Shown here piece by piece: positions 1-64,000 of a stretch of 64,000 bases of DNA. Within the stretch, counting starts at the first letter, position 1; every line of letters begins with the position of its first letter. A model generated the notes under the pieces. That model did no database searches and was not told where the DNA came from. It was given only the letters and a program-made list of their open reading frames with translations. Source of the stretch: an uncultured Acidobacteriia bacterium (GTDB taxonomy: Bacteria > Acidobacteriota > Terriglobia > Bryobacterales > Bryobacteraceae); NCBI GenBank assembly GCA_903907865.1, contig CAIVPR010000185.1:1-64000 (forward strand), given 5' to 3'. A program made the position numbers and the translations under genes.

Positions 1-2
1 AC

Positions 3-305
3 TGCCTCCGCGAAGGCCCTGCCACCACCACCACCGACCGCGGCCGCGTCACCGCCCGGTACACCGCCATCGCCGCCGCCGTCATCGACTTCCCCCACTG
101 CCGCGAGCAATTCAGGATCCCCCTCTTGGCCCCGCACCGCAACGCCTCCGCCTGCCGCTCATCCGGCTCGAACCCGAGCCGCAACCGCGCAAACTCCGCC
201 GCATCCATAGCCGTCCCCGCGGCCATCCCGCAATCGGGACCCGCCAAATCCACCAGCAACACCACCCGCACCGACGCCGGCACCGGCTCCCCGTCTATTA
301 AGTAA
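3..305 (+). CDS. C-terminal end of an unrecognised gene cut by the window edge
   Basis: The third forward frame stays open from the first bases to a TAA at 303-305, about 100 codons. Almost every codon ends in G or C, as in the clear genes of this window, which is the main reason to call it coding. The product is rich in Ala, Arg, Thr and Ser and has no motif that I recognise. The start lies outside the window. The other forward frame over this stretch reads as Pro/Ala/Ser low complexity and is less convincing. The strand could be wrong. No function is assigned. Confidence 0.3.
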   Translation, partial: CLREGPATTTTDRGRVTARYTAIAAAVIDFPHCREQFRIPLLAPHRNASACRSSGSNPSRNRANSAASIAVPAAIPQSGPAKSTSNTTRTDAGTGSPSIK

Positions 306-424
306 GGCCACATAATTCAACAAAACCAATACCACCCACCCCCCGCCATCCCGAACCACCCTTCCGCCAACCCCAACAAAACAAGCCAAATATAATCCAA
401 AAAACTTGTGACCGCGTCCGTGTG

Positions 425-438
425 GGGCATTTTTGCCC
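425..438. repeat. GTGTGGGGCA-type hairpin repeat, short copy
   Basis: GGGCA-TTTT-TGCCC follows GTGT, giving a 5-bp stem with a four-base loop. The same lead-in precedes the longer double-hairpin copies near 2612, 5011, 9476 and 10199. Confidence 0.45.
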
Positions 439-600
439 TGCCATGGCGCAACTCGGTGCCGGACTTAGCCAGGACAATCTGCGCCTTTTGATAAGGCCCT
501 GGTCATGGCTTTCAGCCGCATCATGCGCCGCGAGGCGCAGGCCTTCCTCTTCCTCCTCCGATCTCCAGCTCGCTTTCGTGGTGCACCCACTCCTGCGCGC

Positions 601-624
601 CGCGTCGAGAATCCTCTCGACGCG
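601..624. repeat. AATCCT-loop palindromic repeat, copy 1
   Basis: This is a perfect 9-bp stem, CGCGTCGAG against CTCGACGCG, around the loop AATCCT. A second copy at 2552-2573 has the same loop, but its stem has a G-C pair flipped to C-G, so pairing is kept. Confidence 0.55.
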
Positions 625-733
625 TGTTCCCATCTACGCCACTGTCTTTGTGGCAAGCATTGCATTGGTTCCAACGCTCTCCGTTGTATCTTCCAACGTT
701 TTCCGCTATCATCACAACTGGGGATACGCCACA

Positions 734-1225
734 ATGCCCACCATCACCGATTCCACAACCACCACGGAACGCCCAGCCGCCCTCAATCCTGCACCCCTGG
801 TCGCCAACCCGCTCGCCCTGATCCCCGGCCCCACATGGAATTCATTCGAGCAGTTCCGTCTCAAGGGCGGCGGCGCTTTGGAGGAAATCTCCCGCCATCA
901 GGTTGCGACCCTCCGCTCGAAGGCGGGCACTTTCCGAATCCTGCGCGACGAGGACTTTCAGTCCATTCTCGGCTTGGCCTCGGAAGTCCATCGCCTCAAA
1001 GGCGGCCTCAAGCTGATTCTTACAGCCGCCCGGGTCTACTCCAAATTCCGCGACGAGGAGCATAAGGACCTACTTATGGAGGCGGTTTCCGTCCTTGCCG
1101 GGCTCCCGGTCCTGCCGGAGCGGGCGGGGCACGCAGGATTCGAAATCACCTCGGATGAACAGGCATACTCGGAGTCGGACGATTTCGACTTGGCTTCCGC
1201 CCGGATTCCCAGGCCGGAACTATAG
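734..1225 (+). CDS. Hypothetical protein, 163 aa, first of three unknown genes facing the DISARM-like operon
   Basis: The product is not recognised. I start it at the ATG at 734 because the frame further upstream crosses the hairpin repeats and has no protein-like character. The N-terminus is Thr/Pro-rich. The middle, about residues 35-130, is a helix-rich region with many Leu, Arg and Glu. The C-terminus is acidic. There is no signal peptide or membrane segment. The stop is followed after 9 bases by the ATG of the next gene on the same strand, so the two are probably co-transcribed. The cluster converges on the methyltransferase gene of the defence operon. A role linked to that island is possible only by position. 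Confidence 0.6.
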   Translation: MPTITDSTTTTERPAALNPAPLVANPLALIPGPTWNSFEQFRLKGGGALEEISRHQVATLRSKAGTFRILRDEDFQSILGLASEVHRLKGGLKLILTAARVYSKFRDEEHKDLLMEAVSVLAGLPVLPERAGHAGFEITSDEQAYSESDDFDLASARIPRPEL

Positions 1226-1234
1226 CAACTACGT

Positions 1235-1891
1235 ATGCCGAATTCACCGTTGGCTTCTCTGGAACGCGAACTCCGCACCCTCTCCCACAGCGAGGACGCC
1301 ATCCGCGTAGTCCAAACATTCTCCGCAAGCCTCGGCAAGACCAAAATAAGGCTAGACACTTTCAATCAGACGAACGCTTTGGTACGCCGCCCGGTTGACC
1401 CAGTCGAAGCTGCCGCGTTTGGCTTCGACACTGACGAAGACAAGTTTGTGCTTCTCCAAGGCGACATCGTCACTACGGACTGTGCCTACTTCCTCGGAGA
1501 ACGCGTCACCGGCAGCCCGCTCTACGCCGTCTTGAACTCGTCGTGCGACCTCGTTCCGAACCGCAAGCGCTACGCATCCCTGCTTCGCATTTCGCAACTG
1601 AGACGCTCCGAGGCTTTGGCCCTCGAAAAGCTCGGGGTCCTTCTGAAATTCAGCCGCCGTGACTCGATGTACCTGCCGTCCCTGCCCCGGGACGCCGACG
1701 ATGTGGTTGCCAATGCCATCCAGTTCGATGGCGTCTGCCAGATTGAGAGCGCGGACTTGATGCTGGCAACTAGGATCGCGTCGCTGTCTCTTGTAGGGTG
1801 GCGCATCTTCGGGGCCATCACTCGGTCGGTCTATGCGAGGGCAAATCCAAGGGAGATCGAGTTCCGCGCCCGGATTGAATCTGAACCATAA
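1235..1891 (+). CDS. Hypothetical protein, 218 aa, with a QGDI...SSCDL pattern
   Basis: The family is not recognised. Near residues 70-110 there is a beta-rich stretch containing QGDIVTTDCAYFLGE and then LNSSCDLVPNR. This pattern of a Gly-Asp turn followed by a conserved Cys-Asp resembles uncharacterised small proteins sometimes found beside defence genes, but I cannot name the family. The protein is soluble, with no signal peptide or membrane helix. It sits 9 bases after the preceding gene and 28 bases before the next, all on the plus strand, which suggests a three-gene operon. Codon use is like the neighbours. Confidence 0.65.
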   Translation: MPNSPLASLERELRTLSHSEDAIRVVQTFSASLGKTKIRLDTFNQTNALVRRPVDPVEAAAFGFDTDEDKFVLLQGDIVTTDCAYFLGERVTGSPLYAVLNSSCDLVPNRKRYASLLRISQLRRSEALALEKLGVLLKFSRRDSMYLPSLPRDADDVVANAIQFDGVCQIESADLMLATRIASLSLVGWRIFGAITRSVYARANPREIEFRARIESEP

Positions 1892-1919
1892 CGGAAGCCC
1901 TTCTGGAGAAGGACCTGCG

Positions 1920-2476
1920 ATGACACTCGAACAACGCAAAGCCACATTCCAACTCATCAAGAAACCGCGCCCGGCGCTCCCGTTTGAAGACCGTTCCTTC
2001 GACACGCCCAGCCAGGCGACGCTCTTTCCCATGGAGGAACCCGACCTGCTCATCTTCCTCTACTTCCCATTCGTTACTGCGGAGGAGTTTACCCGGACCC
2101 TCGAACTTGCCCGCCCCGCAGCAGTCCTCAAGTTGCGCCGCTCCCGCGCTTCGACTTCGGCCACCTCAACCGCCAGCAGGTCTTTCGCATCTTCGACGCG
2201 ATCCATTCCACCTATTACGACCTGGGCCCCATGGAATCCTCTGCGGACCGGTATGCCTCCGACCCTGTACAACTGGTCGGTGCTTTCCTGCGCTCTGCCG
2301 GCACTCCGCCAAAAGGTCCCGTCTTGATTCTGTTGAACCAAAAAGGCCTCGAACTCGACGACTCCATCCCTGCCGACATCACCGGCTTGTTCGCCACAGC
2401 GTCCAACCACCCATGGAGAACCTACACCGTACTGGATTCCCGGACACGGGAAGCTATAGCTGTTTCCTCCGCCTAG
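1920..2476 (+). pseudogene. Hypothetical gene split by one frameshift
   Basis: The 5' part starts at the ATG at 1920, with GGAGAAGG just upstream. It reads well to about 2130 (DLLIFLYFPFVTAEEFTRTL). The sensible reading then moves to another frame, giving PRFDFGHLNRQQVFRIFDAI and a well-behaved protein to the TAG at 2476. The total length of 557 bases is one short of a multiple of three, so one lost base between about 2130 and 2150 explains it. Joined, the product is about 185 aa, soluble and alpha/beta in character, with a hydrophobic strand (VLILLNQKGLEL) near the C-terminus. No known family is recognised. It may be a decayed gene or a sequencing error. Confidence 0.6.
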
Positions 2477-2532
2477 ACCATTTCCTGTCTACTGCAGACC
2501 CCAAATCTTCGGAGCTTGCGCCGACCCGTGGC

Positions 2533-2573
2533 GCACGCAATCTTGCGTGCCGCGTCGACAATCCTGTCGACGC
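2533..2573. repeat. AATCCT-loop repeat, copy 2, with a second hairpin
   Basis: Two adjacent perfect hairpins are present: GCACGCAA-TC-TTGCGTGC at 2533-2550 and GCGTCGAC-AATCCT-GTCGACGC at 2552-2573. The flanks (GTGG before, TGTTC after) match copy 1 near 600. Confidence 0.6.
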
Positions 2574-2611
2574 CTGTTCTTCGTTTGCTTGCGACTCCAC
2601 TGGAGTGTAGG

Positions 2612-2647
2612 GCAGCCATTCTTGGCTGCGCGACCTTTTCAGGTCGC
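2612..2647. repeat. Double-hairpin repeat copy between the convergent clusters
   Basis: GCAGCCA-TTCT-TGGCTGC at 2612-2629 is directly followed by GCGACCT-TTTC-AGGTCGC at 2630-2647 and then CATAACC. The same two-stem design recurs at 9480-9516 and 10206-10253. Confidence 0.65.
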
Positions 2648-2675
2648 CATAACCGGATGCAGAGGTCACCCGAAC

Positions 2676-5600
2676 CTAGTCCGCCGCCACCTCGAACAAC
2701 TCACCGTTCTCCCCACCCTTCGTCCCCGCCCGCCGCGGCTTCTTCGCCTTCCCCGCAGCCGCCACCCTTTCCGCCGCCGCCCGCCGATGGTTTTCCTCCA
2801 GCAGCCGTCGCAGCAGTTCCTTCCGCGCCGCCGCCGACACGGTAAACCGCACCCGGTCGTGTTCCGCCAGCGTTTCCACCTCGTGGAAGTCGTGGCCCAG
2901 CTCCAGGTCCCGCCATCCGTACGCGTCCCGCACCGCCCTGTCCAGCTCGACATGCAATCGGCGCAGTTCCAGCAACCCCGCGTACCCCCGCACGGCCTCC
3001 TCCATCGGCTTCTTTGACACCTTCGCGACCTTCGCCGCCCCCAGGTCCCGTGCGTGGAACAGATTGTAGATGTCCGTCAGCCCCAGCCACAGCGACAGCA
3101 TCAGCCGCTTCCGGTGCTCGTGGTACCGCTCCCCCAGTGCCGCAAGGTCCGGGTTCGCCGTCTGCCACATCCCTTCGGGAAACGCGAACGTGTCGAAACA
3201 GTCCGACGGCGAGTACCGTAGCCTCGTCTCCAGCGCCCCGCTGTACTTGCGCGCCCAAACTTCGTGCACCGTCGACTGCACCACCGCGAACAGGTCCCAC
3301 CGGTCGGTTGTGAAAACCTTCAGAGTCTTCAGAAAAACAAAGTTTGTCGGGACGCGCGAGAATGACAGATACTTTGTCGTTACGGAACACACAAAGCAGT
3401 AGTTGTATTTCGCCAACTGTGCCCACATCTCTATGCGGGGTCGATAGAATTGCCACCAGCGTGCGGTGGCGTCCGGATCGCGCTGTCGCTCTCGCTCGGC
3501 CTTGACCAGCTTCTCGACTCGGTCAATTGCCGTCCTGTAGTAGGATGCGCGCTCCAAGGACCAGTCGCGGAAGTTGATGATTGACCTTCCCGGCGCTAGA
3601 TTAGGAGCATTGTTTACTTCCTGCCCGTTCAGGGCTGGATAGATCACTTCGATACACTGAGGCTCTTCAGCCTCAATCCTAGCTGCCTCGTCATGCGTAA
3701 GGAGGAAACCGTCGCCGAGGAAGTCAATTCCCTGGAAGACGAACTCAGTGCACTCTCGAAGAGAATATACTTGAGCGCTAGCTGCTTCTGGCTCAAAGAA
3801 GGCGTTTATCGTCGGCACGCCGTGACCGTCCAGTTCCTTCCTACCACCCCAAGGGCCGCTATGAATCGCAATGAGGCACACGACCAACTTCGCTCTGCCC
3901 GGCCACCGAACGCCGCGGACAACCATATTGATCTCTCCGCCCCTTGAGATCACCTGATCGAGTCCGTCCCGTTGCACGCCGCCGTCTTTGATTGAGTTTG
4001 TCGTGATCAGGGCGGTGAAGGCGTTCGGTTTTAACAGCGAGGAAATCCGTTGAAGGAAGTACGCAACGATGTCGTTGAGACCTGCCGGGGCGTACTGCCA
4101 CTTGACATATCCGCAGAACGAATGGCCGTACTCACCACTCAAGCTCCCACCAAAATATGGTGGATTCCCCAGCACGCAGTCAAATCCGCCCGGCGCCACG
4201 ATATCCGGGAACTCCAAAAACCAATGGAAGAATCGCTTCTCCCGTGCCGTTGCCAACGCCATGGCTGTCTGCGACCCGTGCGGCAACAAACCATCCACCC
4301 AATACCGCCGGAACTGCGCGTCCGTCATCAGGTACGGGTCGTTCTCCGGCGTCTTCGGAATATAGAACTGCGCGATTGGCAGCGCCGCAATCGTCTCCAG
4401 CCGGTCCGTGTCCACACTCGCCGAAAACGCCAGGAACCGTTCCTTCTTGCGCTCGATCTCCTCCGGCGTCCGTTCCGGCAGCGCAGAGAGCGCCGTCCAC
4501 TCCTCCAACCGTCCATCCAACCGCTTTTGCATCGGAGCGGAAAGCCGCAACTGCCGTGTGTCCGCCCTGTCCCGCTTGTTGTCGTTCCGCCACTTTGCCG
4601 CCAGTTCCTTGTCATCCCCGGGCATGGTTGCGAACGCCTCGTTCGGGATCCCCTTGTCCAGTTCCTCCTGCCGCACAAAGCCGACAATCGCGTTCCCGCA
4701 CTTGATGTGGTGGTCGAGGAAATTCAGCGGCTGTCCCGGATTGTGCGCCTCCAGCCACAGCGCAACCTTGCACAGTTCCACCGCCAGCGGATTCAAGTCC
4801 ACCCCGTAGATGCAGTTCCGGATCACATCCCGCAGCGCCGCCCGGAACGCCGGTGGCGAGGGCTGGTCCTCACCCGTCCGCACCGAGGCCAACTCCGTAG
4901 CGATCCGCCGCGCCGCCGCCAACAGAATATGCCCCGATCCGCAAGCAATATCCGCCACCCGCAACCCCAGCAGCGCCTTCTCTGCCAAACTCTGCGAGCC
5001 CCCTCTGTTGTGGGGCAGGATGGCATCCTGCGACCGGGTCGCCGACACGGTCACGCGACCAGAGGTCGCGCTCCCTTCCTTACCCGCCTCCACCTTACCC
5101 GCCCCCAAACAATCCGCAATCAAATAATCCAACGAATGCCGGATCAGCGGCTGCACCAAATCATCCGGCGTATAGTGCGACCCCGTGGCCGCCCGCTCCC
5201 CGCCCTTCGCAAACCCGAAATCCACCTGCCCCTGAACCGTCGTGAACACAGCCCGGTATTCCAGCAGCCCCTCGTAGACAGACCCGAACTCCTCCACATT
5301 CAGCGCCGCGTAGTTCACCCGGATCAGACCCGTCCCCGGATGCTCGTAAAGACTCAACGCCCTCAGGCATCCCAGCAGCACATCGTTCCCCAACATGCAG
5401 CCCGAGATCCTGTCCAGCGCCAGAGGGCCGAACAAGTCCCCGCCCAGCGGAGCCAAACCCAGCTTCGCCCCCGTACCCCCGTCCGGCCCCAGACCGTCGA
5501 ACAGCCGGAACGTCGAAAGCAGCCCGATCCACAAGTCATGGTGGCGCGCATCGGCCAGATACCTGTGTTCCGCCAGCAGCCGCAGCCGCTGCACGCTGTA

Positions 5601-6551
5601 GTAGCGCCGGTAGATCTCCCGCTGCTTGGCGGGAACATCCGTCGGAAATACCAAGTCCCGCTCCTCGATCACCATCAGAAACAGCAACCGGTAAATCAAC
5701 CGCAACAGATTCTGGTAGTACTTTTCGGGCCGGACCGTGCCGTCCGCGACCGCCTCCCGCAATGCCCCGTTCGCCGGATGCGCCAGGAATCCGTTCCCGA
5801 AATCCCGGATTGCCTTTTCCACCGCCTTGCTCAGGCCCTCGCGGATCCGCGCCCCGGAGTCCAGCGAATCCTGGTGGTACCGCTCGATCCAGCTCTCTTT
5901 GGCCGTCTCGTTGCTGGAAGGCAGCCGCGTTGCGTGCAGCAACCGGTAAAGAATCGCGAAATCGGCATAGAGCCCGTCCGTGAAGATCCGGTCGAGGTCG
6001 AACTCCAGGTAGCTCAGCTTCACCAGCCGCGAACTGTCCCGCAGCAGCCGGAGCACCCGCCCGTTGGTCACGATTCCATACAACTGCTCGGTCAGGTTGA
6101 TGTATTCCTGTACCACCGCGTGCGCGGACATGCGGACGGTCGCATTTTCCGGTCGCTTGTCCAAGCCCGCCGGTTCCCGGTAGCCGACGATCTGGATCGG
6201 AGTCTGCGAACGGTTCACCGCCCGGTGCGAAATCGCGTAGAGCTTCCCGTTCAGTTCCTCGGACCGCGCTTGGAACTCCGTCTGGTAGCCCAGCACCGAA
6301 AGCAGCGGCACCACCCACTGCTGCCGCGTCTCCGACGTCGCGGGCGACTCCGTCCGCAGTCCATCCAGCTTCCGTTTGAAGATCCGCCAGTAGTCCTGTG
6401 CATCGGCCCATGCGCGGGCAATTTCGTCCTTCACCTTCGTGGAGGCGGGGAGTCCGAAATCCGCCGGCTTCTGACCCGGCTTGTACTCCATCTGCCCCAG
6501 GAAGTCGGGCGAGAGGATCGATCCCTCGATGCGGATGCCGGGATAGGTCAC
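2676..6551 (-). CDS. Eco57I/PglX-like adenine-specific DNA methyltransferase, DISARM class 1 DrmMI-like
   Basis: The 1291-aa product is the size of PglX/DrmMI-type N6-adenine methyltransferases. The SAM motif DIACGSGH is at about residues 534-541 and the catalytic NPPY at 796-799. The N-terminal 450 residues form the helical region usual in this family, and the C-terminal 500 would hold target recognition. The start is GTG and overlaps the stop of the SNF2 helicase gene upstream (GTGA), so the two are translationally coupled. About residues 486-520 come from a hairpin repeat absorbed in frame just before the SAM motif. Bases 3300-4100, coding for the part after NPPY, are AT-richer than the rest, which would fit exchange of the specificity domain. 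In DISARM the methylase marks self DNA; that role is inferred here. Confidence 0.85.
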   Translation of the reverse strand: MTYPGIRIEGSILSPDFLGQMEYKPGQKPADFGLPASTKVKDEIARAWADAQDYWRIFKRKLDGLRTESPATSETRQQWVVPLLSVLGYQTEFQARSEELNGKLYAISHRAVNRSQTPIQIVGYREPAGLDKRPENATVRMSAHAVVQEYINLTEQLYGIVTNGRVLRLLRDSSRLVKLSYLEFDLDRIFTDGLYADFAILYRLLHATRLPSSNETAKESWIERYHQDSLDSGARIREGLSKAVEKAIRDFGNGFLAHPANGALREAVADGTVRPEKYYQNLLRLIYRLLFLMVIEERDLVFPTDVPAKQREIYRRYYSVQRLRLLAEHRYLADARHHDLWIGLLSTFRLFDGLGPDGGTGAKLGLAPLGGDLFGPLALDRISGCMLGNDVLLGCLRALSLYEHPGTGLIRVNYAALNVEEFGSVYEGLLEYRAVFTTVQGQVDFGFAKGGERAATGSHYTPDDLVQPLIRHSLDYLIADCLGAGKVEAGKEGSATSGRVTVSATRSQDAILPHNRGGSQSLAEKALLGLRVADIACGSGHILLAAARRIATELASVRTGEDQPSPPAFRAALRDVIRNCIYGVDLNPLAVELCKVALWLEAHNPGQPLNFLDHHIKCGNAIVGFVRQEELDKGIPNEAFATMPGDDKELAAKWRNDNKRDRADTRQLRLSAPMQKRLDGRLEEWTALSALPERTPEEIERKKERFLAFSASVDTDRLETIAALPIAQFYIPKTPENDPYLMTDAQFRRYWVDGLLPHGSQTAMALATAREKRFFHWFLEFPDIVAPGGFDCVLGNPPYFGGSLSGEYGHSFCGYVKWQYAPAGLNDIVAYFLQRISSLLKPNAFTALITTNSIKDGGVQRDGLDQVISRGGEINMVVRGVRWPGRAKLVVCLIAIHSGPWGGRKELDGHGVPTINAFFEPEAASAQVYSLRECTEFVFQGIDFLGDGFLLTHDEAARIEAEEPQCIEVIYPALNGQEVNNAPNLAPGRSIINFRDWSLERASYYRTAIDRVEKLVKAERERQRDPDATARWWQFYRPRIEMWAQLAKYNYCFVCSVTTKYLSFSRVPTNFVFLKTLKVFTTDRWDLFAVVQSTVHEVWARKYSGALETRLRYSPSDCFDTFAFPEGMWQTANPDLAALGERYHEHRKRLMLSLWLGLTDIYNLFHARDLGAAKVAKVSKKPMEEAVRGYAGLLELRRLHVELDRAVRDAYGWRDLELGHDFHEVETLAEHDRVRFTVSAAARKELLRRLLEENHRRAAAERVAAAGKAKKPRRAGTKGGENGELFEVAAD
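5011..5070. repeat. Hairpin repeat copy lying inside the methyltransferase gene
   Basis: TGTGGGGCAGGAT leads into GCAGGAT-GGC-ATCCTGC (5015-5031), GCGACC-G-GGTCGC (5030-5042) and CGCGACC-AGA-GGTCGCG (5054-5070). The lead-in and the GCGACC stem match the intergenic copy at 2612-2647. The reading frame stays open through it. Confidence 0.6.
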
Positions 6552-9427
6552 GCCGTCCCCCCTTCGGGCAGCAGTACGTAAATCCCCAACAGATCCATCG
6601 GCAGCACCGGATAGACTACTTGGAAACGGCCCCGGTCGATCAGTGCGCTGAAGCGCTCATGTGCCGCCACCAAGCGTTTGGACTGCTGTTCGGCCAACAC
6701 CGTGAATTCGGGTTCCAGCGACTTCCGCAATCCCAATTCATTCTCCAGAAAGGCCGCTCGGGATTCCGGCGAAAGGTCGCTCGACGCCCGAGCCTTTGCC
6801 AGCAACGTCTTCGCCGCCGGATGGTCCAGGAATTCGCGTTGTGATGGCGCGCCCCGCCATCCCCACAGCAGCATCTCCTCCGCCACAATCTGGTGCCCGT
6901 GCTTCCGCTCGATCACATTCCGGCAGCGGAAGAGCAGCAGCGTCGTTTTCGTCCCCACGTCGCGGGTTCGGATCACCGCCGCCCTTGCCGCCCGCCGCCC
7001 CTGTCGGTTGAGCGTGTTGGCCATTACCAGTTGGCAAAGCTGCTCCACGAACCGGTGGTTCCGTCCCAGGTATTGGTAACCCTCCGGCGTCGGGGATTCG
7101 AAACTCACCTTCACCACCCCGCCAGTACCGGTGGGCAGCAGATCTGTCAGTTGCGCTGGCAGGTTGGCCCGGACAATGCCGAACCCCTTCCGTTCCTGGA
7201 TCACCTGCACGCCCAACAAATTGCTCAGAACGGAGGTCACAAACTCGCGCACCGCCCCCGGATCGCCGATGGCCTCGTCCACCCCGCGCAGATCCTCCTC
7301 GATCTCCTGCGCCTTGATCGCATGCTGGGCGAAAATGCTCCGCGAGGCCTGTTCCCGCTGGAACGCCTCCTCCACCTTGCGCGTAATCCGGGTTCGCGCC
7401 GTGGCCGCCTCGTCGGACCGGGTGAAGTCGAACAGCATCTGCTGCGGCTCGGGTGCCTGTTTTCGCTCGATCCGGCGCGTCGGATTCAGCAGGAGCGCAT
7501 GGGTAATCGTGTCGATGATACTTTGGGAATCTTCCGGGAAGGGCACGTTGATCCCGGTCGTCCGTTTGATCTCCCGCACCTTCCGCAGCAGCACGTCGAG
7601 TACGATGCCGTCAATGGGATTGTCCCCGTAGAGCAGGCACGCCTTCACTTCGCTGGCCTGCTGGCCGAAGCGGTCCACGCGGCCCTCGCGCTGTTCCAGC
7701 CGGTTGGGGTTCCACGGTAGGTCGTAGTGCAGCACGCCGGTGAACAGGTCCTGCAGGTTGATGCCTTCGCTCAGGCAATCGGTCGCCACTAGAATGCGGG
7801 GACGGTCGCCCGCCATTTCTCCGATCCGCTGGCGGCGAACCTCGTCGGGCTCCTCGCTTGTCACCACCCGCAGTTCCAATTTAGGGAACCGCTTGCACAG
7901 CTCGGGCCCGAGGTGCTCCCCAAGATAATTGGCCGTCTCAATGTAGCGGCAAAACACCACAGGCTGGATTCCCTTTTCCAGCCACTCGTCCAGCACGATG
8001 GAGGCCCCCAGCAGTTTGCCGTCCTGCTCGATTCCAGAAAGCCCTTCGAGCCGCCGTGCGAATGCCCGGAGTTCGTGCCTCTGTTGTTCGGACCAATCCG
8101 CCTGTTCCAGCACCTGGGTTGGTGTGTTGTCGGCGTCCACGCCGTAGTCGAAGTCTTTCACCGGATTCTCGGTCGAAAGGTCCGTGCCGTCACCGGAGAT
8201 GCCTACAGACTCCTCTCCCAGCCGCGCCCGTCTGGCGTCGAGCATCTGGATTCCCGCGCCGGGACTGGACATCACGCCCCGTAGCAGCGCCAGCGCGGTC
8301 CAATACTGCACCCGCTTCTTCTTTTTTCCTGTCGGGTCGGGTGCCACCAGCTTGCGCGCGAACTCAAGGATGTCGTCGAAAAACTCCTGGTATGCGGGCC
8401 GCAGGTCGTACGCAAGCTCGAACGAATCCCGGAACGGGAACACCGTCGTGTCGTCCATCCACTTGTGGACTTCAGCCCTCTTGCGCTGGATGAAGTGGCG
8501 GGCAAGCTCGCGGCGCTGCGGCTGGGTGGCGTTGGGAAGGTCGAGTTTTTCGAATTCCGGGTTCAACAGCCCCAGCAGGGACTGGAACTCCTCCGGCTTC
8601 CCACTGTGGGGCGTGGCGGTCAGCAGCACCAGATGCTGCTCTGGCTTGGCCGCGATCCGGCTCACAAGGTGGTATCGCTGCTGTTGTGCCGCGGAAGCCC
8701 CGGTCGGACGTGCGCAGGTGTGCGTCTCGTCCACCACCACCAGTTCCGGGCACTGTTGCACGAATACGTCGCGGCGCGTGTCGGATTTGATGAAGTCGAT
8801 CGAGATGATCTGGTAGGGGTAATAGTCGTAGACGCTGGCATCGCCTTGGATTTCGCGGTCCAGGCGCGCCTGGGTGTTGGACCGGATGACCACCGCTTCG
8901 ATGTCGAGCTTGGACCGGATTTCCTCCTGCCACTGGTCGCAAAGGTGCGGCAGGCAGACCACGGCGAACCGCCGGATCGTCCGGCGTTCCAACATCTCCC
9001 GGATGATGAGCAGGGCTTCGATGGTTTTGCCAACGCCCACGTCGTCTGCGATCAACAACCGCACCGGTTCCGGTTCCTGCCGGAGTGCCATCACCAGCGG
9101 CACCATCTGGTAGGCGCGTGGGCGGAACGAAAGTTTCGCCAGTGAGCGGAACGGTCCGGCTCCGTTGCGGAACGCCAGCCGCGCCGAGTCATAGAGCAGC
9201 CGGGCCGTGGAGAAGTCGCCCAGGTCCGCTGGTCCCGGTGGCGCGAACTCCGCATCCGTGGGCCGGTCCGCGTAGATCTCCAAGGGAAGGTAAACCGCCG
9301 TGGTTTCGGCCTCCGAGCCGCCAAGGGGCCGCACTACCAACAGGTTTTCCGGGTCGTCCGACGGCAGCACCACCCACTCCCGGCCACGCAGGGAGACAAG
9401 CTTTCCGGGTTGGAACAAAGTACTCAT
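6548..9427 (-). CDS. SNF2-like helicase, DISARM DrmD-like
   Basis: The 959-aa product is a complete SNF2/RapA-type superfamily 2 ATPase. It shows DDVGVGKT with the Walker lysine at residue 134, DETH at 233-236, a TATPHSG motif III, and C-terminal motifs ATDCLSEGINLQ and QREGRVDRFGQ. The N-terminus (PGKLVSLRGREWVVLPS) and the GPFRSL...PRAYQMVPL lead-in are what I associate with the SNF2 helicases paired with DrmMI in class 1 DISARM. It overlaps the methyltransferase start by four bases, so the pair is one translational unit. The gene starts at an ATG at 9427. DNA translocation on invading DNA is inferred from the family. Confidence 0.85.
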   Translation of the reverse strand: MSTLFQPGKLVSLRGREWVVLPSDDPENLLVVRPLGGSEAETTAVYLPLEIYADRPTDAEFAPPGPADLGDFSTARLLYDSARLAFRNGAGPFRSLAKLSFRPRAYQMVPLVMALRQEPEPVRLLIADDVGVGKTIEALLIIREMLERRTIRRFAVVCLPHLCDQWQEEIRSKLDIEAVVIRSNTQARLDREIQGDASVYDYYPYQIISIDFIKSDTRRDVFVQQCPELVVVDETHTCARPTGASAAQQQRYHLVSRIAAKPEQHLVLLTATPHSGKPEEFQSLLGLLNPEFEKLDLPNATQPQRRELARHFIQRKRAEVHKWMDDTTVFPFRDSFELAYDLRPAYQEFFDDILEFARKLVAPDPTGKKKKRVQYWTALALLRGVMSSPGAGIQMLDARRARLGEESVGISGDGTDLSTENPVKDFDYGVDADNTPTQVLEQADWSEQQRHELRAFARRLEGLSGIEQDGKLLGASIVLDEWLEKGIQPVVFCRYIETANYLGEHLGPELCKRFPKLELRVVTSEEPDEVRRQRIGEMAGDRPRILVATDCLSEGINLQDLFTGVLHYDLPWNPNRLEQREGRVDRFGQQASEVKACLLYGDNPIDGIVLDVLLRKVREIKRTTGINVPFPEDSQSIIDTITHALLLNPTRRIERKQAPEPQQMLFDFTRSDEAATARTRITRKVEEAFQREQASRSIFAQHAIKAQEIEEDLRGVDEAIGDPGAVREFVTSVLSNLLGVQVIQERKGFGIVRANLPAQLTDLLPTGTGGVVKVSFESPTPEGYQYLGRNHRFVEQLCQLVMANTLNRQGRRAARAAVIRTRDVGTKTTLLLFRCRNVIERKHGHQIVAEEMLLWGWRGAPSQREFLDHPAAKTLLAKARASSDLSPESRAAFLENELGLRKSLEPEFTVLAEQQSKRLVAAHERFSALIDRGRFQVVYPVLPMDLLGIYVLLPEGGTA

Positions 9428-9475
9428 CTCTCGCTGGTCCTACCTGATCCCAAGGTTACAGCCCGCAAGAGCATG

Positions 9476-9520
9476 TGGGGCAGCCATTCTTGGCTGCAGC
9501 CGCCTTTCAGGCGGCTATAA
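9476..9520. repeat. Double-hairpin repeat copy between drmD-like and higA
   Basis: TGTGGG leads into GCAGCCA-TTCT-TGGCTGC (9480-9497) and AGCCGCCT-TTC-AGGCGGCT (9498-9516), followed by ATAAC. The first stem is identical to the copy at 2612. There is no U-tract, so it is not an obvious intrinsic terminator. Confidence 0.65.
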
Positions 9521-9552
9521 CTGCCCTCTCCGGTCCCAGCCAAGCTCCAATC

Positions 9553-9858
9553 CTAAGCCGCTACTACATCCCGGGGCTGTACTGACCGCTCAATCGCCTG
9601 CAAAATCTCCTGCCGGGCAACCCGCAGCTCATAGTCGGCTTGCAGCCGCATCCAGAACTCGGCCGAAGTGCCCAGATGTCGAGCCAGCCGCAGCGCCAAG
9701 TCCGCCGTAATAGTCCGCCGGCCGCAAACTACTTCGTTCAGCCGCCCCGCTTCCACGTCAAGGGCCTTCGAAAGGTCCAACACGGTCATCCCCAAAGGGG
9801 CCAGAAAATCCTCTTGAATGATTTCGCCCGGATGAATGGGGGGAAGCATATTGCTCAT
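9553..9858 (-). CDS. higA: HigA-family antitoxin (XRE-type HTH)
   Basis: The 101-aa protein opens with IHPGEIIQEDFLAPLGM, the signature of the HigA/VapI family of addiction-module antitoxins. A helix-turn-helix follows (TVLDLSKALDVEAGRLNEVV, then TADLALRLARHLGTSAEFW). It is expected to bind HigB and repress its own operon. It lies 15 bases downstream of the toxin gene on the same strand, in the toxin-first order typical of higBA. It sits inside the DISARM-like cluster between two helicase genes, bounded by hairpin repeats on both sides. Confidence 0.92.
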   Translation of the reverse strand: MSNMLPPIHPGEIIQEDFLAPLGMTVLDLSKALDVEAGRLNEVVCGRRTITADLALRLARHLGTSAEFWMRLQADYELRVARQEILQAIERSVQPRDVVAA

Positions 9859-9873
9859 GGAGTCTTGCCTCTC

Positions 9874-10152
9874 TTAATGGTAGTCGACAATCTCAACCTC
9901 CAAGGCATCGCCTTCCGCCCACACGAAGCACACCCGGTACTGGTCGTTGATCCGGATGCTGTGTTGGCCCGCGCGATTACCCTTCAGAGCCTCCAGCCGA
10001 TTCCCGGGAAGCGCGGCAAGGTCCCGGAGTGAGTCCGCCTGGTCAAGCTGTACCAGTTTCCGTCGGGCAACCCGTTCAATCGCCTGAAATCGTCGGGTTG
10101 GTTGGTCATGGAAGAGCTTTTCTGTTTCCCCATCACCAAAAGACCGAATCAC
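9874..10152 (-). CDS. higB: HigB-family mRNA interferase toxin (RelE superfamily)
   Basis: The 92-aa product begins MIRSFGDGETEKLF, the usual HigB opening. It ends with HSIRINDQYRVCFVW followed by a short acidic strand, as in plasmid-maintenance killer proteins. The start is GTG. HigB proteins cut mRNA in a ribosome-dependent way and are neutralised by HigA, whose gene follows. Both toxin and antitoxin look full length and intact, unlike the other small toxin-antitoxin remnants in this window. Its place inside the helicase and methylase cluster suggests it could act as a dead-man switch or as an abortive arm of the island. That is inference. Confidence 0.92.
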   Translation of the reverse strand: MIRSFGDGETEKLFHDQPTRRFQAIERVARRKLVQLDQADSLRDLAALPGNRLEALKGNRAGQHSIRINDQYRVCFVWAEGDALEVEIVDYH

Positions 10153-10198
10153 CCTACCAGTCTACTCCCGGACTGTACGTTCCGGCTCCGCCGCTCTG

Positions 10199-10260
10199 TG
10201 TGGGGCAGGCATTCTTGCCGGCATTCTTGCCTGCAGCCGCCTGTCCAGGCGGCCATAACC
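10199..10260. repeat. Hairpin repeat copy between higB and the large helicase gene
   Basis: TGTGGGGCAGGC is followed by a duplicated GGCATTCTTGCC unit and then GCCGCCT-GTCC-AGGCGGC (10236-10253) and CATAACC. This is the same family as 2612 and 9480, with an expanded first hairpin. Confidence 0.6.
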
Positions 10261-10290
10261 GAGCGTCCCAAAGCGCCAGCCCGCCAATCC

Positions 10291-13200
10291 CTATTTCACC
10301 TTCCGAAAAACATCCGGTCGTCGCGCCACCCGCTCCGCCAGATTCTCGCGGTAATGCCAAGCCCAAACTTCATCGCCCCGCGCGATCAACAACTGCCGCT
10401 GCGCCTCATCCCGTTCCCGCGTCGCCCTTTGGTCATGCGGCGACCCGTCGCAGAAAACCCAAAAGCGCGGCTCATAGTAGAAGTCCGGCTGGCAATATAT
10501 CCCGTCCACCCGTTTCTGGGCCTCATCCGGCAACCGCAGCCCATTTGCATGCAGGTACTCGATGAAGACCCGCTCGGTGGAGGAGTTGGGATCCAAGCGT
10601 TCCAGCAACACTCTGTAGTGTTCCTCGTAGTCCCGGTACTCCCGGTTGCTTCGGTCTTCCACCGTGCATACCGCCAACTTCTCCAGCGCGCCACGGATCA
10701 GCCTTCGGTCGATCGCCGGATGGTCGCGCTGGTTGTAATAGCTCAGCAAGTCATCGTACGACGCTGGAGCCTTGTAATCGGTCTCCGCAAACCGGCAAAC
10801 CTCCGCTGCGCGGGCAACCACCCGGCGGAAGATCTCCAGGTTCTCGATGAACTGGGAGAGAATCCCGAGGCTCCCCTCCGCCGCCTCAAAAATCAGTATG
10901 TTCGGCGCCCCCCGTTCCCCCATCGCGAAAACGCCAACCTCGTTGGGCTCTACTTGGAACTCGGTTTCGATGGCCCGCTTCAAAGCGTATTGCAGCGTAA
11001 CCACGCCTTCCCGTTTCAAACCAAGCGCGACAATGGGCTCGATGTACAGGGCATCGGCCACCGTCGACGTGAACAGCTTCACCAGTCCGAATTCCTCCCG
11101 TGCGTTCGCAAGGTCCTCCGGCACCTTGCTGTGCCAGACACCTGAGGTCATTCCCATCGGGAATCCTTCCGCTCGTTGCGAACTCCATTTCTTGTTGACA
11201 TGGTGAAGCCGCGCGGCAGGTAGGAACCTGAGTCGCAACAGCTCGCTCCCGCTGGATTTCGCCACCGCCTCCCGGATGCCGCCCGCAGCCGCAACCCCGC
11301 CGTCCACCGCAAAGTATGTCGCCACATCGTAGCCGCTCGAAATCCGCTCCTCTTCCTCGCACGAGATCCTGTCGACCTCTTCCGCCCGCGATTCCGACAT
11401 CTCCAGCAGCCTGTCGAACTGCTCCTTGCTTGCAGTGTCAGCCAAACTGGCATCGGAAAATGGGCACTTCTCCAAGTCCCGTTCGATTCCCCAGAGGAAA
11501 TAGCCCGACTTCTTGCTTACTTTGGCACTCACTACGGATGCCTCCGTGTCCTGCACAACGATCTGTGAGACCCGGTACTTGTTTCCGTTGTAGTAGATGA
11601 GGTTCCTTGGTCCAAATTCGCGCAGCGCCAAAGCCCTCGGGCGCGAGATGAATTCCCCCCCGGTCTCGGAAGTCTGCAGGAACACCCGCAGCGGAAGCCG
11701 CGTGAAGTTGTATCCCGGCAGGAAACCCTCCGAAGCGAGGTATCGGTAGGGGTAGAACTCGGATCGCTCCGTGCCCCCGGCCCCAACCTCATTCCGCAGC
11801 AGGTTCAACTGGCGATGCGCTTGGTCCTGCTGCCTTTTCTGCAGCTTGTACTCATTGCTCCCCACAATCAACAACCCGCTGTCCAACGCTTGGTTTGCCC
11901 TCGATAGCAGCGTTCTTGCCGACCGGTACAAGTTCCGCCATCGCTTCATCGAATCGTCCAAGTGCTCGGCCAACTGATCCAGATTCTGCTCGATCCATTC
12001 CTCCGAATACCACCTCGCCTGGCTCTCCAGTTTGGGCTGGAAATCCTGAATCGCTTTCTGGAAGGTGACACGAATCTGTATCCGGGTCTCCTCTGGAATT
12101 CGCAGGCCATCCCGAACCGACCCTGCCAAGGGCATGCCGGGTTGCTCCTCCACCACCAAGCACTTCAGCGAGGCCTGCTGCCCGGGCTGCGTTTCCAGCC
12201 CCGGAAGTCCGATTTCGCTGATCGCCAATGCATTCAAATGGGTTACCAGAAGTTCCCGGTTGCAAAGGTCGAGCCTCGCGGCCTGCACTTCACCGGCCAC
12301 CAGTTCCGCCTGGTGCTGGAAGTAGTGACGGTCATGCGGCGAATAGCTGGAGCAGTACGTGAAGACCAACGCACCCTGCCCACTCCTGCCCGCCCGGCCC
12401 GAGCGCTGGGCATAGTTGGACGGATTGGGCGGGGCATTCCGCATATGGACTACGGATAGGCCGCCGATGTCGATTCCAAGCTCCATCGTTGGAGTGCAAA
12501 ACAGCGCGCTGATCGACTTTTCCCGGATGTCGGCTTCACTTCCCCAATCCGCCCGGAAACGGTCTTCACGATCCGCCCGGTCCTCCGTTTTCACGTAGCC
12601 CGTGTGGTCCTCGGCCCGCAACCGCTTCGGTGGATCGAAGGTGCGGTAGACATCTCGGAAGAACGCGTTGGGCTTTGGCGGGTTGTCCTTGTAGGAACGG
12701 CGCTTCACAACGTCCTGCCGAACAGTCTCGCCGTCTCCAAGGCACCACAAAATTCGATCAATCTGCAATCTGTAAACCGGTACCTGTCCGCCGGTTTCTC
12801 CCCGGGCGGTCAGTCTTACAAGGAAGCCCTCTCCGGTCAGTCTTTCCATCACCTCTGAGATGAAATCCCGATACCGGTCGCCCCGGATGTCGTTCAGGTC
12901 GCATCCCTGTTTCTTCGCGAATTGCTTCAGGAACTTACCCAGCGCGCTAGCAGGGCCAAGACTCTTGGACGCTAGTTTGGCAGACTTGTGGAGGGGATCG
13001 AACCGGATCACACAAGGCTCCTTCAGGTGTTCCGAGGATTCCAGTGTCCATGGTTCCTTCAGCCTCTCCCGGAATTGGCTCTCGGCCTCCTTCAGCCGCG
13101 ATGGTGTCAGGAAGTTCTCGCTGTGCAATGCGAACTCAAGTCGGAAGAACTCGAGAACAGCCTCCAGCAATTCAAGTCTTGCAGCCCCATCCAATCCGTC

Positions 13201-15468
13201 CAGCACAGGCACGCCAGCCCATAGCGGATTCGAAGCGGCGGCCTCCTCAAGGTACTGGTAGCGAATCCGCAGCAGACCGCACTGCTCCAAGTTAGGCAGA
13301 ACGATGCGCCAGCTGCGGCGAAGATCCTCGACAGCTCGATAGAACAAATAGGAATGCAGGATCCGTTCCCAATCGCGTCGGATTGCTGCCACCGTAGGGA
13401 CTTGTGCTGCATTCTTCGCAAACTCCAGAAACGGCAAATCGAGCGCCTTGAAAACCGCTTCGCCGATCACTGCATAGTTCAGCACCCCGTTTGGCGCTGT
13501 CCTGAGTGCTCTGTGGACTGCGGAACGCAACTGCACCACTTGGACAAAGTCGTTGAAGTGTCCGGCCTGTAGGGCCGCGTCCTGCACGTTGTCCGTGAAG
13601 CTCAAGACCTTCTGGTCCTGTAGTCGATAGCGGGCTTGGTCTAAGCGCTTGAGAACGGAAAACACCGTGATCGTCGTCGACGTGCTCCGTCCTTCACTTC
13701 CCAGCTTCGTCAGCTTGACGCTCTCGCTGGTCTTGGCATCAAAGAAGGCTCCGCCGGTCGGATCAAACAGGAGAGGTGCCGACATGAACCAGCCCCACTG
13801 CGGGTACCCTGAGGACTCGGCCTCCGAATACTTCCCGAGTTCATTGAACCAGACCTTGCGGGGGAACCGGTGTTTCTTCTCCGGACTGGGGCCGACGCCC
13901 CGTTTCTTTGTGCGGCTAATCCAAGCTTCCGGAAGAAGCTCCAGATCTTCCTCGGGATTCCAAACCTCGCCACCCACTATCAGGTAACCGTTGATCCTCG
14001 GCTCGTCCTCGTCCTCATCCTCGCTCGAACTGGCTCGGAACTCCCTCGGCTGCAATTTCCCGTCGCGAAGGGTCACACAGAGGAAAGGATGCCCGCTTGC
14101 CCGGCTGAACACGTTTGGATAGATCGGCTTTTGGCTTTCGTCGTCCTGCTTGTATATTCCCGGTTCAAGGGTGATGAATCGCTTCCCCGGTTCCTGATCC
14201 AGCGTCGTGTAGACGGAACCGGTTTGTGAAATGAACTGGTGGAGTTTGAACGGCAGTATGGTGTACCGCGAACCCCCGTCCATCAAGCCTTTGTTCACGC
14301 TGCTGATCCACAACAGCAGGTCCGAAAGTGCACTCCTGCATTCCTCCTCGGGAGCGGTCGATGCCTCCCTGAGCGCGGCTACGACTTCGGGCACGGACTT
14401 GGGTCTCCGTCTAACGAGAACCCCATCGCGTTCCTCCAATGCGATCTGGTTCTCCATCCATACCGCAACTGGATGGGATCGAAGCGCCGCCTCGGAGGCC
14501 CGAACATCGATGGAGTTTCGAATTGCTCCGGCCAAGGCCAACTGGTCTGGTAAGGCTCCGGACGGCTCCAACGACCGAACGAGTCTTTCCTGCACCACCT
14601 GTTCCGCTCCGAACTGCTTTCCAAACATGGCCGACGCCACCGCGGCCACCTTTTCGCGTTGGTCCTGCAGCGTCCCGCCTGAAACCATCGTGGCTGAAGT
14701 TCCAATGCAGACCACGGGTTGCGCGCAGCGGGCCCGAATCCGTCGAATCAGTATCCCGACATCGGCCCCCTGCCGGCCCCGGTATGTGTGCAATTCGTCG
14801 AACACCAGAAACCGAAGGTTGGCGTAGATGGCGTCCCGGATGCTCCGCTCGTGGATTCTTGTCAGCAGCAGCTCCAACATCATGTAGTTCGTCAGGAGGA
14901 TCTGCGGCGGGTTCTCCCGCATTGCCTTCCGCTTGGTGTCGTCCTCCTGTCCCGTATACTGGCCAACCGTGATCGGAAATGCTTGTCCCGTCACGCTCTC
15001 ATAGTTCTTGCGGTAGTTGTTGAACTCGTTGGTCTGTGAGTTGATCAGCGCGTTCATCGGGTATACGATTACGGCAGTTCCACCGCGCCCACTCGGATTC
15101 CGCAACAGATGGTCGAAGATCGTTGCCATGTACGTCAACGACTTGCCCGACCCGGTTCCGGAAGTGACAATGAAATCAGTTCCGGCAGCACCCAGCCCGA
15201 TTGCCTGCCGCTGGTGCGTGTAGAGCGAATAGCCTTTGAAGATGGCGGCCATGGAGGTGTGTAGGACGCCACTGTCCACCATCGACTGGACACTCCCCTG
15301 CCGCTCGTAGGCCGGGTTGAACTGGAGTAGTGGGGCTGGCCAAAGCTTCCCGCGTTCCAATTCCGCAGCCACCACGTCGGCAATCATCGGGTCGGAAATG
15401 TCGATGAAGCTCTCGATGTAGCTCTTATAGTCGCCAACAATCTCCGAGTGTGTCGCGAATACGTTCAT
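10291..15468 (-). CDS. DUF1998-type DEAD/DEAH helicase with nuclease-like C-terminus (DrmA/DrmB or DruE analogue)
   Basis: I choose the ATG at 15468 because MNVF followed by a DYKSYIESF segment is a natural family start; the frame extends to 15525. The product is about 1725 aa. It has a Walker A SGTGSGKS (Lys near 109), DELH at about 224-227, and [12 protein letters not shown] near 1020. A DUF1998-like region follows with [11 protein letters not shown]. The last 90 residues contain QPDFYY then VFCDGSPHD and a basic helix, a pattern of Vsr/DUF559-type PD-(D/E)XK nucleases. In DISARM, DrmA (helicase) and DrmB (DUF1998) are separate, and DrmC carries a PLD nuclease; in Druantia, DruE is one large DUF1998 helicase. 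This protein combines such parts. No drmC is present. Confidence 0.85.
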
Positions 15469-15596
15469 CCTGCCCTCAATGCCGCCCAAAATCCAGTGAC
15501 GCTTCCGATTCTCCCACGTGGCCACCGTTCGGGCCCATTCGGGTCCTCACGCGGGCATCTGCTGAAACGTCCCTATTCTCCGGTCCCGGACAAACC

Positions 15597-15612
15597 TGGT
15601 CACAAGAATCTT
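15597..15612. repeat. GGTCACAAGAATCTT motif upstream of an SRLNGAK-type gene
   Basis: GGTCACAAGAATCTT lies about 120 bases before the start of the gene at 15735. An almost identical motif, GGTCACAAAAATCTT, lies about 85 bases before its paralogue at 52175. An inverted GGTCACAAGTTTTTT variant is at 399-413. Confidence 0.4.
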
Positions 15613-15734
15613 CACCCACCCGAAAATTCCCGCCAACCCCAACATTCCAAACGACGACATCCCCTTCGCAAGGCCCCGCCTCCACCCCCTCGTAGTTCGT
15701 TTTCCACCCTTCCGTCCGCTACAATCGCACCGCG

Positions 15735-16550
15735 ATGAACACCATTCCCAACACCGCCGAAACTACCCAGAAGGCTCCCCGTACGGAAGCCCAGATCGCC
15801 GCCTCCCGCCTCAACGGTGCCAAATCCCGAGGTCCCATCACGGACGAAGGGAAAGCCATCTCCTCCCAAAACTCCCTCCGCCACGGCCTCCTCGCCAAAA
15901 TGGTCCTGATCGAAGGCGAATCCGAAACCGCCTTCCGCCAACTCTCCGAATCCCTCCACAACGCCTTCGCCCCAGTCGACGGCTCCGACTTCGACGAATA
16001 CGAAAACAACCTCCTCGACACCATGGCCCTCTCCGCCTGGCGCCGCATGCGCGCCGTCGGCATGGAAACCGCCGCCGTCACCCTCCAAATCAAATCCAAC
16101 CGCGACTTCGCGGCCCAGACCACCGCTTCCCCTGACACCGGCACCGCCACCTACCAGGCCTTCGCCGCCCTACTCTCCAACAGCCCGGCTTTCGAACTCG
16201 TCCTCCGCTACGAAGCCCGCCACGCCCGAGCCTACGAACGCGCAGCCAAAGCCCTCCGCGACTACCGCAAAGGAACAGGCCGCGACATCAACGAGTCCGA
16301 CCAAACGAACCCGACCCTAGCCTCCGAATCTCCCACCCAACCCGGCCCCCCATCCGAGCCGCACGCGCAAGCAAGCGTTCCCAACCTCCCAACCGACGCC
16401 GCACCGTCGCTCCCCAACACCCCCGCCCAACCCCAAACGCAACCAAACGAACCCGAGCCCCACCCCGCCAACCCCGTTTCCCACACCCCCAAAGCCCGTT
16501 CCGCCCGCTGGCTCAAGCGCCAAGCCCGCCTCGCCCGGCGCAGAAAGTAG
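15735..16550 (+). CDS. Multicopy Acidobacteria-type protein with SRLNGAKSRGP...NSLRHGL N-terminus
   Basis: The 271-aa protein has a conserved N-terminal signature, SRLNGAKSRGPITDEGKAIS then NSLRHGLLA (about residues 24-55). A helical middle to about residue 180 and a long disordered Pro/Thr/Ala/Asn-rich tail with a basic C-terminus follow. Proteins with this signature are frequent and multicopy in Acidobacteria and Planctomycetes; the function is unknown. A paralogue sits at 52175-52894. The arginine- and lysine-rich signature could bind nucleic acid, but this is only a guess. The gene stands alone between the defence operon and the aldolase gene. Confidence 0.75.
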   Translation: MNTIPNTAETTQKAPRTEAQIAASRLNGAKSRGPITDEGKAISSQNSLRHGLLAKMVLIEGESETAFRQLSESLHNAFAPVDGSDFDEYENNLLDTMALSAWRRMRAVGMETAAVTLQIKSNRDFAAQTTASPDTGTATYQAFAALLSNSPAFELVLRYEARHARAYERAAKALRDYRKGTGRDINESDQTNPTLASESPTQPGPPSEPHAQASVPNLPTDAAPSLPNTPAQPQTQPNEPEPHPANPVSHTPKARSARWLKRQARLARRRK

Positions 16551-16678
16551 CCCCATGCGCCCCGAAACTCCCCAAATCCGCCCCTTCCACCAGCGAGCAC
16601 ACCACCACTGCGTCCAAGTCCTGGTCCAAGCCCTTCGCCCTAACCCGAGCCCTGGCGTGGCTGCGCCCCCTCCGCCCC

Positions 16679-17449
16679 CTAAGCCCCCAACAACGCCGAA
16701 GCCGTCTCCCTGGCCTTCTCAAACAGGAATCCAATATCGCTGCCGCACCCAAGGAACTTCATCCCCCGCTCCTTCCAGAAATTCGCCTGCGGCACCGACC
16801 GCGTCTGCGTGCCCGGCGCAATCCCCTTCGCCAAGCACGTATCCCGGATGGCCTCCATCGCCTCCACCATAATTGGGTGCTGGAAGTCGCCCGGAACACC
16901 CATCGAGATCGAAAGGTCCGCCGGTCCAATCAGCACCGCGTCGATGCCGGGCACCGACAGGATCTCCTCGCGCGCCTCCACCGCCCGCTTGGTCTCGATC
17001 TGCAACACCGTGATCGTATTCCCGTTCACATGCTCGATCACGTCCTGGAACGAATGCTGCTCGTAGTCCAGATGCGGGGCCATCAGGCCATAGCCGCGGA
17101 TGCCCATCGGCGGGAACTTGGTCCAGCTAAGCGCCGTCTCCAGCAACTTCGGGTCCTCGATGCGCGGAAAGATGATCCCCTGCGCGCCACAGTCCAGCGA
17201 CCGCGCCACCAGCGAATACTGAAGGTCCGCCACCCGCACAATCGGGCACAACCCGGCCATGTTCGAGACCCGGCAAATGTCGTTCACGGTCTCCAGGTCA
17301 AAATTCCCATGCTCGGTGTCGATGAACGCCCAGTGGAACCCGGCGGCGGCGAAAAGCTTGGGGAGGTCCTGCGACCGCAGCTGTCCATAGTTGAAACCGA
17401 GTTGCAATTTACCGGCCTTCAAGGCCTGCCGGACCGTATTCGTGCGCAT
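16679..17449 (-). CDS. HpcH/HpaI aldolase/citrate lyase family protein
   Basis: The 256-aa protein matches class II pyruvate aldolases such as HpaI and GarL. It has FIDTEHGNFDL near the N-terminus, the metal-site segment IETKRAVEAREEI, and PGIDAVLIGPADLSISMG with its conserved Asp. It should cleave 2-keto-3-deoxy or 4-hydroxy-2-oxo acids to pyruvate and an aldehyde with a divalent metal. I start at the ATG at 17449 (MRTNTVRQAL); the frame continues upstream into the divergent mrp gene and is not credible there. Only 52 bases separate the two divergent starts, so the promoters must overlap. The exact substrate is unknown. Confidence 0.9.
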   Translation of the reverse strand: MRTNTVRQALKAGKLQLGFNYGQLRSQDLPKLFAAAGFHWAFIDTEHGNFDLETVNDICRVSNMAGLCPIVRVADLQYSLVARSLDCGAQGIIFPRIEDPKLLETALSWTKFPPMGIRGYGLMAPHLDYEQHSFQDVIEHVNGNTITVLQIETKRAVEAREEILSVPGIDAVLIGPADLSISMGVPGDFQHPIMVEAMEAIRDTCLAKGIAPGTQTRSVPQANFWKERGMKFLGCGSDIGFLFEKARETASALLGA

Positions 17450-17501
17450 ATGACTTGACGATAACAGGCGTGTGTATCCCCAACCGCTAAGATGGAAACT
17501 G

Positions 17502-18332
17502 ATGAGTCCAGGACAACAGGCGCAGCCCAAGCTGCCGATCGCCGGCGTGGCGAACTTGATCGCGGTAGGCAGTGGCAAGGGCGGGGTAGGGAAGACCACG
17601 GTTTCGGTGAATTTGGCGATCGCGCTGCAGCAGTTGGGCTACAAGGTCGGGCTGCTCGACGCCGACGTTTACGGTCCCAACGTGCCCCTTATGATGGGCA
17701 CCAACCGCACGCCCGCCGCCATCGGCGAACGCATCCAGCCGCTCGAACAGTACGGCGTCAAGCTGATGTCGATGGGCTTCCTCAATCCGGGCGACAAGCC
17801 GCTCGTCTGGCGCGGCCCGATGCTCCACTCGGTCATCCAGCAGTTCCTGCGCGGCGTCGATTGGGGCGTTCTCGACTACCTCATCATCGACCTGCCTCCA
17901 GGCACCGGCGACGTGCAGCTTTCCCTGGTGCAGTCCGCCCCGCTCACCGGCGCGGTCGTGGTGACGACGCCGTCGGACGTGTCGCTCGAAGACGCCCGGA
18001 AGGCCGTCCACATGTTCCAGCAGGTGCGCGTGCCGATCCTCGGGATCGTGGAAAACATGAGCTGGCTGCAGTGCCCGCACTGCGACGAACGCATCGACGT
18101 CTTCAGCACGGGCGGCGGACGCCGGACTGCGGAAGCGATGGACATCCCCTTCCTTGGGGCCCTGCCGCTCGATCCGCACGTGCGCGTCGGCGGCGACACC
18201 GGCCACCCGATCGCCACCAACGGTCCGGCCGACAGCCGCGCCAAGGGCTTCTACGACTTGGCGACCTTGGTGATGCAGAAGGCCAGCGAGGCGGGTGCCG
18301 AAAAGGGCCCGTCGATGACGATTTCCGACTAA
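17502..18332 (+). CDS. mrp: Mrp/NBP35-family iron-sulfur carrier ATPase
   Basis: The 276-aa product carries the deviant Walker A of the family, GSGKGGVGKTT (near residue 23), then LLDADVYGPNVP, a DLPPGTGD switch and the CPHC cysteine pair near residue 188 that binds a transferred Fe-S cluster. It acts as a scaffold or carrier in Fe-S protein maturation. The N-terminal DUF59 domain found in many bacterial Mrp proteins is absent, so this is the short form. The ATG at 17502 gives the normal short N-terminus; the frame is open a further ten codons. The pentapeptide gene follows after 12 bases and may be co-transcribed. Confidence 0.93.
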   Translation: MSPGQQAQPKLPIAGVANLIAVGSGKGGVGKTTVSVNLAIALQQLGYKVGLLDADVYGPNVPLMMGTNRTPAAIGERIQPLEQYGVKLMSMGFLNPGDKPLVWRGPMLHSVIQQFLRGVDWGVLDYLIIDLPPGTGDVQLSLVQSAPLTGAVVVTTPSDVSLEDARKAVHMFQQVRVPILGIVENMSWLQCPHCDERIDVFSTGGGRRTAEAMDIPFLGALPLDPHVRVGGDTGHPIATNGPADSRAKGFYDLATLVMQKASEAGAEKGPSMTISD

Positions 18333-18344
18333 GCGGGTCCAACC

Positions 18345-19091
18345 TTGTCCAACCGCGCGCCGAGAGACAGGCCCGATCCTTGGCACTTGCATTCGAGGAC
18401 CATCCGGCTTCGATGGTTGAAGGGCTTGCACGGCTTCGAGTGGCTGGCGCAGTGGTGCGCCTACTACATGGGGCGTTGGGCGTTTCTCGAAGTGCTGGAA
18501 TACGCCGGGCACTGTTCCGTGCTCGTGGCTGTCGTGCTCTACTTCAACGGGGCGGGCGACCGCCGCAAGACGAAGCACTACCAGGCGTGGCAGGTGATCA
18601 ACACGGCCCAGGGCAAGGGCGGCAACGGCGGTAGAATCACGGCGTTGCAGGAACTGAACGAGGACCATGTGCCGCTCGTCGGTGTGGATGCCGACCGGGC
18701 CTATCTGGCCGGGATCAAACTTCAGGACGCGGACATGGCCCGGTGCCAGATGGAGTCGGCGGATCTGCGCGGTGCCGACTTTTCAGGGGCCATGCTGGAG
18801 TTCGCCCACTTCGCGTCGTCCAACTTCCGCGGCGCGTCATTGGCCAAGGCGCGCTTGGCGAATGCCGATCTGTCGGATGCCGACCTCGTAGGCGCGAATC
18901 TTGAGGGTGCGGATTTGGATGGGGCCGACCTGTCGGACGCCGATCTCCGCCTAGCCGACCTCAAGGGTGTCAAGTGGCAGAAGGTCGCAGACATCTCGAA
19001 GGCAAACATTTTCGGAGTGAAGAACCCGCCCGAAGGCTTCGTCGCTTGGGCGATGGCCCACGGAGCCATCTCCACTCCCGTTGATGAATAG
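18345..19091 (+). CDS. Pentapeptide-repeat protein with an N-terminal membrane segment
   Basis: The 248-aa protein has a hydrophobic segment at about residues 45-68 and then a clean array of A(D/N)LXX-type repeats (ADLRGADFSG, ANADLSDADL, ANLEGADLDG). The array folds as a right-handed quadrilateral beta helix. The start is probably the TTG at 18345, since no ATG or GTG fits upstream of the hydrophobic part. The first 40 residues are rich in Arg, Trp and His. Functions of such proteins range from gyrase protection to membrane scaffolding; none can be assigned here. It follows mrp closely and converges on the large secreted protein gene. Confidence 0.8.
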   Translation: MSNRAPRDRPDPWHLHSRTIRLRWLKGLHGFEWLAQWCAYYMGRWAFLEVLEYAGHCSVLVAVVLYFNGAGDRRKTKHYQAWQVINTAQGKGGNGGRITALQELNEDHVPLVGVDADRAYLAGIKLQDADMARCQMESADLRGADFSGAMLEFAHFASSNFRGASLAKARLANADLSDADLVGANLEGADLDGADLSDADLRLADLKGVKWQKVADISKANIFGVKNPPEGFVAWAMAHGAISTPVDE

Positions 19092-19112
19092 AATGTGCGC
19101 CGAACACCGGAG

Positions 19113-22100
19113 CTACTTCACCGCAATCGTGACTCCGGCTTGGCTCGGCACGCCGCCAACCGTGATCGTTACCGGCACGGTCGAACCCGGCGCTATCCCT
19201 GACGGAACCACCGTGTTCACTTGCAGCAAGCCCGCGACCACGGTCGGGACGGTTCCTGCATAGGTCACCGTGGCGTCGACACCCCCGATGGTCACCCGTA
19301 CCGGCAGGTTGGGGCGCTTCAAGTTGGTTCCGGTGATTTCCCCGGTGACTCCGGGGGGCGAGGTCGCGCCCTCGCCGGTTCCGTAGATCTGTATAATCGA
19401 ACCGCGAGCCGCCGGATTCGACGGACTGTTGATCGTGTTGTCTTGGTTGACCACTGCGCCCGCGCCCTGTCCGTTCGTCGCCAAGGTGAAGAGGCCGGGA
19501 GCCGATCCCGCCACTGGATAGGTCCCGGCCTGGGTGATTGCAGCACTGTTCACCACCGTGACCGTGGTGGTCGGACCTTGAATTTCGTAGGGGACAATTG
19601 TGTTGATCACGGTCGGGGAAACGTAGAGCAAGGGGCCCGGAACTCCGTCGAACAGGACCTTGCCGCCGATTCCCTGTCCAAGGACCGTGACGATTTCGCC
19701 CGGCGAGAGGCTCCCGACACTCTGCGATGCCCCGTTCAGCACCCCTGCCACCACCGGCACGATGTCGGACTGCGGCGCCGGGAGGGCACCGGCGGTGACG
19801 GTCATCGAAACGGGGATCGAGAGCGTGTTCGACGAGCCCGGAGGTGCGTTGATCTTGATGGCTCCCGAGTACGTGCCGGGCGGCAAGGTCGGATTGACAT
19901 TGATGGTGATCTGGTCCGGCGTCTTGGCCGCCGCTTGCGAGCCATAGAGCCACTGCCCCCCGTCCGTGGTCGAGATCGCCATTTCGTAAGGCAGCGGCAG
20001 TGTTCCGGTAGAGATTGCGATGACTCGGCTCTGGGCGCTCCCGTTGTGCGGCGCGGTGAATGAGACGGACGCTGGATTCGCGACCACGGCCGGTGGCGTC
20101 CCGCTCCAAACGTTCAGCGTTACGGTCACGGGGACAGGTGCCGGCTCAGTTTGCCCGGTGAGCAGAACGGTTCCCTGGTAGACACCGGGCGCGAGGCTCG
20201 TCGCGTCCACGTGCACCACTGCTGAGGGAACTCCCGGACCGCTTCGGTACGTGGCCGTGAGCCAACTCGCGCCGCTGGTCGAGACGCTTGTAAGGTCAAA
20301 TAGGTATGCGCTTTGGTCCGGCGGCGAGGGTTGGCCGGACTGGGCGGTGAACTGGAGCGTCTGGAGCTGCGGACCAACCAGGGGATAGTCTCGCGTGGTG
20401 ACCGGGATCACGAACGGGGTGACCTGTAGGGCAGGATCGGTGCCTTGGATGGTGATGGAGCCTGTGTCGTTGGGGTCGACGCGTAGTGACGGGTCGACCG
20501 TGGCGCTGACAATGGCCGGACTGGCAGGGGAATCCGATGTCACGGTTAGCCACTTCCGACCGGATTTCGTCGCTGCGGTCACGGTGATGGCAAGGGGATC
20601 GGCGCTGCTTGTGATGAAAACTCCGTTGGTGGCAGGTTTTCCGGCGTTGGTGTCAATCTCCAGCGCGGTGGCGTTGGCGAAGATCGCAGGGCGGGCGTAG
20701 ATGTTGAGGACAACCGGAATCGCGGTTGGCTGCGGATTCATTCCCACCGGGGTGATGGTGCACGTGGCGGTATAGGTGCCGGGGACGAGTCCGGCAATGT
20801 TCAGTGTGAGAGTGACGAGTCCGGGCGCGGCACAGGAGTTGTTGAAATTGCCCGGCTTGGAGACGATACACCCGGTTCCCGATGTCGGGGTGGCGGACAA
20901 CCAGTTGCGGCTGGAATCGGTGGACACCGAGACCGTGAAGGGCGTCGGGGGTCCAACGTTGCTGAGCGCGAAGACCTTCGGAAGAGGCGCGGGGGTTCCC
21001 ACCGTCCAGTTCCAGGTGGCATTTGGTCCATAGAGGATGCCGTTGCGGACCTCCTGGGCATTGAGCGCGGTCGGTGGAATGGGGATGGCGTCGACTTGGC
21101 TGGTGGCACCCGAGGCAACCAGTACCATTCGAATCGGCGCTGTCGGCAGTACCAAAGTCTGCTGCTGGGAGAAAACCGGGTCGGGAAGGGCCAGAAGGAC
21201 CGTGGACGCAGCTGGAACGCTGACCGTCGTGTCGGAGTAGCGGATGTTTCCCAGGACCGAGGTGACCTTGCGGAGCGTCACGCCCACATCGGTAGCGCCG
21301 GGATTCTGGAGTGCCAACCCGGCTCCCGCGCGTGTGAAGCCTGGGACACTTCCGGCCGTGTAGAGCTCGAGCGGAAAAATCGGCTGCGTGGTGGCAAGCA
21401 ACCCGGTGGCCGGACGCTGCCCGAGGATGCCGTGGAAAGTTGGAAAGAAGGTGGCGGAGGAACCGGCGACCGGCGGGGTTAACGGGCTGGGAGGCCCCGA
21501 AGGGTTCGAAATGCGGACCCGTCGGAACTCGAGCGCCGAGGGCGCGGCGAGGGTGACGAGGCGTTGTTGCGGGTTGCCGAATGTGGTTGCGCCTAGGGCG
21601 ACTCCATCGATTTGGACGGTGGCGGCCGGGGCGAAGCCATTGCCGTCGAACTCGACGACGGTTCCGGTGGGCTGCAGGCCGCCTCCAATGACGACGTTGG
21701 AAATGGAAAGCGTGCCGCCGATGGTGACGGCACCGGAAAGTGTCGGGACGGAGTAGGTGACGCCTTGGAAATCGACCCAGCCTGTAGTGCCTGCCTGCAG
21801 TTGGATGGAAACGATGGTGCCAAATATGGCAGTACCAAGGACGGGGACCGTTATGGTGAACACCGGCAGGCCCGGAATCCGGCCCAGCCCGCCCGTCTGG
21901 GAGACGAATTCGATGTCCACGTGCCGACCTTGGATGGTGGAGGAACCGGCTTGGTCGCCCGTTGCGCTGTAGGCGTCGGCTGCGACGATGTCTCCGAAGA
22001 TGGCGGGGTCAAGGTCGACGACCGCGCTGCCGGAGACGAGCGCTTGGGGGGAGGCGAGGAAGACTTGCAATTGGGCCGTGCCGCCCGGCGGGACCGTCGC

Positions 22101-22190
22101 AGGAGCCAAATACGCTGGCAGGGGCGTGGCCGCCCCGAAGAGCGTTCCCCCGGTCGCGAAAATGATGACAGCGGCGCGGAGGAGGGCCAT
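19113..22190 (-). CDS. Secreted Ig-like/BACON repeat protein with TIGR03437 C-terminal domain
   Basis: The 1025-aa product starts at the ATG at 22190 with a signal peptide (MALLRAAVIIFATGGTLFGA). Residues to about 150 resemble a cohesin-like fold. The middle has several BACON/Ig-like units with W-L-x-V/A patterns (GRKWLTVTS, GASWLTATY, GGQWLYGSQ). The last 220 residues are a TIGR03437 domain, with PGEIVTVLGQGIG, VINTIVPYEI and YGTGEGATSPPGV. TIGR03437 is an expanded family typical of Solibacter-like bacteria, on secreted proteins of unknown role. A second TIGR03437 protein is at 58323. Binding to carbohydrate or to the cell surface is likely but unproven. Confidence 0.88.
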   Translation of the reverse strand: MALLRAAVIIFATGGTLFGAATPLPAYLAPATVPPGGTAQLQVFLASPQALVSGSAVVDLDPAIFGDIVAADAYSATGDQAGSSTIQGRHVDIEFVSQTGGLGRIPGLPVFTITVPVLGTAIFGTIVSIQLQAGTTGWVDFQGVTYSVPTLSGAVTIGGTLSISNVVIGGGLQPTGTVVEFDGNGFAPAATVQIDGVALGATTFGNPQQRLVTLAAPSALEFRRVRISNPSGPPSPLTPPVAGSSATFFPTFHGILGQRPATGLLATTQPIFPLELYTAGSVPGFTRAGAGLALQNPGATDVGVTLRKVTSVLGNIRYSDTTVSVPAASTVLLALPDPVFSQQQTLVLPTAPIRMVLVASGATSQVDAIPIPPTALNAQEVRNGILYGPNATWNWTVGTPAPLPKVFALSNVGPPTPFTVSVSTDSSRNWLSATPTSGTGCIVSKPGNFNNSCAAPGLVTLTLNIAGLVPGTYTATCTITPVGMNPQPTAIPVVLNIYARPAIFANATALEIDTNAGKPATNGVFITSSADPLAITVTAATKSGRKWLTVTSDSPASPAIVSATVDPSLRVDPNDTGSITIQGTDPALQVTPFVIPVTTRDYPLVGPQLQTLQFTAQSGQPSPPDQSAYLFDLTSVSTSGASWLTATYRSGPGVPSAVVHVDATSLAPGVYQGTVLLTGQTEPAPVPVTVTLNVWSGTPPAVVANPASVSFTAPHNGSAQSRVIAISTGTLPLPYEMAISTTDGGQWLYGSQAAAKTPDQITINVNPTLPPGTYSGAIKINAPPGSSNTLSIPVSMTVTAGALPAPQSDIVPVVAGVLNGASQSVGSLSPGEIVTVLGQGIGGKVLFDGVPGPLLYVSPTVINTIVPYEIQGPTTTVTVVNSAAITQAGTYPVAGSAPGLFTLATNGQGAGAVVNQDNTINSPSNPAARGSIIQIYGTGEGATSPPGVTGEITGTNLKRPNLPVRVTIGGVDATVTYAGTVPTVVAGLLQVNTVVPSGIAPGSTVPVTITVGGVPSQAGVTIAVK

Positions 22191-22301
22191 GTTGCTCAAC
22201 TTAGCAGGTTGTTGGCCGTTCGGGGGGGGGAACAATCATGCCTCTTCGTCCGTCAAATGTTCAGCACCCAATCTTCAGTTCCCCCGGGGAGGGCGGTCCC
22301 G

Positions 22302-23174
22302 ATGAGATTCGCAAAGCTCGTTTTGCTGGCGGCAATGCCGACGTTGTTCGGGCAGCAGCCGACGTTCGAAGTCGCGACGGTGAAGCCGTCGACCCCGCCC
22401 GCCCCCGGAACCGGAATGCGGGTGTGGACGCAGGGCGGCCCCGGCAACCCCGATCCGAGCCGCTTCCGGTGTGACAATTGCAGCGTTTCCATGCTGGTCA
22501 CCATGGCCTACGACTTGAAGCGATTCCAGGTCTCGGGGCCGTCCTGGATGGAGAGCGAGCGGTTCGACATCACCGCGAAACTGCCCGAAGGCACCACCAA
22601 AGAGCAGTTCAAACTCATGCAGCAGGCGCTGCTGGCGGAGCGGTTCGGGCTCAAGTCGCACTGGGAAAAGAAAGATACGGCCGTGTACGAGTTGGTGGTC
22701 GCCAAGAACGGGCCGAAGTTGAAGGAGTCGGCGGGGGCGTTCGATCCCAAGAGCATGCCTGAGCCGGGAAACATGCCGAAGTTCACGATGGGGAAGGACG
22801 GGTTCCCGGAACTGCCAGCGGGTCGGCCCATGATGATCATGATGAACGGCAACGCCAAACGCCAGGGGATCAACGAAACCGCCGAGCAACTGGCCGCCTT
22901 TCTGGCCAGCCAATTGGACAAGCGGGTGACCGACAAAACCGGCCTCACGGGGAAGTACGATACGATTCTGGGCTGGTCGTCGGGCGGACGCGCGATGCCG
23001 GTCGCCCCGCCTCCGCCCGGCGGCGCTGGCCCCCTGCCGCCGGATGCCGGCGATGCCGGGCCCTCGCTCCAAAGCGCGCTGCATGAGCAGTTGGGGTTGA
23101 GGTTGGATGCCAAGAAGGGGCAGGCCGAGATTCTCGTGATCGACCATTTGGAGAAGGTGCCGACCGAGAACTAA
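22302..23174 (+). CDS. TIGR03435 family protein (DUF3738), secreted
   Basis: The 290-aa protein starts at the ATG at 22302 with a short signal peptide ending near FGQQ. It then reads PTFEVATVKPS, the usual opening of TIGR03435. The core has YDLKRFQVSGPSW, RFDITAKLPEG, LLAERFGLKSHWEKK and DKTGLTGKYD, the last two being hallmarks. The C-terminus ends with an ALHEQLGLRLDAKKG block and an IDHLEK motif. Hundreds of copies occur in some Solibacter-type genomes, often near BlaR/MecR-like proteins; the function is unknown. It is divergent from the TIGR03437 gene, with 111 bases between starts. The Met- and Pro-rich loop before the C-terminal block is longer than usual. Confidence 0.92.
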   Translation: MRFAKLVLLAAMPTLFGQQPTFEVATVKPSTPPAPGTGMRVWTQGGPGNPDPSRFRCDNCSVSMLVTMAYDLKRFQVSGPSWMESERFDITAKLPEGTTKEQFKLMQQALLAERFGLKSHWEKKDTAVYELVVAKNGPKLKESAGAFDPKSMPEPGNMPKFTMGKDGFPELPAGRPMMIMMNGNAKRQGINETAEQLAAFLASQLDKRVTDKTGLTGKYDTILGWSSGGRAMPVAPPPPGGAGPLPPDAGDAGPSLQSALHEQLGLRLDAKKGQAEILVIDHLEKVPTEN

Positions 23175-23251
23175 AGCCGGTCCCCAAGCCGCTGTCGCGG
23201 TGCCCGGGAACACGGGCCTTATATTGGAGTACGGAGGCGTCGCCAAGAACC

Positions 23252-24175
23252 GTGAAGCAGTGGACATTCGAATTACTGGACCCCGCTTATGGGAAGGTCA
23301 CCGAGGGGCCCGCGTGGGACGGGTCGGGGCTGCTCTTCACCCGCATCCAGCAGAGCCGCATCATGCGGTACGATCCTGAAACCAACGCCGTCTCGGTCTG
23401 GCGCGAGAACACCAACCACGCCAACGGCCTGACCTTCGATGCCCGGGGTCGCCTTTATGCCTGCCAGGGCGGCGATGACGAGAATTCCCGCGCCGTGGTC
23501 CGCTACGAGTCCGACGGCTCCGTCACCGTCCTCGCCGACAACTTCGAGGGTAAGCGGTTCAACATCCCGAACGACATCGTCGTCCATCCCGACGGGTCGG
23601 TCTGGTTCACGGATCCGTTCTACGAGAATTCCGCCGGTCCGTGGAGTGCCGACCGCACCCACAAGGACCTGCCGCACGACTCCGTCTACCGCCTTGATCC
23701 GCAGACCGATGGCTCCTATTCCATCCAGCGCGTCACTTTCGAGACCACCCGCCCCAACGGGCTGCTCTTCTCGCTCGACTACAAGACCCTCTACGTGGCG
23801 CAAAGCGGCCGCGAGAAGAACGAACTGCGCCAGCTCTGGGCCTACCCGATCAACGACGAGAAGTCGCTCGGCGAGAAGTCGCTCCTGCACGATTTCGGGG
23901 CCAACCGGGGCATCGACGGCATGCGGCTCGATACCGAGGGCAACATCATCGCGACTGCGGGCTGGGAACTGGGCGGGCCGGGGCCGCTGATCTACGTCTT
24001 CTCGCCGTCGGGCGAGGTTCTGGAGACGCATCCGGTGCCCTGCACCCGTCCCACCAACTGTGCGTTCGGCGGGCCGGAACTGACCACGCTGTACGTCACC
24101 ACGATTGAGGGCTTTCTGTTCCGGACCGAGACCGAGCGCGTCGGTCGTCCCCTATGGGCGGGTCGCAAGGCGTAG
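23252..24175 (+). CDS. SMP-30/gluconolactonase family protein
   Basis: The 307-aa product is a six-bladed propeller of the SMP-30 family. It has EGPAWDGSGLLFT, ANGLTFDARGRLYACQGG, NIPNDIVVHPDGSVWFTDP with the metal-binding Asn-Asp, RPNGLLFSLD and a GIDGMRLDTEGNI motif. These enzymes hydrolyse sugar lactones such as gluconolactone with Ca or Zn. The start is GTG at 23252. No signal peptide is seen, so it is probably cytoplasmic. Its 3' end overlaps the following methyltransferase gene by 22 bases, which implies one transcript. Confidence 0.9.
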   Translation: MKQWTFELLDPAYGKVTEGPAWDGSGLLFTRIQQSRIMRYDPETNAVSVWRENTNHANGLTFDARGRLYACQGGDDENSRAVVRYESDGSVTVLADNFEGKRFNIPNDIVVHPDGSVWFTDPFYENSAGPWSADRTHKDLPHDSVYRLDPQTDGSYSIQRVTFETTRPNGLLFSLDYKTLYVAQSGREKNELRQLWAYPINDEKSLGEKSLLHDFGANRGIDGMRLDTEGNIIATAGWELGGPGPLIYVFSPSGEVLETHPVPCTRPTNCAFGGPELTTLYVTTIEGFLFRTETERVGRPLWAGRKA

Positions 24176-24771
24176 CGGTCCGGCTGGCGGGCTGGAACCA
24201 CAACAACCACTACCTGCCGTGGGTGCTGGGGTTAGTGCCCGCTGGCTGCGGTCGGGCGCTGGACGTGGGCTGCGGGAGCGGGTTGTTGACGCGGCTGCTG
24301 GCCGAGAAGTGCGGCGAGGTCGTGGGCATCGATTCCGACCGGGCATCTTTGGAACGAGCCCGGAACCTCGCAGGAGACGACGCCAAAATCGTCTTCGTCG
24401 AGGGCGATGTGATGTCGTACCCGTTCGGCGGCGAACGGTTCGATTGCATCGCCGTGGTGGCAGCCTTGCACCATCTGCCATTGGAACAGGCCCTGCGCCT
24501 GTTCCGCGATTTGCTTCGGCCCGGCGGCGTCCTGATCGTAGTGGGTCTCGCCCGCCGCGAGACGCTGGTCGACACCTGTTGGTCCGCGGCGGGATTGGTG
24601 TCGAGTCGGCTCGTCCGCCTTTGGCGCGGTGTCGGCCTGGTTGGCGCGCCCATCGCCGACCCAAGGGAGACGTTGGAGGAAATCCGGCGGGTTGCCGCCG
24701 AGGTTCTCCCGGGCGCAGTCATCCGTCGGCGGCTGTACTTCCGTTACTCACTGGTTTGGCGCAAGCCCTGA
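24154..24771 (+). CDS. Class I SAM-dependent methyltransferase
   Basis: The 205-aa protein shows the standard methyltransferase motifs: LDVGCGSGLLTRLL near residue 37 (SAM binding), VGIDSD for the acidic ribose contact, FVEGDVMSYPF, and VVAALHHLP at the family's motif IV position. It resembles UbiE/Methyltransf_11 small-molecule enzymes. The substrate is unknown. The gene starts inside the end of the SMP-30 gene and is coupled to it. The C-terminal part is basic and hydrophobic but has no clear membrane helix. Confidence 0.88.
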   Translation: MGGSQGVAVRLAGWNHNNHYLPWVLGLVPAGCGRALDVGCGSGLLTRLLAEKCGEVVGIDSDRASLERARNLAGDDAKIVFVEGDVMSYPFGGERFDCIAVVAALHHLPLEQALRLFRDLLRPGGVLIVVGLARRETLVDTCWSAAGLVSSRLVRLWRGVGLVGAPIADPRETLEEIRRVAAEVLPGAVIRRRLYFRYSLVWRKP

Positions 24772-24837
24772 GCCAGTTTGACACCGGGGCTCGCCCCATG
24801 GTATCCCTTGCATATCTGTCCATTCGGAGGATTCGCC

Positions 24838-25791
24838 TTGAAGTTTTCCGGTACCACGAAAATCGCTGTCCTGGTCTGTTCCGTCGCGTTCGCGGCCTCT
24901 CCCGCCCACGGTGCCGGTCTCACCTTCAACACAACGTTTGATTTTTCGGCAACGCCCACGTTCACGCCGACCGATATCGCGACTTGGACGAACGCGTTCA
25001 GCTACGCCACAGCCCAATATTCGGCGCTTTTCTCCGATCCCATAACGATCAACCTCAAGTTCAAGTCCGCTCCCGGGACCAGCATCCTCGGCCAGAGCGA
25101 CACCAACTTGGCCGGCTACTTCTCGTACGCCGATATCCACTCGATGTTGGCCGCGGACGCCACCAGCGCCACTGATGCAAACGCCGTCGCGCACCTTCAC
25201 GCCACGGACCCGACGGGTGCGGACCAGTTCGTCCTCACCACGGCCCAGTGCCGCGCTCTCAATGTTGTCAATCCCGACTGCACCGTCTCCACCGACGGCG
25301 AGATCACCATGGGTGCCGGTTTTACCTATACCTTCGACCCGAACAACCGGGCCGTAAGCGGGGCGTATGATTTCATCGGCGTGGCCGAGCATGAGATTTC
25401 GGAAGTGATGGGCCGCATAGGAGTCCTCGGATACGACTTCGGGGATGGTCCCTCGTACGGTGCCATGGACCTTTTCGGCTACACGGGACCGGGCAGTCTG
25501 AGCCTGAACGAGACGAATACGGGCGTCTATTTTTCCATTGATGGCGGCACCACGAACCTGCGGTACTACAACAATCCCGGCGGCGGCGACCTCAGGGACT
25601 GGGCCGGGGGACAAGGGGTGGATTCGTACAACGCGTACGCGACGGTTGGCGCGAAGGCGGACATTTCGGTTGTCGACCTGCAGCAACTGGATGTGATCGG
25701 GTACGATGTGGTGGCCCCGGAGCCGGGGACGTTCTGGTTGGTGGGGGTGGCGGGTGTGGTTCTGTTCGCGTTCGGGCGGAGGGTCGGGTAG
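24838..25791 (+). CDS. Secreted NF038122-type metalloprotease with PEP-CTERM anchor
   Basis: The TTG at 24838 is preceded by GGAGG with 7-base spacing, so this decides the start. The 317-aa product has a signal peptide ending near PAHGA. A long secreted domain follows, with the zinc-type motif VAEHEISEVMGR (about residue 181) and YGAMDLFGYT after it. The C-terminus is a PEP-CTERM sorting signal: PEPGTFWLVGVAGVVLF and then a basic end. The NF038122 name is from memory of proteins with this HEISEVMGR motif. PEP-CTERM proteins are processed by exosortase at the cell envelope; no exosortase lies in this window. Confidence 0.85.
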   Translation: MKFSGTTKIAVLVCSVAFAASPAHGAGLTFNTTFDFSATPTFTPTDIATWTNAFSYATAQYSALFSDPITINLKFKSAPGTSILGQSDTNLAGYFSYADIHSMLAADATSATDANAVAHLHATDPTGADQFVLTTAQCRALNVVNPDCTVSTDGEITMGAGFTYTFDPNNRAVSGAYDFIGVAEHEISEVMGRIGVLGYDFGDGPSYGAMDLFGYTGPGSLSLNETNTGVYFSIDGGTTNLRYYNNPGGGDLRDWAGGQGVDSYNAYATVGAKADISVVDLQQLDVIGYDVVAPEPGTFWLVGVAGVVLFAFGRRVG

Positions 25792-26117
25792 GTGCGGATG
25801 TGGTCCATCGGAACTCTTCGTTTTTGCTGAACTTCTGAAGCTTAATCCGGACGTGCGACATGATTCGGTCGACGGCCCGCCGCCCGCGGGATCTCCGCGA
25901 CCAATTCAGTTTCGACCGTAGGTGGTCTTCCTTGTGTCGCCCTGTCGCCAATGCCAGGACATCTCGATGACCTCGAAGATTACCAGGTAGACGTGGGGGG
26001 CGATTGCCGTAGAGCAGGTGGCGGCAGGTCGTAGCATTCAAGCGGACTTCCTGTTCCGGCGCAAGCACCACTTCCATGACGATAGAATGCCTCGGACGGG
26101 GCGTTTGAGTCGCCCCC
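25792..26117. other. Gap holding only a toxin remnant
   Basis: There is no intact gene between the metalloprotease and the symporter. The stretch contains the RelE/ParE-like remnant described separately. I see no terminator with a U-tract. Confidence 0.5.
25906..26077 (-). pseudogene. RelE/ParE-type toxin remnant with frameshift
   Basis: In one minus frame from 26077 the reading is MEVVLAPEQEV...CRHLLYGNRP. After a run of six Cs at about 25994-25999 it continues in another frame as HVYLVIFEVIEMSWHWRQGD and then stops. The LLYGNRPHVY(R)VIFEV pattern is the C-terminal core of phage-derived Gp49-like/RelE/ParE toxins. The piece is about 57 codons with one frameshift and no antitoxin beside it, so it appears to be a dead relic. 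Confidence 0.5.
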
Positions 26118-27395
26118 CTACCGAGCCAACTCCCGCGCCATCCGCTCCCGGTCCAGCTCATTCTCCCACCGCGCCACCACCACCGTGGCCACCGCGTTCC
26201 CGGCCAGATTCGTCAGCGCCCGTACCTGCGACATGAACCGGTCCACGCCCAGCAGCAGCGCGATTCCCGCCACCGGCACCGTCCCCAGCGACGCCAGCGT
26301 CGCCGCCAACGTGATGAAGCCCCCGCCGGTCACCGCCGCCGACCCCTTCGACGTCAGCATCAGCACCATGATCAGCACGAACTCCTGCATCCCCGTCAGC
26401 GGCGTATTGGTCGCCTGCGCCACGAAGATGGCCGCGATCGTCAGGTAAATCGACGTCCCGTCCAGATTGAACGAATACCCCGACGGCACCACCAGCCCCA
26501 CCACGGGCTTCGCGCAGCCCAGTTCCTCCAGCCTGCGCATCAGGCCCGGCAACGCCGTTTCCGACGACGACGTCCCCAGCACAATCAAAAACTCCTCGCG
26601 CAGGTAGCGCAGCAGCCGGAAGATGTTCGCGCCGTGCGCCTGGGAGATCGCGGCCAGCACGATGAACACAAAGAGCAGGCTCGTGAGGCAGACGCAGCCC
26701 ATCAGTTTCGCCAATGGAATCAGCGTCTTGACGCCGAACTTGCCCACCGTGAAGGCCATCGCGCCGAACGAGCCGATCGGAGCCGCCTTCATCACCATCT
26801 CCATCACGCCGAACAGCGCGTGGACGAACTTGTCGCAGCCCGCAATCAGGCTCGGCCCTCCCGGAACCCTGCCCAGCGCGATTCCGAAAAGGATCGCGAT
26901 CAGCAGCACTTGCAGGATTTCGCCTTTCGCGAAGGCCCCGGCCATGGTGTCGGGAATCACGTTGAGGAGGAAGTCGACCGTGTGCAGCGCCTTGCCTGGT
27001 CCCGCGTAATCTTGGATCGATTTGGTGTCCAGGCTGGCCGGATTCACGTTCATCCCGGCACCCGGCTGCAACACCTTGACCACGACGAGGCCGATCAGCA
27101 GCGCGAACGTTGTCACCACCTCGAAATAGAGCAGCGACTTGACGCCGATCCGGCCGAGCTTGCGCATGTCCCCCGCGCTGCCAATGCCGACCACCACGGT
27201 ACAGAAAATGATGGGCGCGATCAGCATCCGGACGAGCTTGATGAAGGCGTCGCCGAACGGTTTCATGGCCGCGCCGGTGGCCGGATCCGCAATTCCCAGC
27301 GCAACGCCGGCGAGGATACCGACCAGCACCTGGAAATGCAGGGACTTGTAGAAAGGCCGGGGGGGCCTCGGAGTGGACGTGGGTGGGAGCGCCAT
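26118..27395 (-). CDS. dctA: Dicarboxylate/amino acid:cation symporter (DctA/GltP family)
   Basis: The 425-aa product has about eight membrane helices plus re-entrant loops and the family motifs: [14 protein letters not shown] near residue 60, the Ser-rich loop [26 protein letters not shown] and [15 protein letters not shown]. It should import C4-dicarboxylates or acidic amino acids with protons or sodium. It starts at the ATG at 27395. The closest named member is DctA; glutamate transport (GltP) is equally possible. It is transcribed away from the metalloprotease and is probably monocistronic. Confidence 0.92.
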
Positions 27396-27421
27396 GCTGG
27401 AAAGACTAACTGCCAGTGTAC

Positions 27422-27440
27422 AGCGCGACCGCGATGGAGC
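27422..27440. repeat. CGCGACCGCGAxGGAGCG repeat, variant copy
   Basis: AGCGCGACCGCGATGGAGC matches the core of the copies at 36221 and 51990, with one change (T for G). It lies between the symporter start and the DUF4242 gene. Confidence 0.4.
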
Positions 27441-27448
27441 GTCGGTTG

Positions 27449-27721
27449 CTACACCGCTTCCGGCGTCATCTCCACAACCTCGGCGACATCCACGAACGGG
27501 ATCTTGGCGCGGTTGTTGGCCTCCTCCACCGCTTCCTTCGATGCGGCCTCGAAGTAGCAGTGCGTCTGCTCGGTCGCGGGTACGAAGAAGCTGCGGACCC
27601 AGCGGACGGATTCGCCTTCCTGCGTCATTTCGGCGCAGCAGGTTTTGGCGCGCACGCCGGCGCTCATGAGGGCGTCCGGGGTGATGCCGGGGAGGGTGCG
27701 GTTGACGACGAATAGTGGCAT
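27449..27721 (-). CDS. DUF4242 domain protein
   Basis: The 90-aa protein begins [18 protein letters not shown] and contains [20 protein letters not shown] and AAEVVEM-type endings, the shape of the small DUF4242 ferredoxin-like family. The phrase R-S-(F/Y)-x-V-P-x-x-x-x-x-(H/Y)-C is characteristic. I start at the ATG at 27721, where the family N-terminus begins; the frame upstream is antisense to the next gene. The function is unknown. It lies 25 bases downstream of the Clp_N/HTH gene, so the two are probably co-transcribed. Confidence 0.85.
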
Positions 27722-27746
27722 GGTGGGTTTCTCCTTGTTTGGGGGG

Positions 27747-28415
27747 CTAACTCGATTTATCGGGGACCGCTTTTTCAGGTACCAGCGGTTCGAGAACTTT
27801 TTCCAGATCCTGGCGGCGGATGCGGATGGCGCGCTCGCCCGCGAGGCGCGAGGCCGGAAGTTTGCCGGAGCGGACGTAGGCGCGCAGGGTCTGGACGTGC
27901 AGTCCCAGGGCTTCGGCGGCCTCTTCGGGGGTGAGGTAGTCGCGGTCAGCCGGGACTGGGCCGACTGGACGGGACGCCACGGGGGCATCGGCCTCGCGGG
28001 GTGGGGCGGCGGCCAACTGGGCGAGGGCGGCGCGCCAGGAGGCGCTGTCGATGCCGTTGCCCCGCTTGATCGCACCCATCAGGCCGGCCTGTTCGGCGGC
28101 AAAGGCGACAAGGAGGTGGTGGGCGCGGACGTCGCTCGCGGCGTCGGACTTGGCGATGCGGGCGGCCTGGTCGAGCAGTTCGACGGCGCGGTCCGAGTAG
28201 GCGACCTTGTGGCCGACGGGCCCGGCGGCGGGCGGGGCCAGCCAGTCGATGCCGAGGGTTTCGAGATCGAAGGTCCAGCGGCCGATCACGACGGTGCCGA
28301 AGCGGGAGAGGAAGCGGAGGGCGGCGAGAAGGAGCTGGTCGGGGCCGACTTCGGCCAGCCCGCGCTCTTTCGCCATCACGATTGCCAACGATGCCACTGC
28401 TTCAACCTCTGCCAT
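27747..28415 (-). CDS. Clp_N-like domain fused to a MerR/excisionase-type helix-turn-helix
   Basis: The 222-aa protein has two helical Clp_N-like repeats in the first 120 residues (AIVMAKERGLAEVGPDQLLLAALRF and AVELLDQAARIAKS...RAHHLLVAF). An Ala/Pro linker and an excisionase-type HTH at about 158-208 follow (YLTPEEAAEALGLHVQTLRAYVRSGKLPASR). Clp_N modules recognise adaptors or degrons, while the HTH binds DNA. The fusion suggests a regulator sensing a protein partner. It is divergent from the HD/Hsp90-type ATPase gene, with 176 bases between starts, and is followed by DUF4242. Confidence 0.8.
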   Translation of the reverse strand: MAEVEAVASLAIVMAKERGLAEVGPDQLLLAALRFLSRFGTVVIGRWTFDLETLGIDWLAPPAAGPVGHKVAYSDRAVELLDQAARIAKSDAASDVRAHHLLVAFAAEQAGLMGAIKRGNGIDSASWRAALAQLAAAPPREADAPVASRPVGPVPADRDYLTPEEAAEALGLHVQTLRAYVRSGKLPASRLAGERAIRIRRQDLEKVLEPLVPEKAVPDKSS

Positions 28416-28591
28416 GCTATCTAAAACAACGTTACGCTATGTTGCGTGTATTGTCAAGAGGGATGAGGTGTGGTCAGGCCAAGTTTGCGGTCCGGCCCTT
28501 GCGCCCGATGCGCCTTGGGTGCCGATGCCGCGATTCCCCCGCGAGCCCGAAATACGCGCCCGATTTGGCCCAACTGATATCTTGGACGGAT

Positions 28592-31500
28592 ATGCCCGCG
28601 TTGAAACGGCTCGACAAATTCCAGGACAGCGCGCTTTACCGACGAATTCAGGACACAGGGCTGAAGGCGCTGGTCGAACGGGTATGCACGAATGCGGCAA
28701 CGCTGCTGGGGACCGTTGTTGCCTCGATGCCGGGCTTTACGCTGCACGACGGGCGGCACATTCTCAACATCGTCGCCTGGATGGAGACCCTGCTTGGGCC
28801 CGCAGCCGCCGAAATCAGCGAGTTCGACTGTGCCCTCTGCCTGCTCGCTGCCTACACCCACGACCTCGGCATGACCATCACGGCTGACGAATTCGCAGCC
28901 CTGCCCAACGATCCCGAATACCAGCGTCACGCCAACCGCTTCGAGGCGGAAAAGAAGCAGATCGACCTGCTGCATGCTGCCGGGAAGCGAGGCACGGCGG
29001 GACTGATCGAGCGCCACATCATCACCGACTTCCTCCGCACCACCCACGCCGACCGGCTCGGAAAACGGCTCCAAACGCGCATCGGGGAGGTTGCGGGCGG
29101 CCTGAAATACGAATTCGGAGGGGTCGAGTTCCAGGAGCGACTCTTCCTGGTCGCCGTGAGCCACAACCAATCCGTCCGCTGGCTCCGGCAACAGTTCGAA
29201 GATAAGCATCTCAAGTGGTCCACCACCCTCGGCACCCACGCTGTCAACTACGTCTTCGTCTCCATCCTCCTGCGCCTCGCGGACATCCTCGACTTCGACG
29301 CGACCCGCACACCCCGAATCCTCTTCCAACATTTGGGTCTCGACGGCGACCTCGCCAGCCGATTTGAACGGATCAGTGCCGGGGAGTGGCAGAAGCACCT
29401 CGCCATCACGGGGATTGACCTCGAGGAAGGCAAGGTGACGTTCATCGCCGAGGACTGTCCCCACCCGGTTGTCGAGAAGGGAATCCGCAGTTTCATTGAC
29501 ATGATCCGCGAGGAAATCCGCGCTTGCGCCGTCGTGCTGCAGGACTCGAAGTGCCCCGACCTCTACCTCCCGGACGTAGTCCACGACATCACGCCGAGCG
29601 GCTACCGCTACCACGATTGGCAGTTCCACACCGACCACGAGCGGATCTTGGAACTGCTCATGGGCGAATCGCTGTACGGCGATCCCAGCCTGTGCATCCG
29701 GGAGTTGCTGCAGAACGGGCTGGACGCGGTGGAACTGCGGGATCTGCGGATGCAGGCGGCAAAGATGGACAAACGCAGACATCCCGACTGCGACAGCGTT
29801 TCGACCGCACCCGGCAAGTTCATGGGCGACGCGGACGAGGAGGAGTTCGCGGTTACCCTGAGCTGGGGCACCACGGAAAATGGCTCCTACCTGCGCGTGG
29901 AGGACAACGGCACGGGCATGACCGAGTCGGCCATCCAGAACTACTTCACCCGGCTCGGACGGAGCTTCTATAAGAGCCCGGAGTTCTCGTCGGAGCAGGT
30001 CGCGCTGCGTGCGAAGGGCCTGATTGCGACGCCGATCTCGACCTTCGGCATCGGCGTCCTCTCGTGCTTCATGATTGCGGACCGGATCGACGTGAAGACC
30101 CACCCCGGTCCTGCGGGAGTTCCATTGGATCTGGAGGTGCTGGGACCGGGGAGTCTGTTCGTGACGAGGACCGGGACCCGCAAGGAGCAGGGCACCACGA
30201 TCCAGCTTTGGCTTAAGGCGAAGTACGGGCCATTTTCACAGTCGGATCGGGAGACCGTGTACGAGCGCCTGCGCAAGTTCTTTGAGTACCAACGCAGATC
30301 CGAGGCCGAACTTGTCGATAGCTTTGACCCGGGTTTCGTTGCCGGTTGCCATGTGGTTTGGCCGAAGTACGCTGTCCGGGTCCAACCGCCAGGGGGTGAG
30401 CCTTGGATCATCGACGATTCCTTCCATTCGAAAGTGCTGGCACCCATTGACCAGCAACGGTTTGCGGCCAAGGCGAGCGAGTGGGGCGAAGAAGCCATGG
30501 CTCAAGTGCCGCTGTTTTGGCACATGGAAGACTGGGTGGACGATGATCCGAACGTCGGCACCGGCACGCGGATTCGGTTTTGGGAGCCAAGGGCGGGGGG
30601 CGTCGGGGTCGACGACTGGAAGCTACGCGCGTTTGTGGCACCACAGGTGCGGAAGGAGTTGCCGGTCACCGTGGTGCAGTCGATGCAAGTCAAAGATCCT
30701 TCGGCCTTGAAGCCCGAATTGCCCTGCGCTCCCGGCTACGGATGCCGCATTTGGATTGACTGCCGGGGCAAGGCGGCTCCCCGTTTGAAGGCGGATCGAA
30801 ACGCCATGCTGGTGGCTGGCGATTGGGCTGACTGGCGCGAGGTGTGGAGCCGATTTGCACGGGGACGGAAGGTGTCTCCAGTGCAATGCGTGGAGTTGTT
30901 GCGCCACAATTGGCGCGAGGATTGGTCCGTTGTGTTGCGCACGGACTTGAATCTGCCGACGCGAGAATGGGCGCGGCCGATGGCCGTGCCCATTCTCGCG
31001 TCGGCTGCGTTCCGTCTCGCCCTCGCCCGCGACATCTCCCTCGACCTCTCCCGCGACCGCGATATCTCCCTCGACCTCGCTCTCGACCTCTCCCGCGCCC
31101 TCGACCTCGAGCTCGCCCGCGCCCTCGACGGCGACTTCTACCTCGACTTCGACCGCGCCCTCGCCCTCGCCCGCGACCGCGCCCTCGACCGCGCCCTCGA
31201 CCTCGCCCTCGCCCTCGCCCTCGCCCACGCCCGCGCCCACGCCCACGCCCACGCCCTCGCCCGCGACCTCGCCCTCGCCCTCAACCTCGCCCGCGCCCTC
31301 GACCTCGCCCGCGACGCGCGCCTCCTCGCAATGAACACCTTGCAGGAGGCGTTTTACCCCGATCTCGAACGGAGCTGGCCTCCCCTCAACCTTCAGGCAT
31401 TCCACGGCAAGATCGGTGACGCCACATTGTCAGCCCCCGCAGTCTTTCGGTTTCAGACCGCTTCGGATCACCGTTCGGTAGCCTTTGCCGACCCGGAAGG

Positions 31501-31879
31501 CCTCTATCCCCAACAGCTCGCCGAATTCGGTTATGACCTCTGTTTCCCCATGTCTGCAATTCCCCTCGGGAGCCTGCGGAAGCGTTTCCCCGAATGGAGG
31601 GAGGACCGTCGCCTCCGACCCTTGGCGGTTCTCCCCTTCTTGGTGGGCGGCTACGAGGACGTTTATGGGAAACACGCAGAAATTTTGGCCCGCACGTTCC
31701 ACCCACTCGACGGGATCTTCGCCCTCCTGCCCCCGGAACGTCTCTGGTGGACAGAATTCGACCATTGGACCGTAGAAGACTGGGCCAGTCAAGACCACAA
31801 GTCCGTCCTCTGGGACATCGCCACCGGCAAGTTTTTCGAAAAATCCGGCATCCACCACCGCGACCAGATGCGGACCTAA
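28592..31879 (+). CDS. HD domain plus Hsp90-type ATPase giant protein (HD-CE-like conflict protein)
   Basis: The 1095-aa product starts at the ATG at 28592. Residues 50-240 form an HD-type domain (LHDGRHILN at 51-59, YTHDLGM with His-Asp at 90-91). Residues 340-520 form a GHKL/Hsp90-type ATPase: RELLQNGLDA with Asn375, VEDNGTGM at 436-443, and FGIGVLSCF at 485-493. The remainder is a long C-terminal region interrupted at about residues 808-910 by a tract of Ala-Leu, Leu-Asp and Ala-Arg units from a hexanucleotide repeat. Such HD plus Hsp90-type ATPases have been grouped with biological-conflict systems in comparative genomics; activity here is inferred. No neighbour on the same strand forms an operon with it. 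Confidence 0.82.
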   Translation: MPALKRLDKFQDSALYRRIQDTGLKALVERVCTNAATLLGTVVASMPGFTLHDGRHILNIVAWMETLLGPAAAEISEFDCALCLLAAYTHDLGMTITADEFAALPNDPEYQRHANRFEAEKKQIDLLHAAGKRGTAGLIERHIITDFLRTTHADRLGKRLQTRIGEVAGGLKYEFGGVEFQERLFLVAVSHNQSVRWLRQQFEDKHLKWSTTLGTHAVNYVFVSILLRLADILDFDATRTPRILFQHLGLDGDLASRFERISAGEWQKHLAITGIDLEEGKVTFIAEDCPHPVVEKGIRSFIDMIREEIRACAVVLQDSKCPDLYLPDVVHDITPSGYRYHDWQFHTDHERILELLMGESLYGDPSLCIRELLQNGLDAVELRDLRMQAAKMDKRRHPDCDSVSTAPGKFMGDADEEEFAVTLSWGTTENGSYLRVEDNGTGMTESAIQNYFTRLGRSFYKSPEFSSEQVALRAKGLIATPISTFGIGVLSCFMIADRIDVKTHPGPAGVPLDLEVLGPGSLFVTRTGTRKEQGTTIQLWLKAKYGPFSQSDRETVYERLRKFFEYQRRSEAELVDSFDPGFVAGCHVVWPKYAVRVQPPGGEPWIIDDSFHSKVLAPIDQQRFAAKASEWGEEAMAQVPLFWHMEDWVDDDPNVGTGTRIRFWEPRAGGVGVDDWKLRAFVAPQVRKELPVTVVQSMQVKDPSALKPELPCAPGYGCRIWIDCRGKAAPRLKADRNAMLVAGDWADWREVWSRFARGRKVSPVQCVELLRHNWREDWSVVLRTDLNLPTREWARPMAVPILASAAFRLALARDISLDLSRDRDISLDLALDLSRALDLELARALDGDFYLDFDRALALARDRALDRALDLALALALAHARAHAHAHALARDLALALNLARALDLARDARLLAMNTLQEAFYPDLERSWPPLNLQAFHGKIGDATLSAPAVFRFQTASDHRSVAFADPEGLYPQQLAEFGYDLCFPMSAIPLGSLRKRFPEWREDRRLRPLAVLPFLVGGYEDVYGKHAEILARTFHPLDGIFALLPPERLWWTEFDHWTVEDWASQDHKSVLWDIATGKFFEKSGIHHRDQMRT
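30955..31005. repeat. 24-bp near-perfect palindrome inside the HD/Hsp90-type gene
   Basis: The arms at 30955-30978 and 30982-31005 are reverse complements with one G-T mismatch (a wobble pair in RNA). They are separated by the three-base loop GAT. The palindrome ends about ten bases before the hexanucleotide repeat tract starts and keeps the reading frame open. Confidence 0.85.
31015..31320. repeat. Degenerate hexanucleotide repeat tract in coding sequence
   Basis: About 300 bases are built from six-base units such as GCCCTC, GACCTC, GCCCGC and GCCCAC. The result is a peptide of alternating Ala, Leu, Asp, Arg and His two-residue units. The unit is a multiple of three, so length change does not break the frame. 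Confidence 0.85.
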
Positions 31880-31888
31880 AACGTCGCT

Positions 31889-33283
31889 CTACCCCAACCC
31901 ATCCCCCAACACCCGCCGGTGCTCCTTGAGCATTCCCTCCAGCCTAACCCTAACCCCCGCATACCGCCCATCCCCAGACAAATCCCGCATCTCCCCCGGG
32001 TCCTTCCGCAAATCGAACAACTGCGTCCGTTTCGCCTCCGGGTACACGATCCACTTATACTCCTTGGTCCGCACCGACCGCTGGAAGTCCCGGTAGTAGC
32101 AGAACACGCTCTCCGGGCCCGCCGGACCCTTGCCCGCCCCCCGCAGCCACCCCGCCAAACTCGGAAACTCCACCGTCTTCGGCACCGGCACCCCGGCCAA
32201 ATCGCACGTCGTGGCAAACACGCTGTGCTGGTACACCAGTTCGTCCACCCGCCGACCCCTCTTCACCCCCGGACCCGCCACAATCAGCGGAATCCGCGTG
32301 CTGTGGTCGTACATGTTCTGCTTCCCCATCAGCCCGTGCTGGCCTACCGCCAAGCCGTGGTCGGCAGTGAAGACAACGTAGGTGTTCGACGCCTTGCCCG
32401 ACTTCTCCAGCGCGTCCAGAATCACCCCGATCTGCCGGTCGAGGTAGGTGATGTGCGCGTAGTACTCGCTGCGGTGGACCTGCACCGCCTCCCGGCTCCT
32501 CGGAAACGGGGCCAGCACCTCGTCGCGCAGCTTGTGGTCCCCTTGGTCGAAGGGGTGCTCGGGCAGGTAGTTCGCCGGGACCGCCACTTTCGACGCCGGA
32601 TACATGTCGACGAACTCCTTCGGGGCCTGGCGCGGGTCGTGCGGCGACGTGAACCCGACATACAGGAAGAACGGATTCTCGCCCGCCGCCATGGCCGTCA
32701 GCCGTTCCGCCGCGCACTCCGCCCAGATCTGGGCCGAATGCTTGATCTCGTCACCAGCCTGCGGCTGCAACGCGCCAGCCTGCATCCACTGGCCTTTCAA
32801 CGACTTGTCCCACGGCGTCCACGTATTCCCCGGCGCGGGACGGTTGTACGCCTCCGGCCCCGACTCGTACATCCCGCCCATGAACACCTTCGAATGCTCC
32901 TGGAAACTCTTCTCCAGGGCCGACTTGCTCAGGTGCCACTTGCCGACGATGGCCGTCGAATACCCCGCCTGCCCCACCGTCTGCCCCCATAGTGGCACGC
33001 TTTCCATCTGCTTCTGGACCCGGAACGCCGAGAGTCCGCTATTCAGCATCGACCGGCTCGCGACACACACCGCCCCCAGCCACGCGCCCTGGTGGAAGCA
33101 ATGCGTGAACGCGCAACCCTGGGACACCAGCCGGTCCAGATTCGGAGTCTCTACCTCATGGTTTCCCATGGCCCGGATGCCGTTGTACGTCAGGTCGTCC
33201 GCGATCAGGAATAGGAAATTGGGTCGAGCGGCCGTGGCTGCGGAAGCGAGCAACGGTGTTGCCAGGAAGGTTCGACGGTCCAT
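31889..33283 (-). CDS. Secreted sulfatase
   Basis: The 464-aa product has a Tat-like/signal N-terminus (MDRRTFLATPLLASAATAA). The sulfatase core follows: IADDLTYNGI with the paired metal Asp at 29-30, TPNLDRL, VCVASRSML with the cysteine to be converted to formylglycine at 73, then GKWHL, FFLYVGFTSPHDPR and VFTADHGLAVGQHGLMGK. The motif is C-V-A-S-R rather than C-x-P-S-R, an Ala in place of Pro; conversion by a formylglycine-generating enzyme is still plausible. The substrate is probably a sulfated polysaccharide or small ester. The start at 33283 fits the signal peptide. Confidence 0.9.
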   Translation of the reverse strand: MDRRTFLATPLLASAATAARPNFLFLIADDLTYNGIRAMGNHEVETPNLDRLVSQGCAFTHCFHQGAWLGAVCVASRSMLNSGLSAFRVQKQMESVPLWGQTVGQAGYSTAIVGKWHLSKSALEKSFQEHSKVFMGGMYESGPEAYNRPAPGNTWTPWDKSLKGQWMQAGALQPQAGDEIKHSAQIWAECAAERLTAMAAGENPFFLYVGFTSPHDPRQAPKEFVDMYPASKVAVPANYLPEHPFDQGDHKLRDEVLAPFPRSREAVQVHRSEYYAHITYLDRQIGVILDALEKSGKASNTYVVFTADHGLAVGQHGLMGKQNMYDHSTRIPLIVAGPGVKRGRRVDELVYQHSVFATTCDLAGVPVPKTVEFPSLAGWLRGAGKGPAGPESVFCYYRDFQRSVRTKEYKWIVYPEAKRTQLFDLRKDPGEMRDLSGDGRYAGVRVRLEGMLKEHRRVLGDGLG

Positions 33284-33309
33284 CGCGACCACTCTAACAC
33301 CCCACTCGG

Positions 33310-33343
33310 CGGCATTCGCCGACCCGCCACCGGCATTCGCCGA
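33310..33343 (+). promoter_or_regulatory. Tandem direct repeat, candidate LytTR operator
   Basis: CGGCATTCGCCGA occurs at 33310-33322 and again at 33331-33343. The 13-bp repeats are exactly 21 bp apart start to start, two helical turns, on the same face of the DNA. LytTR regulators typically bind two direct repeats with this spacing. The site is 57-90 bases before the operon that encodes a LytTR regulator. Confidence 0.45.
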
Positions 33344-33399
33344 TTTTCCATCGACCGCGACCCCTCCCCCGCCGCAAACTGGGAATCGAGGCAAGCGTA

Positions 33400-33624
33400 A
33401 TGCAGATGATGAAGGTCTACTACCCCGGCGTCCTGATGATCCCCATGGTGTTGCTCGCACTGGCGTTGGCATCCCTGATTGCAGGAGGCGCGCCGTCGGG
33501 AACAGGCGTGCTGCAAGGCGCGCGTGTGTGGAGCTATTGGCCCGTAACCCTTATCGCCACGGGTCTGGAAGAATTGTACCTGTGGGCCAGTTCGGGGCGC
33601 ACCATGAAGGCGGGAACACGATGA
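33400..33624 (+). CDS. Small membrane protein, 74 aa, first gene of the LiaF/LytSR-type operon
   Basis: The product has one clear membrane helix (VLMIPMVLLALALASLIAG) and a second shorter hydrophobic stretch near SYWPVTLIATGLEELYLW. The pattern of a W-P-(V/L)-x-L-I-x-x-G segment is like the repeats in LiaF-type membrane domains. Its stop overlaps the start of the next gene (ATGA), so translation is coupled. It is probably a small partner of the LiaF-like protein. The family is not named. Confidence 0.75.
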   Translation: MQMMKVYYPGVLMIPMVLLALALASLIAGGAPSGTGVLQGARVWSYWPVTLIATGLEELYLWASSGRTMKAGTR

Positions 33625-34388
33625 GCAACCTTCAAGACCGTTTCGGCAATTTCACTGTGAGCAACGTCCTGGGCCTGATGCTGGTCGTCGGCGGGACGCT
33701 GCTGGTGATCGACAACCTCAATATCCTGCCCTTCGAACTAGCCGGCATCTTCTGGCCGCTGGCGCTGCTGGTTGCCAGCGCCGCGTACATGACGCGCTGC
33801 ACCCGACCGACCGGTCGCGTTTGGGCAGGTGCCGGTATCCTCTCCGGCTTCCTGTTGATCCTCGGCCACTTCCACGTCCTGCATGTGAACGACGACGTCA
33901 TCTGGTCCATCGCCCTGATCGCCGCCGGAGTCCATATGCTGATGTCGCGGACCAGCCTGGGCGACATCGGGCGGCGGTTCAACAGTGAAAAGATGCGTTT
34001 CGGCGTCACCATCGGCTCCAGCCGCACCTCGCGCGGCAATGCCGAGGGTCTGCTGGAATTCGCCCTCTTCAGCGCCGTCAAGCGCCGCATCGAAACGCCA
34101 AGTTTCGAGGGCGGGGAACTGAACTCTGTCTTCGGCGGCATCGAAATCGACCTGCGCCGCGCCGGTATCACCAACGCCAGCCGGACCGCCGTCATCGAGG
34201 CCAACGCAGCCTTCGGCGGTGTCGAAATCCGCATCCCGGAAGAGTGGCGTCTCAGCATCCAAGGCACCGCCATCTTCGGGGCCTACGAGGACAAGACCAT
34301 TCCCCCGCGTCCCGAGCCCGGCGTGGAGATTCCCACGCTGATCATCCGCGGTGGCACTGCATTCGGCGCTGTGGTCGTAAAAAACTAG
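33621..34388 (+). CDS. LiaF-like membrane protein (cell envelope stress response type)
   Basis: The 255-aa protein has an N-terminal domain with about four short membrane helices (LGLMLVVGGTLLVIDNL, GIFWPLALLVASAAY, GAGILSGFLLILG, VIWSIALIAAGVHML). The C-terminal beta domain carries FGGIEIDLRRAG and AFGGVEIRIPEEW, the LiaF C-terminal (DUF2154-like) signature. In Bacillus, LiaF restrains the LiaSR two-component system. Here it precedes a LytS-type kinase and a LytTR regulator, so it may be the negative sensor partner of that pair. It overlaps the preceding gene by four bases. Confidence 0.85.
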   Translation: MSNLQDRFGNFTVSNVLGLMLVVGGTLLVIDNLNILPFELAGIFWPLALLVASAAYMTRCTRPTGRVWAGAGILSGFLLILGHFHVLHVNDDVIWSIALIAAGVHMLMSRTSLGDIGRRFNSEKMRFGVTIGSSRTSRGNAEGLLEFALFSAVKRRIETPSFEGGELNSVFGGIEIDLRRAGITNASRTAVIEANAAFGGVEIRIPEEWRLSIQGTAIFGAYEDKTIPPRPEPGVEIPTLIIRGGTAFGAVVVKN

Positions 34389-34394
34389 GACCGC

Positions 34395-35426
34395 ATGCAC
34401 CCCATCCTCCAGGATTGGCGGCGGTTCCTGACCTGGGCGGCCATATGGATCCCCTTCGGCTCCATCCTCGTGCTGGTCGCCCATTTTTCGGGCCGCATGG
34501 GGATCGCCGAAGCCGCAGCCGCGATGTCGGCCCCCATCGGCGTCCTGTCGTTCGTGTGCTTGGCACCTTATTATGTATGCAAGTCGCTGCCGCTGCGGTC
34601 GGCCAACCGGGGGAAACTGGCGCTGAACCATTTCGCGGCGGCTTTCCTGCTTTCGGCGGCGGTGATACTGATCGGCCGCTTCTCGGCCCTGATGTGGGTC
34701 GCGACGTTTCCCGGCGTGGAGCGCCGCTTCTTCGAGGCCGCGCCGATCCTGTTTGTGGTCGTTGTATTGATCTATGAGATGTCTGTCGCCCTGCATTACG
34801 CAGCCATGGAACTGGAGGCGTCGCGCCGGGCCGAACTGCTGGCCCGCGAGGCCCAGTTGAAGGCCCTGAAGGCGCAGGTCAACCCCCACTTCCTCTTCAA
34901 CAGCCTGAATTCGATCTCCGCGCTCACCGCCATCGACGCCGCCGAGGCCCGCCGCATGTGCATCGGCTTGGCCGATTTCCTCCGTACTTCGCTGCGCCTG
35001 GGCGAGCGCGCCTCCATCCCGTTCTCGGAGGAGATCGCCCTCAGCCGGATGTACCTCGACGTCGAAAAGGTCCGCTTTGGCTCGAAGCTGCAAGTCCGGC
35101 AGGACGTCGACCCCGCCTGCGATTCCTGCGAGGTTCCGGCGCTGATCATCCAGCCGTTGGTGGAGAACGCGGTCAAACACGGCATCGCGATGATGGCCGA
35201 GGGCGGCGAGATCGGAATTGAAGGTCGCCATGAGCACGGACTTCTGCGCTTCCGCATCACCAACCCGTTCGACCCCGATGCCCCTTCCGGCGGGCGCAAC
35301 GGCATCGGACTCGCCAACATCCGGGAGCGGCTGGAATCCCGCTACGGTTCCGCGGCCAGGCTGGAAATCGCCGCAACAGAACGCTCCTACACCGTAACCC
35401 TGACCCTGCCTGCGAGGAAAGCATGA
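34395..35426 (+). CDS. LytS/YehU-family sensor histidine kinase
   Basis: The 343-aa product has about four N-terminal membrane helices, a short coiled linker (ELEASRRAELLAREAQLKAL), and then QVNPHFLFNSLNSI with the phospho-acceptor His165. The ATPase part has PALIIQPLVENAVKHGI (N box) and NGIGLANIRERL (G box). This is the His_kinase/HATPase pattern of the LytS family. It starts six bases after the LiaF-like gene and overlaps the regulator gene by four bases (ATGA). The signal is unknown; cell envelope state is likely given LiaF. Confidence 0.93.
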   Translation: MHPILQDWRRFLTWAAIWIPFGSILVLVAHFSGRMGIAEAAAAMSAPIGVLSFVCLAPYYVCKSLPLRSANRGKLALNHFAAAFLLSAAVILIGRFSALMWVATFPGVERRFFEAAPILFVVVVLIYEMSVALHYAAMELEASRRAELLAREAQLKALKAQVNPHFLFNSLNSISALTAIDAAEARRMCIGLADFLRTSLRLGERASIPFSEEIALSRMYLDVEKVRFGSKLQVRQDVDPACDSCEVPALIIQPLVENAVKHGIAMMAEGGEIGIEGRHEHGLLRFRITNPFDPDAPSGGRNGIGLANIRERLESRYGSAARLEIAATERSYTVTLTLPARKA

Positions 35427-36175
35427 CGAAACTCCGTGCCGTGATGGCCGACGACGAGGATTTGGCGCGGCGCGTGCTCCGCGAGTACCTTTCGGCCGAG
35501 CCCGACATCGAGATCGTGGCCGAATGTTCGAACGGCTTCGAGGCAGTGAAGGCGATCAACGAGGCGCGGCCGGACGTGGTCTTCCTGGATGTCCAGATGC
35601 CGAAGTTGGACGGGTTCGAGGTGCTGGAACTGATCGACGGCCACTCGGCGGTGGTGTTTGTGACCGCGTTTGACCAGTACGCGATGCGGGCGTTCGACGC
35701 GGCGGCGGTGGATTACCTGTTGAAGCCGTTCGCGGCGGAGCGGTTTCGGGCGGCGCTGGGCCGCGTGCGGGAACGGGTGCGCGAGGCCCGTCCGGCGGAG
35801 ATGCCCAAGGATTTGAAGCTCACCGCGCGGCGTCCCGGCGAATTCTTGGAGCGGCTGGTGGTGAAGGACGGGCCCCGCGTCCACGTGATTTCCACCGCCA
35901 AGCTGGACTACGCCGAGGCCCAGGACGACTACGTCTCGCTCCGTAGCGAAGGCCGCAACTGGTTGAAACAGCAGACGATATCGAGCTTGGAGTCGGGTTT
36001 GGACCCGCGCCGGTTCCTACGGGTGCACCGCAGCTACATCGTCAACGTCGAGCGCATCACGAGGATCGACCCGAATACGAAGGACACCTGGCTGGCGATT
36101 CTGACAGACGGTTCCCGGATTCCAGTGAGCCGTGCCGGGTACGGCAAATTCCGGGAGATTGTGGGGCATGAGTAG
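35423..36175 (+). CDS. LytTR-family response regulator
   Basis: The 250-aa protein has a receiver domain with the acidic pair DDED near residue 10, phospho-acceptor Asp56 in FLDVQMP, a conserved Thr-Ala in FVTAFDQYA and LLKPF. A LytTR DNA-binding domain follows from about residue 143 (YAEAQDDYVSLRSEG, FLRVHRSYIVNVERI, DGSRIPVSRAGYGKF). It is the partner of the kinase upstream. It could bind the tandem direct repeat at 33310-33343 and control its own operon and possibly the divergent sulfatase. Confidence 0.94.
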   Translation: MTKLRAVMADDEDLARRVLREYLSAEPDIEIVAECSNGFEAVKAINEARPDVVFLDVQMPKLDGFEVLELIDGHSAVVFVTAFDQYAMRAFDAAAVDYLLKPFAAERFRAALGRVRERVREARPAEMPKDLKLTARRPGEFLERLVVKDGPRVHVISTAKLDYAEAQDDYVSLRSEGRNWLKQQTISSLESGLDPRRFLRVHRSYIVNVERITRIDPNTKDTWLAILTDGSRIPVSRAGYGKFREIVGHE

Positions 36176-36220
36176 GACTGCTGCGACGACGATACGTCAG
36201 CAAACGCGCTTCATTCTACT

Positions 36221-36240
36221 GAGCCGCGACCGCGAGGGAG
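36221..36240. repeat. GAGCCGCGACCGCGAGGGAG repeat between convergent genes
   Basis: This motif lies directly between the 3' ends of the LytTR regulator gene and the PQQ dehydrogenase gene. An identical core is at 51990-52009, also just after a gene end, and a variant is at 27422. Confidence 0.5.
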
Positions 36241-36242
36241 TG

Positions 36243-38297
36243 TCATCGCTCCGGAAGTGCGAACGCCACAATGCTGCTGCCTGACGGAGCGTCGTTCTTC
36301 CCCCCACCGCACACGATCACAACGTATTCCCGTCCATCGATCTCGTACACCGACGGCGTGGCGTTGCCCGCCGCCGGGAGCACCGTCTCCCAAAGCAGCT
36401 TCCCGGTCAGCTTGTCGAAGGCGCGGAATTTCTTGTCGAAATTGGTCGCGCCGATAAAGAGCAGGCCGCTCTTGGTGACCACCGGTCCGCCGTAATTGTC
36501 GCTGCCGGTATCCTTCATGCCGTTCGCAACCAATTCCGGGTACTCGCCCAGTGGAATGCGCCATCGGATTTCGCCCTTGTTGAGGTCGATCGCGTTGAGC
36601 GTGCCCCACGGCGGGGTGAGCGGCGGGTAGCCGTCGGGATCGCGCATCAGGATGTAGCCCTCGTTCCGATACTTCTGGAAGTTGGGGTCCTTGGCGGCTG
36701 CAGCGGGATCGACCACCCCGGCGTCCTTGCCCGTCAGCAGGAAGTCGGCGATCTCGTCGGTGCCTTTGCCGAGGTGGCTGAAACCCGGCATCCGGCCCGT
36801 ACCTTCGTTAATGAACCGGACAAGCTGCTGTTTGGTCCACTTGTCGCCTATGCCGACGAGCGAAGGAAATGTCGGAGGAGTGCCCGTGCGGTCGGCCTTG
36901 TGGCAACTCGCGCAGTTGTTGTTGTACAGCGAGGTCGTGTCGTGGGTCACCATGCGGATGATCCAGGGCTGTTCGTTCTCATTGACATACAGAAGCCCGG
37001 TTTCGGGGTCGAAGGCCGCGCCGCCCCATTCCGCGCCTCCGTCGGTGCCCGGCATCAGGACGGTGCCCTTGGTGCTGGGCGGCGTGAAAAGGCCGCCGGA
37101 ATCGAGTTTCCGCAGCCATTCCAGCACCGCCGCGTGCGCCTCGGGAGTGCGGTTGGTGACCATGTCCTCGGTAAAGGTTTGGCGCGTGAACGACGGCGGT
37201 TTCACCGGGAACGGCTGCGTCGCGGCGGCCTTCTCCCCGTCGAGCGTGGACGCCGGCACCTTCTTATACTTGATCGGGAAGAGCGGTTGCCCCGTCTTGC
37301 GGTCGAGCAGAAACACAAAGCCGGTCTTGGCGATTTGCGCCACGGCGTCGACCTTCTTCCCGTTGCGGGTCACGGTCACCAGGCTGGGGGCGGCGGGAAA
37401 ATCCAAATCCCAAAGGTCGTGCTTCACGCCTTGGAAATGCCAGATCCGCTTGCCCGTGCGCGCGTCGAGGGCAATCACGCAGTCCGCGAACAGGTTGTCC
37501 CCAATCCGGTTGGCCCCGTAGAAATCGAACGATGCCGAGCCCGTGGCCGCGAAAATCATGCCAAGCTTGGGATCGACGCTCAGACCCGCCCACGCGTTGG
37601 CCCCGCCGCTGATCTTCCACGCGTCCTTGGGCCACGTTTCGTAGCCGAATTCGCCCGGATGCGGGATCGTGTGGAAGGTCCAGCGCATCTGCCCCGTGTG
37701 GACATCATAGGCCCGGATGTCGCCAGGCGCGCCCGGCAGCGTTTCCGGCACCGACGATCCGAACACGATCATGTCCTCGAAAATCACGCCCGGACTGGAT
37801 GCGCTCACGCTCAGCGCTTCATAGGGGCGGTCGAGACCCTTGCGGAGGTCGACGTGCCCGTCATCGCCGAAATTCTGGATGGGCTGGCCGGTCTGGCGGT
37901 CGAGGCACCATAAGAGGTTGCGGTAGGTGGCGAAGACGCGGTCCTGGTAGACGGTCACGCCCCGGTGGCGGAACCGGCGCTGGATCGGCTCGCCCCGGCT
38001 GGCGTCGAAATTCCAGATCGGCTTGCCGGTCCGGGCATTGAGCGCGACCACGTGCATCTTCGGCGTGGTGGCGTACAGCACCCCGTCGACCACGATGGGG
38101 TTGCTCTGCATCTCGGAGTCCTTGAACGCTTCGTGGGCGTCCCACGTCCATGCGACCTGCAGCTTGGAGACGTTGGCGGGGGTGATTTGGGAAAGCTCCG
38201 TATAGCGGATGTTGTACGGGCCGCCGTTGACAGGCCACGGGGTGTCGGCCCCCATCAGCGGGGCTAGACAGAAGAGTGCAATGGCGTGGCGTCGCAT
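36243..38297 (-). CDS. PQQ-dependent dehydrogenase with inserted cytochrome c domain
   Basis: The 684-aa secreted protein starts at the ATG at 38297 with a short signal peptide ending near LMGAD. It has tryptophan-docking propeller repeats of the quinoprotein dehydrogenases (ALNARTGKPIWNFDAS, CLDRQTGQPIQNF, ALDARTGKRIWHFQ, LNKGEIRWRIPLG). A CASCH haem-binding motif sits near residue 461, between the main propeller and its last blades. Such enzymes oxidise alcohols or sugars in the periplasm with PQQ and pass electrons to the haem. The substrate is unknown. It is divergent from trmO with 65 bases between starts. Confidence 0.9.
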   Translation of the reverse strand: MRRHAIALFCLAPLMGADTPWPVNGGPYNIRYTELSQITPANVSKLQVAWTWDAHEAFKDSEMQSNPIVVDGVLYATTPKMHVVALNARTGKPIWNFDASRGEPIQRRFRHRGVTVYQDRVFATYRNLLWCLDRQTGQPIQNFGDDGHVDLRKGLDRPYEALSVSASSPGVIFEDMIVFGSSVPETLPGAPGDIRAYDVHTGQMRWTFHTIPHPGEFGYETWPKDAWKISGGANAWAGLSVDPKLGMIFAATGSASFDFYGANRIGDNLFADCVIALDARTGKRIWHFQGVKHDLWDLDFPAAPSLVTVTRNGKKVDAVAQIAKTGFVFLLDRKTGQPLFPIKYKKVPASTLDGEKAAATQPFPVKPPSFTRQTFTEDMVTNRTPEAHAAVLEWLRKLDSGGLFTPPSTKGTVLMPGTDGGAEWGGAAFDPETGLLYVNENEQPWIIRMVTHDTTSLYNNNCASCHKADRTGTPPTFPSLVGIGDKWTKQQLVRFINEGTGRMPGFSHLGKGTDEIADFLLTGKDAGVVDPAAAAKDPNFQKYRNEGYILMRDPDGYPPLTPPWGTLNAIDLNKGEIRWRIPLGEYPELVANGMKDTGSDNYGGPVVTKSGLLFIGATNFDKKFRAFDKLTGKLLWETVLPAAGNATPSVYEIDGREYVVIVCGGGKNDAPSGSSIVAFALPER

Positions 38298-38362
38298 AGT
38301 TCTGGATCGTCTGATTGTCGCACCCGGCAGTTGGGTTCTCGAATCCGCGCTATGCTTCGGAT

Positions 38363-38821
38363 ATGGACCATTTCCAAGCCGTCGCCACCGTCCGCTCACC
38401 CCGCACCGAGCCCATCGACGACGACTGGGGTTCCGTGATCTCCACCATCCAACTCGATTCCGCCCAATTCACCGCGGAAGCGCTGGTGGGGCTCGACACC
38501 TTTTCCCACCTTGAAGTCGTCTTCCTCTTCCACCTTGTCCCGGAAGACAAAATCGAACGGGTCGCCCGCCACCCCCGGAACCGCACCGACTGGCCCAAGG
38601 TCGGAATCTTCGCACAGCGCGTCAAGAGCCGCCCGAACCGGATCGGCGTTTCTATCTGCCGGCTCGTCAAGGTGGAGGGCACAATCATCACTGTGGAAGG
38701 CTTGGATGCCATCGACGGCACACCCGTCCTCGACATCAAGCCTTGGATGAAGGAATTCGGTCCGCGCGGCGAAGTAGATCAACCCATGTGGGCTACCGAC
38801 CTGATGGCCGCCTACTATTGA
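38363..38821 (+). CDS. trmO: TrmO-like tRNA m6t6A37 methyltransferase (TsaA/UPF0066)
   Basis: The 152-aa protein has the TsaA-like beta-barrel motifs: AVATVRSPRTEP at the start, FSHLEVVFLFH, the Arg-Pro-Asn-x-Ile-Gly SAM-site motif in SRPNRIGVS, and the LDIKPW ending. TrmO adds a methyl group to N6-threonylcarbamoyl-adenosine 37 of certain tRNAs. I start at the ATG at 38363, which matches the family N-terminus; 16 more codons are open upstream. The C-terminal extension found in E. coli TrmO is missing, as in many short members. Confidence 0.88.
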   Translation: MDHFQAVATVRSPRTEPIDDDWGSVISTIQLDSAQFTAEALVGLDTFSHLEVVFLFHLVPEDKIERVARHPRNRTDWPKVGIFAQRVKSRPNRIGVSICRLVKVEGTIITVEGLDAIDGTPVLDIKPWMKEFGPRGEVDQPMWATDLMAAYY

Positions 38822-38837
38822 GGAACGCCACCGGGCG

Positions 38838-39449
38838 CTACCGCCGGAAACGACGCGAAATCAGACCGATACCGGCGAGCCCGCACAAGATCAGCGTGGA
38901 TGGTTCGGGGACCGGTCCAATCGTCGAAAGCGCGTCCACCGGATTCGTGGTGATTGTCATGTCACCGTTGATGGCCACGCTGGCGACGGCTCCCGTGCTC
39001 CCGGAGCCCAATAGCGGATTGTAGTCGGACGCCAGCACGAAGACGAAGAACTCGCTGCCGTCGTTGGCCGCAGTGGACAGCGCGGCACCGTCCAGCGTGA
39101 GGACGAACCGGAATCCGCCTCCGAACGAACTCACGCCCCGGTCAAAGATGTTGGCTCCGCCGACGGTATTGTCGAACACCAGTGGCGGCGACGACGGGGA
39201 GCCGGTAACTCCGCCGAGGATCGCGTCCGAAGTGCTGTCAAACGTGAAGCCTGTCGAGGTGAAGTTGTCCACATACGCCAACGCCGCAAGCGACGTCAGC
39301 GCGTCCGCCCGGTTGAATTGGAACTCGATGAATCCAGGCGTGGACGCCGCGATGGACGACGTGTCGACCGTGACGATGTAGCTGACAGGGGCGGCACTTA
39401 GGGCTACGACGGACCCCAGCGCCAGAAGTGAGAAAAGGATTCGTTTCAT
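38838..39449 (-). CDS. Secreted PEP-CTERM protein, 203 aa
   Basis: The product has a signal peptide (MKRILFSLLALGSVVALSA), a beta-rich Ser/Thr/Gly domain with IEFQFNRAD and GGFRFVLTLDG, and a C-terminal PEP-CTERM signal: VPEPSTLILCGLAGIGL followed by SRRFRR. It should be exported and handled by an exosortase. The central domain is not one I can name. It lies 19 bases downstream of the nuclease gene on the same strand and converges on trmO. Confidence 0.88.
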   Translation of the reverse strand: MKRILFSLLALGSVVALSAAPVSYIVTVDTSSIAASTPGFIEFQFNRADALTSLAALAYVDNFTSTGFTFDSTSDAILGGVTGSPSSPPLVFDNTVGGANIFDRGVSSFGGGFRFVLTLDGAALSTAANDGSEFFVFVLASDYNPLLGSGSTGAVASVAINGDMTITTNPVDALSTIGPVPEPSTLILCGLAGIGLISRRFRR

Positions 39450-39468
39450 GATTTGGCGCTCTCTGGTT

Positions 39469-42400
39469 CTAGAAGTTCACGTCGTAGCACTTGGTGGTGT
39501 AGCTGATGCGCGCGTTGGTCGGATCGGCGAAACTCACCGCCACCGCGGCGCTGGTGGCACCGGGAGCGAGCCCTCCGGGAAGGTTGACTGTCGCATAAGG
39601 ACGACCCCCTGAGGTTGGGAAGTCCGGCAGCGTAACACCCGTGGGCAGTGTGAAGAACACGTACACCGGACCCGTGAGCGCGGTGCTGCCCGTATTTGTG
39701 ACGGTGATCGTGCCGTTGTACCGGCCGGTCGCCCGGTTGAGCGCGACAGCCGAAGCGTTCACCCGGGTACGGCTTGTGACTTCCACCGGGAGCTTCACAT
39801 AGATGGCCGGCGCGTCGTGATCCGAATATCGTTCCGGTCGCGTGAAGTCGTTCCGGTAGGTTGGACCTTCCGGGAAATCGGCGTTGTTGCGGACGTACGC
39901 GAACTGCCGAACGCGTGGATTCAAGTTGCGTTGACCAGGACATGGTCGATGCGTTGCGCGATTCCGTTGAAGCTGTAGGAGTAGCGCTGCGCCGTGTCGG
40001 TGGTCGTCAGATTGGTCAGCGAGAGGCCGGAAATGGCGGTGCAGGGGCTCGAAGCGTTCAACTGGGCTTGGGTCGCGTAGATCTGGCTCGCGGCAGCGGG
40101 AGAACCGGCGATGCAGTTCACGCTGTCCGAGAAGCCGTCGTTGATGTCGAAGGCATTCATGTCGCCAGCCACGATCAGGTTGTCGGTCTGCGTCCAGTTC
40201 ACATTCTGTTCCGAGCCGAGGTTGCCCGATACCAGTTTGCCCAGGTACTTTGCCTGTTCGTTGCGCTTGGTCCGGACGCGGTCGCCGTTCGCTGTGCCCG
40301 GTTCGTCGATCCCGTTGAGCGAACGAAGGTGGTTGACCACGATACGCACGTCTAGGGAGGAATCCGAGCCGGCGGCCTTGGCCCGACCGCGGAAGACGAC
40401 CGGGGGACGGTCGTTCAGCGTATTGGTGGTGGGAGTGGTTGTGTATGGCAGCGTGTACGTGGTGCTGATACCGTACTGGCTGCATTCCAGCTGGGTGACT
40501 CGATCCTGACGGTAGATAACCGCCGGGGCGATCATGCTGGGGTCATTCGTGACGCCACCGCAATAGCCATAGTTCGGGCTGCCTTGGCTGGCCGATGCGG
40601 CGTCGGAGTTGATCTTGTTGACGATGTCTTGAAGCACCGGGAAGGTGGGGCTGGACACGGAGGCGGCAGGGCCTTCCGCTTCTTCGATCGCAATGATGTC
40701 GGGCATCCGCATCACGTTGCGGACCGCCAGCGAGAGCTTGCTGAGGCGGCCCTGATAGGCCGTCGAAGTTAGCGTGACGCCGTTGCTATCCGTGTTGGTG
40801 TCGTAGAAGCGCTCAATGTTGGCGTCCACGACGAGCAGGTCGGTGGTCAGCGGTGCCGCGATTGGCGTTGCCGAGAGGGTCGGGCTCGTCGGGGAAAGGG
40901 TGCCGATGTCCGCGGAGTTGCATGCGAGTTCGAATTGTCCGGCCGCGGTGTCGTAGTCGACGACGCCGGCGATTGACGAGATGGTCGTACCCGTGGCAAC
41001 CGCGATGTTCGTTCCGCCGAAGGAAGTCGAGTCCACCTCGAGCACCTCCGGATTGCCATTCCACGACGGAACCGTGGAGGCGGCATCAGAAGGACGGCGG
41101 GTGGCGAGAATCCCGGCCTGAGAGTGGAACGGACGGCTAACACCGCTTGCCGTGATGAAGAAGTTGAATCCCACAGTCGAAGTCGCGTTGGCTTCGGTGA
41201 CGGTCCCGGTGCTGGGTCCGACGACAACAGTGTTGGACATGGTGACCCGCATGCCAAGGTACTTGCGCGCCTGGGTAGCCGAGCCGTTCGGATCCAGACT
41301 CGAACTAGTCAGGGTGACCGCGGAGGGCAGACTGCTGACGCCGGGGGTGCTCAGAACGGTGCAGTTGCTTGTCGAAGCAAGTTCCGTGAGAGGGACAGAG
41401 CCGGTGGGGGCGGTGGATTGCACGAAGTCCGAAACCGTTCCCTGGATCTGGATCTGGTTTCCGACCACAGCGCAGCTCGGCAGCGAGGCGCTGCCGATGA
41501 ACACCAGCAGACCTTCGGAAGTGTTGGCGTCGCTGTCCCGATCACCCGAGATGCTTTGGATGAAGAAGCCCTTGGCGTTGCCCGTAGTTGCGCGGACGGC
41601 CGTTACCACTCCGCTCGTGGTGACCTGGGTTCCGGCCAGCGGTGAAGTAGTGCCCGATCCGGTGATCTCGTAGATCTTCTTGGCCGCGGGCGGCGGTGCC
41701 GAAACGGTGAGGCTCAGCGTATAGCTGCCGGTCCGGCTCTGGTCGTCGGTAACGCTGCAGGAGATCGAGTAGGTGGTCGGGGTTGTGTTCGACGGAACCG
41801 TGTAGGCTGCCGGCAGGCTGGCGGTGGCCGAGCCGCCGATACCGGAAAGGTTGCAGGTATCGGTGAAGGTTGAGGAGGTCGGGCTCGTGCCAGCCGTGTT
41901 GGACGCTGTCAGCGTCGTCGAGTTGCCGGCGGTCACCGGGTTTACGGAGGCGGAAACGGTAAGGCTGGGACTGGTGGAGGAACCGCCGCCCGCGAGAGTC
42001 GGGGTCAGGCTGAAGTCATCCACGGCGAGTCCGTCGTCCGAGCCCGAGGCGTCGGTGTCTCGCCAGCGAATCCACACGGTAGCCCCGTTCGCGAGGTTCA
42101 ACCCGGAGATGCTGCTCGAAAGCGCAGTCCGGTTGGCCGCGGCATTGCCGTCCTTCGCGCCGGTCGTCGTGGTCGCCGGGGTGGTGAAATTCAGCGCGCT
42201 GACCCCGGTCCACGTTCCGGTCGAGAGACTCGTCGCGCTGGCACTGTATTCGAACACCAACTGGTCGGTCCTGCTGGCTGTCCCGAGGCGCCACTCCTCG
42301 CCGTTGTAGCTGATCGCCACCGACTGGATGGTGCTGCCAGTGTTGTTCGTGAAGCAGGCCCCAAACACGGGGGTGATCGTGCCGCTCAGAAGCGTGCCCA

Positions 42401-42695
42401 ACGCACGGTCGCTGCTGCCGGTGGAGCCGTAGCTGTAGGTGTCGCCGGTGGTCGAACCACCGTTGTCGATCGCGTATTGCTGGTTGACGCGGGCCGAGGT
42501 GCCAGTTTCCAGAATCGCCCAGCCGGACGGCGGATCGTTTGTCGTGCTGCTGCCGCTGTTTGCGAGGCTGTCGAAGTTCTGGCTATAGGCAGAACTGCTG
42601 CTGAGGCTGACGCAGGCCGCGTCAGCACGGGAAACGGTCGCCGAGGCGATTGCTAGGGCGATCAGCGCCAATGCTGCGGGCGTTTTATGTGTCAT
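39469..42695 (-). CDS. Secreted ExeM/NucH-like endonuclease/exonuclease, interrupted by a single frameshift
   Basis: From the ATG at 42695 there is a signal peptide (ALALIALAIASATVSRADA), a lamin-tail-like or jellyroll N-terminal region, an OB-fold-like part (GTTSPLAGTQVTTSGVVTAV) and an endonuclease/exonuclease/phosphatase domain (NHLRSLNG, LIVAGDMNAFD, IDHVLVNAT). A TGA then appears at 39921-39923. Adding one base at that point restores the reading LNPRVRQFAYVRNN, the catalytic SDHAPAIYV and a DUF11-like repeat, ending at 39469. The total of 3227 bases is one short of a multiple of three. Without the shift the enzyme lacks its last catalytic Asp-His. It is either a real mutation or an assembly error. 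Confidence 0.8.
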
Positions 42696-42988
42696 TGTTC
42701 TGTGCCGACTCCGGAATCTTAAATCCTTATCACATGTTAACGGATGCGGCCCCCACTGGAGATGACAGAATAATGACGACTGGGTGACGTCCAAATATGG
42801 ATCGCCCTCGGGAGTTCAGCGCAACTTGCCCGCCCCCGTCTTCTCCGGCCGCCTGCCGGATACCGGTGTTGAGGACCGGAGAAACGCTAATTCGCCCGCA
42901 CCCGTGGCGGTCCCGGCGAAGACCGCGCATCGTACCACCTGTACGCGCATCTACACCGGGACCTCAAACAAGTGCGATTGTCAAACAG

Positions 42989-45262
42989 TTACTTCGTTGC
43001 AGCCGCGGCCTTCATTTTTGCCGTGGCCTGGTGCGCCTTGGCCACGGATATGTCACCCATGATCGTCACGTCAAAAATGCAGTTGTCAAAGGTGGCCTTG
43101 TCCTTGATTGCTGAGCAGGCCCTCTTGGCAAGGTCCGGTCGGGGCTCCTTGACAACTGGAGGTCTCGGACCTCTCACTGTCGTCGTCATGCAACCCTTGC
43201 CAGGCTCGGGAGGCCAATTCACATCGGTAAAATCCGCAGTCGATGTGCCTGGGTCGTAGTCGAATAGACTGGTGGCAGGCTTTACACGCCAAGCGTTTGC
43301 CAGTTTTTGATTCAGCGCAACATAACGGTCGAGCAGCGGAATCGGCCGCAGACCGAAACTGGTGCCGTCCGGAGCGTGGGGTAGCCAATCGGTGGCTGAC
43401 AGGATCGGCCCCAAGATGCCTTCCTGCGCAGGCGTATTGAGCACCTCGACCTGCAGAAACCAGTACCCTTGCGAGGCCCAGAACACCGGAGTGATCGCGA
43501 TGCGGGTGCCGTCCGCCAGCTGGAAATCCGCCTCGCCGCCAGGTGACGCGTTGGTGATCTTGTTGCCACCTCCGAGGTCGAACCCACCGGACGCATTGAT
43601 CACCTTCCCGTCGACTCGCAACTGGAACCGCCCCTGTTTCTCGAAGCCACCGCTCGTCTGGAAGGTAACGCGCCTCTTTCCCACGCGCACCGCCGCGGCT
43701 GTGTTAAGACTGACGCAACTCGCCAAACCTGTGTAGGCATTCGCCCCTGGCGTGAACGATGTCAGCACCGGACTTTGACGTGTTTGCAGCTCAAAATCGA
43801 AGTCGGTATTGCGCAACGCAGTGAACTCGCCGGCCGCCTGGAAGTCGTAGTGGACATTGTTTATGGTCGTCAGGTGAGGATCGCCGGTGTCCTCGGAAGT
43901 GGAAGTCGGCGGCGCATTGCACCATGCGTTCTTAAATGCAAGCGCAGCCGTCGCCTCGCTTCCGGGACTGCCGGGCGGCATGGTCGCCTTAGGTCCGTTT
44001 ATCGCTTGGCCTAAGACTACCGTGCAATATCCAGGTATCTGGTTGGACAGATGAGGGAACCGTCCAGCGAAACCCTTAAAATGGCAGTCAGGACAAGACA
44101 AGGGGGCGGAAATTGTGGAAGCAGCCTGTGACGACTGATTCTGCGGCCAGCTTCCACCCACAAGGGGATCGTAACGGTTCACAGGCATCGTGGGCAGGTT
44201 CCTGGGAGCCTGGGAAAGAGATTCCCACAGAACGGCGGGCCCGCTGGTAGCCAGGTTCACCTTTGGATGGATGACGTAAGGATTCTCCCCGGCATGACAG
44301 TCCGTGCAGACTCCGGCGGTAGAGTTGAACTCAATTTCCTTGCCGCCGGCTTGGTAGAGTCCGCCGGGTGTGGCGGGAACGCCAATCGGAATCTGGGTCC
44401 CCGCCGGGAACGGGAATGTCGTCCCCGCCCTTTGGTTGTCCCAAAAGCAGACTTTCGAACTCTGTTTGCCGGTGCAAATAACGCCGTCCAGTTCTACCGT
44501 GGTCTTTGATGCATCGGTATACCGCGGAAGCGCGAAGCACATGCCCTCGGGTGCGCTACTTTTGTATGAGCGCAACTCTGCGGGCGTACCGGTGATGAAT
44601 TGGCTAATCGTAGGGATGAATCCCTCCGACCTCCAACCTGTGATCCCCATGGGATCCATTACATTGATCGTCGGCGGAATGGGCACGCCAGCCGCAGTGC
44701 ATTCGTCGATGTAAGCTTGGCCGGAATTCGTTGTCGCCGCAAATACCTTTACCGCACCCGAGTTCAGTTTCAGGTTCATCAACTTCAACTGGGGCGACGC
44801 GAGTCGCTCACGAACTTGAGGGCTCGGCGTGTAGGACTCGCGCTTTTCCGCCTCCCCGAGCGTGGCCTGATCCGGAAGTTTCCAATTCATCGCCTGACGC
44901 AACGCCCGCAACCTTCCGCCAGACTGTAGTTTCAATTGTTGGTCTGCGGTGTTTTCGATGAGCCACTCGATCGACTGGTGTTCCAAGATGAGCTTGTCCT
45001 GGCCAGCGGGTGTTATCGCGCTCAACACGCCCTTTTCATAGGCGGCGAAGGCCTTTTTCTTGGTCGCCGGCAGAGCGTTGACCAGTTTGGCCTTGTAGTA
45101 GGCCTGAGCCTTGGTGACGAAGGCCATGGTAACCGGAACTTGCTTTCCGTCCGGGCCGAAGAACCCTCCATGGCCGAAGGCGGTGATGGGTTCAGGCTCT
45201 TGTGGCAGGGCAGCCATAGGTACGGCCAGAACCAAAAGGACTTGCAATGCTAGTCGTTGCAT
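42989..45262 (-). CDS. Secreted dihaem cytochrome-like protein with a VWD-like domain
   Basis: The 757-aa product starts at the ATG at 45262 with a signal peptide ending near AALPQ. CTDCH near residue 318 and CPDCH near 389 are c-type haem sites. From about residue 458 the sequence GDPHLTTINNVHYDFQAAGEF, then FDFELQTRQ and VGKRRVTFQ, is a von Willebrand factor type D-like domain, continuing to about 650. The N-terminal 300 residues are not recognised. A haem region joined to a VWD-like domain is unusual. It is likely periplasmic or surface exposed, and the role is unknown. Confidence 0.78.
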   Translation of the reverse strand: MQRLALQVLLVLAVPMAALPQEPEPITAFGHGGFFGPDGKQVPVTMAFVTKAQAYYKAKLVNALPATKKKAFAAYEKGVLSAITPAGQDKLILEHQSIEWLIENTADQQLKLQSGGRLRALRQAMNWKLPDQATLGEAEKRESYTPSPQVRERLASPQLKLMNLKLNSGAVKVFAATTNSGQAYIDECTAAGVPIPPTINVMDPMGITGWRSEGFIPTISQFITGTPAELRSYKSSAPEGMCFALPRYTDASKTTVELDGVICTGKQSSKVCFWDNQRAGTTFPFPAGTQIPIGVPATPGGLYQAGGKEIEFNSTAGVCTDCHAGENPYVIHPKVNLATSGPAVLWESLSQAPRNLPTMPVNRYDPLVGGSWPQNQSSQAASTISAPLSCPDCHFKGFAGRFPHLSNQIPGYCTVVLGQAINGPKATMPPGSPGSEATAALAFKNAWCNAPPTSTSEDTGDPHLTTINNVHYDFQAAGEFTALRNTDFDFELQTRQSPVLTSFTPGANAYTGLASCVSLNTAAAVRVGKRRVTFQTSGGFEKQGRFQLRVDGKVINASGGFDLGGGNKITNASPGGEADFQLADGTRIAITPVFWASQGYWFLQVEVLNTPAQEGILGPILSATDWLPHAPDGTSFGLRPIPLLDRYVALNQKLANAWRVKPATSLFDYDPGTSTADFTDVNWPPEPGKGCMTTTVRGPRPPVVKEPRPDLAKRACSAIKDKATFDNCIFDVTIMGDISVAKAHQATAKMKAAAATK

Positions 45263-45445
45263 GGATCGAACCTTTCTAAAGGAACCATAGCACAAAAAAA
45301 ACATGCTGCGGTCTGGTTAATAGTGACGCAACTTCAGAATCCGTTTCACGTCATTGCTAGCGCATATGCCGGCCGAAAGATGGGTCTGAACTTCAGAAAA
45401 GGAGCGGTGCTCGATGCAAGCCCGTGCGTCGCCGTCGGACGGAGA

Positions 45446-46069
45446 TTATTTGCCGCGACCGGCGGCCCTGGCGCTCTTGAGAAACGCCACCGTTGTGGAC
45501 ACCGAGTGGTCGATCGGCTGCACGCCTGACACCGTCATGTCCGCAAACCGTTCCGTGGGCAGGATATGCAGTTCCGCGCTGGGCCGCACTGTGGCGTCAT
45601 ACTGCCGCACCACCGACTCCCGCGTCCGCCCCCGACTCACCACGTCCCGCTCGATCCGCCGCTCCAGGCAGACCTCGTCCGGTGCCGTCACATAGAACTT
45701 GGCCCCGTACAGTTCGCGCAGTTCCGCGTGGTGCAACGCGAAAATGCCCTCGATGATCAGCCATCGCGATGGCTCGACCCGTATCGTCTCCGCCACCCGC
45801 GTGTGTTTCTCGAACGAATAGATCGGGTGGTCAATGGCCGCGCCACTCACCAGACGCGAAATCTGTTCCACCACCAGTGGCCAATCCAGCATTTTCGGAT
45901 CGTCGAAGTTCAGCAATTCCCGCTCCTCCAGCGAAAGATGGTCCTGGCTGAGGTAATAGGAATCCAGCGACAGCAACGTCGCGTCCTCCAACTCGGCTTG
46001 GACGCGTACCGCGAGTTCTGTCTTGCCGGAACCGGAGGGGCCGGTTATCCCGATGGCGTAGGGTCTCAA
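45446..46069 (-). CDS. udk: Uridine kinase-like P-loop kinase
   Basis: The 207-aa protein has the P-loop GPSGSGKT near residue 10, a substrate loop LSLDSYYLSQDHLS, NFDDPKMLDWPL, and the lid region YSFEKHTRV followed by IIEGIFALH. These match the Udk/PRK family; the DSYY...NFD(D/H)P motifs are typical of uridine kinases. The start is TTG at 46069; no ATG is in frame before the P-loop. It would phosphorylate uridine or cytidine in pyrimidine salvage. It sits 13 bases after the DUF1592 gene on the same strand. Confidence 0.85.
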   Translation of the reverse strand: MRPYAIGITGPSGSGKTELAVRVQAELEDATLLSLDSYYLSQDHLSLEERELLNFDDPKMLDWPLVVEQISRLVSGAAIDHPIYSFEKHTRVAETIRVEPSRWLIIEGIFALHHAELRELYGAKFYVTAPDEVCLERRIERDVVSRGRTRESVVRQYDATVRPSAELHILPTERFADMTVSGVQPIDHSVSTTVAFLKSARAAGRGK

Positions 46070-46082
46070 ATCTGTTCTCTAT

Positions 46083-47999
46083 TTATTGTCCGAGTAGAAC
46101 GGCAACCATCATCTCGCGGAACTGGAACCCGGACTTGCGGAAGGCCTCGTAGGCATGGCTGATGGTGTCGCGGTCCGCCGGGGTTTCCAGCCTTCCCGCG
46201 ACATAGCGGAAATACTGTTTTACCACGCATTCCTGGCAGATCCGGCTCCCGGCGAGCACGCCGCCGAGTTGCCGCGGGCTGGAGAAGTTGGAATCGGGGA
46301 TGCCCGCCACCGTGCCGGTCGTGTCGAGGTCGATCTCCATGTGCTTTCCCGCCTTCCGGTTCTCGCCCTCGCCCGTCCGGAAGATCAGTTCAAGCTTCTC
46401 GCGCCGCTGTCCAATCGCGTCGAACTTCTCGAAACCGAATCCGACGGGATCGATCAGCGAATGGCACCGCGCGCAGCTCTCGTTTGTCGTATGCTCGGCG
46501 AGCCGCTGACGATTGGTCTTCGGCTTGTCCTCGGTCGGTTCCGGGAGGTTGGTGTCGACGCCCGGGGGCGGGTCCGGCACATGCTGGCAGAGGAATTGCT
46601 CCCGGACAAACAGGCCGCGCGCCGTCGGCGACGTATCGTCCGGCTTGGCGGTCGCCGAAAGGAACAGCGCCTGTCCGAGCAGCCCGGCGCGCTCGGACCC
46701 GCTCGGGAACGGTGTCCGCTCGTATTCACCGACGGGCGCGGGCGCACCGTAGAGCTTGGCCAGGTCGCCATTCATGAAGCCGTAGTCGGCGGTGAAGATG
46801 TCCATGAAGTTGCGGTTGTTCCACACCAGGTCGCCGATGAAGAAGCGCGCCTCCTGGGTCATGGCGTACAGAGTGTCCGCGGTGAATTCGCGGAAGCGGG
46901 TACGGTCCTTGGACGAGTTCAGCGCGCGGTCGAAACGCAGCCATTCGGCAGTGAACTGGTCCAGCGCCTCGGGGGCCCGCTTGTCTCCGAGCATGCGGCG
47001 GATGGCGGCCTCGACCCCCGCGTGTGAGTCCAACTCTCCCCGCGCGGCGGCGTCGAGCAGCGCTTGGTCGGGCGCGGTGTCCCACAGGGCGAACGCGAGG
47101 CGGCTGGCGGTGGCGTACGCCTTCCACTTCGCCGGAGCCGCCGAGTCCATGCGGAACAGGAAGTTCGGCGACTGCAACATCGCCTCGACCACGATCTTCA
47201 TCCCGTCCTGAAACGCCTTCTGTTTCGCGAACAGGGCCTCGTAGCGGACCAGTTCGGCGGGTTCTAGCGGACGCCGGAAGGCGCGGAGTCCAAAGGAGCG
47301 GATGAAGATCGCCCGGCAGGCTGCCGACGGCTGGCAGGAAAGCAGCGCAGCCGGGATCCCGTTGCGGAACGCCGCGCGCGTGAGCTTCTCGGCGGCGGCC
47401 CCGTAGGCGTCCATCAGAATCGGCGACAGGTTCTGCGATTGGTACTGGTTGCGGAAGCCGTTGACGAAATCCTCGGGCGGGAACTGGCTGGCGGGCTGGG
47501 AACGGTCGCCGAGGAGGTCCCGGACCACGTGGTTGTATTGGCTGTTCGTGAGTCTTCGGACCGCGGCGGCTGGGGCCTTGCCTGAAACCGAGGTGGCCGG
47601 ATTCCTGAGGGCGGCAGCCGTTTCAGCCGGGGACAATGTCGCGAGGTAATCGACCCAAGTCCGCAGCGCACCCTCCTCCGGAGAACCTTTGTGGATACGT
47701 TCGCCGCCCGCGTGGGCGACCCGGGCCGTGGGTTTTCGGTAAATCACCGATTGCTCCGGCGACTTCCGGTCCACCAGCGCAACCAGCGACTTCCCGAACG
47801 CCTCGATCTCGCTTGGCGTCGCAGCGGAATCAGGGAACCGCAACCGCGTGCTGGAGGCGACCCCGTCGACCGAATGGCACCCCCTGCAGCCCGCAGATTC
47901 GAGCGCCGGGTACAGCGTGGCCCGGAAATCCGGCGGGGCGGCCGTGACTGCCAAGGTGAAAAACAGGCCCAGCGAAAGTGTCCAGCGGTTGCTCGCCAT
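46083..47999 (-). CDS. DUF1592/DUF1588/DUF1585 cytochrome-type secreted protein
   Basis: The 638-aa product has a signal peptide ([20 protein letters not shown]) and a CRGCH haem site near residue 34. The order typical of Planctomycete and Acidobacteria surface cytochromes follows: DUF1587 ([18 protein letters not shown]), PSD3, DUF1592 ([18 protein letters not shown]), DUF1588 ([17 protein letters not shown]...[15 protein letters not shown]), a second haem motif CARCH, and DUF1585 at the C-terminus ([23 protein letters not shown]). The function is unknown; these proteins often pair with a DUF1552 partner, which is not next to it here. It is divergent from the caspase gene, with 76 bases between starts. 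Confidence 0.92.
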
Positions 48000-48075
48000 G
48001 CCTTTGATGATATCCGTTTGTGCGGTCCCCTTGTAAGATTCGCCTTCGCCACGCCATAGTACAGTGAAGAGTGGA

Positions 48076-49230
48076 ATGCGCCAACTTGTCTTGATCATGA
48101 CCATGGCCATAGCGGCTTTCGCGCAGGACCGTGGTATCGTGCTCAGCGGACGCCAGGTGGCATTGGTGATCGGCAACGGGGCGTACCGGGCGTATCCGGC
48201 GCTGGTGAACCCCGTGAACGACGCCCGGGCACTCGGTGCGCGGCTGACGCAGCTGCATTTCGATGTCACCGTGCTTTCGGACGCCGACCGCAAAGCCATG
48301 TCCCGCGGGATTGACCAGTGGATCGCCAATCTGCGTCCGGGCGACGTGGCTTTGTTCTACTATTCCGGCCACGGTGTCGCCATCGACGGCGAAAACTACA
48401 TGCTGCCCGTCGATTTCGACGGTCGCGACGAGGCCGACGTCCGCTACGATTCCCAAGCTGCGAGCCGTGTGCAGGAGCAGATGGAGTCGCGCAAGGCCAA
48501 GCTGAACATCCTGATTCTGGACGCCTGCCGGGACAATCCATTCCGGTCGAGCAAAGGCGGGACCCGTGGATTGGCGGGGATGAACGCCGGTCGGGGCACG
48601 TTTATCGCCTTGGCGACATCGCCGGGAAAGACAGCGAGCGACAATCCCAGCGGGCGTAATGGCTTGTTCACCCAATACCTGCTGGAGGCGATGGCGGAAC
48701 CCGGCGTGGGGCTGAACGATGTGTTTGATCTGGTCCGAGAGAAGGTGGATGGCGCGTCGGCCGGAAAGCAGTTGCCGTGGATTGCGTCGAGCGTGGTGGG
48801 CCGGTATAGCTTCGTGGCTGCTGCGGTGGCCGCTGCACCCAGCCCAACGATTCCAGCGAAGGCGGATCCGCCCGGAGTATGGCGCGATCCGTCAACCGGG
48901 CTAATGTGGCCGCTGCGTGACAGCGCCTGGGGTGTCGGCTGGGCTCAGGCAGACCACTATTGCAAGGCGTTGCCCTTGGCCGGATATCGCGACTGGCGTC
49001 TGCCGACGATTGCGGAATTGCGTTCGATCTATACCCCGTCCCTGCCACTGCCGCACGTCAAGGGTGGCATCCGGATCACGGATACCAAGTATCCCTGGGT
49101 ATGGAGTTCCGAGGAGGCCGGTTCGTCGGAGGCGCGGGGCTTTGATTTCGGCGGCGGGGAGCCGGCCTCCAGCCGCACTGGCGATATCGGCAACAACGCG
49201 GCCTTGTGTGTGCGCCGTGCCAGAGAATGA
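48076..49230 (+). CDS. Caspase-family peptidase (orthocaspase) with C-terminal Lcl/DUF1566-like domain
   Basis: The 384-aa product has a signal peptide ([17 protein letters not shown]) and then a peptidase C14 domain: [10 protein letters not shown], catalytic His99 in YYSGHG, and catalytic Cys151 in LDACRDNPF. After a Pro/Ala linker, residues 268-384 match a DUF1566/Lcl-like, FGE-type fold: [34 protein letters not shown] and ALCVRRAR. Secreted orthocaspases cleave after Arg or Lys. A GTG four codons upstream is an alternative start. The Lcl part may bind the partner or substrate. Confidence 0.9.
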
Positions 49231-49280
49231 TGATCCTAGCCGAGGCCGTCCAATCGCCGGACTGACCGGCCCGTTCCGCC

Positions 49281-49549
49281 TTATCCCCGAGCCCGTTCCC
49301 GCACGAGCGCCTCATGCAGCAACTGCTTGATATAGGTCGGGTACGGCCGCCCCTTCCTGCCCGCCACTTCTGCGCTATTGCGATATCTGGTTCAGGCAGC
49401 CGGATGGAAATTGCGCGCGTGACAGGGCGATCCATCGGACCCCGGACCCAGTCCGTCCTGTGCCCCTGCTCGGGAATGTCGCTAAGATCGATGTCCTCGT
49501 CGCGAAGGCCATCCAACCACCGCAGTTGATTCAGTTGATCCTCAGTCAT
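49281..49549 (-). pseudogene. BrnA/CopG-type antitoxin with a one-base frameshift
   Basis: Reading starts at the ATG at 49549 with MTEDQLNQLRWLDGLRDEDI and goes on to a ribbon-helix-helix-like TRAISIRLPEPDIAIAQ. There the frame changes, and GRKGRPYPTYIKQLLHEAL followed by the stop at 49281 completes the expected RHH antitoxin of the BrnA type. The length of 269 bases is one short of a multiple of three, so a single lost base near 49370 explains it. No BrnT toxin is found upstream. It is probably an orphan remnant. Confidence 0.65.
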
Positions 49550-49737
49550 GCTTCAAGCGGCTGTGTATGCACATCAGTATACCCATTAAGCACCCCGCCC
49601 TCCCCCGCCATCACTCAACCCCGGTGCACACCCCATACCCACCCAACTCCATGAAACCAAGACCCTCCACCCACCCACCAACCTGCATACACCCACCACA
49701 GGTGGCTAATTTTCCCACAAAAAACTACGCTCCGCCC
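49550..49737. other. C-rich intergenic stretch before the aroF promoter
   Basis: No gene is supported. The plus strand is strikingly poor in G and rich in CCACC and CCC runs, such as CACCCACCCACC near 49670. A short inverted element CCACCACAGGTGG is at 49693-49705. Confidence 0.4.
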
Positions 49738-49767
49738 TTGCAACCCGCCCCCCGAATCCGCTATATT
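49738..49767 (+). promoter_or_regulatory. Candidate sigma-70 promoter of the aroF leader
   Basis: TTGCAA at 49738-49743 and TATATT at 49762-49767 are separated by 18 bases. The expected transcription start, about seven bases after the -10 box, is near 49774, only a few bases before the ATG of the leader peptide at 49777. Confidence 0.6.
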
Positions 49768-49776
49768 GGTTCTTCG

Positions 49777-49830
49777 ATGACCAACGCCGCCTACACCTTC
49801 GGGTATCGATTTTGGCACCCCACTCCATAG
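49777..49830 (+). CDS. Aromatic leader peptide of the aroF attenuator
   Basis: The short frame encodes MTNAAYTFGYRFWHPTP and ends at 49830. Five of its 17 residues are aromatic: Tyr6, Phe8, Tyr10, Phe12 and Trp13. It is followed by alternative hairpins and an intrinsic terminator and then by the DAHP synthase gene. This is the classic layout of transcription attenuation by ribosome stalling at aromatic codons. With the candidate promoter just upstream, the transcript would carry almost no 5' leader before the ATG. No family name is known to me. Confidence 0.75.
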   Translation: MTNAAYTFGYRFWHPTP

Positions 49831-49870
49831 TGGTGTTGGTTGAACTTGTTCCGTAGTACGGATTTGAACC

Positions 49871-49904
49871 AGCCCACTCCCAGCGAGTGGGCTTTTTTAT
49901 TTTT
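49871..49904 (+). terminator. Intrinsic terminator (attenuator) before aroF
   Basis: AGCCCACTC (49871-49879), a five-base loop, then GAGTGGGCT (49885-49893) form a perfect 9-bp stem followed by TTTTTATTTTT. The CCCCACTCC at the end of the leader peptide frame could pair with the 3' arm instead. TCCGTA-G-TACGGA, around 49850-49862, forms another stem between. Confidence 0.85.
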
Positions 49905-50002
49905 CAGCACACGAGTCGCGGCGCGCGGCTCACAAAGACCAGAAAATGCCCCTGCGCCGCGGCTGGACGTGTGCTGTTTCTGGAGAGAGAAGGGTTTACA
50001 GA

Positions 50003-51028
50003 ATGATCATTTCGATGCGTCCCCATGCCCCGAAGCATGAAGTGGACTATGTGTGCGAGCGGATACAGCATTTCGGCTTCAGGGTCCACTCGATTGTCGG
50101 CGAGGAACGGGTTGTGATTGGCGTAGTTGGAACTGGAGGCGATGTGACGAGTTGTTTGGAGTCCCTTGAGGCGACGCCGGGTGTCGAACGCGCAGTGCGC
50201 ATCTCGGCCCCGTACAAGTTCGTCAGCAAGGAGTTCCGCAAGGAACGCACCGTCATCCACGTGGGCAAGGCGGCAATCGGCGGCGACGAGTTCGTCACCA
50301 TGGCCGGCCCCTGCTCCGTCGAGAGCGAAAAGCAGATCATGGAGACCGCCGAGGCTGTCGCAGCCGCCGGTGCCAAGATCCTCCGCGGCGGCGCGTTCAA
50401 GCCCCGCACCTCGCCCTACGACTTCCAGGGCATGGAAGGCGAAGGCCTCAAACTCCTCGCCAAGGCCCGCGAGGCCACCGGTCTCGCCATCGTGACCGAA
50501 GTCATGAGCGACCGCGACGTCCCGCTCGTCGCCGAATACGCCGACATCATGCAGGTCGGCGCGCGCAACATGCAGAACTTCGCCATGCTCAAAGTTCTCG
50601 GCAAGTGCGGCCGCCCCGTCATGCTCAAGCGCGGCCTCAGCGCGACCATCAAGGAACTCCTGATGTCAGCCGAGTACATCGTCGCCCACGGCAACCCCAA
50701 CGTCATGTTGTGCGAACGCGGCATCCGCACCTTCGAAACCGCCACCCGCAACACCTGCGACATTTCAGCCGTCCCCGTGCTCAACGAACTGACCCACCTG
50801 CCCGTGATCATCGACCCCAGCCATGCCGTCGGCAAGCGTAGCCTGGTGCCGGCAATCTGCAAGGCGGCGGTCGCGGTCGGCGCCGACGGCATGATCGTCG
50901 AAGTCCACCCCTGCCCCGAGAAGGCCATCAGCGACGGTGCGCAATCCCTCACCATCGAAGGCTTCCAGGAAATGATGAAGCAACTCCAGGGTTACATCGC
51001 CCTGTGGTCCCTCGAGCGGGCCGCGTAG
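50003..51028 (+). CDS. aroF: 3-deoxy-7-phosphoheptulonate (DAHP) synthase, AroF/type I-beta
   Basis: The 341-aa protein has an N-terminal ferredoxin-like/ACT-type domain (residues 1-75) and then a DAHP synthase barrel. Visible motifs are [68 protein letters not shown] and [11 protein letters not shown]. It condenses phosphoenolpyruvate and erythrose 4-phosphate in the first step of aromatic amino acid synthesis. The N-terminal domain usually confers feedback control by Tyr or Phe. The start at 50003 has GGAGAGAGAAGGG upstream. The preceding leader peptide and attenuator indicate additional control at transcription. Confidence 0.96.
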
Positions 51029-51048
51029 TCGGCGGAGTCCAGAACACC

Positions 51049-51936
51049 ATGCGCGCTCGTCGCATTGCCGGGATCGCCACCATCGCCGTGGTGTGCCTGG
51101 CTGCGGCGGGGGCGTTTTGGCGTTCCAGGGAATCGGCTGCGTTCTTCGCGACCCCGGCGCTTCTCGGCCGCTTCCCGGTCGAGGACGCCACGGTTGTGCG
51201 CCTTGACTTCGAATCCTTGCGCCAAGCCGGCCTCCTCGGCGAATCGAAGGCCCCGCTTGAGTCCGAATACAAGGAATTCCTCGACGGCACCGGGTTCAAC
51301 TACCGCAAGGATCTCGACCTGGTGGTCGCCACCATCTCGGCCAGCGGCACATTCTTCATCGCCAAAGGGCGCTTCGACTGGGACAAGCTTCAGTCGTACG
51401 CGGTCCGGCACGGAGGCTCGTGTTTCGAGAGCCTCTGCCGCGCTCAAGGCTCCCTGCCGGAACGAAAGATCTCCTTCGTGCGGCTGCGGGCCGACGCGAT
51501 CGCCCTCGCGGTCAGCACCGACGAACTGGCCGCCACCCGGCTCGCCAATCAGGGCCCGCCGGTGACCGCGCAGCTGCCGGAGGGGCCGGCATGGCTTTCG
51601 GTACCCGGAATCTGGCTGCGCCGGGGAGGTTTCGTGCCTCCGGGGCTGAAACTGGCGCTGTCGGGCTTGGTGAACGCCGACCGCATGGTGGTCCGGCTGG
51701 TGCCCTCGGCGGACGGCGCGGGAATTGTCGGGCAAATGGACGCGACCTGCCGCTCCGCGCAGGATGCCCGAGTTCTTGCGAGCCAGCTCCGTGTAGCGGC
51801 GACGACCCTAGGGTCGAACACCGACGATTTGGCCAAGGCCTTGGCGGGAGGCAAGTTCGAGGCCACCGGAGCAGTCGTAACTGGCAAATGGGCCCTCGAC
51901 CGTGGCATCATCGACACCCTCACCACCGGGATTTGA
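51049..51936 (+). CDS. Hypothetical protein with an N-terminal membrane anchor or signal, 295 aa
   Basis: I start at the ATG at 51049, 20 bases after aroF. The product opens with RIAGIATIAVVCLAAAGAF, a membrane anchor or signal, followed by a soluble alpha/beta region with VEDATVVRLDFESLRQAGL, KDLDLVVATISASGTFFIA, AIALAVSTDELAAT and NADRMVVRLVPSADGAG. The pattern of repeated strands with D-x-V-V-x-x-I resembles conserved acidobacterial proteins of unknown function. It may be co-transcribed with aroF, but no functional link is visible. Confidence 0.72.
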   Translation: MRARRIAGIATIAVVCLAAAGAFWRSRESAAFFATPALLGRFPVEDATVVRLDFESLRQAGLLGESKAPLESEYKEFLDGTGFNYRKDLDLVVATISASGTFFIAKGRFDWDKLQSYAVRHGGSCFESLCRAQGSLPERKISFVRLRADAIALAVSTDELAATRLANQGPPVTAQLPEGPAWLSVPGIWLRRGGFVPPGLKLALSGLVNADRMVVRLVPSADGAGIVGQMDATCRSAQDARVLASQLRVAATTLGSNTDDLAKALAGGKFEATGAVVTGKWALDRGIIDTLTTGI

Positions 51937-51989
51937 ACTCTCCCCCGTAGGTCCCTTAAGGTCGTGACCGGTAATATGCTGATTCCGCC

Positions 51990-52010
51990 GAGCCGCGACC
52001 GCGAGGGAGC
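51990..52010. repeat. GAGCCGCGACCGCGAGGGAG repeat, second copy
   Basis: The 20-base core is identical to 36221-36240, here in the gap after the hypothetical gene ending at 51936. Confidence 0.5.
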
Positions 52011-52077
52011 GTTTGTTCGGAGAGCCGGGAATGCGAGAAACTCATTGCCTTAACTCCCGGCCCCGTCCCCAACCCCC

Positions 52078-52093
52078 GGTCACAAAAATCTTT
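52078..52093. repeat. GGTCACAAAAATCTT motif upstream of the second SRLNGAK-type gene
   Basis: This is nearly identical to the motif at 15597 and lies about 85 bases before the paralogous gene start. Confidence 0.4.
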
Positions 52094-52174
52094 CCCAATC
52101 AAATCAACCACTTACCCCCTCCGGCGCTTGGAGTCCACCCCCGCCCGTGCTAAACCAAACACGGAGCCACTCCC

Positions 52175-52894
52175 ATGTCCACACCCAAACAAATCGCAGC
52201 CAACCGCGCCAACGCGACCAAATCCACCGGTCCACGCACCACCACTGGAAAACAAAAGGTAGCCGTCAACGCCCTCCGCCACGGACTCACCGGACGCACC
52301 GTAGTCATCCCCGCCGACGATTTGGAAACCTACAAAACCCACGTCAAAACCCTAACCGCTTCCCTAAAGCCGGAAACCCCCGAGGAGACCCAGCTCGCCG
52401 CCCTCATCGCCGACAACTATTGGCGACTCCAGCGCGTTCAGTCCATCGAAGACGGCATCTTGGCCCTGCAATTCGCCGAGGACGAAACCCTCGCCACCCA
52501 CCCCCAGGCCAATACCACCCTGAATCAGGCGAAAGCCTACCTCCAACATTCCAAGGAAATCGAGCGCCTAACCCTCTACGAATCCCGCATCCACCGAGCC
52601 ATCAAGTCCGCCACAGCCCGCCTCGAAAAACTCCAATCCGACCGCCGCGCCGCCCGCGCCGAAGCCCTCGAACAGGCCGTCCTCCTCGCCCGCCTCAATG
52701 CCGGGTCGAAGTCTTTGGCCGCCCAAGCTCCATCGCCGGACTTATCCTCCGCATGCCCTTCGCAGGGAGGTGCTGCTGGTCAAGGCTTTGAATTTTCCTC
52801 CGCCGAAATCGCCCGCGCCCTCCACCTCCAAGACGCCCTGGCCGCCGCCCGCAACCGCCCCAAACCAGCCCCCAAACTGGCAAAGGCCGCCTAA
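52175..52894 (+). CDS. Paralogue of the 15735 gene: ANRANATKSTGP...NALRHGL protein
   Basis: The 239-aa protein shares the N-terminal signature with the gene at 15735: ANRANATKSTGPRTTTGKQK then NALRHGLTG. A helical body follows (ETQLAALIADNYWRLQRVQSI, SKEIERLTLYESRIHRAIKS) and a short Ala/Pro-rich tail. The arrangement of NA/NG-x-K-S-x-GP-x-T-x-x-GK is that of a multicopy family of unknown function in Acidobacteria. The start ATG at 52175 has GGAG upstream. It stands alone and converges on the SDR gene. Confidence 0.78.
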   Translation: MSTPKQIAANRANATKSTGPRTTTGKQKVAVNALRHGLTGRTVVIPADDLETYKTHVKTLTASLKPETPEETQLAALIADNYWRLQRVQSIEDGILALQFAEDETLATHPQANTTLNQAKAYLQHSKEIERLTLYESRIHRAIKSATARLEKLQSDRRAARAEALEQAVLLARLNAGSKSLAAQAPSPDLSSACPSQGGAAGQGFEFSSAEIARALHLQDALAAARNRPKPAPKLAKAA

Positions 52895-52911
52895 CTCCTA
52901 TGCGGAAATCC

Positions 52912-53715
52912 CTACTCCGGCCTCCGGAACACATGCGGCACCGGGTTCTCCCCGGCCAGCATGCCCTCACACCGCGCGCGGATCAAACTGTCAAACTCGG
53001 AGTGCGTCAAAATCCAGAACTTCTCGTCCCGGACCGCCTCGAACACCCGTTGCGCGATGTCAGCCGGTTCCATGCCGGACTCGACCCTGGCCCGCATCGC
53101 ATCCGGGAATCCCGGCGAGTGGTCCGCAATCCGCGTCTTCACGAACGCCGGGCACAACGCCGAGACCTTCAGTTTCGATTCCGCCAGCAGCAGGTCGAAG
53201 TGCAGCGCCTCTGTGAAGGCCACCGCAGCATGTTTCGACGCGTAGTAAGGCGAGACGAACGGCCCGGTCCTCAATCCTGCCGCCGACGCCGTGTTCACAA
53301 TATGCCCTTCGTCGCCGTCAGCCAGCATCCGCGGGACGAACGCGCGCACGCCGTGGATCAGCCCCCAAAGATTCACGCCCAGCACGCGGGACCACGTCTC
53401 CGGCGTCTGCTCCCACACCGGAGCCCCCGCGCACGCGACCCCGGCGTTGTTGCATAGGATATGGACCCCTCCGAACCGGTCCCACGCCTCGTCGGCGATC
53501 CGCTGGGCACCCTCGGCGGTCGAGACGTCGGCCACCACCAACCGCACGTAGCCCCACTCGGCGCTCAAGGTTTCGGATGTCTCGATCAAGGCCTCGCCAT
53601 CGATATCAGCCAGGACCAGCCGCATCCCCTCGGCTGCGAAGCGTTGCGCCAGTGCGCGGCCTATGCCGCTACCTGCGCCGGTCACGACTGCGACTTTGTC
53701 TGCAAACGTCTTCAT
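52912..53715 (-). CDS. Short-chain dehydrogenase/reductase
   Basis: The 267-aa product is a classical SDR: TGAGSGIGR near residue 12 for the cofactor, ADID after the second strand, NNAG near residue 86, the catalytic Ser in NTASAAGL, and YYASK with catalytic Tyr and Lys. ADID suggests a preference for NAD. The start at 53715 overlaps the stop of the upstream membrane protein gene by four bases, so they are coupled. The substrate is unknown. Confidence 0.92.
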   Translation of the reverse strand: MKTFADKVAVVTGAGSGIGRALAQRFAAEGMRLVLADIDGEALIETSETLSAEWGYVRLVVADVSTAEGAQRIADEAWDRFGGVHILCNNAGVACAGAPVWEQTPETWSRVLGVNLWGLIHGVRAFVPRMLADGDEGHIVNTASAAGLRTGPFVSPYYASKHAAVAFTEALHFDLLLAESKLKVSALCPAFVKTRIADHSPGFPDAMRARVESGMEPADIAQRVFEAVRDEKFWILTHSEFDSLIRARCEGMLAGENPVPHVFRRPE

Positions 53716-56096
53716 GCGCCTGCAGCGGGTCGGACAATCGAACTGCTCGCCGCCACCACCGCCGCCGCCAAGTACAGGCCGCCGCCAACCAGCAGCGTCC
53801 CTACCAATCCGACGTAGAGCGCCAAAACCAAGGCACCGACCGACCCCAGCACCGACGCAGCCGCGTTCAGCGACCACGCCCAGCGCACCGATGCGCTGTG
53901 TCCGCGCTCCAGGAACCGCAGTCCGGACGGGAACGGCAAGCCCATCACGAATCCGACCGGGGCGATCATCGCGACCGTCGCCAGCATCTTCACAGGCAAA
54001 GGCAGTCCGACGCTGCCGCTCAAAACCGGCTGCAGCGCAACCGCAAGGATCGCCACGAACACGGCCACCAAGGCAAGGACTGTCAGCAAGCTGCCCCGGC
54101 GGTCGCCGACGAGGGTCCGGCTGGCGTAGCTGCCCGCGCCGCTCGCCACCAGCATCGCGAAGATCACCACGGTGAGCGCATAAGTCGGGTGGCCCAGGAA
54201 CAGGACGAACTTCTGGATCAGCGCCACCTCGATGAGGATGTATCCCACTCCGATGGCGAGGAAGTACAGCAGGAAGCCGCGCACCGAGCCTTGGGACGGC
54301 AACCGAGTCCCCAGCACCAGCGGCGGCAGGACGAGGATGATCCCCACGGCGATCAAGCTTACGAACAGGGCGGAAAACAGCTTCGGCACCGCCACGTTGA
54401 CCTTGGCGTCCGCCGCTTTGCCGCCGCTTCCGAGGAGGAAGGCGGCCACGTCGCGCGGTTGCACTGTGTAGAAGAAGAAGGGCCGGTTGTCGCCGACGGG
54501 AGAAATATCGTACTGGTAGTCGCGCTGGAATGCCGCCGGGTCTTTGGATAGCAGCAGTTGTCCGAAGGGATTTGTCGCGGCGTCTCCGGGCACGTAGACC
54601 GCCGACATGCCCGCTTCAGCGAGGTAGGCCCGGGTGCGGGCGATGTCGGTGTCAGTGAACGGCTTGCGAGAAAACACGACGGTATCCGTCGCGCCCCAGC
54701 CCGCGAGGTCGGCCTTGCCGCCCAGTCGGCCCACGATCACGTGCCGCGCGGGGTCGGTTTCGCCCAAATCCTTCAAGGCTTCCATGGCAAGGGACAGCAA
54801 CCGCAACGATTCGCGCGGCGGGTCGAAGCCCCAGCGGGTGAACGCGAGGATGCCGTCCGGCGTCAGGTGCGAGAGGTAGTCGCGGAACGCGTCGGTTGTG
54901 TAGAGGTTGTTTTCGGAAAGCGCGAATGCGCCGGCGGCCGTGGACGCCCACGTGTCGACCAGTGTCGCTTGGATCACCTGGTACTTTTCAGGACTCCGCC
55001 GGACGAAACTTCGCCCGTCCTCGACATTGATATGTACGTCCGGTCGGAAGTAGAGCCGGTTCGAAAGCTCAGGGAACTTCTGCCGCATGATCGTGTTGGC
55101 GATGATCGGGTTGATTTCGACGCCGGTCACATCTTTGCTCCCCGAGGCGAGCGCGCGGGAGACGTCCCAGCCGCCGCCCGGTCCGATGATCAGCGTCTTG
55201 GCCCCAGTGCGGAGGTTGTAGGGGAGGCCGGGGCCCTGGTGCATCAGGTCGCGGAGATTGTCGGGCGTCAGGTGGTCGAAGTCGAACTTGGCGATGGCGG
55301 TGGAGGCGTCGGCGTCGATGTAGATCATCTCGCTGGCGTTCTTATCGTTGCTCTCCTTGGCGAGGCCGATGCGGGAGATCGGGTTCCACTTGATGAACTG
55401 CTCGTCGCGCAGCTTCTGCCCCTTGGCGTAGTGGACCTCGATGGCGTGGTAACGGGTGTTGACGATGATCAGGATCGTGAACGCCAGCCCGACGAACACG
55501 CTGACGATGCGGCCGAGCTTGTAACCGTCGATGGCAAACCACACGGCACCGGCGGCGGCGAACAGGACGGAGACGGCGATGACGGTGTTCGGTCCCCCGA
55601 CCGAGTTGAGCAGGGCCACAAGGCCGAGGCATCCGGCGGCGGCACCGAGAAGGTCGTAGAAATAGACCTTGTCCACCCGTTCGATGGTTTCCGAGATTAC
55701 CAATGAAACGATCATGCCTGCGCCGATGAAGGGCAGGGAATTGGCGAAGTAGATGAGGGCGAATTCGGCGGGCCCGATGTCCGCGCCGCGGCTCAGGACG
55801 ACGATCAGGACATCCACCGCGAGCGCCGCTGTGACCAAGCTCAGCACGCCGAGTTTGCGGTAGAGCGGCTGCTTCCAACCGGTGAGAGTGTAGGAAAGGA
55901 CGCCGCCGACCCCGAGTCCGAACAGGGCGATCGAGATGGCCAGAAAGGCGAAGTGGTAGTAGAAGACGACCGAGAAAATACGGGTGAGCGAGAGCTCAAG
56001 CAAGAGGGTGGCGGACGTGGTCAGCGCCACCGCGAGATACAGAAGGGGCCAGGAAGTGGGGCGGGAGGCGGAGCGAATAGCGGGAGAAGAAGGCAA
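53712..56096 (-). CDS. Membrane protein with internal spermidine synthase-like domain
   Basis: The 794-aa product has seven or so N-terminal membrane helices, then a SpeE-like methyltransferase fold (LIIGPGGGWDVSRALA near residue 310, VTGVEINP, VHINVEDGRSFV, DTWASTAAGAF). A second set of helices follows to the end (LFVSLIAVGIILVL, VALIQKFVLFLG, MIAPVGFVMGLPFPSGL). Such spermidine synthase-like membrane proteins are common in Acidobacteria, and their activity is mostly unknown. The start is probably the TTG at 56096, since no in-frame ATG precedes the first helix. It is coupled to the SDR. Confidence 0.85.
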   Translation of the reverse strand: MPSSPAIRSASRPTSWPLLYLAVALTTSATLLLELSLTRIFSVVFYYHFAFLAISIALFGLGVGGVLSYTLTGWKQPLYRKLGVLSLVTAALAVDVLIVVLSRGADIGPAEFALIYFANSLPFIGAGMIVSLVISETIERVDKVYFYDLLGAAAGCLGLVALLNSVGGPNTVIAVSVLFAAAGAVWFAIDGYKLGRIVSVFVGLAFTILIIVNTRYHAIEVHYAKGQKLRDEQFIKWNPISRIGLAKESNDKNASEMIYIDADASTAIAKFDFDHLTPDNLRDLMHQGPGLPYNLRTGAKTLIIGPGGGWDVSRALASGSKDVTGVEINPIIANTIMRQKFPELSNRLYFRPDVHINVEDGRSFVRRSPEKYQVIQATLVDTWASTAAGAFALSENNLYTTDAFRDYLSHLTPDGILAFTRWGFDPPRESLRLLSLAMEALKDLGETDPARHVIVGRLGGKADLAGWGATDTVVFSRKPFTDTDIARTRAYLAEAGMSAVYVPGDAATNPFGQLLLSKDPAAFQRDYQYDISPVGDNRPFFFYTVQPRDVAAFLLGSGGKAADAKVNVAVPKLFSALFVSLIAVGIILVLPPLVLGTRLPSQGSVRGFLLYFLAIGVGYILIEVALIQKFVLFLGHPTYALTVVIFAMLVASGAGSYASRTLVGDRRGSLLTVLALVAVFVAILAVALQPVLSGSVGLPLPVKMLATVAMIAPVGFVMGLPFPSGLRFLERGHSASVRWAWSLNAAASVLGSVGALVLALYVGLVGTLLVGGGLYLAAAVVAASSSIVRPAAGA

Positions 56097-56142
56097 GGGT
56101 TCATTTTACCAGTCCGCGCCCCTCTCCCCCTGCTTTGCGGCG

Positions 56143-58191
56143 CTAGAACTCCAGCTTGGCGATCAATACATTCAACCGTCCCTGCAGTTGTCCCGTCTGG
56201 TTGTCCAGTTCCGTCTGGCGGTCGCGGATCTTGGCGATCTGCGTCTCCTGGTCGGAAAGCTTGCGGGCGTAGTCCTGAACGATCTGCTGCTGCCCCGCGA
56301 CGCCTGACAGGCTGGTGATATTCTGCCGGTTGCGCTCCTCGTCGGCGGTGACTTTGCGCAGGTCGTCGTCGAGGCGGCGTTTGTCGGCAGCGGCGCTCGC
56401 GATCTGGGTCTTGACGTCGGAGATTTCCTGGAGTTGGCGCTTGGCCGCGTCGCCCAGGACCTTGTTGCGGATCTGGACGAGCAGGGTGTCGGGCGTCATC
56501 GACGAGACCGAGACCGACTGGTCGTAGACGTTCTCCTCCGTAACCGGGAATTCGACGGTCCCACTGGCGGGGACCTTGACCTCGAAGCGGTAGACGTTGG
56601 TCGAAGTCTCGAAGGGCGCGACGGTGTTGACCAGCTTGTAGTTCCCCCGGACGGGGTGTTCGATGATCAGCGTCTTGGCGCGGGCATCCACGTTTCGGAC
56701 GGTGTAGGCCTTCTTCTCAACCAGGGCGTAGCGCGTGACCAGGACTCCGTTGTGCGCGTGGATCTCGCGGATGTCGTTGCGTTCCGAGTTGAACTTCGTG
56801 GAAATGCGGGTGCCGAGGTCGACTCCGTAACTGATGAAGCGCTTGTCGGAATTCTTGATGGTCTCGACCAGCGCCTCGCCCGCGTACGTGCCGCCGTCGA
56901 AGATCGTGATCGGACCGCCGTCCAGTGTGCGTCCGGAATTGTTGGTGATCTCGGCGGCACTGAGGGGGTTGGGGCGGCTGGAATCGGAGTAGAGGATGAG
57001 CTTGCGGGCCGGGATCTTGGCCTGGAGGAATGGCAGCATCGCGGATTCGTTCTTCTTGACCGTGACGGGGTTCTTGATGGCGTACTCGAAGAGGTCGGCG
57101 ATTTCGGTGGCGGTGCCTTCGGGAGCGACGGTGCTCTGGACTTCGACGGTCTGGGAAGCTGCCTCCACGCCATCGCCGAAACCTCCGCCGCCCCGTCCTG
57201 ATCCAATCCCTCCCCCGGAGCCAAATGCCCTCGCAGTCGCGCGTGGCGCGGGCGGTGGAGCTTGGACTGCTTTGAACATGACTGCCCCTTCATGTACTGT
57301 AGGTGTCACGGCTTCGTCCTCCGCCAATTCCGCCCCTTCCCGATGGATGTACTTTGGCGCGTACAACTGGCTGATGAACGAAATAGGCTTCCCCGACACC
57401 AGCGAAATCCGCACATTCGTCCAGTCTTCGCCCGTAGTGTTGTCGGCAATCGCCCAGCCTTCGAGCGTCGCCTCGCCCGCCTTCTCGTCGAACAAAAGCC
57501 GGTAACTCGACTTCCATGCCGGCATCGGCGTGATGTAGCTCGCCCGCACCTCTCGCGATTTCGAATCCGTCGAATCGATGTACACGCTGCGCTTGTCCTT
57601 CGACCGTGCTCCGCTCAGAGCCGCCAGATAGTCTTTAAATAAGGTCTGCAGCTTGACGTCCGCGAACCGGATCGCCGACGCCGCCGTCAGATCCACATTC
57701 CGCATGTCCCCGGCATCGGTCAACAGCGTGACCTGCTCCTTCTCGGCCCGCTCCTTGTCGCCCGCGACCAGCCGCGCAGCCACGATGACGCCCGCCATCT
57801 TCTGCGGCCCGAACTCGATCTCCAGCCGCGCGCCCTTCAACTGGTCCAACATGTCGCTCAACGGCTTGCCGTCGCCCGGCGTGAACGGGAACTCGCCCAG
57901 CTTGGTCTCAAGCGGAATGGCCGAGTCGTAGCGCACGCCCGTCACCTTACCGCCGGAATCGGTGATAGTGAGCGACTTCAACACGTCGTTCATCGACGCC
58001 GCGCTGAAATCCAGCCGCGCCGATTCGCCAGGTCCCAGCGTCCCGCTCCTCTCGAAATACCCGACCCCGTGCTTGTACAGCACCACCGACCGGACCGGCA
58101 ATTCCGCCGCCGATACCGAAAAGGGTCCCGCCAGGACGGCGCACAAGGCCGTTGCCATCACTTTTGAGCCGAGCGAACGTTGTTGGGGCAT
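56143..58191 (-). CDS. Secreted DUF4139 domain protein
   Basis: The 682-aa protein starts at the ATG at 58191 with a signal peptide ending near FSVSAAE. The N-terminal part opens with VRSVVLYKHGVGYFER, typical of DUF4140/DUF4139 mucoidy-inhibitor-like proteins. The middle has ASYITPMPAWKSSYRLLF and TGEDWTNVRISLVSG, the DUF4139 signature. A Gly-rich loop sits near residue 320, and a coiled coil closes the C-terminus (QEISDVKTQIASAAADKRRL to NQTGQLQGRLNVLIAKLEF). It is a periplasmic or cell-surface protein of unknown function. Confidence 0.88.
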   Translation of the reverse strand: MPQQRSLGSKVMATALCAVLAGPFSVSAAELPVRSVVLYKHGVGYFERSGTLGPGESARLDFSAASMNDVLKSLTITDSGGKVTGVRYDSAIPLETKLGEFPFTPGDGKPLSDMLDQLKGARLEIEFGPQKMAGVIVAARLVAGDKERAEKEQVTLLTDAGDMRNVDLTAASAIRFADVKLQTLFKDYLAALSGARSKDKRSVYIDSTDSKSREVRASYITPMPAWKSSYRLLFDEKAGEATLEGWAIADNTTGEDWTNVRISLVSGKPISFISQLYAPKYIHREGAELAEDEAVTPTVHEGAVMFKAVQAPPPAPRATARAFGSGGGIGSGRGGGGFGDGVEAASQTVEVQSTVAPEGTATEIADLFEYAIKNPVTVKKNESAMLPFLQAKIPARKLILYSDSSRPNPLSAAEITNNSGRTLDGGPITIFDGGTYAGEALVETIKNSDKRFISYGVDLGTRISTKFNSERNDIREIHAHNGVLVTRYALVEKKAYTVRNVDARAKTLIIEHPVRGNYKLVNTVAPFETSTNVYRFEVKVPASGTVEFPVTEENVYDQSVSVSSMTPDTLLVQIRNKVLGDAAKRQLQEISDVKTQIASAAADKRRLDDDLRKVTADEERNRQNITSLSGVAGQQQIVQDYARKLSDQETQIAKIRDRQTELDNQTGQLQGRLNVLIAKLEF

Positions 58192-58322
58192 GCGCTGGGG
58201 TAGACGGAACGCAGTGCGAATTGGTTCCGCGCCTGTCCCGGCAGCCGGTTTTTACAGCATATTTACACCTTGCCGTCGTTCTCGCCCGCGAATCGCGATA
58301 GGCTTGCACTCAGGAGCTCCAC

Positions 58323-60119
58323 ATGAAGATACGCGCCCTGTTTTGTGTTGGCCTGCTGGGAGTTGCGGCGACCTCGTTCGCCCAGACCCCCAAGAACATC
58401 TACCTCCAGACGCCCCTGGTTGCCAGCGTCCCCGGTTTGGCCCCCATCACGGACCCCAACCTGCTTGATCCCTGGGGGATTTCCTTCAGCGCGACCTCGC
58501 CGTTCTGGACTTCGAACCACCTCTCGGGGACTTCGACGCTCTACAACGGCTCCGGTGTGATCACGCCGACTGTGGTCACCATCCCCGCTGGTTCCGCATC
58601 GGGCAAGGTCCCCGGCCGCCCGACGGGCCAAGTGCAAAACTTCACCGCCAATTTCCTGCTGCCCGGCAGCACCAAGGCATCCTTTATCTTCTCGACCGAG
58701 GACGGCACGATTTCGGCGTGGAACGGGGGTACCGTGGCCATCGTGCTGGTGGACAACTCGCCGCAAAGCGCGGTCTACAAGGGATTGGGCATCGGAACCA
58801 GCGCCCTTGGTTCCACCCTCTATGCGCCGAACTTCCGCAGCGGCAACATCGACGTCTTCGACGGCAGTTTCAAGCCGGCCACCGTCGCGGGCGGCTTCAA
58901 GGACCCGGGCATTCCCGCCGGCTACGCCCCGTTCAACATCTGGACCGTCAACGGCAGCCTGTATGTTGCCTACGCGCAGCAGGATGCCAACAAGTTCTTC
59001 GAGGTGGTCGGCGCGGGCCTCGGTTACGTGAGCCAGTTCGACTTCGACGGCAATCTGAAGAGCCATCTGATCTCCGGCGGTGCATTGAACGCGCCGTGGG
59101 GCCTGGCAATGGCTCCGGCGAATTGGGGTGCATTCGGCGGCGCGCTGCTGGTGGGCAATTTCGGCGACGGTCGGATCAACGCCTTCGATCCCAAGTCGGG
59201 CACGCTGCTCGGGACGCTGCAGGATCCGAACGGGAACCCGCTGCAGATTTCGGGCCTGTGGGCGATTGCCTTCGGGAACGGCGGTCGCGGCGGCGATGTG
59301 AATACGCTGTACTACCAGGCTGGCAACGTTTCGCCGAAGCCGGGTGTGACGGCGGTTACGCCGCGCGGGATTCTGGGCAGCATCGCACCTCCGGCGGCCA
59401 TTACGTCGGTGTTGAATGCAGCCAGCTTCCAGGGTGGCACGGTTGCGCCGGGCGAGATTGTCACGATCATCGGCCAGACGGTCGGCGTGACGCCTTCGGT
59501 GGCGACGGTGATTCCGACGTCGGGCTTCCTACCGACGTCCCTGCTGGAACCGGGTACGCCCTACACGACCAGCGTGACGGTGAACGGCATCGCGGCCCCG
59601 ATCCTCTATGCCAACGGCAACCAGACCAGCATCCAGGTGCCCTACACGGTGGGTAGCTCGGGGACGGCGAGCTTTGTCGTGACCACGGCGGGCCAGTCGA
59701 CGCTTGCCTTCCCGGTGCCGATTGCCCCGACTGCGCCCGGCCTTTTCACATCGGACACTTCGGGGAAGGGGCAGATTGTGGTCTTGAACCAGGACGGGTC
59801 GGTGAACACGGCCAAGAACCCGGCGGCGAAGGGGTCGTACGTGATCCTTTATATGACGGGCGAGGGCGCGTTGAATCCGGCGTCGTTCAGCGGGATTATC
59901 GAGACGGGCTTTGTACGCGTGCCGTTGTCGTCGGTTTCGACGACGATTGGGGGCACGACGGCTCCGGCGGTTTTTGCGGGGTCGTTGCCTGGATCGATCA
60001 GCGGGGTGTTGCTGGTTGAGGTGATTGTGCCGTCGGGCGCTCCGAGTGGGGCTGTGCCGGTGACGGTTACGGCGGGCGGGGCGACTAGCCCGGCGGGGAC
60101 TACGATTAGCGTGCAGTAG
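58323..60119 (+). CDS. TIGR03118 family secreted protein with TIGR03437 C-terminal domain
   Basis: The 598-aa product has a signal peptide ending at SFAQ. A TIGR03118 propeller-like region follows to about residue 350 (LLDPWGISFSATSPFWTSNH, STEDGTISAWNGG, YAPNFRSGNIDVFDG, NAPWGLAMAPANWGAFGG, LLVGNFGDGRINAFD). A TIGR03437 domain completes it (PGEIVTIIGQTVG, QVPYTVGSSGTASF, YMTGEGALNPASF). AGGAG precedes the ATG. The same C-terminal domain ends the protein at 19113, so both belong to the same secretion or anchoring scheme. The function is unknown. Confidence 0.92.
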   Translation: MKIRALFCVGLLGVAATSFAQTPKNIYLQTPLVASVPGLAPITDPNLLDPWGISFSATSPFWTSNHLSGTSTLYNGSGVITPTVVTIPAGSASGKVPGRPTGQVQNFTANFLLPGSTKASFIFSTEDGTISAWNGGTVAIVLVDNSPQSAVYKGLGIGTSALGSTLYAPNFRSGNIDVFDGSFKPATVAGGFKDPGIPAGYAPFNIWTVNGSLYVAYAQQDANKFFEVVGAGLGYVSQFDFDGNLKSHLISGGALNAPWGLAMAPANWGAFGGALLVGNFGDGRINAFDPKSGTLLGTLQDPNGNPLQISGLWAIAFGNGGRGGDVNTLYYQAGNVSPKPGVTAVTPRGILGSIAPPAAITSVLNAASFQGGTVAPGEIVTIIGQTVGVTPSVATVIPTSGFLPTSLLEPGTPYTTSVTVNGIAAPILYANGNQTSIQVPYTVGSSGTASFVVTTAGQSTLAFPVPIAPTAPGLFTSDTSGKGQIVVLNQDGSVNTAKNPAAKGSYVILYMTGEGALNPASFSGIIETGFVRVPLSSVSTTIGGTTAPAVFAGSLPGSISGVLLVEVIVPSGAPSGAVPVTVTAGGATSPAGTTISVQ

Positions 60120-60130
60120 GGACTGCCATG

Positions 60131-60156
60131 GCGGGTCCGTCTCGCGACGGACCCGC
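60131..60156. terminator. Hairpin terminator candidate between convergent genes
   Basis: GCGGGTCCGTC-TCGC-GACGGACCCGC is a perfect 11-bp stem, followed on the plus strand by TTCTAT. It lies 12 bases after the TIGR03118 gene and next to the end of the DUF2442 remnant on the other strand. Confidence 0.65.
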
Positions 60157-60158
60157 TT

Positions 60159-60405
60159 CTATCCGTGCACGCGGGACGCGATTTCGGCGTGCATCGCGTC
60201 CGGCGCGAGGTCAATCTCGCCGGGCCACGTGACCGCGCCCTGATCCACGAAGACGCGCTTGAAGAAAATTCGGGTCTGCCAGAGGTGCCATGACGCCTGT
60301 CATCTCCTCGGCAGCCAATTTCACATGACCAGCCAATCCGTCTTTGAAACGGACGTACAAGCTGAATCCAGGCTCCGGCTTCACCTCGACTACATCCCAA
60401 TACAT
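60159..60405 (-). pseudogene. DUF2442 gene with a one-base frameshift
   Basis: From the ATG at 60405 the reading is MYWDVVEVKPEPGFSLYVRF and then GLAGHVKL, the DUF2442 pattern, to ADPNF. One extra base in AATTTTCTTC shifts the frame; the correct continuation is KRVFVDQGAVTWPGEIDLAP and DAMHAEIA, ending at 60159. The length of 247 bases is one more than a multiple of three. DUF2442 genes usually follow a DUF4160 gene in toxin-antitoxin-like pairs, and a DUF4160-like remnant is just upstream. Confidence 0.65.
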
Positions 60406-60421
60406 TACAATTGCCCTCCGC

Positions 60422-60565
60422 TCAAGCCAAGGGTGCGATTTTCCCCGGCTGAATCTTCTCGCTTCACAGCAATTCCAAGGCTCGCCGTGGCAACTCGCCT
60501 TCTATTGCGGTCAGCGTGGCGATGTCCAAGAGTCTGATGTTAACATCTTCGCCGGACGCGCGGAA
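60422..60565 (-). pseudogene. DUF4160-like remnant upstream of DUF2442
   Basis: On the minus strand the reading FRASGEDVNIRLLDIATL then EGELPRRALELL is interrupted by a stop. The phrase GKIAPLA and a stop follow in the same frame. The ELPRRAL...KIAPL pattern is the C-terminal core of DUF4160 proteins; about a dozen residues between are missing. The N-terminal half is not recognisable. Confidence 0.4.
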
Positions 60566-60728
60566 CCCTTCCGGGCTGGGGCGAGGCGACCAGCCGGCCC
60601 CGTGAGTTTCCACTTTGGCCCTCGGTATCCAGCCCGGGAGTCGAGCACTCGACCTTCCAACGCGCTGTCTTCCGCGTTGCTATTCGCGCTGGCTTTCGGG
60701 CCGCCCCGGTGCTATCCTAGAGGTTTGT
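60566..60728. other. Short gap before the tRNA
   Basis: No gene or clear promoter is assigned in this stretch upstream of tRNA-Ala. Confidence 0.4.
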
Positions 60729-60804
60729 GGGCCTGTGGCGCAGTTGGGAGCGCGCTTCCATGGCATGGAAGAGGTCAAGGGTTCGAATCCCTTCAGGTCC
60801 ACCA
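60729..60804 (+). tRNA. tRNA-Ala(GGC)
   Basis: A full cloverleaf with encoded CCA is visible. The acceptor stem GGGCCTG pairs with CAGGTCC and includes the G3-U70 wobble that marks alanine tRNAs. The anticodon stem CTTCC/GGAAG has loop ATGGCAT with anticodon GGC. The T arm is AAGGG-TTCGAAT-CCCTT. The discriminator base is A. Confidence 0.97.
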
Positions 60805-61056
60805 AACTCACCCCGTATTTCCCCCTGCTTCCAGTGCTGTAAACTTGGCCGTCCGCAAACCCCTCATTAGCCTTCTCCAGTAGTTCCGTGCCTCCACACC
60901 TTGGGCCGCGCCCTGCGCCAATTCGCGCAACGCGCAGCACCCAACACCCGCGCCAAATCACCCCACCACCGCCAACCTATTGATTTATAAGCCATTTCCC
61001 TTTGGCAGGCCACCTGCAAAAAACGGGCATCTCCGCACCTCGTCCGAACTAGCCAA

Positions 61057-61266
61057 ATGGGACTCGAACTGACATGGATCGCCCTCGCCGCCAGCCTGCT
61101 CATGGCGCTCGCTGGCGCCTGCGTGTTTGTCTTCGCGGTCAAGAAGGACTATTTCCGCGATGTGGAGGAGGCGAAATTCCACGTTTTCTGGTCGGACCTG
61201 GAGGAACTGGTCGACGGCAAGCCGGGAGAACCCAAGCATGAGCGAAAAGACAACCCCATCCAATAG
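61057..61266 (+). CDS. Small membrane protein, CcoS-like, at the head of the cytochrome bc operon
   Basis: The 69-aa product has one membrane helix ([22 protein letters not shown]) followed by [19 protein letters not shown] and a charged tail. The helix followed by a short (G/D)-x-F-x-D-x-E stretch resembles cbb3 oxidase assembly protein CcoS, but the segment is not a clear match and it could be a small subunit of the bc complex. Its last 29 bases overlap the Rieske gene, so the genes form one operon. Confidence 0.65.
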
Positions 61267-61711
61267 CGGCGATTCCCGCCGCAGCATCCTGACATGGTTC
61301 AGCGCGGCGGCGCTGGCGGGTTCCGCGGCCATCAGCGCGCTGGCCAACTTCATCTTCATGAAGCCCCGCGCCACCTACGGCCAGCCCAGCCGCTACTCCA
61401 TCGGGCGGCCCGACGACTTCCCGTCCGGCACACGGGTCTCGATTGACCAGCGCCGCGTCTGCGTGGTCCGCGAAGGTCCCAAGCTGGCCGTCATTTCGAC
61501 CATCTGCACGCACCTCGGCTGCACGGTCGGCGTCTCCGACACCGGTTTCGCCTGTCCCTGCCACGGCTCGCGTTACGACCAGGACGGCAACGTGGTCGGC
61601 GGTCCCGCGCCGAAGTCGCTCACCTGGTACCAGGTTTCGCTCGCGCCCAACGGTGAGCTGGAAGTCGACACCAACGCCCCGGTTGACCAGGGCACCTACT
61701 ACACGATATGA
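61238..61711 (+). CDS. Rieske iron-sulfur protein of a cytochrome bc complex
   Basis: The 157-aa protein has an N-terminal Tat-like segment ([19 protein letters not shown]) that acts as the membrane anchor. The Rieske motifs ICTHLGC (Cys90, His92) and CPCHGS (Cys106, Cys108, His109) bind the 2Fe-2S cluster. [14 protein letters not shown] loop follows. It takes electrons from quinol and passes them to the cytochrome c encoded downstream. The stop overlaps the cytochrome b start (ATGA). Confidence 0.95.
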
Positions 61712-62991
61712 GCGCCCCAACTGAAGAAAAAACAGGGATCGTGGGCGCGCTGGCGGCGTTTCCGCGCAACGTCTGGGACTCCATCTTCCGCAATCCGCTG
61801 CCGGATTCCGACCTCGGCGCGTCGCGCACCTCGTTCACCAACTTCTTCCTGCACATCCACCCGGTCAAGGTCCACAAGAACTCGATCCGTCCGCTGTACA
61901 CGCTTGGGCTGGGCGTGATGTCGTTCGTGACTTTCGTGGTGCTGACGGTGACGGGCGTGCTGCTGATGTTCTATTACGTCCCGTCGACCACGCAGGCCTA
62001 CGACCGCATGCTGGACCTGCGGGGCTCGGTGGCGTTCGGCACCTTCCTGCGCAACTTGCACCGGTGGTCGGCCCACGCGATGGTCGCGATTGTCTTCCTC
62101 CACATGGGCCGGGTCTTCCTGACCGGCTCGTACAAACGGCCGCGCGAATTCAACTGGATTATCGGCTGCATCCTGTTCCTGCTGACGTTGTTCGCCAGCT
62201 TCACCGGCTATCTGCTGCCTTGGGACCAGTTGGCGTTCTGGGCGATCACGGTCGGCACCTCGATTGCCGCCTACGCGCCGCTGATCGGCAAGAAGATCCA
62301 ATTCTTGCTGCTAGGCGACCAGGCGGTCGGACAAGAGGCGCTGCTCCGCTTCTACGTGCTGCACGTGGTGGTGCTGCCGATGCTGATCACGCTGCTGGTG
62401 GCGATCCACTTCTGGCGCATCCGCAAGGACGGGGGGCTCTCGCGCCCCGCCGATGCCGACAACATGCCGGACGGCAAGCAACTGCGGGTCGAGATCGTGC
62501 CCAATTCGCAGAAGTCCGGCACGTTCGGGCTGATGGGATTCGTGCGCGGGCCGTTCACCAAGGTGGGCAACGTGCCGGACAACACGGTCTATGCGTGGCC
62601 GAACCTCTTTGTGGCGGAACTCTTCGTCTTTGTGGTGACGGTGGCCGCGCTGCTGGTGGTCTCGCTGCTCTTCAACGCGCCGCTGGAGGAGCCGGTCAAC
62701 GTGCTGCATCCGCCGAATCCGGCGAAGGCACCGTGGTACTTCCTCGGGCTCCAGGAACTGGTCAGCTACTCGGCCTTCTGGGGTGGCGTGGGCGTGCCCG
62801 GCATTGAGGTGCTGCTGCTCATGCTGGTGCCGTTCCTCGACCGCAAGGTTTCCGGGGTCGGCAAATGGTTCGCCAAGGAGCGCTTCCTGGCCAATACCTT
62901 GTTCGTCACGTTCGCGCTGCTGAACGTGATCTTCATCATCGTCGGGACATTCTTCCGTGGCCCGAACTGGGCCTTCGTCAGCCCGTTCTGA
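61708..62991 (+). CDS. Cytochrome b subunit of a cytochrome bc complex
   Basis: The 427-aa membrane protein has about eight helices. Haem-ligand histidines lie in [20 protein letters not shown] and in [39 protein letters not shown] is the quinol-side motif. [11 protein letters not shown] is the PEWY-type motif with Ala in place of Glu context, as in cytochrome b6-like and acidobacterial forms. N- and C-terminal parts are fused in one chain. It follows the Rieske gene with a four-base overlap. Confidence 0.95.
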
Positions 62992-62998
62992 GGACAAT

Positions 62999-64000
62999 AT
63001 GAAACTCGCTCTCGCCATAGCCAGCGCCATCATCTTGCTCGTCCACGGCCTCGTCTTCTACGACCAGTTCTTCCACAAGTGGGAGCGCCACCAGAACGCC
63101 TACTTCGACCAGGCCCGCACCCAGGCGCGCAACGACGCCGAACGGAAGGAACTGGCAAATCGCGAGCCCAAGATCGAGCAGATCATCGTGACCCAGTTCG
63201 GGGAAAACCGCGTCGACCGTTGCACCACCTGCCACTTGGCCATCGACGACCCCCGTTTCAAGGACCACTTCGAGCCACTGAAGACGCACCCCTACTCGGC
63301 TGCCTTGGGCGACTACCAGCGCAACGGTCGCTGGGAGCGCCGCCACAAGTTCACCGATTTCGGCTGCACTGTCTGCCACGACGGCCAGGGACGGGGCCTC
63401 GAAACCGACTACGCCCACGGCAACGACGAGCACTGGAACGATCCGCTCACCGGCTATGTCACCCAGGCTAACTGGCGCAAGGACTTCACCCCGCACCTTA
63501 AGGGCAAGGAATACATGGAGGCCAACTGCGCCCAGTGCCACACCGAGGACAATTTCGCCGGCACCCCGCACGTCAACCGGGGCCGCCAATTGTTCTTCGG
63601 CAGCAACTGCTACGGCTGCCACAAGATCGAGGGGCTTTCGGAAGGCACGCTGGCACCGGAATTGAGCGAGGCCGGGCACAAGTTCAAGGTCGACTACCTC
63701 TGGGAATCGATTGTGGAGCCGCGCGCCAACCTCGCCACCTCCTTCATGCCGAAGTTCAACCTTTCCGACGACGACGTGAAGAGCTTGGTGATCTTCCTGA
63801 AGAGCCGCCGGGGTGTCAACTACGCCGAGACCTCGCTGGCCCGCTACCGCACCCGCTTGACTCCGGCCAAGGAGATCACGCCCGAATCGATGACAGGCAA
63901 AACGGCCTCGCAACTGGCCGACGCGGTGGCCCGCGGCAAGCAACTGTTTGAAGACCGGGCCTGCGCCGCCTGCCACAAGCTGGGCGATACAGACGGAGGC
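62999..64000 (+). CDS. Multihaem cytochrome c of the bc operon, cut by the right edge
   Basis: From the ATG at 62999 the 334 visible residues have an N-terminal membrane anchor ([17 protein letters not shown]). Five c-type haem sites follow: CTTCH (75-79), CTVCH (123-127), CAQCH (177-181), CYGCH (204-208) and CAACH (322-326). The last two belong to ordinary cytochrome c-like domains, while the first three are in a separate N-terminal segment. The gene starts 7 bases after cytochrome b. It probably accepts electrons from the Rieske protein. The C-terminus lies beyond the window. Confidence 0.93.

Follow-up and report, generated by a model that had tools for sequence, protein, structure and literature searches.

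The three large genes studied here (armC-armA-armB) are very probably an anti-phage operon of ARMADA Type I and belong to a separate branch that is monophyletic. In this branch three predicted zinc clusters of the cysteine type have probably disappeared from the large helicase ArmC, most simply in a single event, while the helicase, the canopy (OB-CON-DUF1998) and a putative Vsr-like nuclease were retained. The DNA was taken from an uncultured Acidobacteriia bacterium with a genome of 7.5 Mb (assembly GCA_903907865.1, contig CAIVPR010000185.1). The term "window" is used for the whole analysed stretch of 64,000 nucleotides, positions 1-64,000 of this contig. The defence function of the trio is predicted from its gene content. 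In the original prediction the cluster had been described as a hybrid or so far unnamed type of DISARM/Druantia defence, open to refutation by an already catalogued subtype. The replacement of drmA and drmB by one large DUF1998 helicase was upheld; "so far unnamed" was not, since the parts of PMC12458937 used here (Bell et al., bioRxiv, September 2025) name the trio ARMADA and define the helicase-first order as Type I. The presumed hybrid is therefore ARMADA Type I. The name is also found in the parts of PMC13192584 and PMC12904381 that we draw on. While the trio itself is thus a known system, the branch lacking the cysteine clusters is the new part and was not found catalogued there.

Table 1. 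Features of the predicted ARMADA Type I locus (positions in the window).
Feature	Position	Strand	Evidence or remark
armC, YprA/DruE-like SF2 helicase, 1725 aa	10291..15468	-	DEAD and Helicase_C; first gene of the operon
ArmC DUF1998/MZB region without cysteine cluster, aa 1492-1580	10729..10995	-	Partial Pfam MZB; ASYDDLLSY
ArmC C-terminal Vsr/PD-(D/E)xK-like nuclease domain (putative), aa 1640-1725	10294..10551	-	Conserved columns, Foldseek
higB, RelE-like toxin of the HigBA pair	9874..10152	-	PF05015, 58 bits
higA, antitoxin of the HigBA pair	9553..9858	-	TIGR02607, 105.6 bits (cut-off 47.7)
armA, SNF2/RapA (BrxHII/DrmD)-like helicase, 959 aa	6548..9427	-	PADLOC profiles; Pfam SNF2-rel_dom, Helicase_C
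armB, PglX/DrmMI-like adenine methylase, 1291 aa	2676..6551	-	DrmMI, 658 bits; Pfam Eco57I, MmeI_Mtase, MmeI_TRD

On the minus strand the genes are transcribed in the order armC, HigBA pair (9553-10152), armA, armB (Table 1). ORFs and Pfam domains confirmed the predicted three-gene architecture with its coordinates. Equally confirmed were the four-base overlap of the SNF2 helicase and methylase ORFs and the single 1725-aa protein with helicase and DUF1998-like parts, for which DEAD, Helicase_C and partial MZB matches were obtained. The longest frame of armC begins with a GTG at 15525 (1744 aa); the start is probably the Met at 15468, because relatives align from there. As the contig starts at window base 1, just 2.6 kb are visible downstream of armB. 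Three features were not part of the original prediction: the HigBA pair that separates armC from armA, the nuclease-like domain at the C-terminus of ArmC and the missing cysteine clusters.

Comparing the three proteins with PADLOC profiles, ArmC matched DruE with 237 bits (in pieces), DpdJ with 77 bits and the best DrmA profile with just 38 bits. For ArmA, 601 bits were found with DpdE (end to end), 265 with DrmD and 163 with BrxHII, and ArmB reached 658 bits with DrmMI. The profile search proposed along with the original prediction returned the DISARM partners DrmD and DrmMI, DruE in pieces and hardly DrmA. Ten further ORFs of the window, HigA included, gave zero PADLOC matches, and neither DrmB nor DrmC was matched among the ORFs tested. 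No ARMADA model was present among the NCBIfam matches; PADLOC 2.0.0 and NCBIfam 20.0 score the trio just as separate DruE, DpdE/DrmD, DrmMI or PglX matches. A class 1 DISARM with fused drmA and drmB and lost drmC would agree with the good scores of ArmA and ArmB, and ARMADA has the SNF2 helicase and the methylase in common with DISARM (PMC12458937). However, ArmC prefers DruE by far over DrmA, ArmA stays with 293 bits below the cut-off of 610 of the NCBIfam DrmD model, and DrmB and DrmC are unmatched among the tested ORFs, so that we regard a DISARM variant as extremely improbable. The absence of a drmC-like gene among these ORFs was predicted correctly, but the gene is not simply missing, because ArmC itself carries a putative C-terminal Vsr-like nuclease domain. 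Catalytic motifs were found intact in ArmC (Walker A GTGSGKS, DELH, QRSGRAGR), in ArmB (ACGSGH, NPPY) and in ArmA (Walker motifs).

The assignment to ARMADA Type I was supported by a profile built from 55 canonical ArmC proteins of Type I, with the window protein not in it, which scored the window ArmC with 1662 bits, the E. coli Type II ArmC with 397 bits and DruE III with 295 bits. By this profile and by the trees, which include a single Type II row and a single DruE row, Type I ArmC is a nearer relative of the window ArmC than either Type II ArmC or DruE. The published tree sets the ARMADA helicase with Druantia and away from DrmA; a Vsr domain is placed at the C-terminus of the Type I YprA homologue, and BrxA-like, beta-barrel and MarR-like domains are placed in the middle region of ArmC between the RecA folds (PMC12458937). 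The survey of other genomes asked for in the original prediction found the same three genes elsewhere. A full ArmC is encoded in 87 loci of the alignment; the complete trio was found in 56 of them, and 31 were incomplete. The order helicase-SNF2-methylase on one strand was observed in 44 of the 56 complete loci, namely 22/22 of the window's branch and 22/34 of the canonical branch. The remaining complete loci showed SNF2-methylase-helicase (10), methylase-helicase-SNF2 (1) or mixed strands (1). Some of the surveyed loci contained additional genes inside the trio. Scanning 396 genomes of the phylum, 15 matched ArmC at E <= 7e-213, with the own genome counted and G064 and G344 matching in part only. 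These matches and the other loci with the trio show that the cluster is no mere chance arrangement. The OB-CON-DUF1998 canopy, a criterion of Type I, was recognized in the window ArmC by fold matches to MrfA and DrmAB and by an MZB score of 24.4 bits (cut-off 24.2). The cysteine zinc-binding modules of the family, that of DUF1998 included, were absent, with 0 cysteines at nine columns. We consider the window a variant within Type I, because PMC12458937 describes the zinc modules for the family and, in the parts used here, not as a definition of Type I.

At the nine columns of the clusters, which correspond to aa 455, 458, 569, 572, 1318, 1321, 1338, 1570 and 1573 of the window ArmC, canonical Type I ArmC has cysteine, as do Type II ArmC and DruE. 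In an alignment of 90 large helicases, none of the nine cysteines was found in 24 rows, one in 9 rows, seven in 1 row and all nine in 56 rows. The 33 low-cysteine rows include the window. The full set of nine is present in 54 of the other 55 rows of Type I; L124, a canonical row cut off before the last two columns, holds seven. The E. coli Type II ArmC and the Druantia III DruE have all nine cysteines each. Counting CxxC motifs gave the same picture, with 0 in 26, 1 in six and 2 in one of the 33 branch members versus between 4 and 8 in each of the 55 canonical rows. The Pfam MZB model (the zinc-binding model of MrfA) was covered at positions 1-69 of 80 in the window and to 65 in the branch member L056, compared to 1-80 in three canonical proteins. 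The DUF1998 region of the window ArmC reads ASYDDLLSY instead of a stretch with cysteines. The replacements were found fixed or nearly so in the branch (S455 33/33, S/T458 33/33, D569 33/33, D1573 30/33), neighbours such as F454, R456, G459, A1569, Y1571 and N1579-Q1580 were kept in nearly all branch rows, and nuclease columns and catalytic motifs were intact. PMC12458937 describes the YprA-family defence helicases as rich in zinc modules and the DUF1998 cysteines as a hallmark of the whole family; in the sections on which we draw, loss of the latter is reported for Dpd (DpdJ) only. For DruE, four zinc clusters made up of cysteine pairs are described alongside the DNA channel and are thought to shape the DNA-engaged state (PMC13192584). 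Judged from the residues present, ArmC of the branch would be free of bound zinc; ligands other than zinc may be held.

Phylogenetic trees of ArmC were built with 23 cysteine-rich columns left out. The 33 branch rows formed one clade with a FastTree support of 0.999 and the 55 canonical rows one with 1.0 (90 rows); IQ-TREE gave SH-aLRT values of 100 and 98, respectively, for 40 of the 90 rows. The ArmA tree showed the same split (23 and 30 rows, supports 0.993 and 0.997), and the split was not recovered in the ArmB tree. The root was given by one Type II ArmC row and one DruE row only; both fell inside neither group, on long branches which meet and were flagged as a risk by IQ-TREE. Since all nine cysteines are present in the two rows, loss is the more parsimonious direction. 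For these analyses 103 ArmC sequences were extracted, from the window and from 102 of 104 loci (L047 and L048 are without ArmC). A total of 15 were dropped (length <= 1450 aa or in-frame stop), 88 were kept, and the addition of two rows from E. coli ATCC 8739 (locus L138; Type II ArmC and DruE) gave the 90. A2 and A3 comprised 40 sequences each, out of 70 and 71 references listed. From the genome scan the best 80 of at least 552 matches were used, which lean towards the window's branch, and the shares of branch and canonical loci are therefore no measure of prevalence. By record titles the branch is spread over 11 phyla and candidate division KSB1, labels which may err because most of its members are metagenome bins. 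Branch members were also found on two Burkholderiaceae plasmids.

The loss of cysteines might also reflect decay, with ArmC on its way to a pseudogene or now working as a repair enzyme without a role in defence. It concerns a hallmark of the whole family (PMC12458937), and parts of ArmC can erode, since a few canonical rows, L135 among them, have lost the nuclease residues. The loss is, however, common to 33 rows with 12 phylum-level labels, in which the replacements are fixed, the neighbouring residues conserved and the catalytic motifs intact, and the operon order was kept in every complete branch locus, which makes decay very unlikely in our view. The conserved replacements together with the intact catalytic motifs rather point to one ancient rewiring of ArmC.

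Structure models were calculated for two parts of ArmC. The model of aa 1060-1725 (pLDDT 84.5) matched MrfA (6znp, E 1.5e-8) and DrmAB (E 1.2e-3) in Foldseek. For the same model the nuclease I-Bth0305I, which we take to have a Vsr-like fold, was found with a probability of 0.99 but a non-significant E of 0.09, and LuxS chains ranked above it. Together with the PDF, DG, H and D columns conserved in the alignment, this hints at a putative Vsr-type nuclease domain at the C-terminus. The middle region, aa 255-990, was modelled with a pLDDT of 87.5, and its fold search against the PDB returned nothing significant. Ten-residue blocks at the former clusters had pLDDT values of 86-92, a confidence which may be borrowed because relatives with cysteines were part of the alignments behind the models.

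HigA and HigB are clear members of their families (TIGR02607, PF05015). In nine branch relatives (L033, L053, L056, L057, L068, L083, L085, L132, L133) the armC and armA matches share a single base, and in L132 and L133 the annotated armC and armA genes have four bases in common. Toxin-antitoxin pairs of other kinds lie inside the loci L134 and L135. Searching 104 loci with HigA and HigB by tblastn, L083 was the sole match, with the relatives located upstream of armC on the opposite strand and not between armC and armA. A conserved system part was thus not supported, with one, differently placed match. HigBA could be imagined as a working part of the system, for instance as a RelE-like arm similar to the domain of this kind in the Type II ArmD (PMC12458937); HigB is RelE-like, L083 has relatives nearby, and the pairs in L134 and L135 would agree with it. 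The single match among 104 loci and the directly overlapping armC and armA matches of the nine relatives speak against such a role, which we consider quite unlikely. As the simplest reading, HigBA is probably a local insertion.

By analogy we infer the following division of labour. ArmB would methylate adenines at host sites and mark self, as expected from its family. ArmA, an SNF2 translocase, and ArmC, an SF2 helicase with 3'-5' polarity by analogy with MrfA and DruE, might both load on unmarked or replicating phage DNA, where ArmA would translocate and ArmC unwind. The nuclease of ArmC would then cut the phage DNA, and the cell would not be killed. Since the branch lacks the zinc cysteines, the positions aligned with them must be stabilized differently; the canopy may still clamp DNA, held by side-chain packing instead of metal. 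As a tentative extension, possible but somewhat short of an even chance, the branch could be a distinct ARMADA subtype with a zinc-independent helicase. A single ancestral swap of three metal clusters for conserved Ser/Thr/Asp sites would have created a canopy that recognizes DNA or is controlled in a way of its own, an advantage for example under zinc limitation or oxidative stress. The branch would then have spread, along with a matched ArmA, to a dozen groups of phylum level. With this large natural branch free of zinc cysteines, the role of zinc can be tested directly, by setting ArmC proteins that lack the clusters against relatives that have them.

Among the known systems, Dpd resembles the window in that DpdJ also lost its DUF1998 cysteines (PMC12458937) and in that DpdE is the best PADLOC profile of ArmA; it differs in the main helicase, which scores 77 bits with DpdJ versus 237 with DruE. 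Class 1 DISARM has a DrmD-like SNF2 helicase and a DrmMI-like methylase as well. Membership was rejected, as the window is without a DrmA-like main helicase (best DrmA 38 bits) and separate DrmB or DrmC genes were not found among the tested ORFs. Druantia III has with DruE a YprA-family helicase with a DUF1998 module, and DruE is the best PADLOC profile of the window helicase. Nevertheless, the DruE of ATCC 8739 reaches 2179 bits with this profile compared to 237 bits in pieces for the window, DruE ends in a PLD and not a Vsr nuclease (PMC12458937), and DruH was not matched in the window; this candidate was also discarded. ARMADA Type II of E. coli ATCC 8739 has homologous SNF2 helicase, methylase and YprA helicase proteins. 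Its defence was described as direct and non-abortive, and in the parts of PMC12458937 used here it is the sole type with defence shown in print. It was rejected for the window, as its gene order is SNF2-methylase-YprA followed by ArmD, a UvrD/GajB-like helicase without a match in the window, where 2.6 kb of contig follow armB. A further difference is that its ArmC has the nine cysteines. From canonical ARMADA Type I, the window's branch differs in lacking the three predicted zinc clusters, that of DUF1998 included, and the window in the inserted HigBA pair. With this type it has in common the same three genes, the helicase-first order and the DUF1998 helicase, with a putative Vsr-like nuclease at the C-terminus.

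A hairpin-rich, dispersed repeat has one of its copies inside the methylase gene armB, where it is read in frame (window 5004-5070, about amino acids 494-516); at least 42 matches to this repeat were found in the window's own genome, with 40 of the 126 candidates scored. The copy is located in a variable linker immediately ahead of the SAM-binding motif. This linker was also found longer in two of the loci extracted for comparison (L033, L063) and shorter in three others (L056, L068, L132). For the C-terminal part of ArmB, a second occurrence was observed on another contig of the same genome, where 239 bases (G000:C44:185301-185539, in loci L002 and L048) share 95% identity with window 2922-3160 and belong to a fragment with 66% identity to ArmB amino acids 1087-1210. 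This fragment represents either a relic or an exchange of the ArmB C-terminal part. Downstream of armB, (+) strand ORFs at window 422-2610 point towards it, and neither Pfam nor PADLOC profiles match them. As the reading frame, inspected by eye, seems to shift at about 1920-2476, a gene around this position may be broken.

In the window's branch, the ArmC clade without the three cysteine clusters, the armA-armB interval of some loci holds additional genes, which vary between them. Two Burkholderiaceae plasmids (L132, L133) both carry an SMC/DUF2326-annotated gene overlapping armB; a Pfam search with the L132 copy gave no matches. Two canonical loci, both from the same phylum, have an ORF of 686-690 amino acids between armC and armA.

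Extra genes in or beside the trio in related loci and further defence-related genes of the window's genome
Feature	Locus	Position	Strand	Remark
SLFN_AlbA_2-type gene, between armA and armB	L053	18034-19578		related to L054 gene
SLFN_AlbA_2-type gene, between armA and armB	L054	18163-19830		related to L053 gene
PLD-like protein gene, between armA and armB	L071	18712-19842
SMC/AAA-like ATPase gene, between armA and armB	L074	18120-21167
SMC or DUF2326 protein (annotation)	L132	24318-26288		17-base overlap with armB end
SMC or DUF2326 protein (annotation)	L133	24312-26282		17-base overlap with armB end
ORF between armC and armA	L042	7943-10003
ORF between armC and armA	L044	8067-10139
DruE-like ORF, 1055 aa	L046 (G000:C163, 7.1-kb contig)	138-3305		DruE3 profile, 413 bits
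HmaA-like helicase	L047	6093-9650	(-)	1726 bits
HmaB-like methylase	L047	52-2433	(-)	957 bits

Elsewhere in the window's genome, one internal stop was counted in the large-helicase match at L046 from the scan of the phylum's genomes, and L047 (G000:C44:1-18000) carries an Hma defence system.
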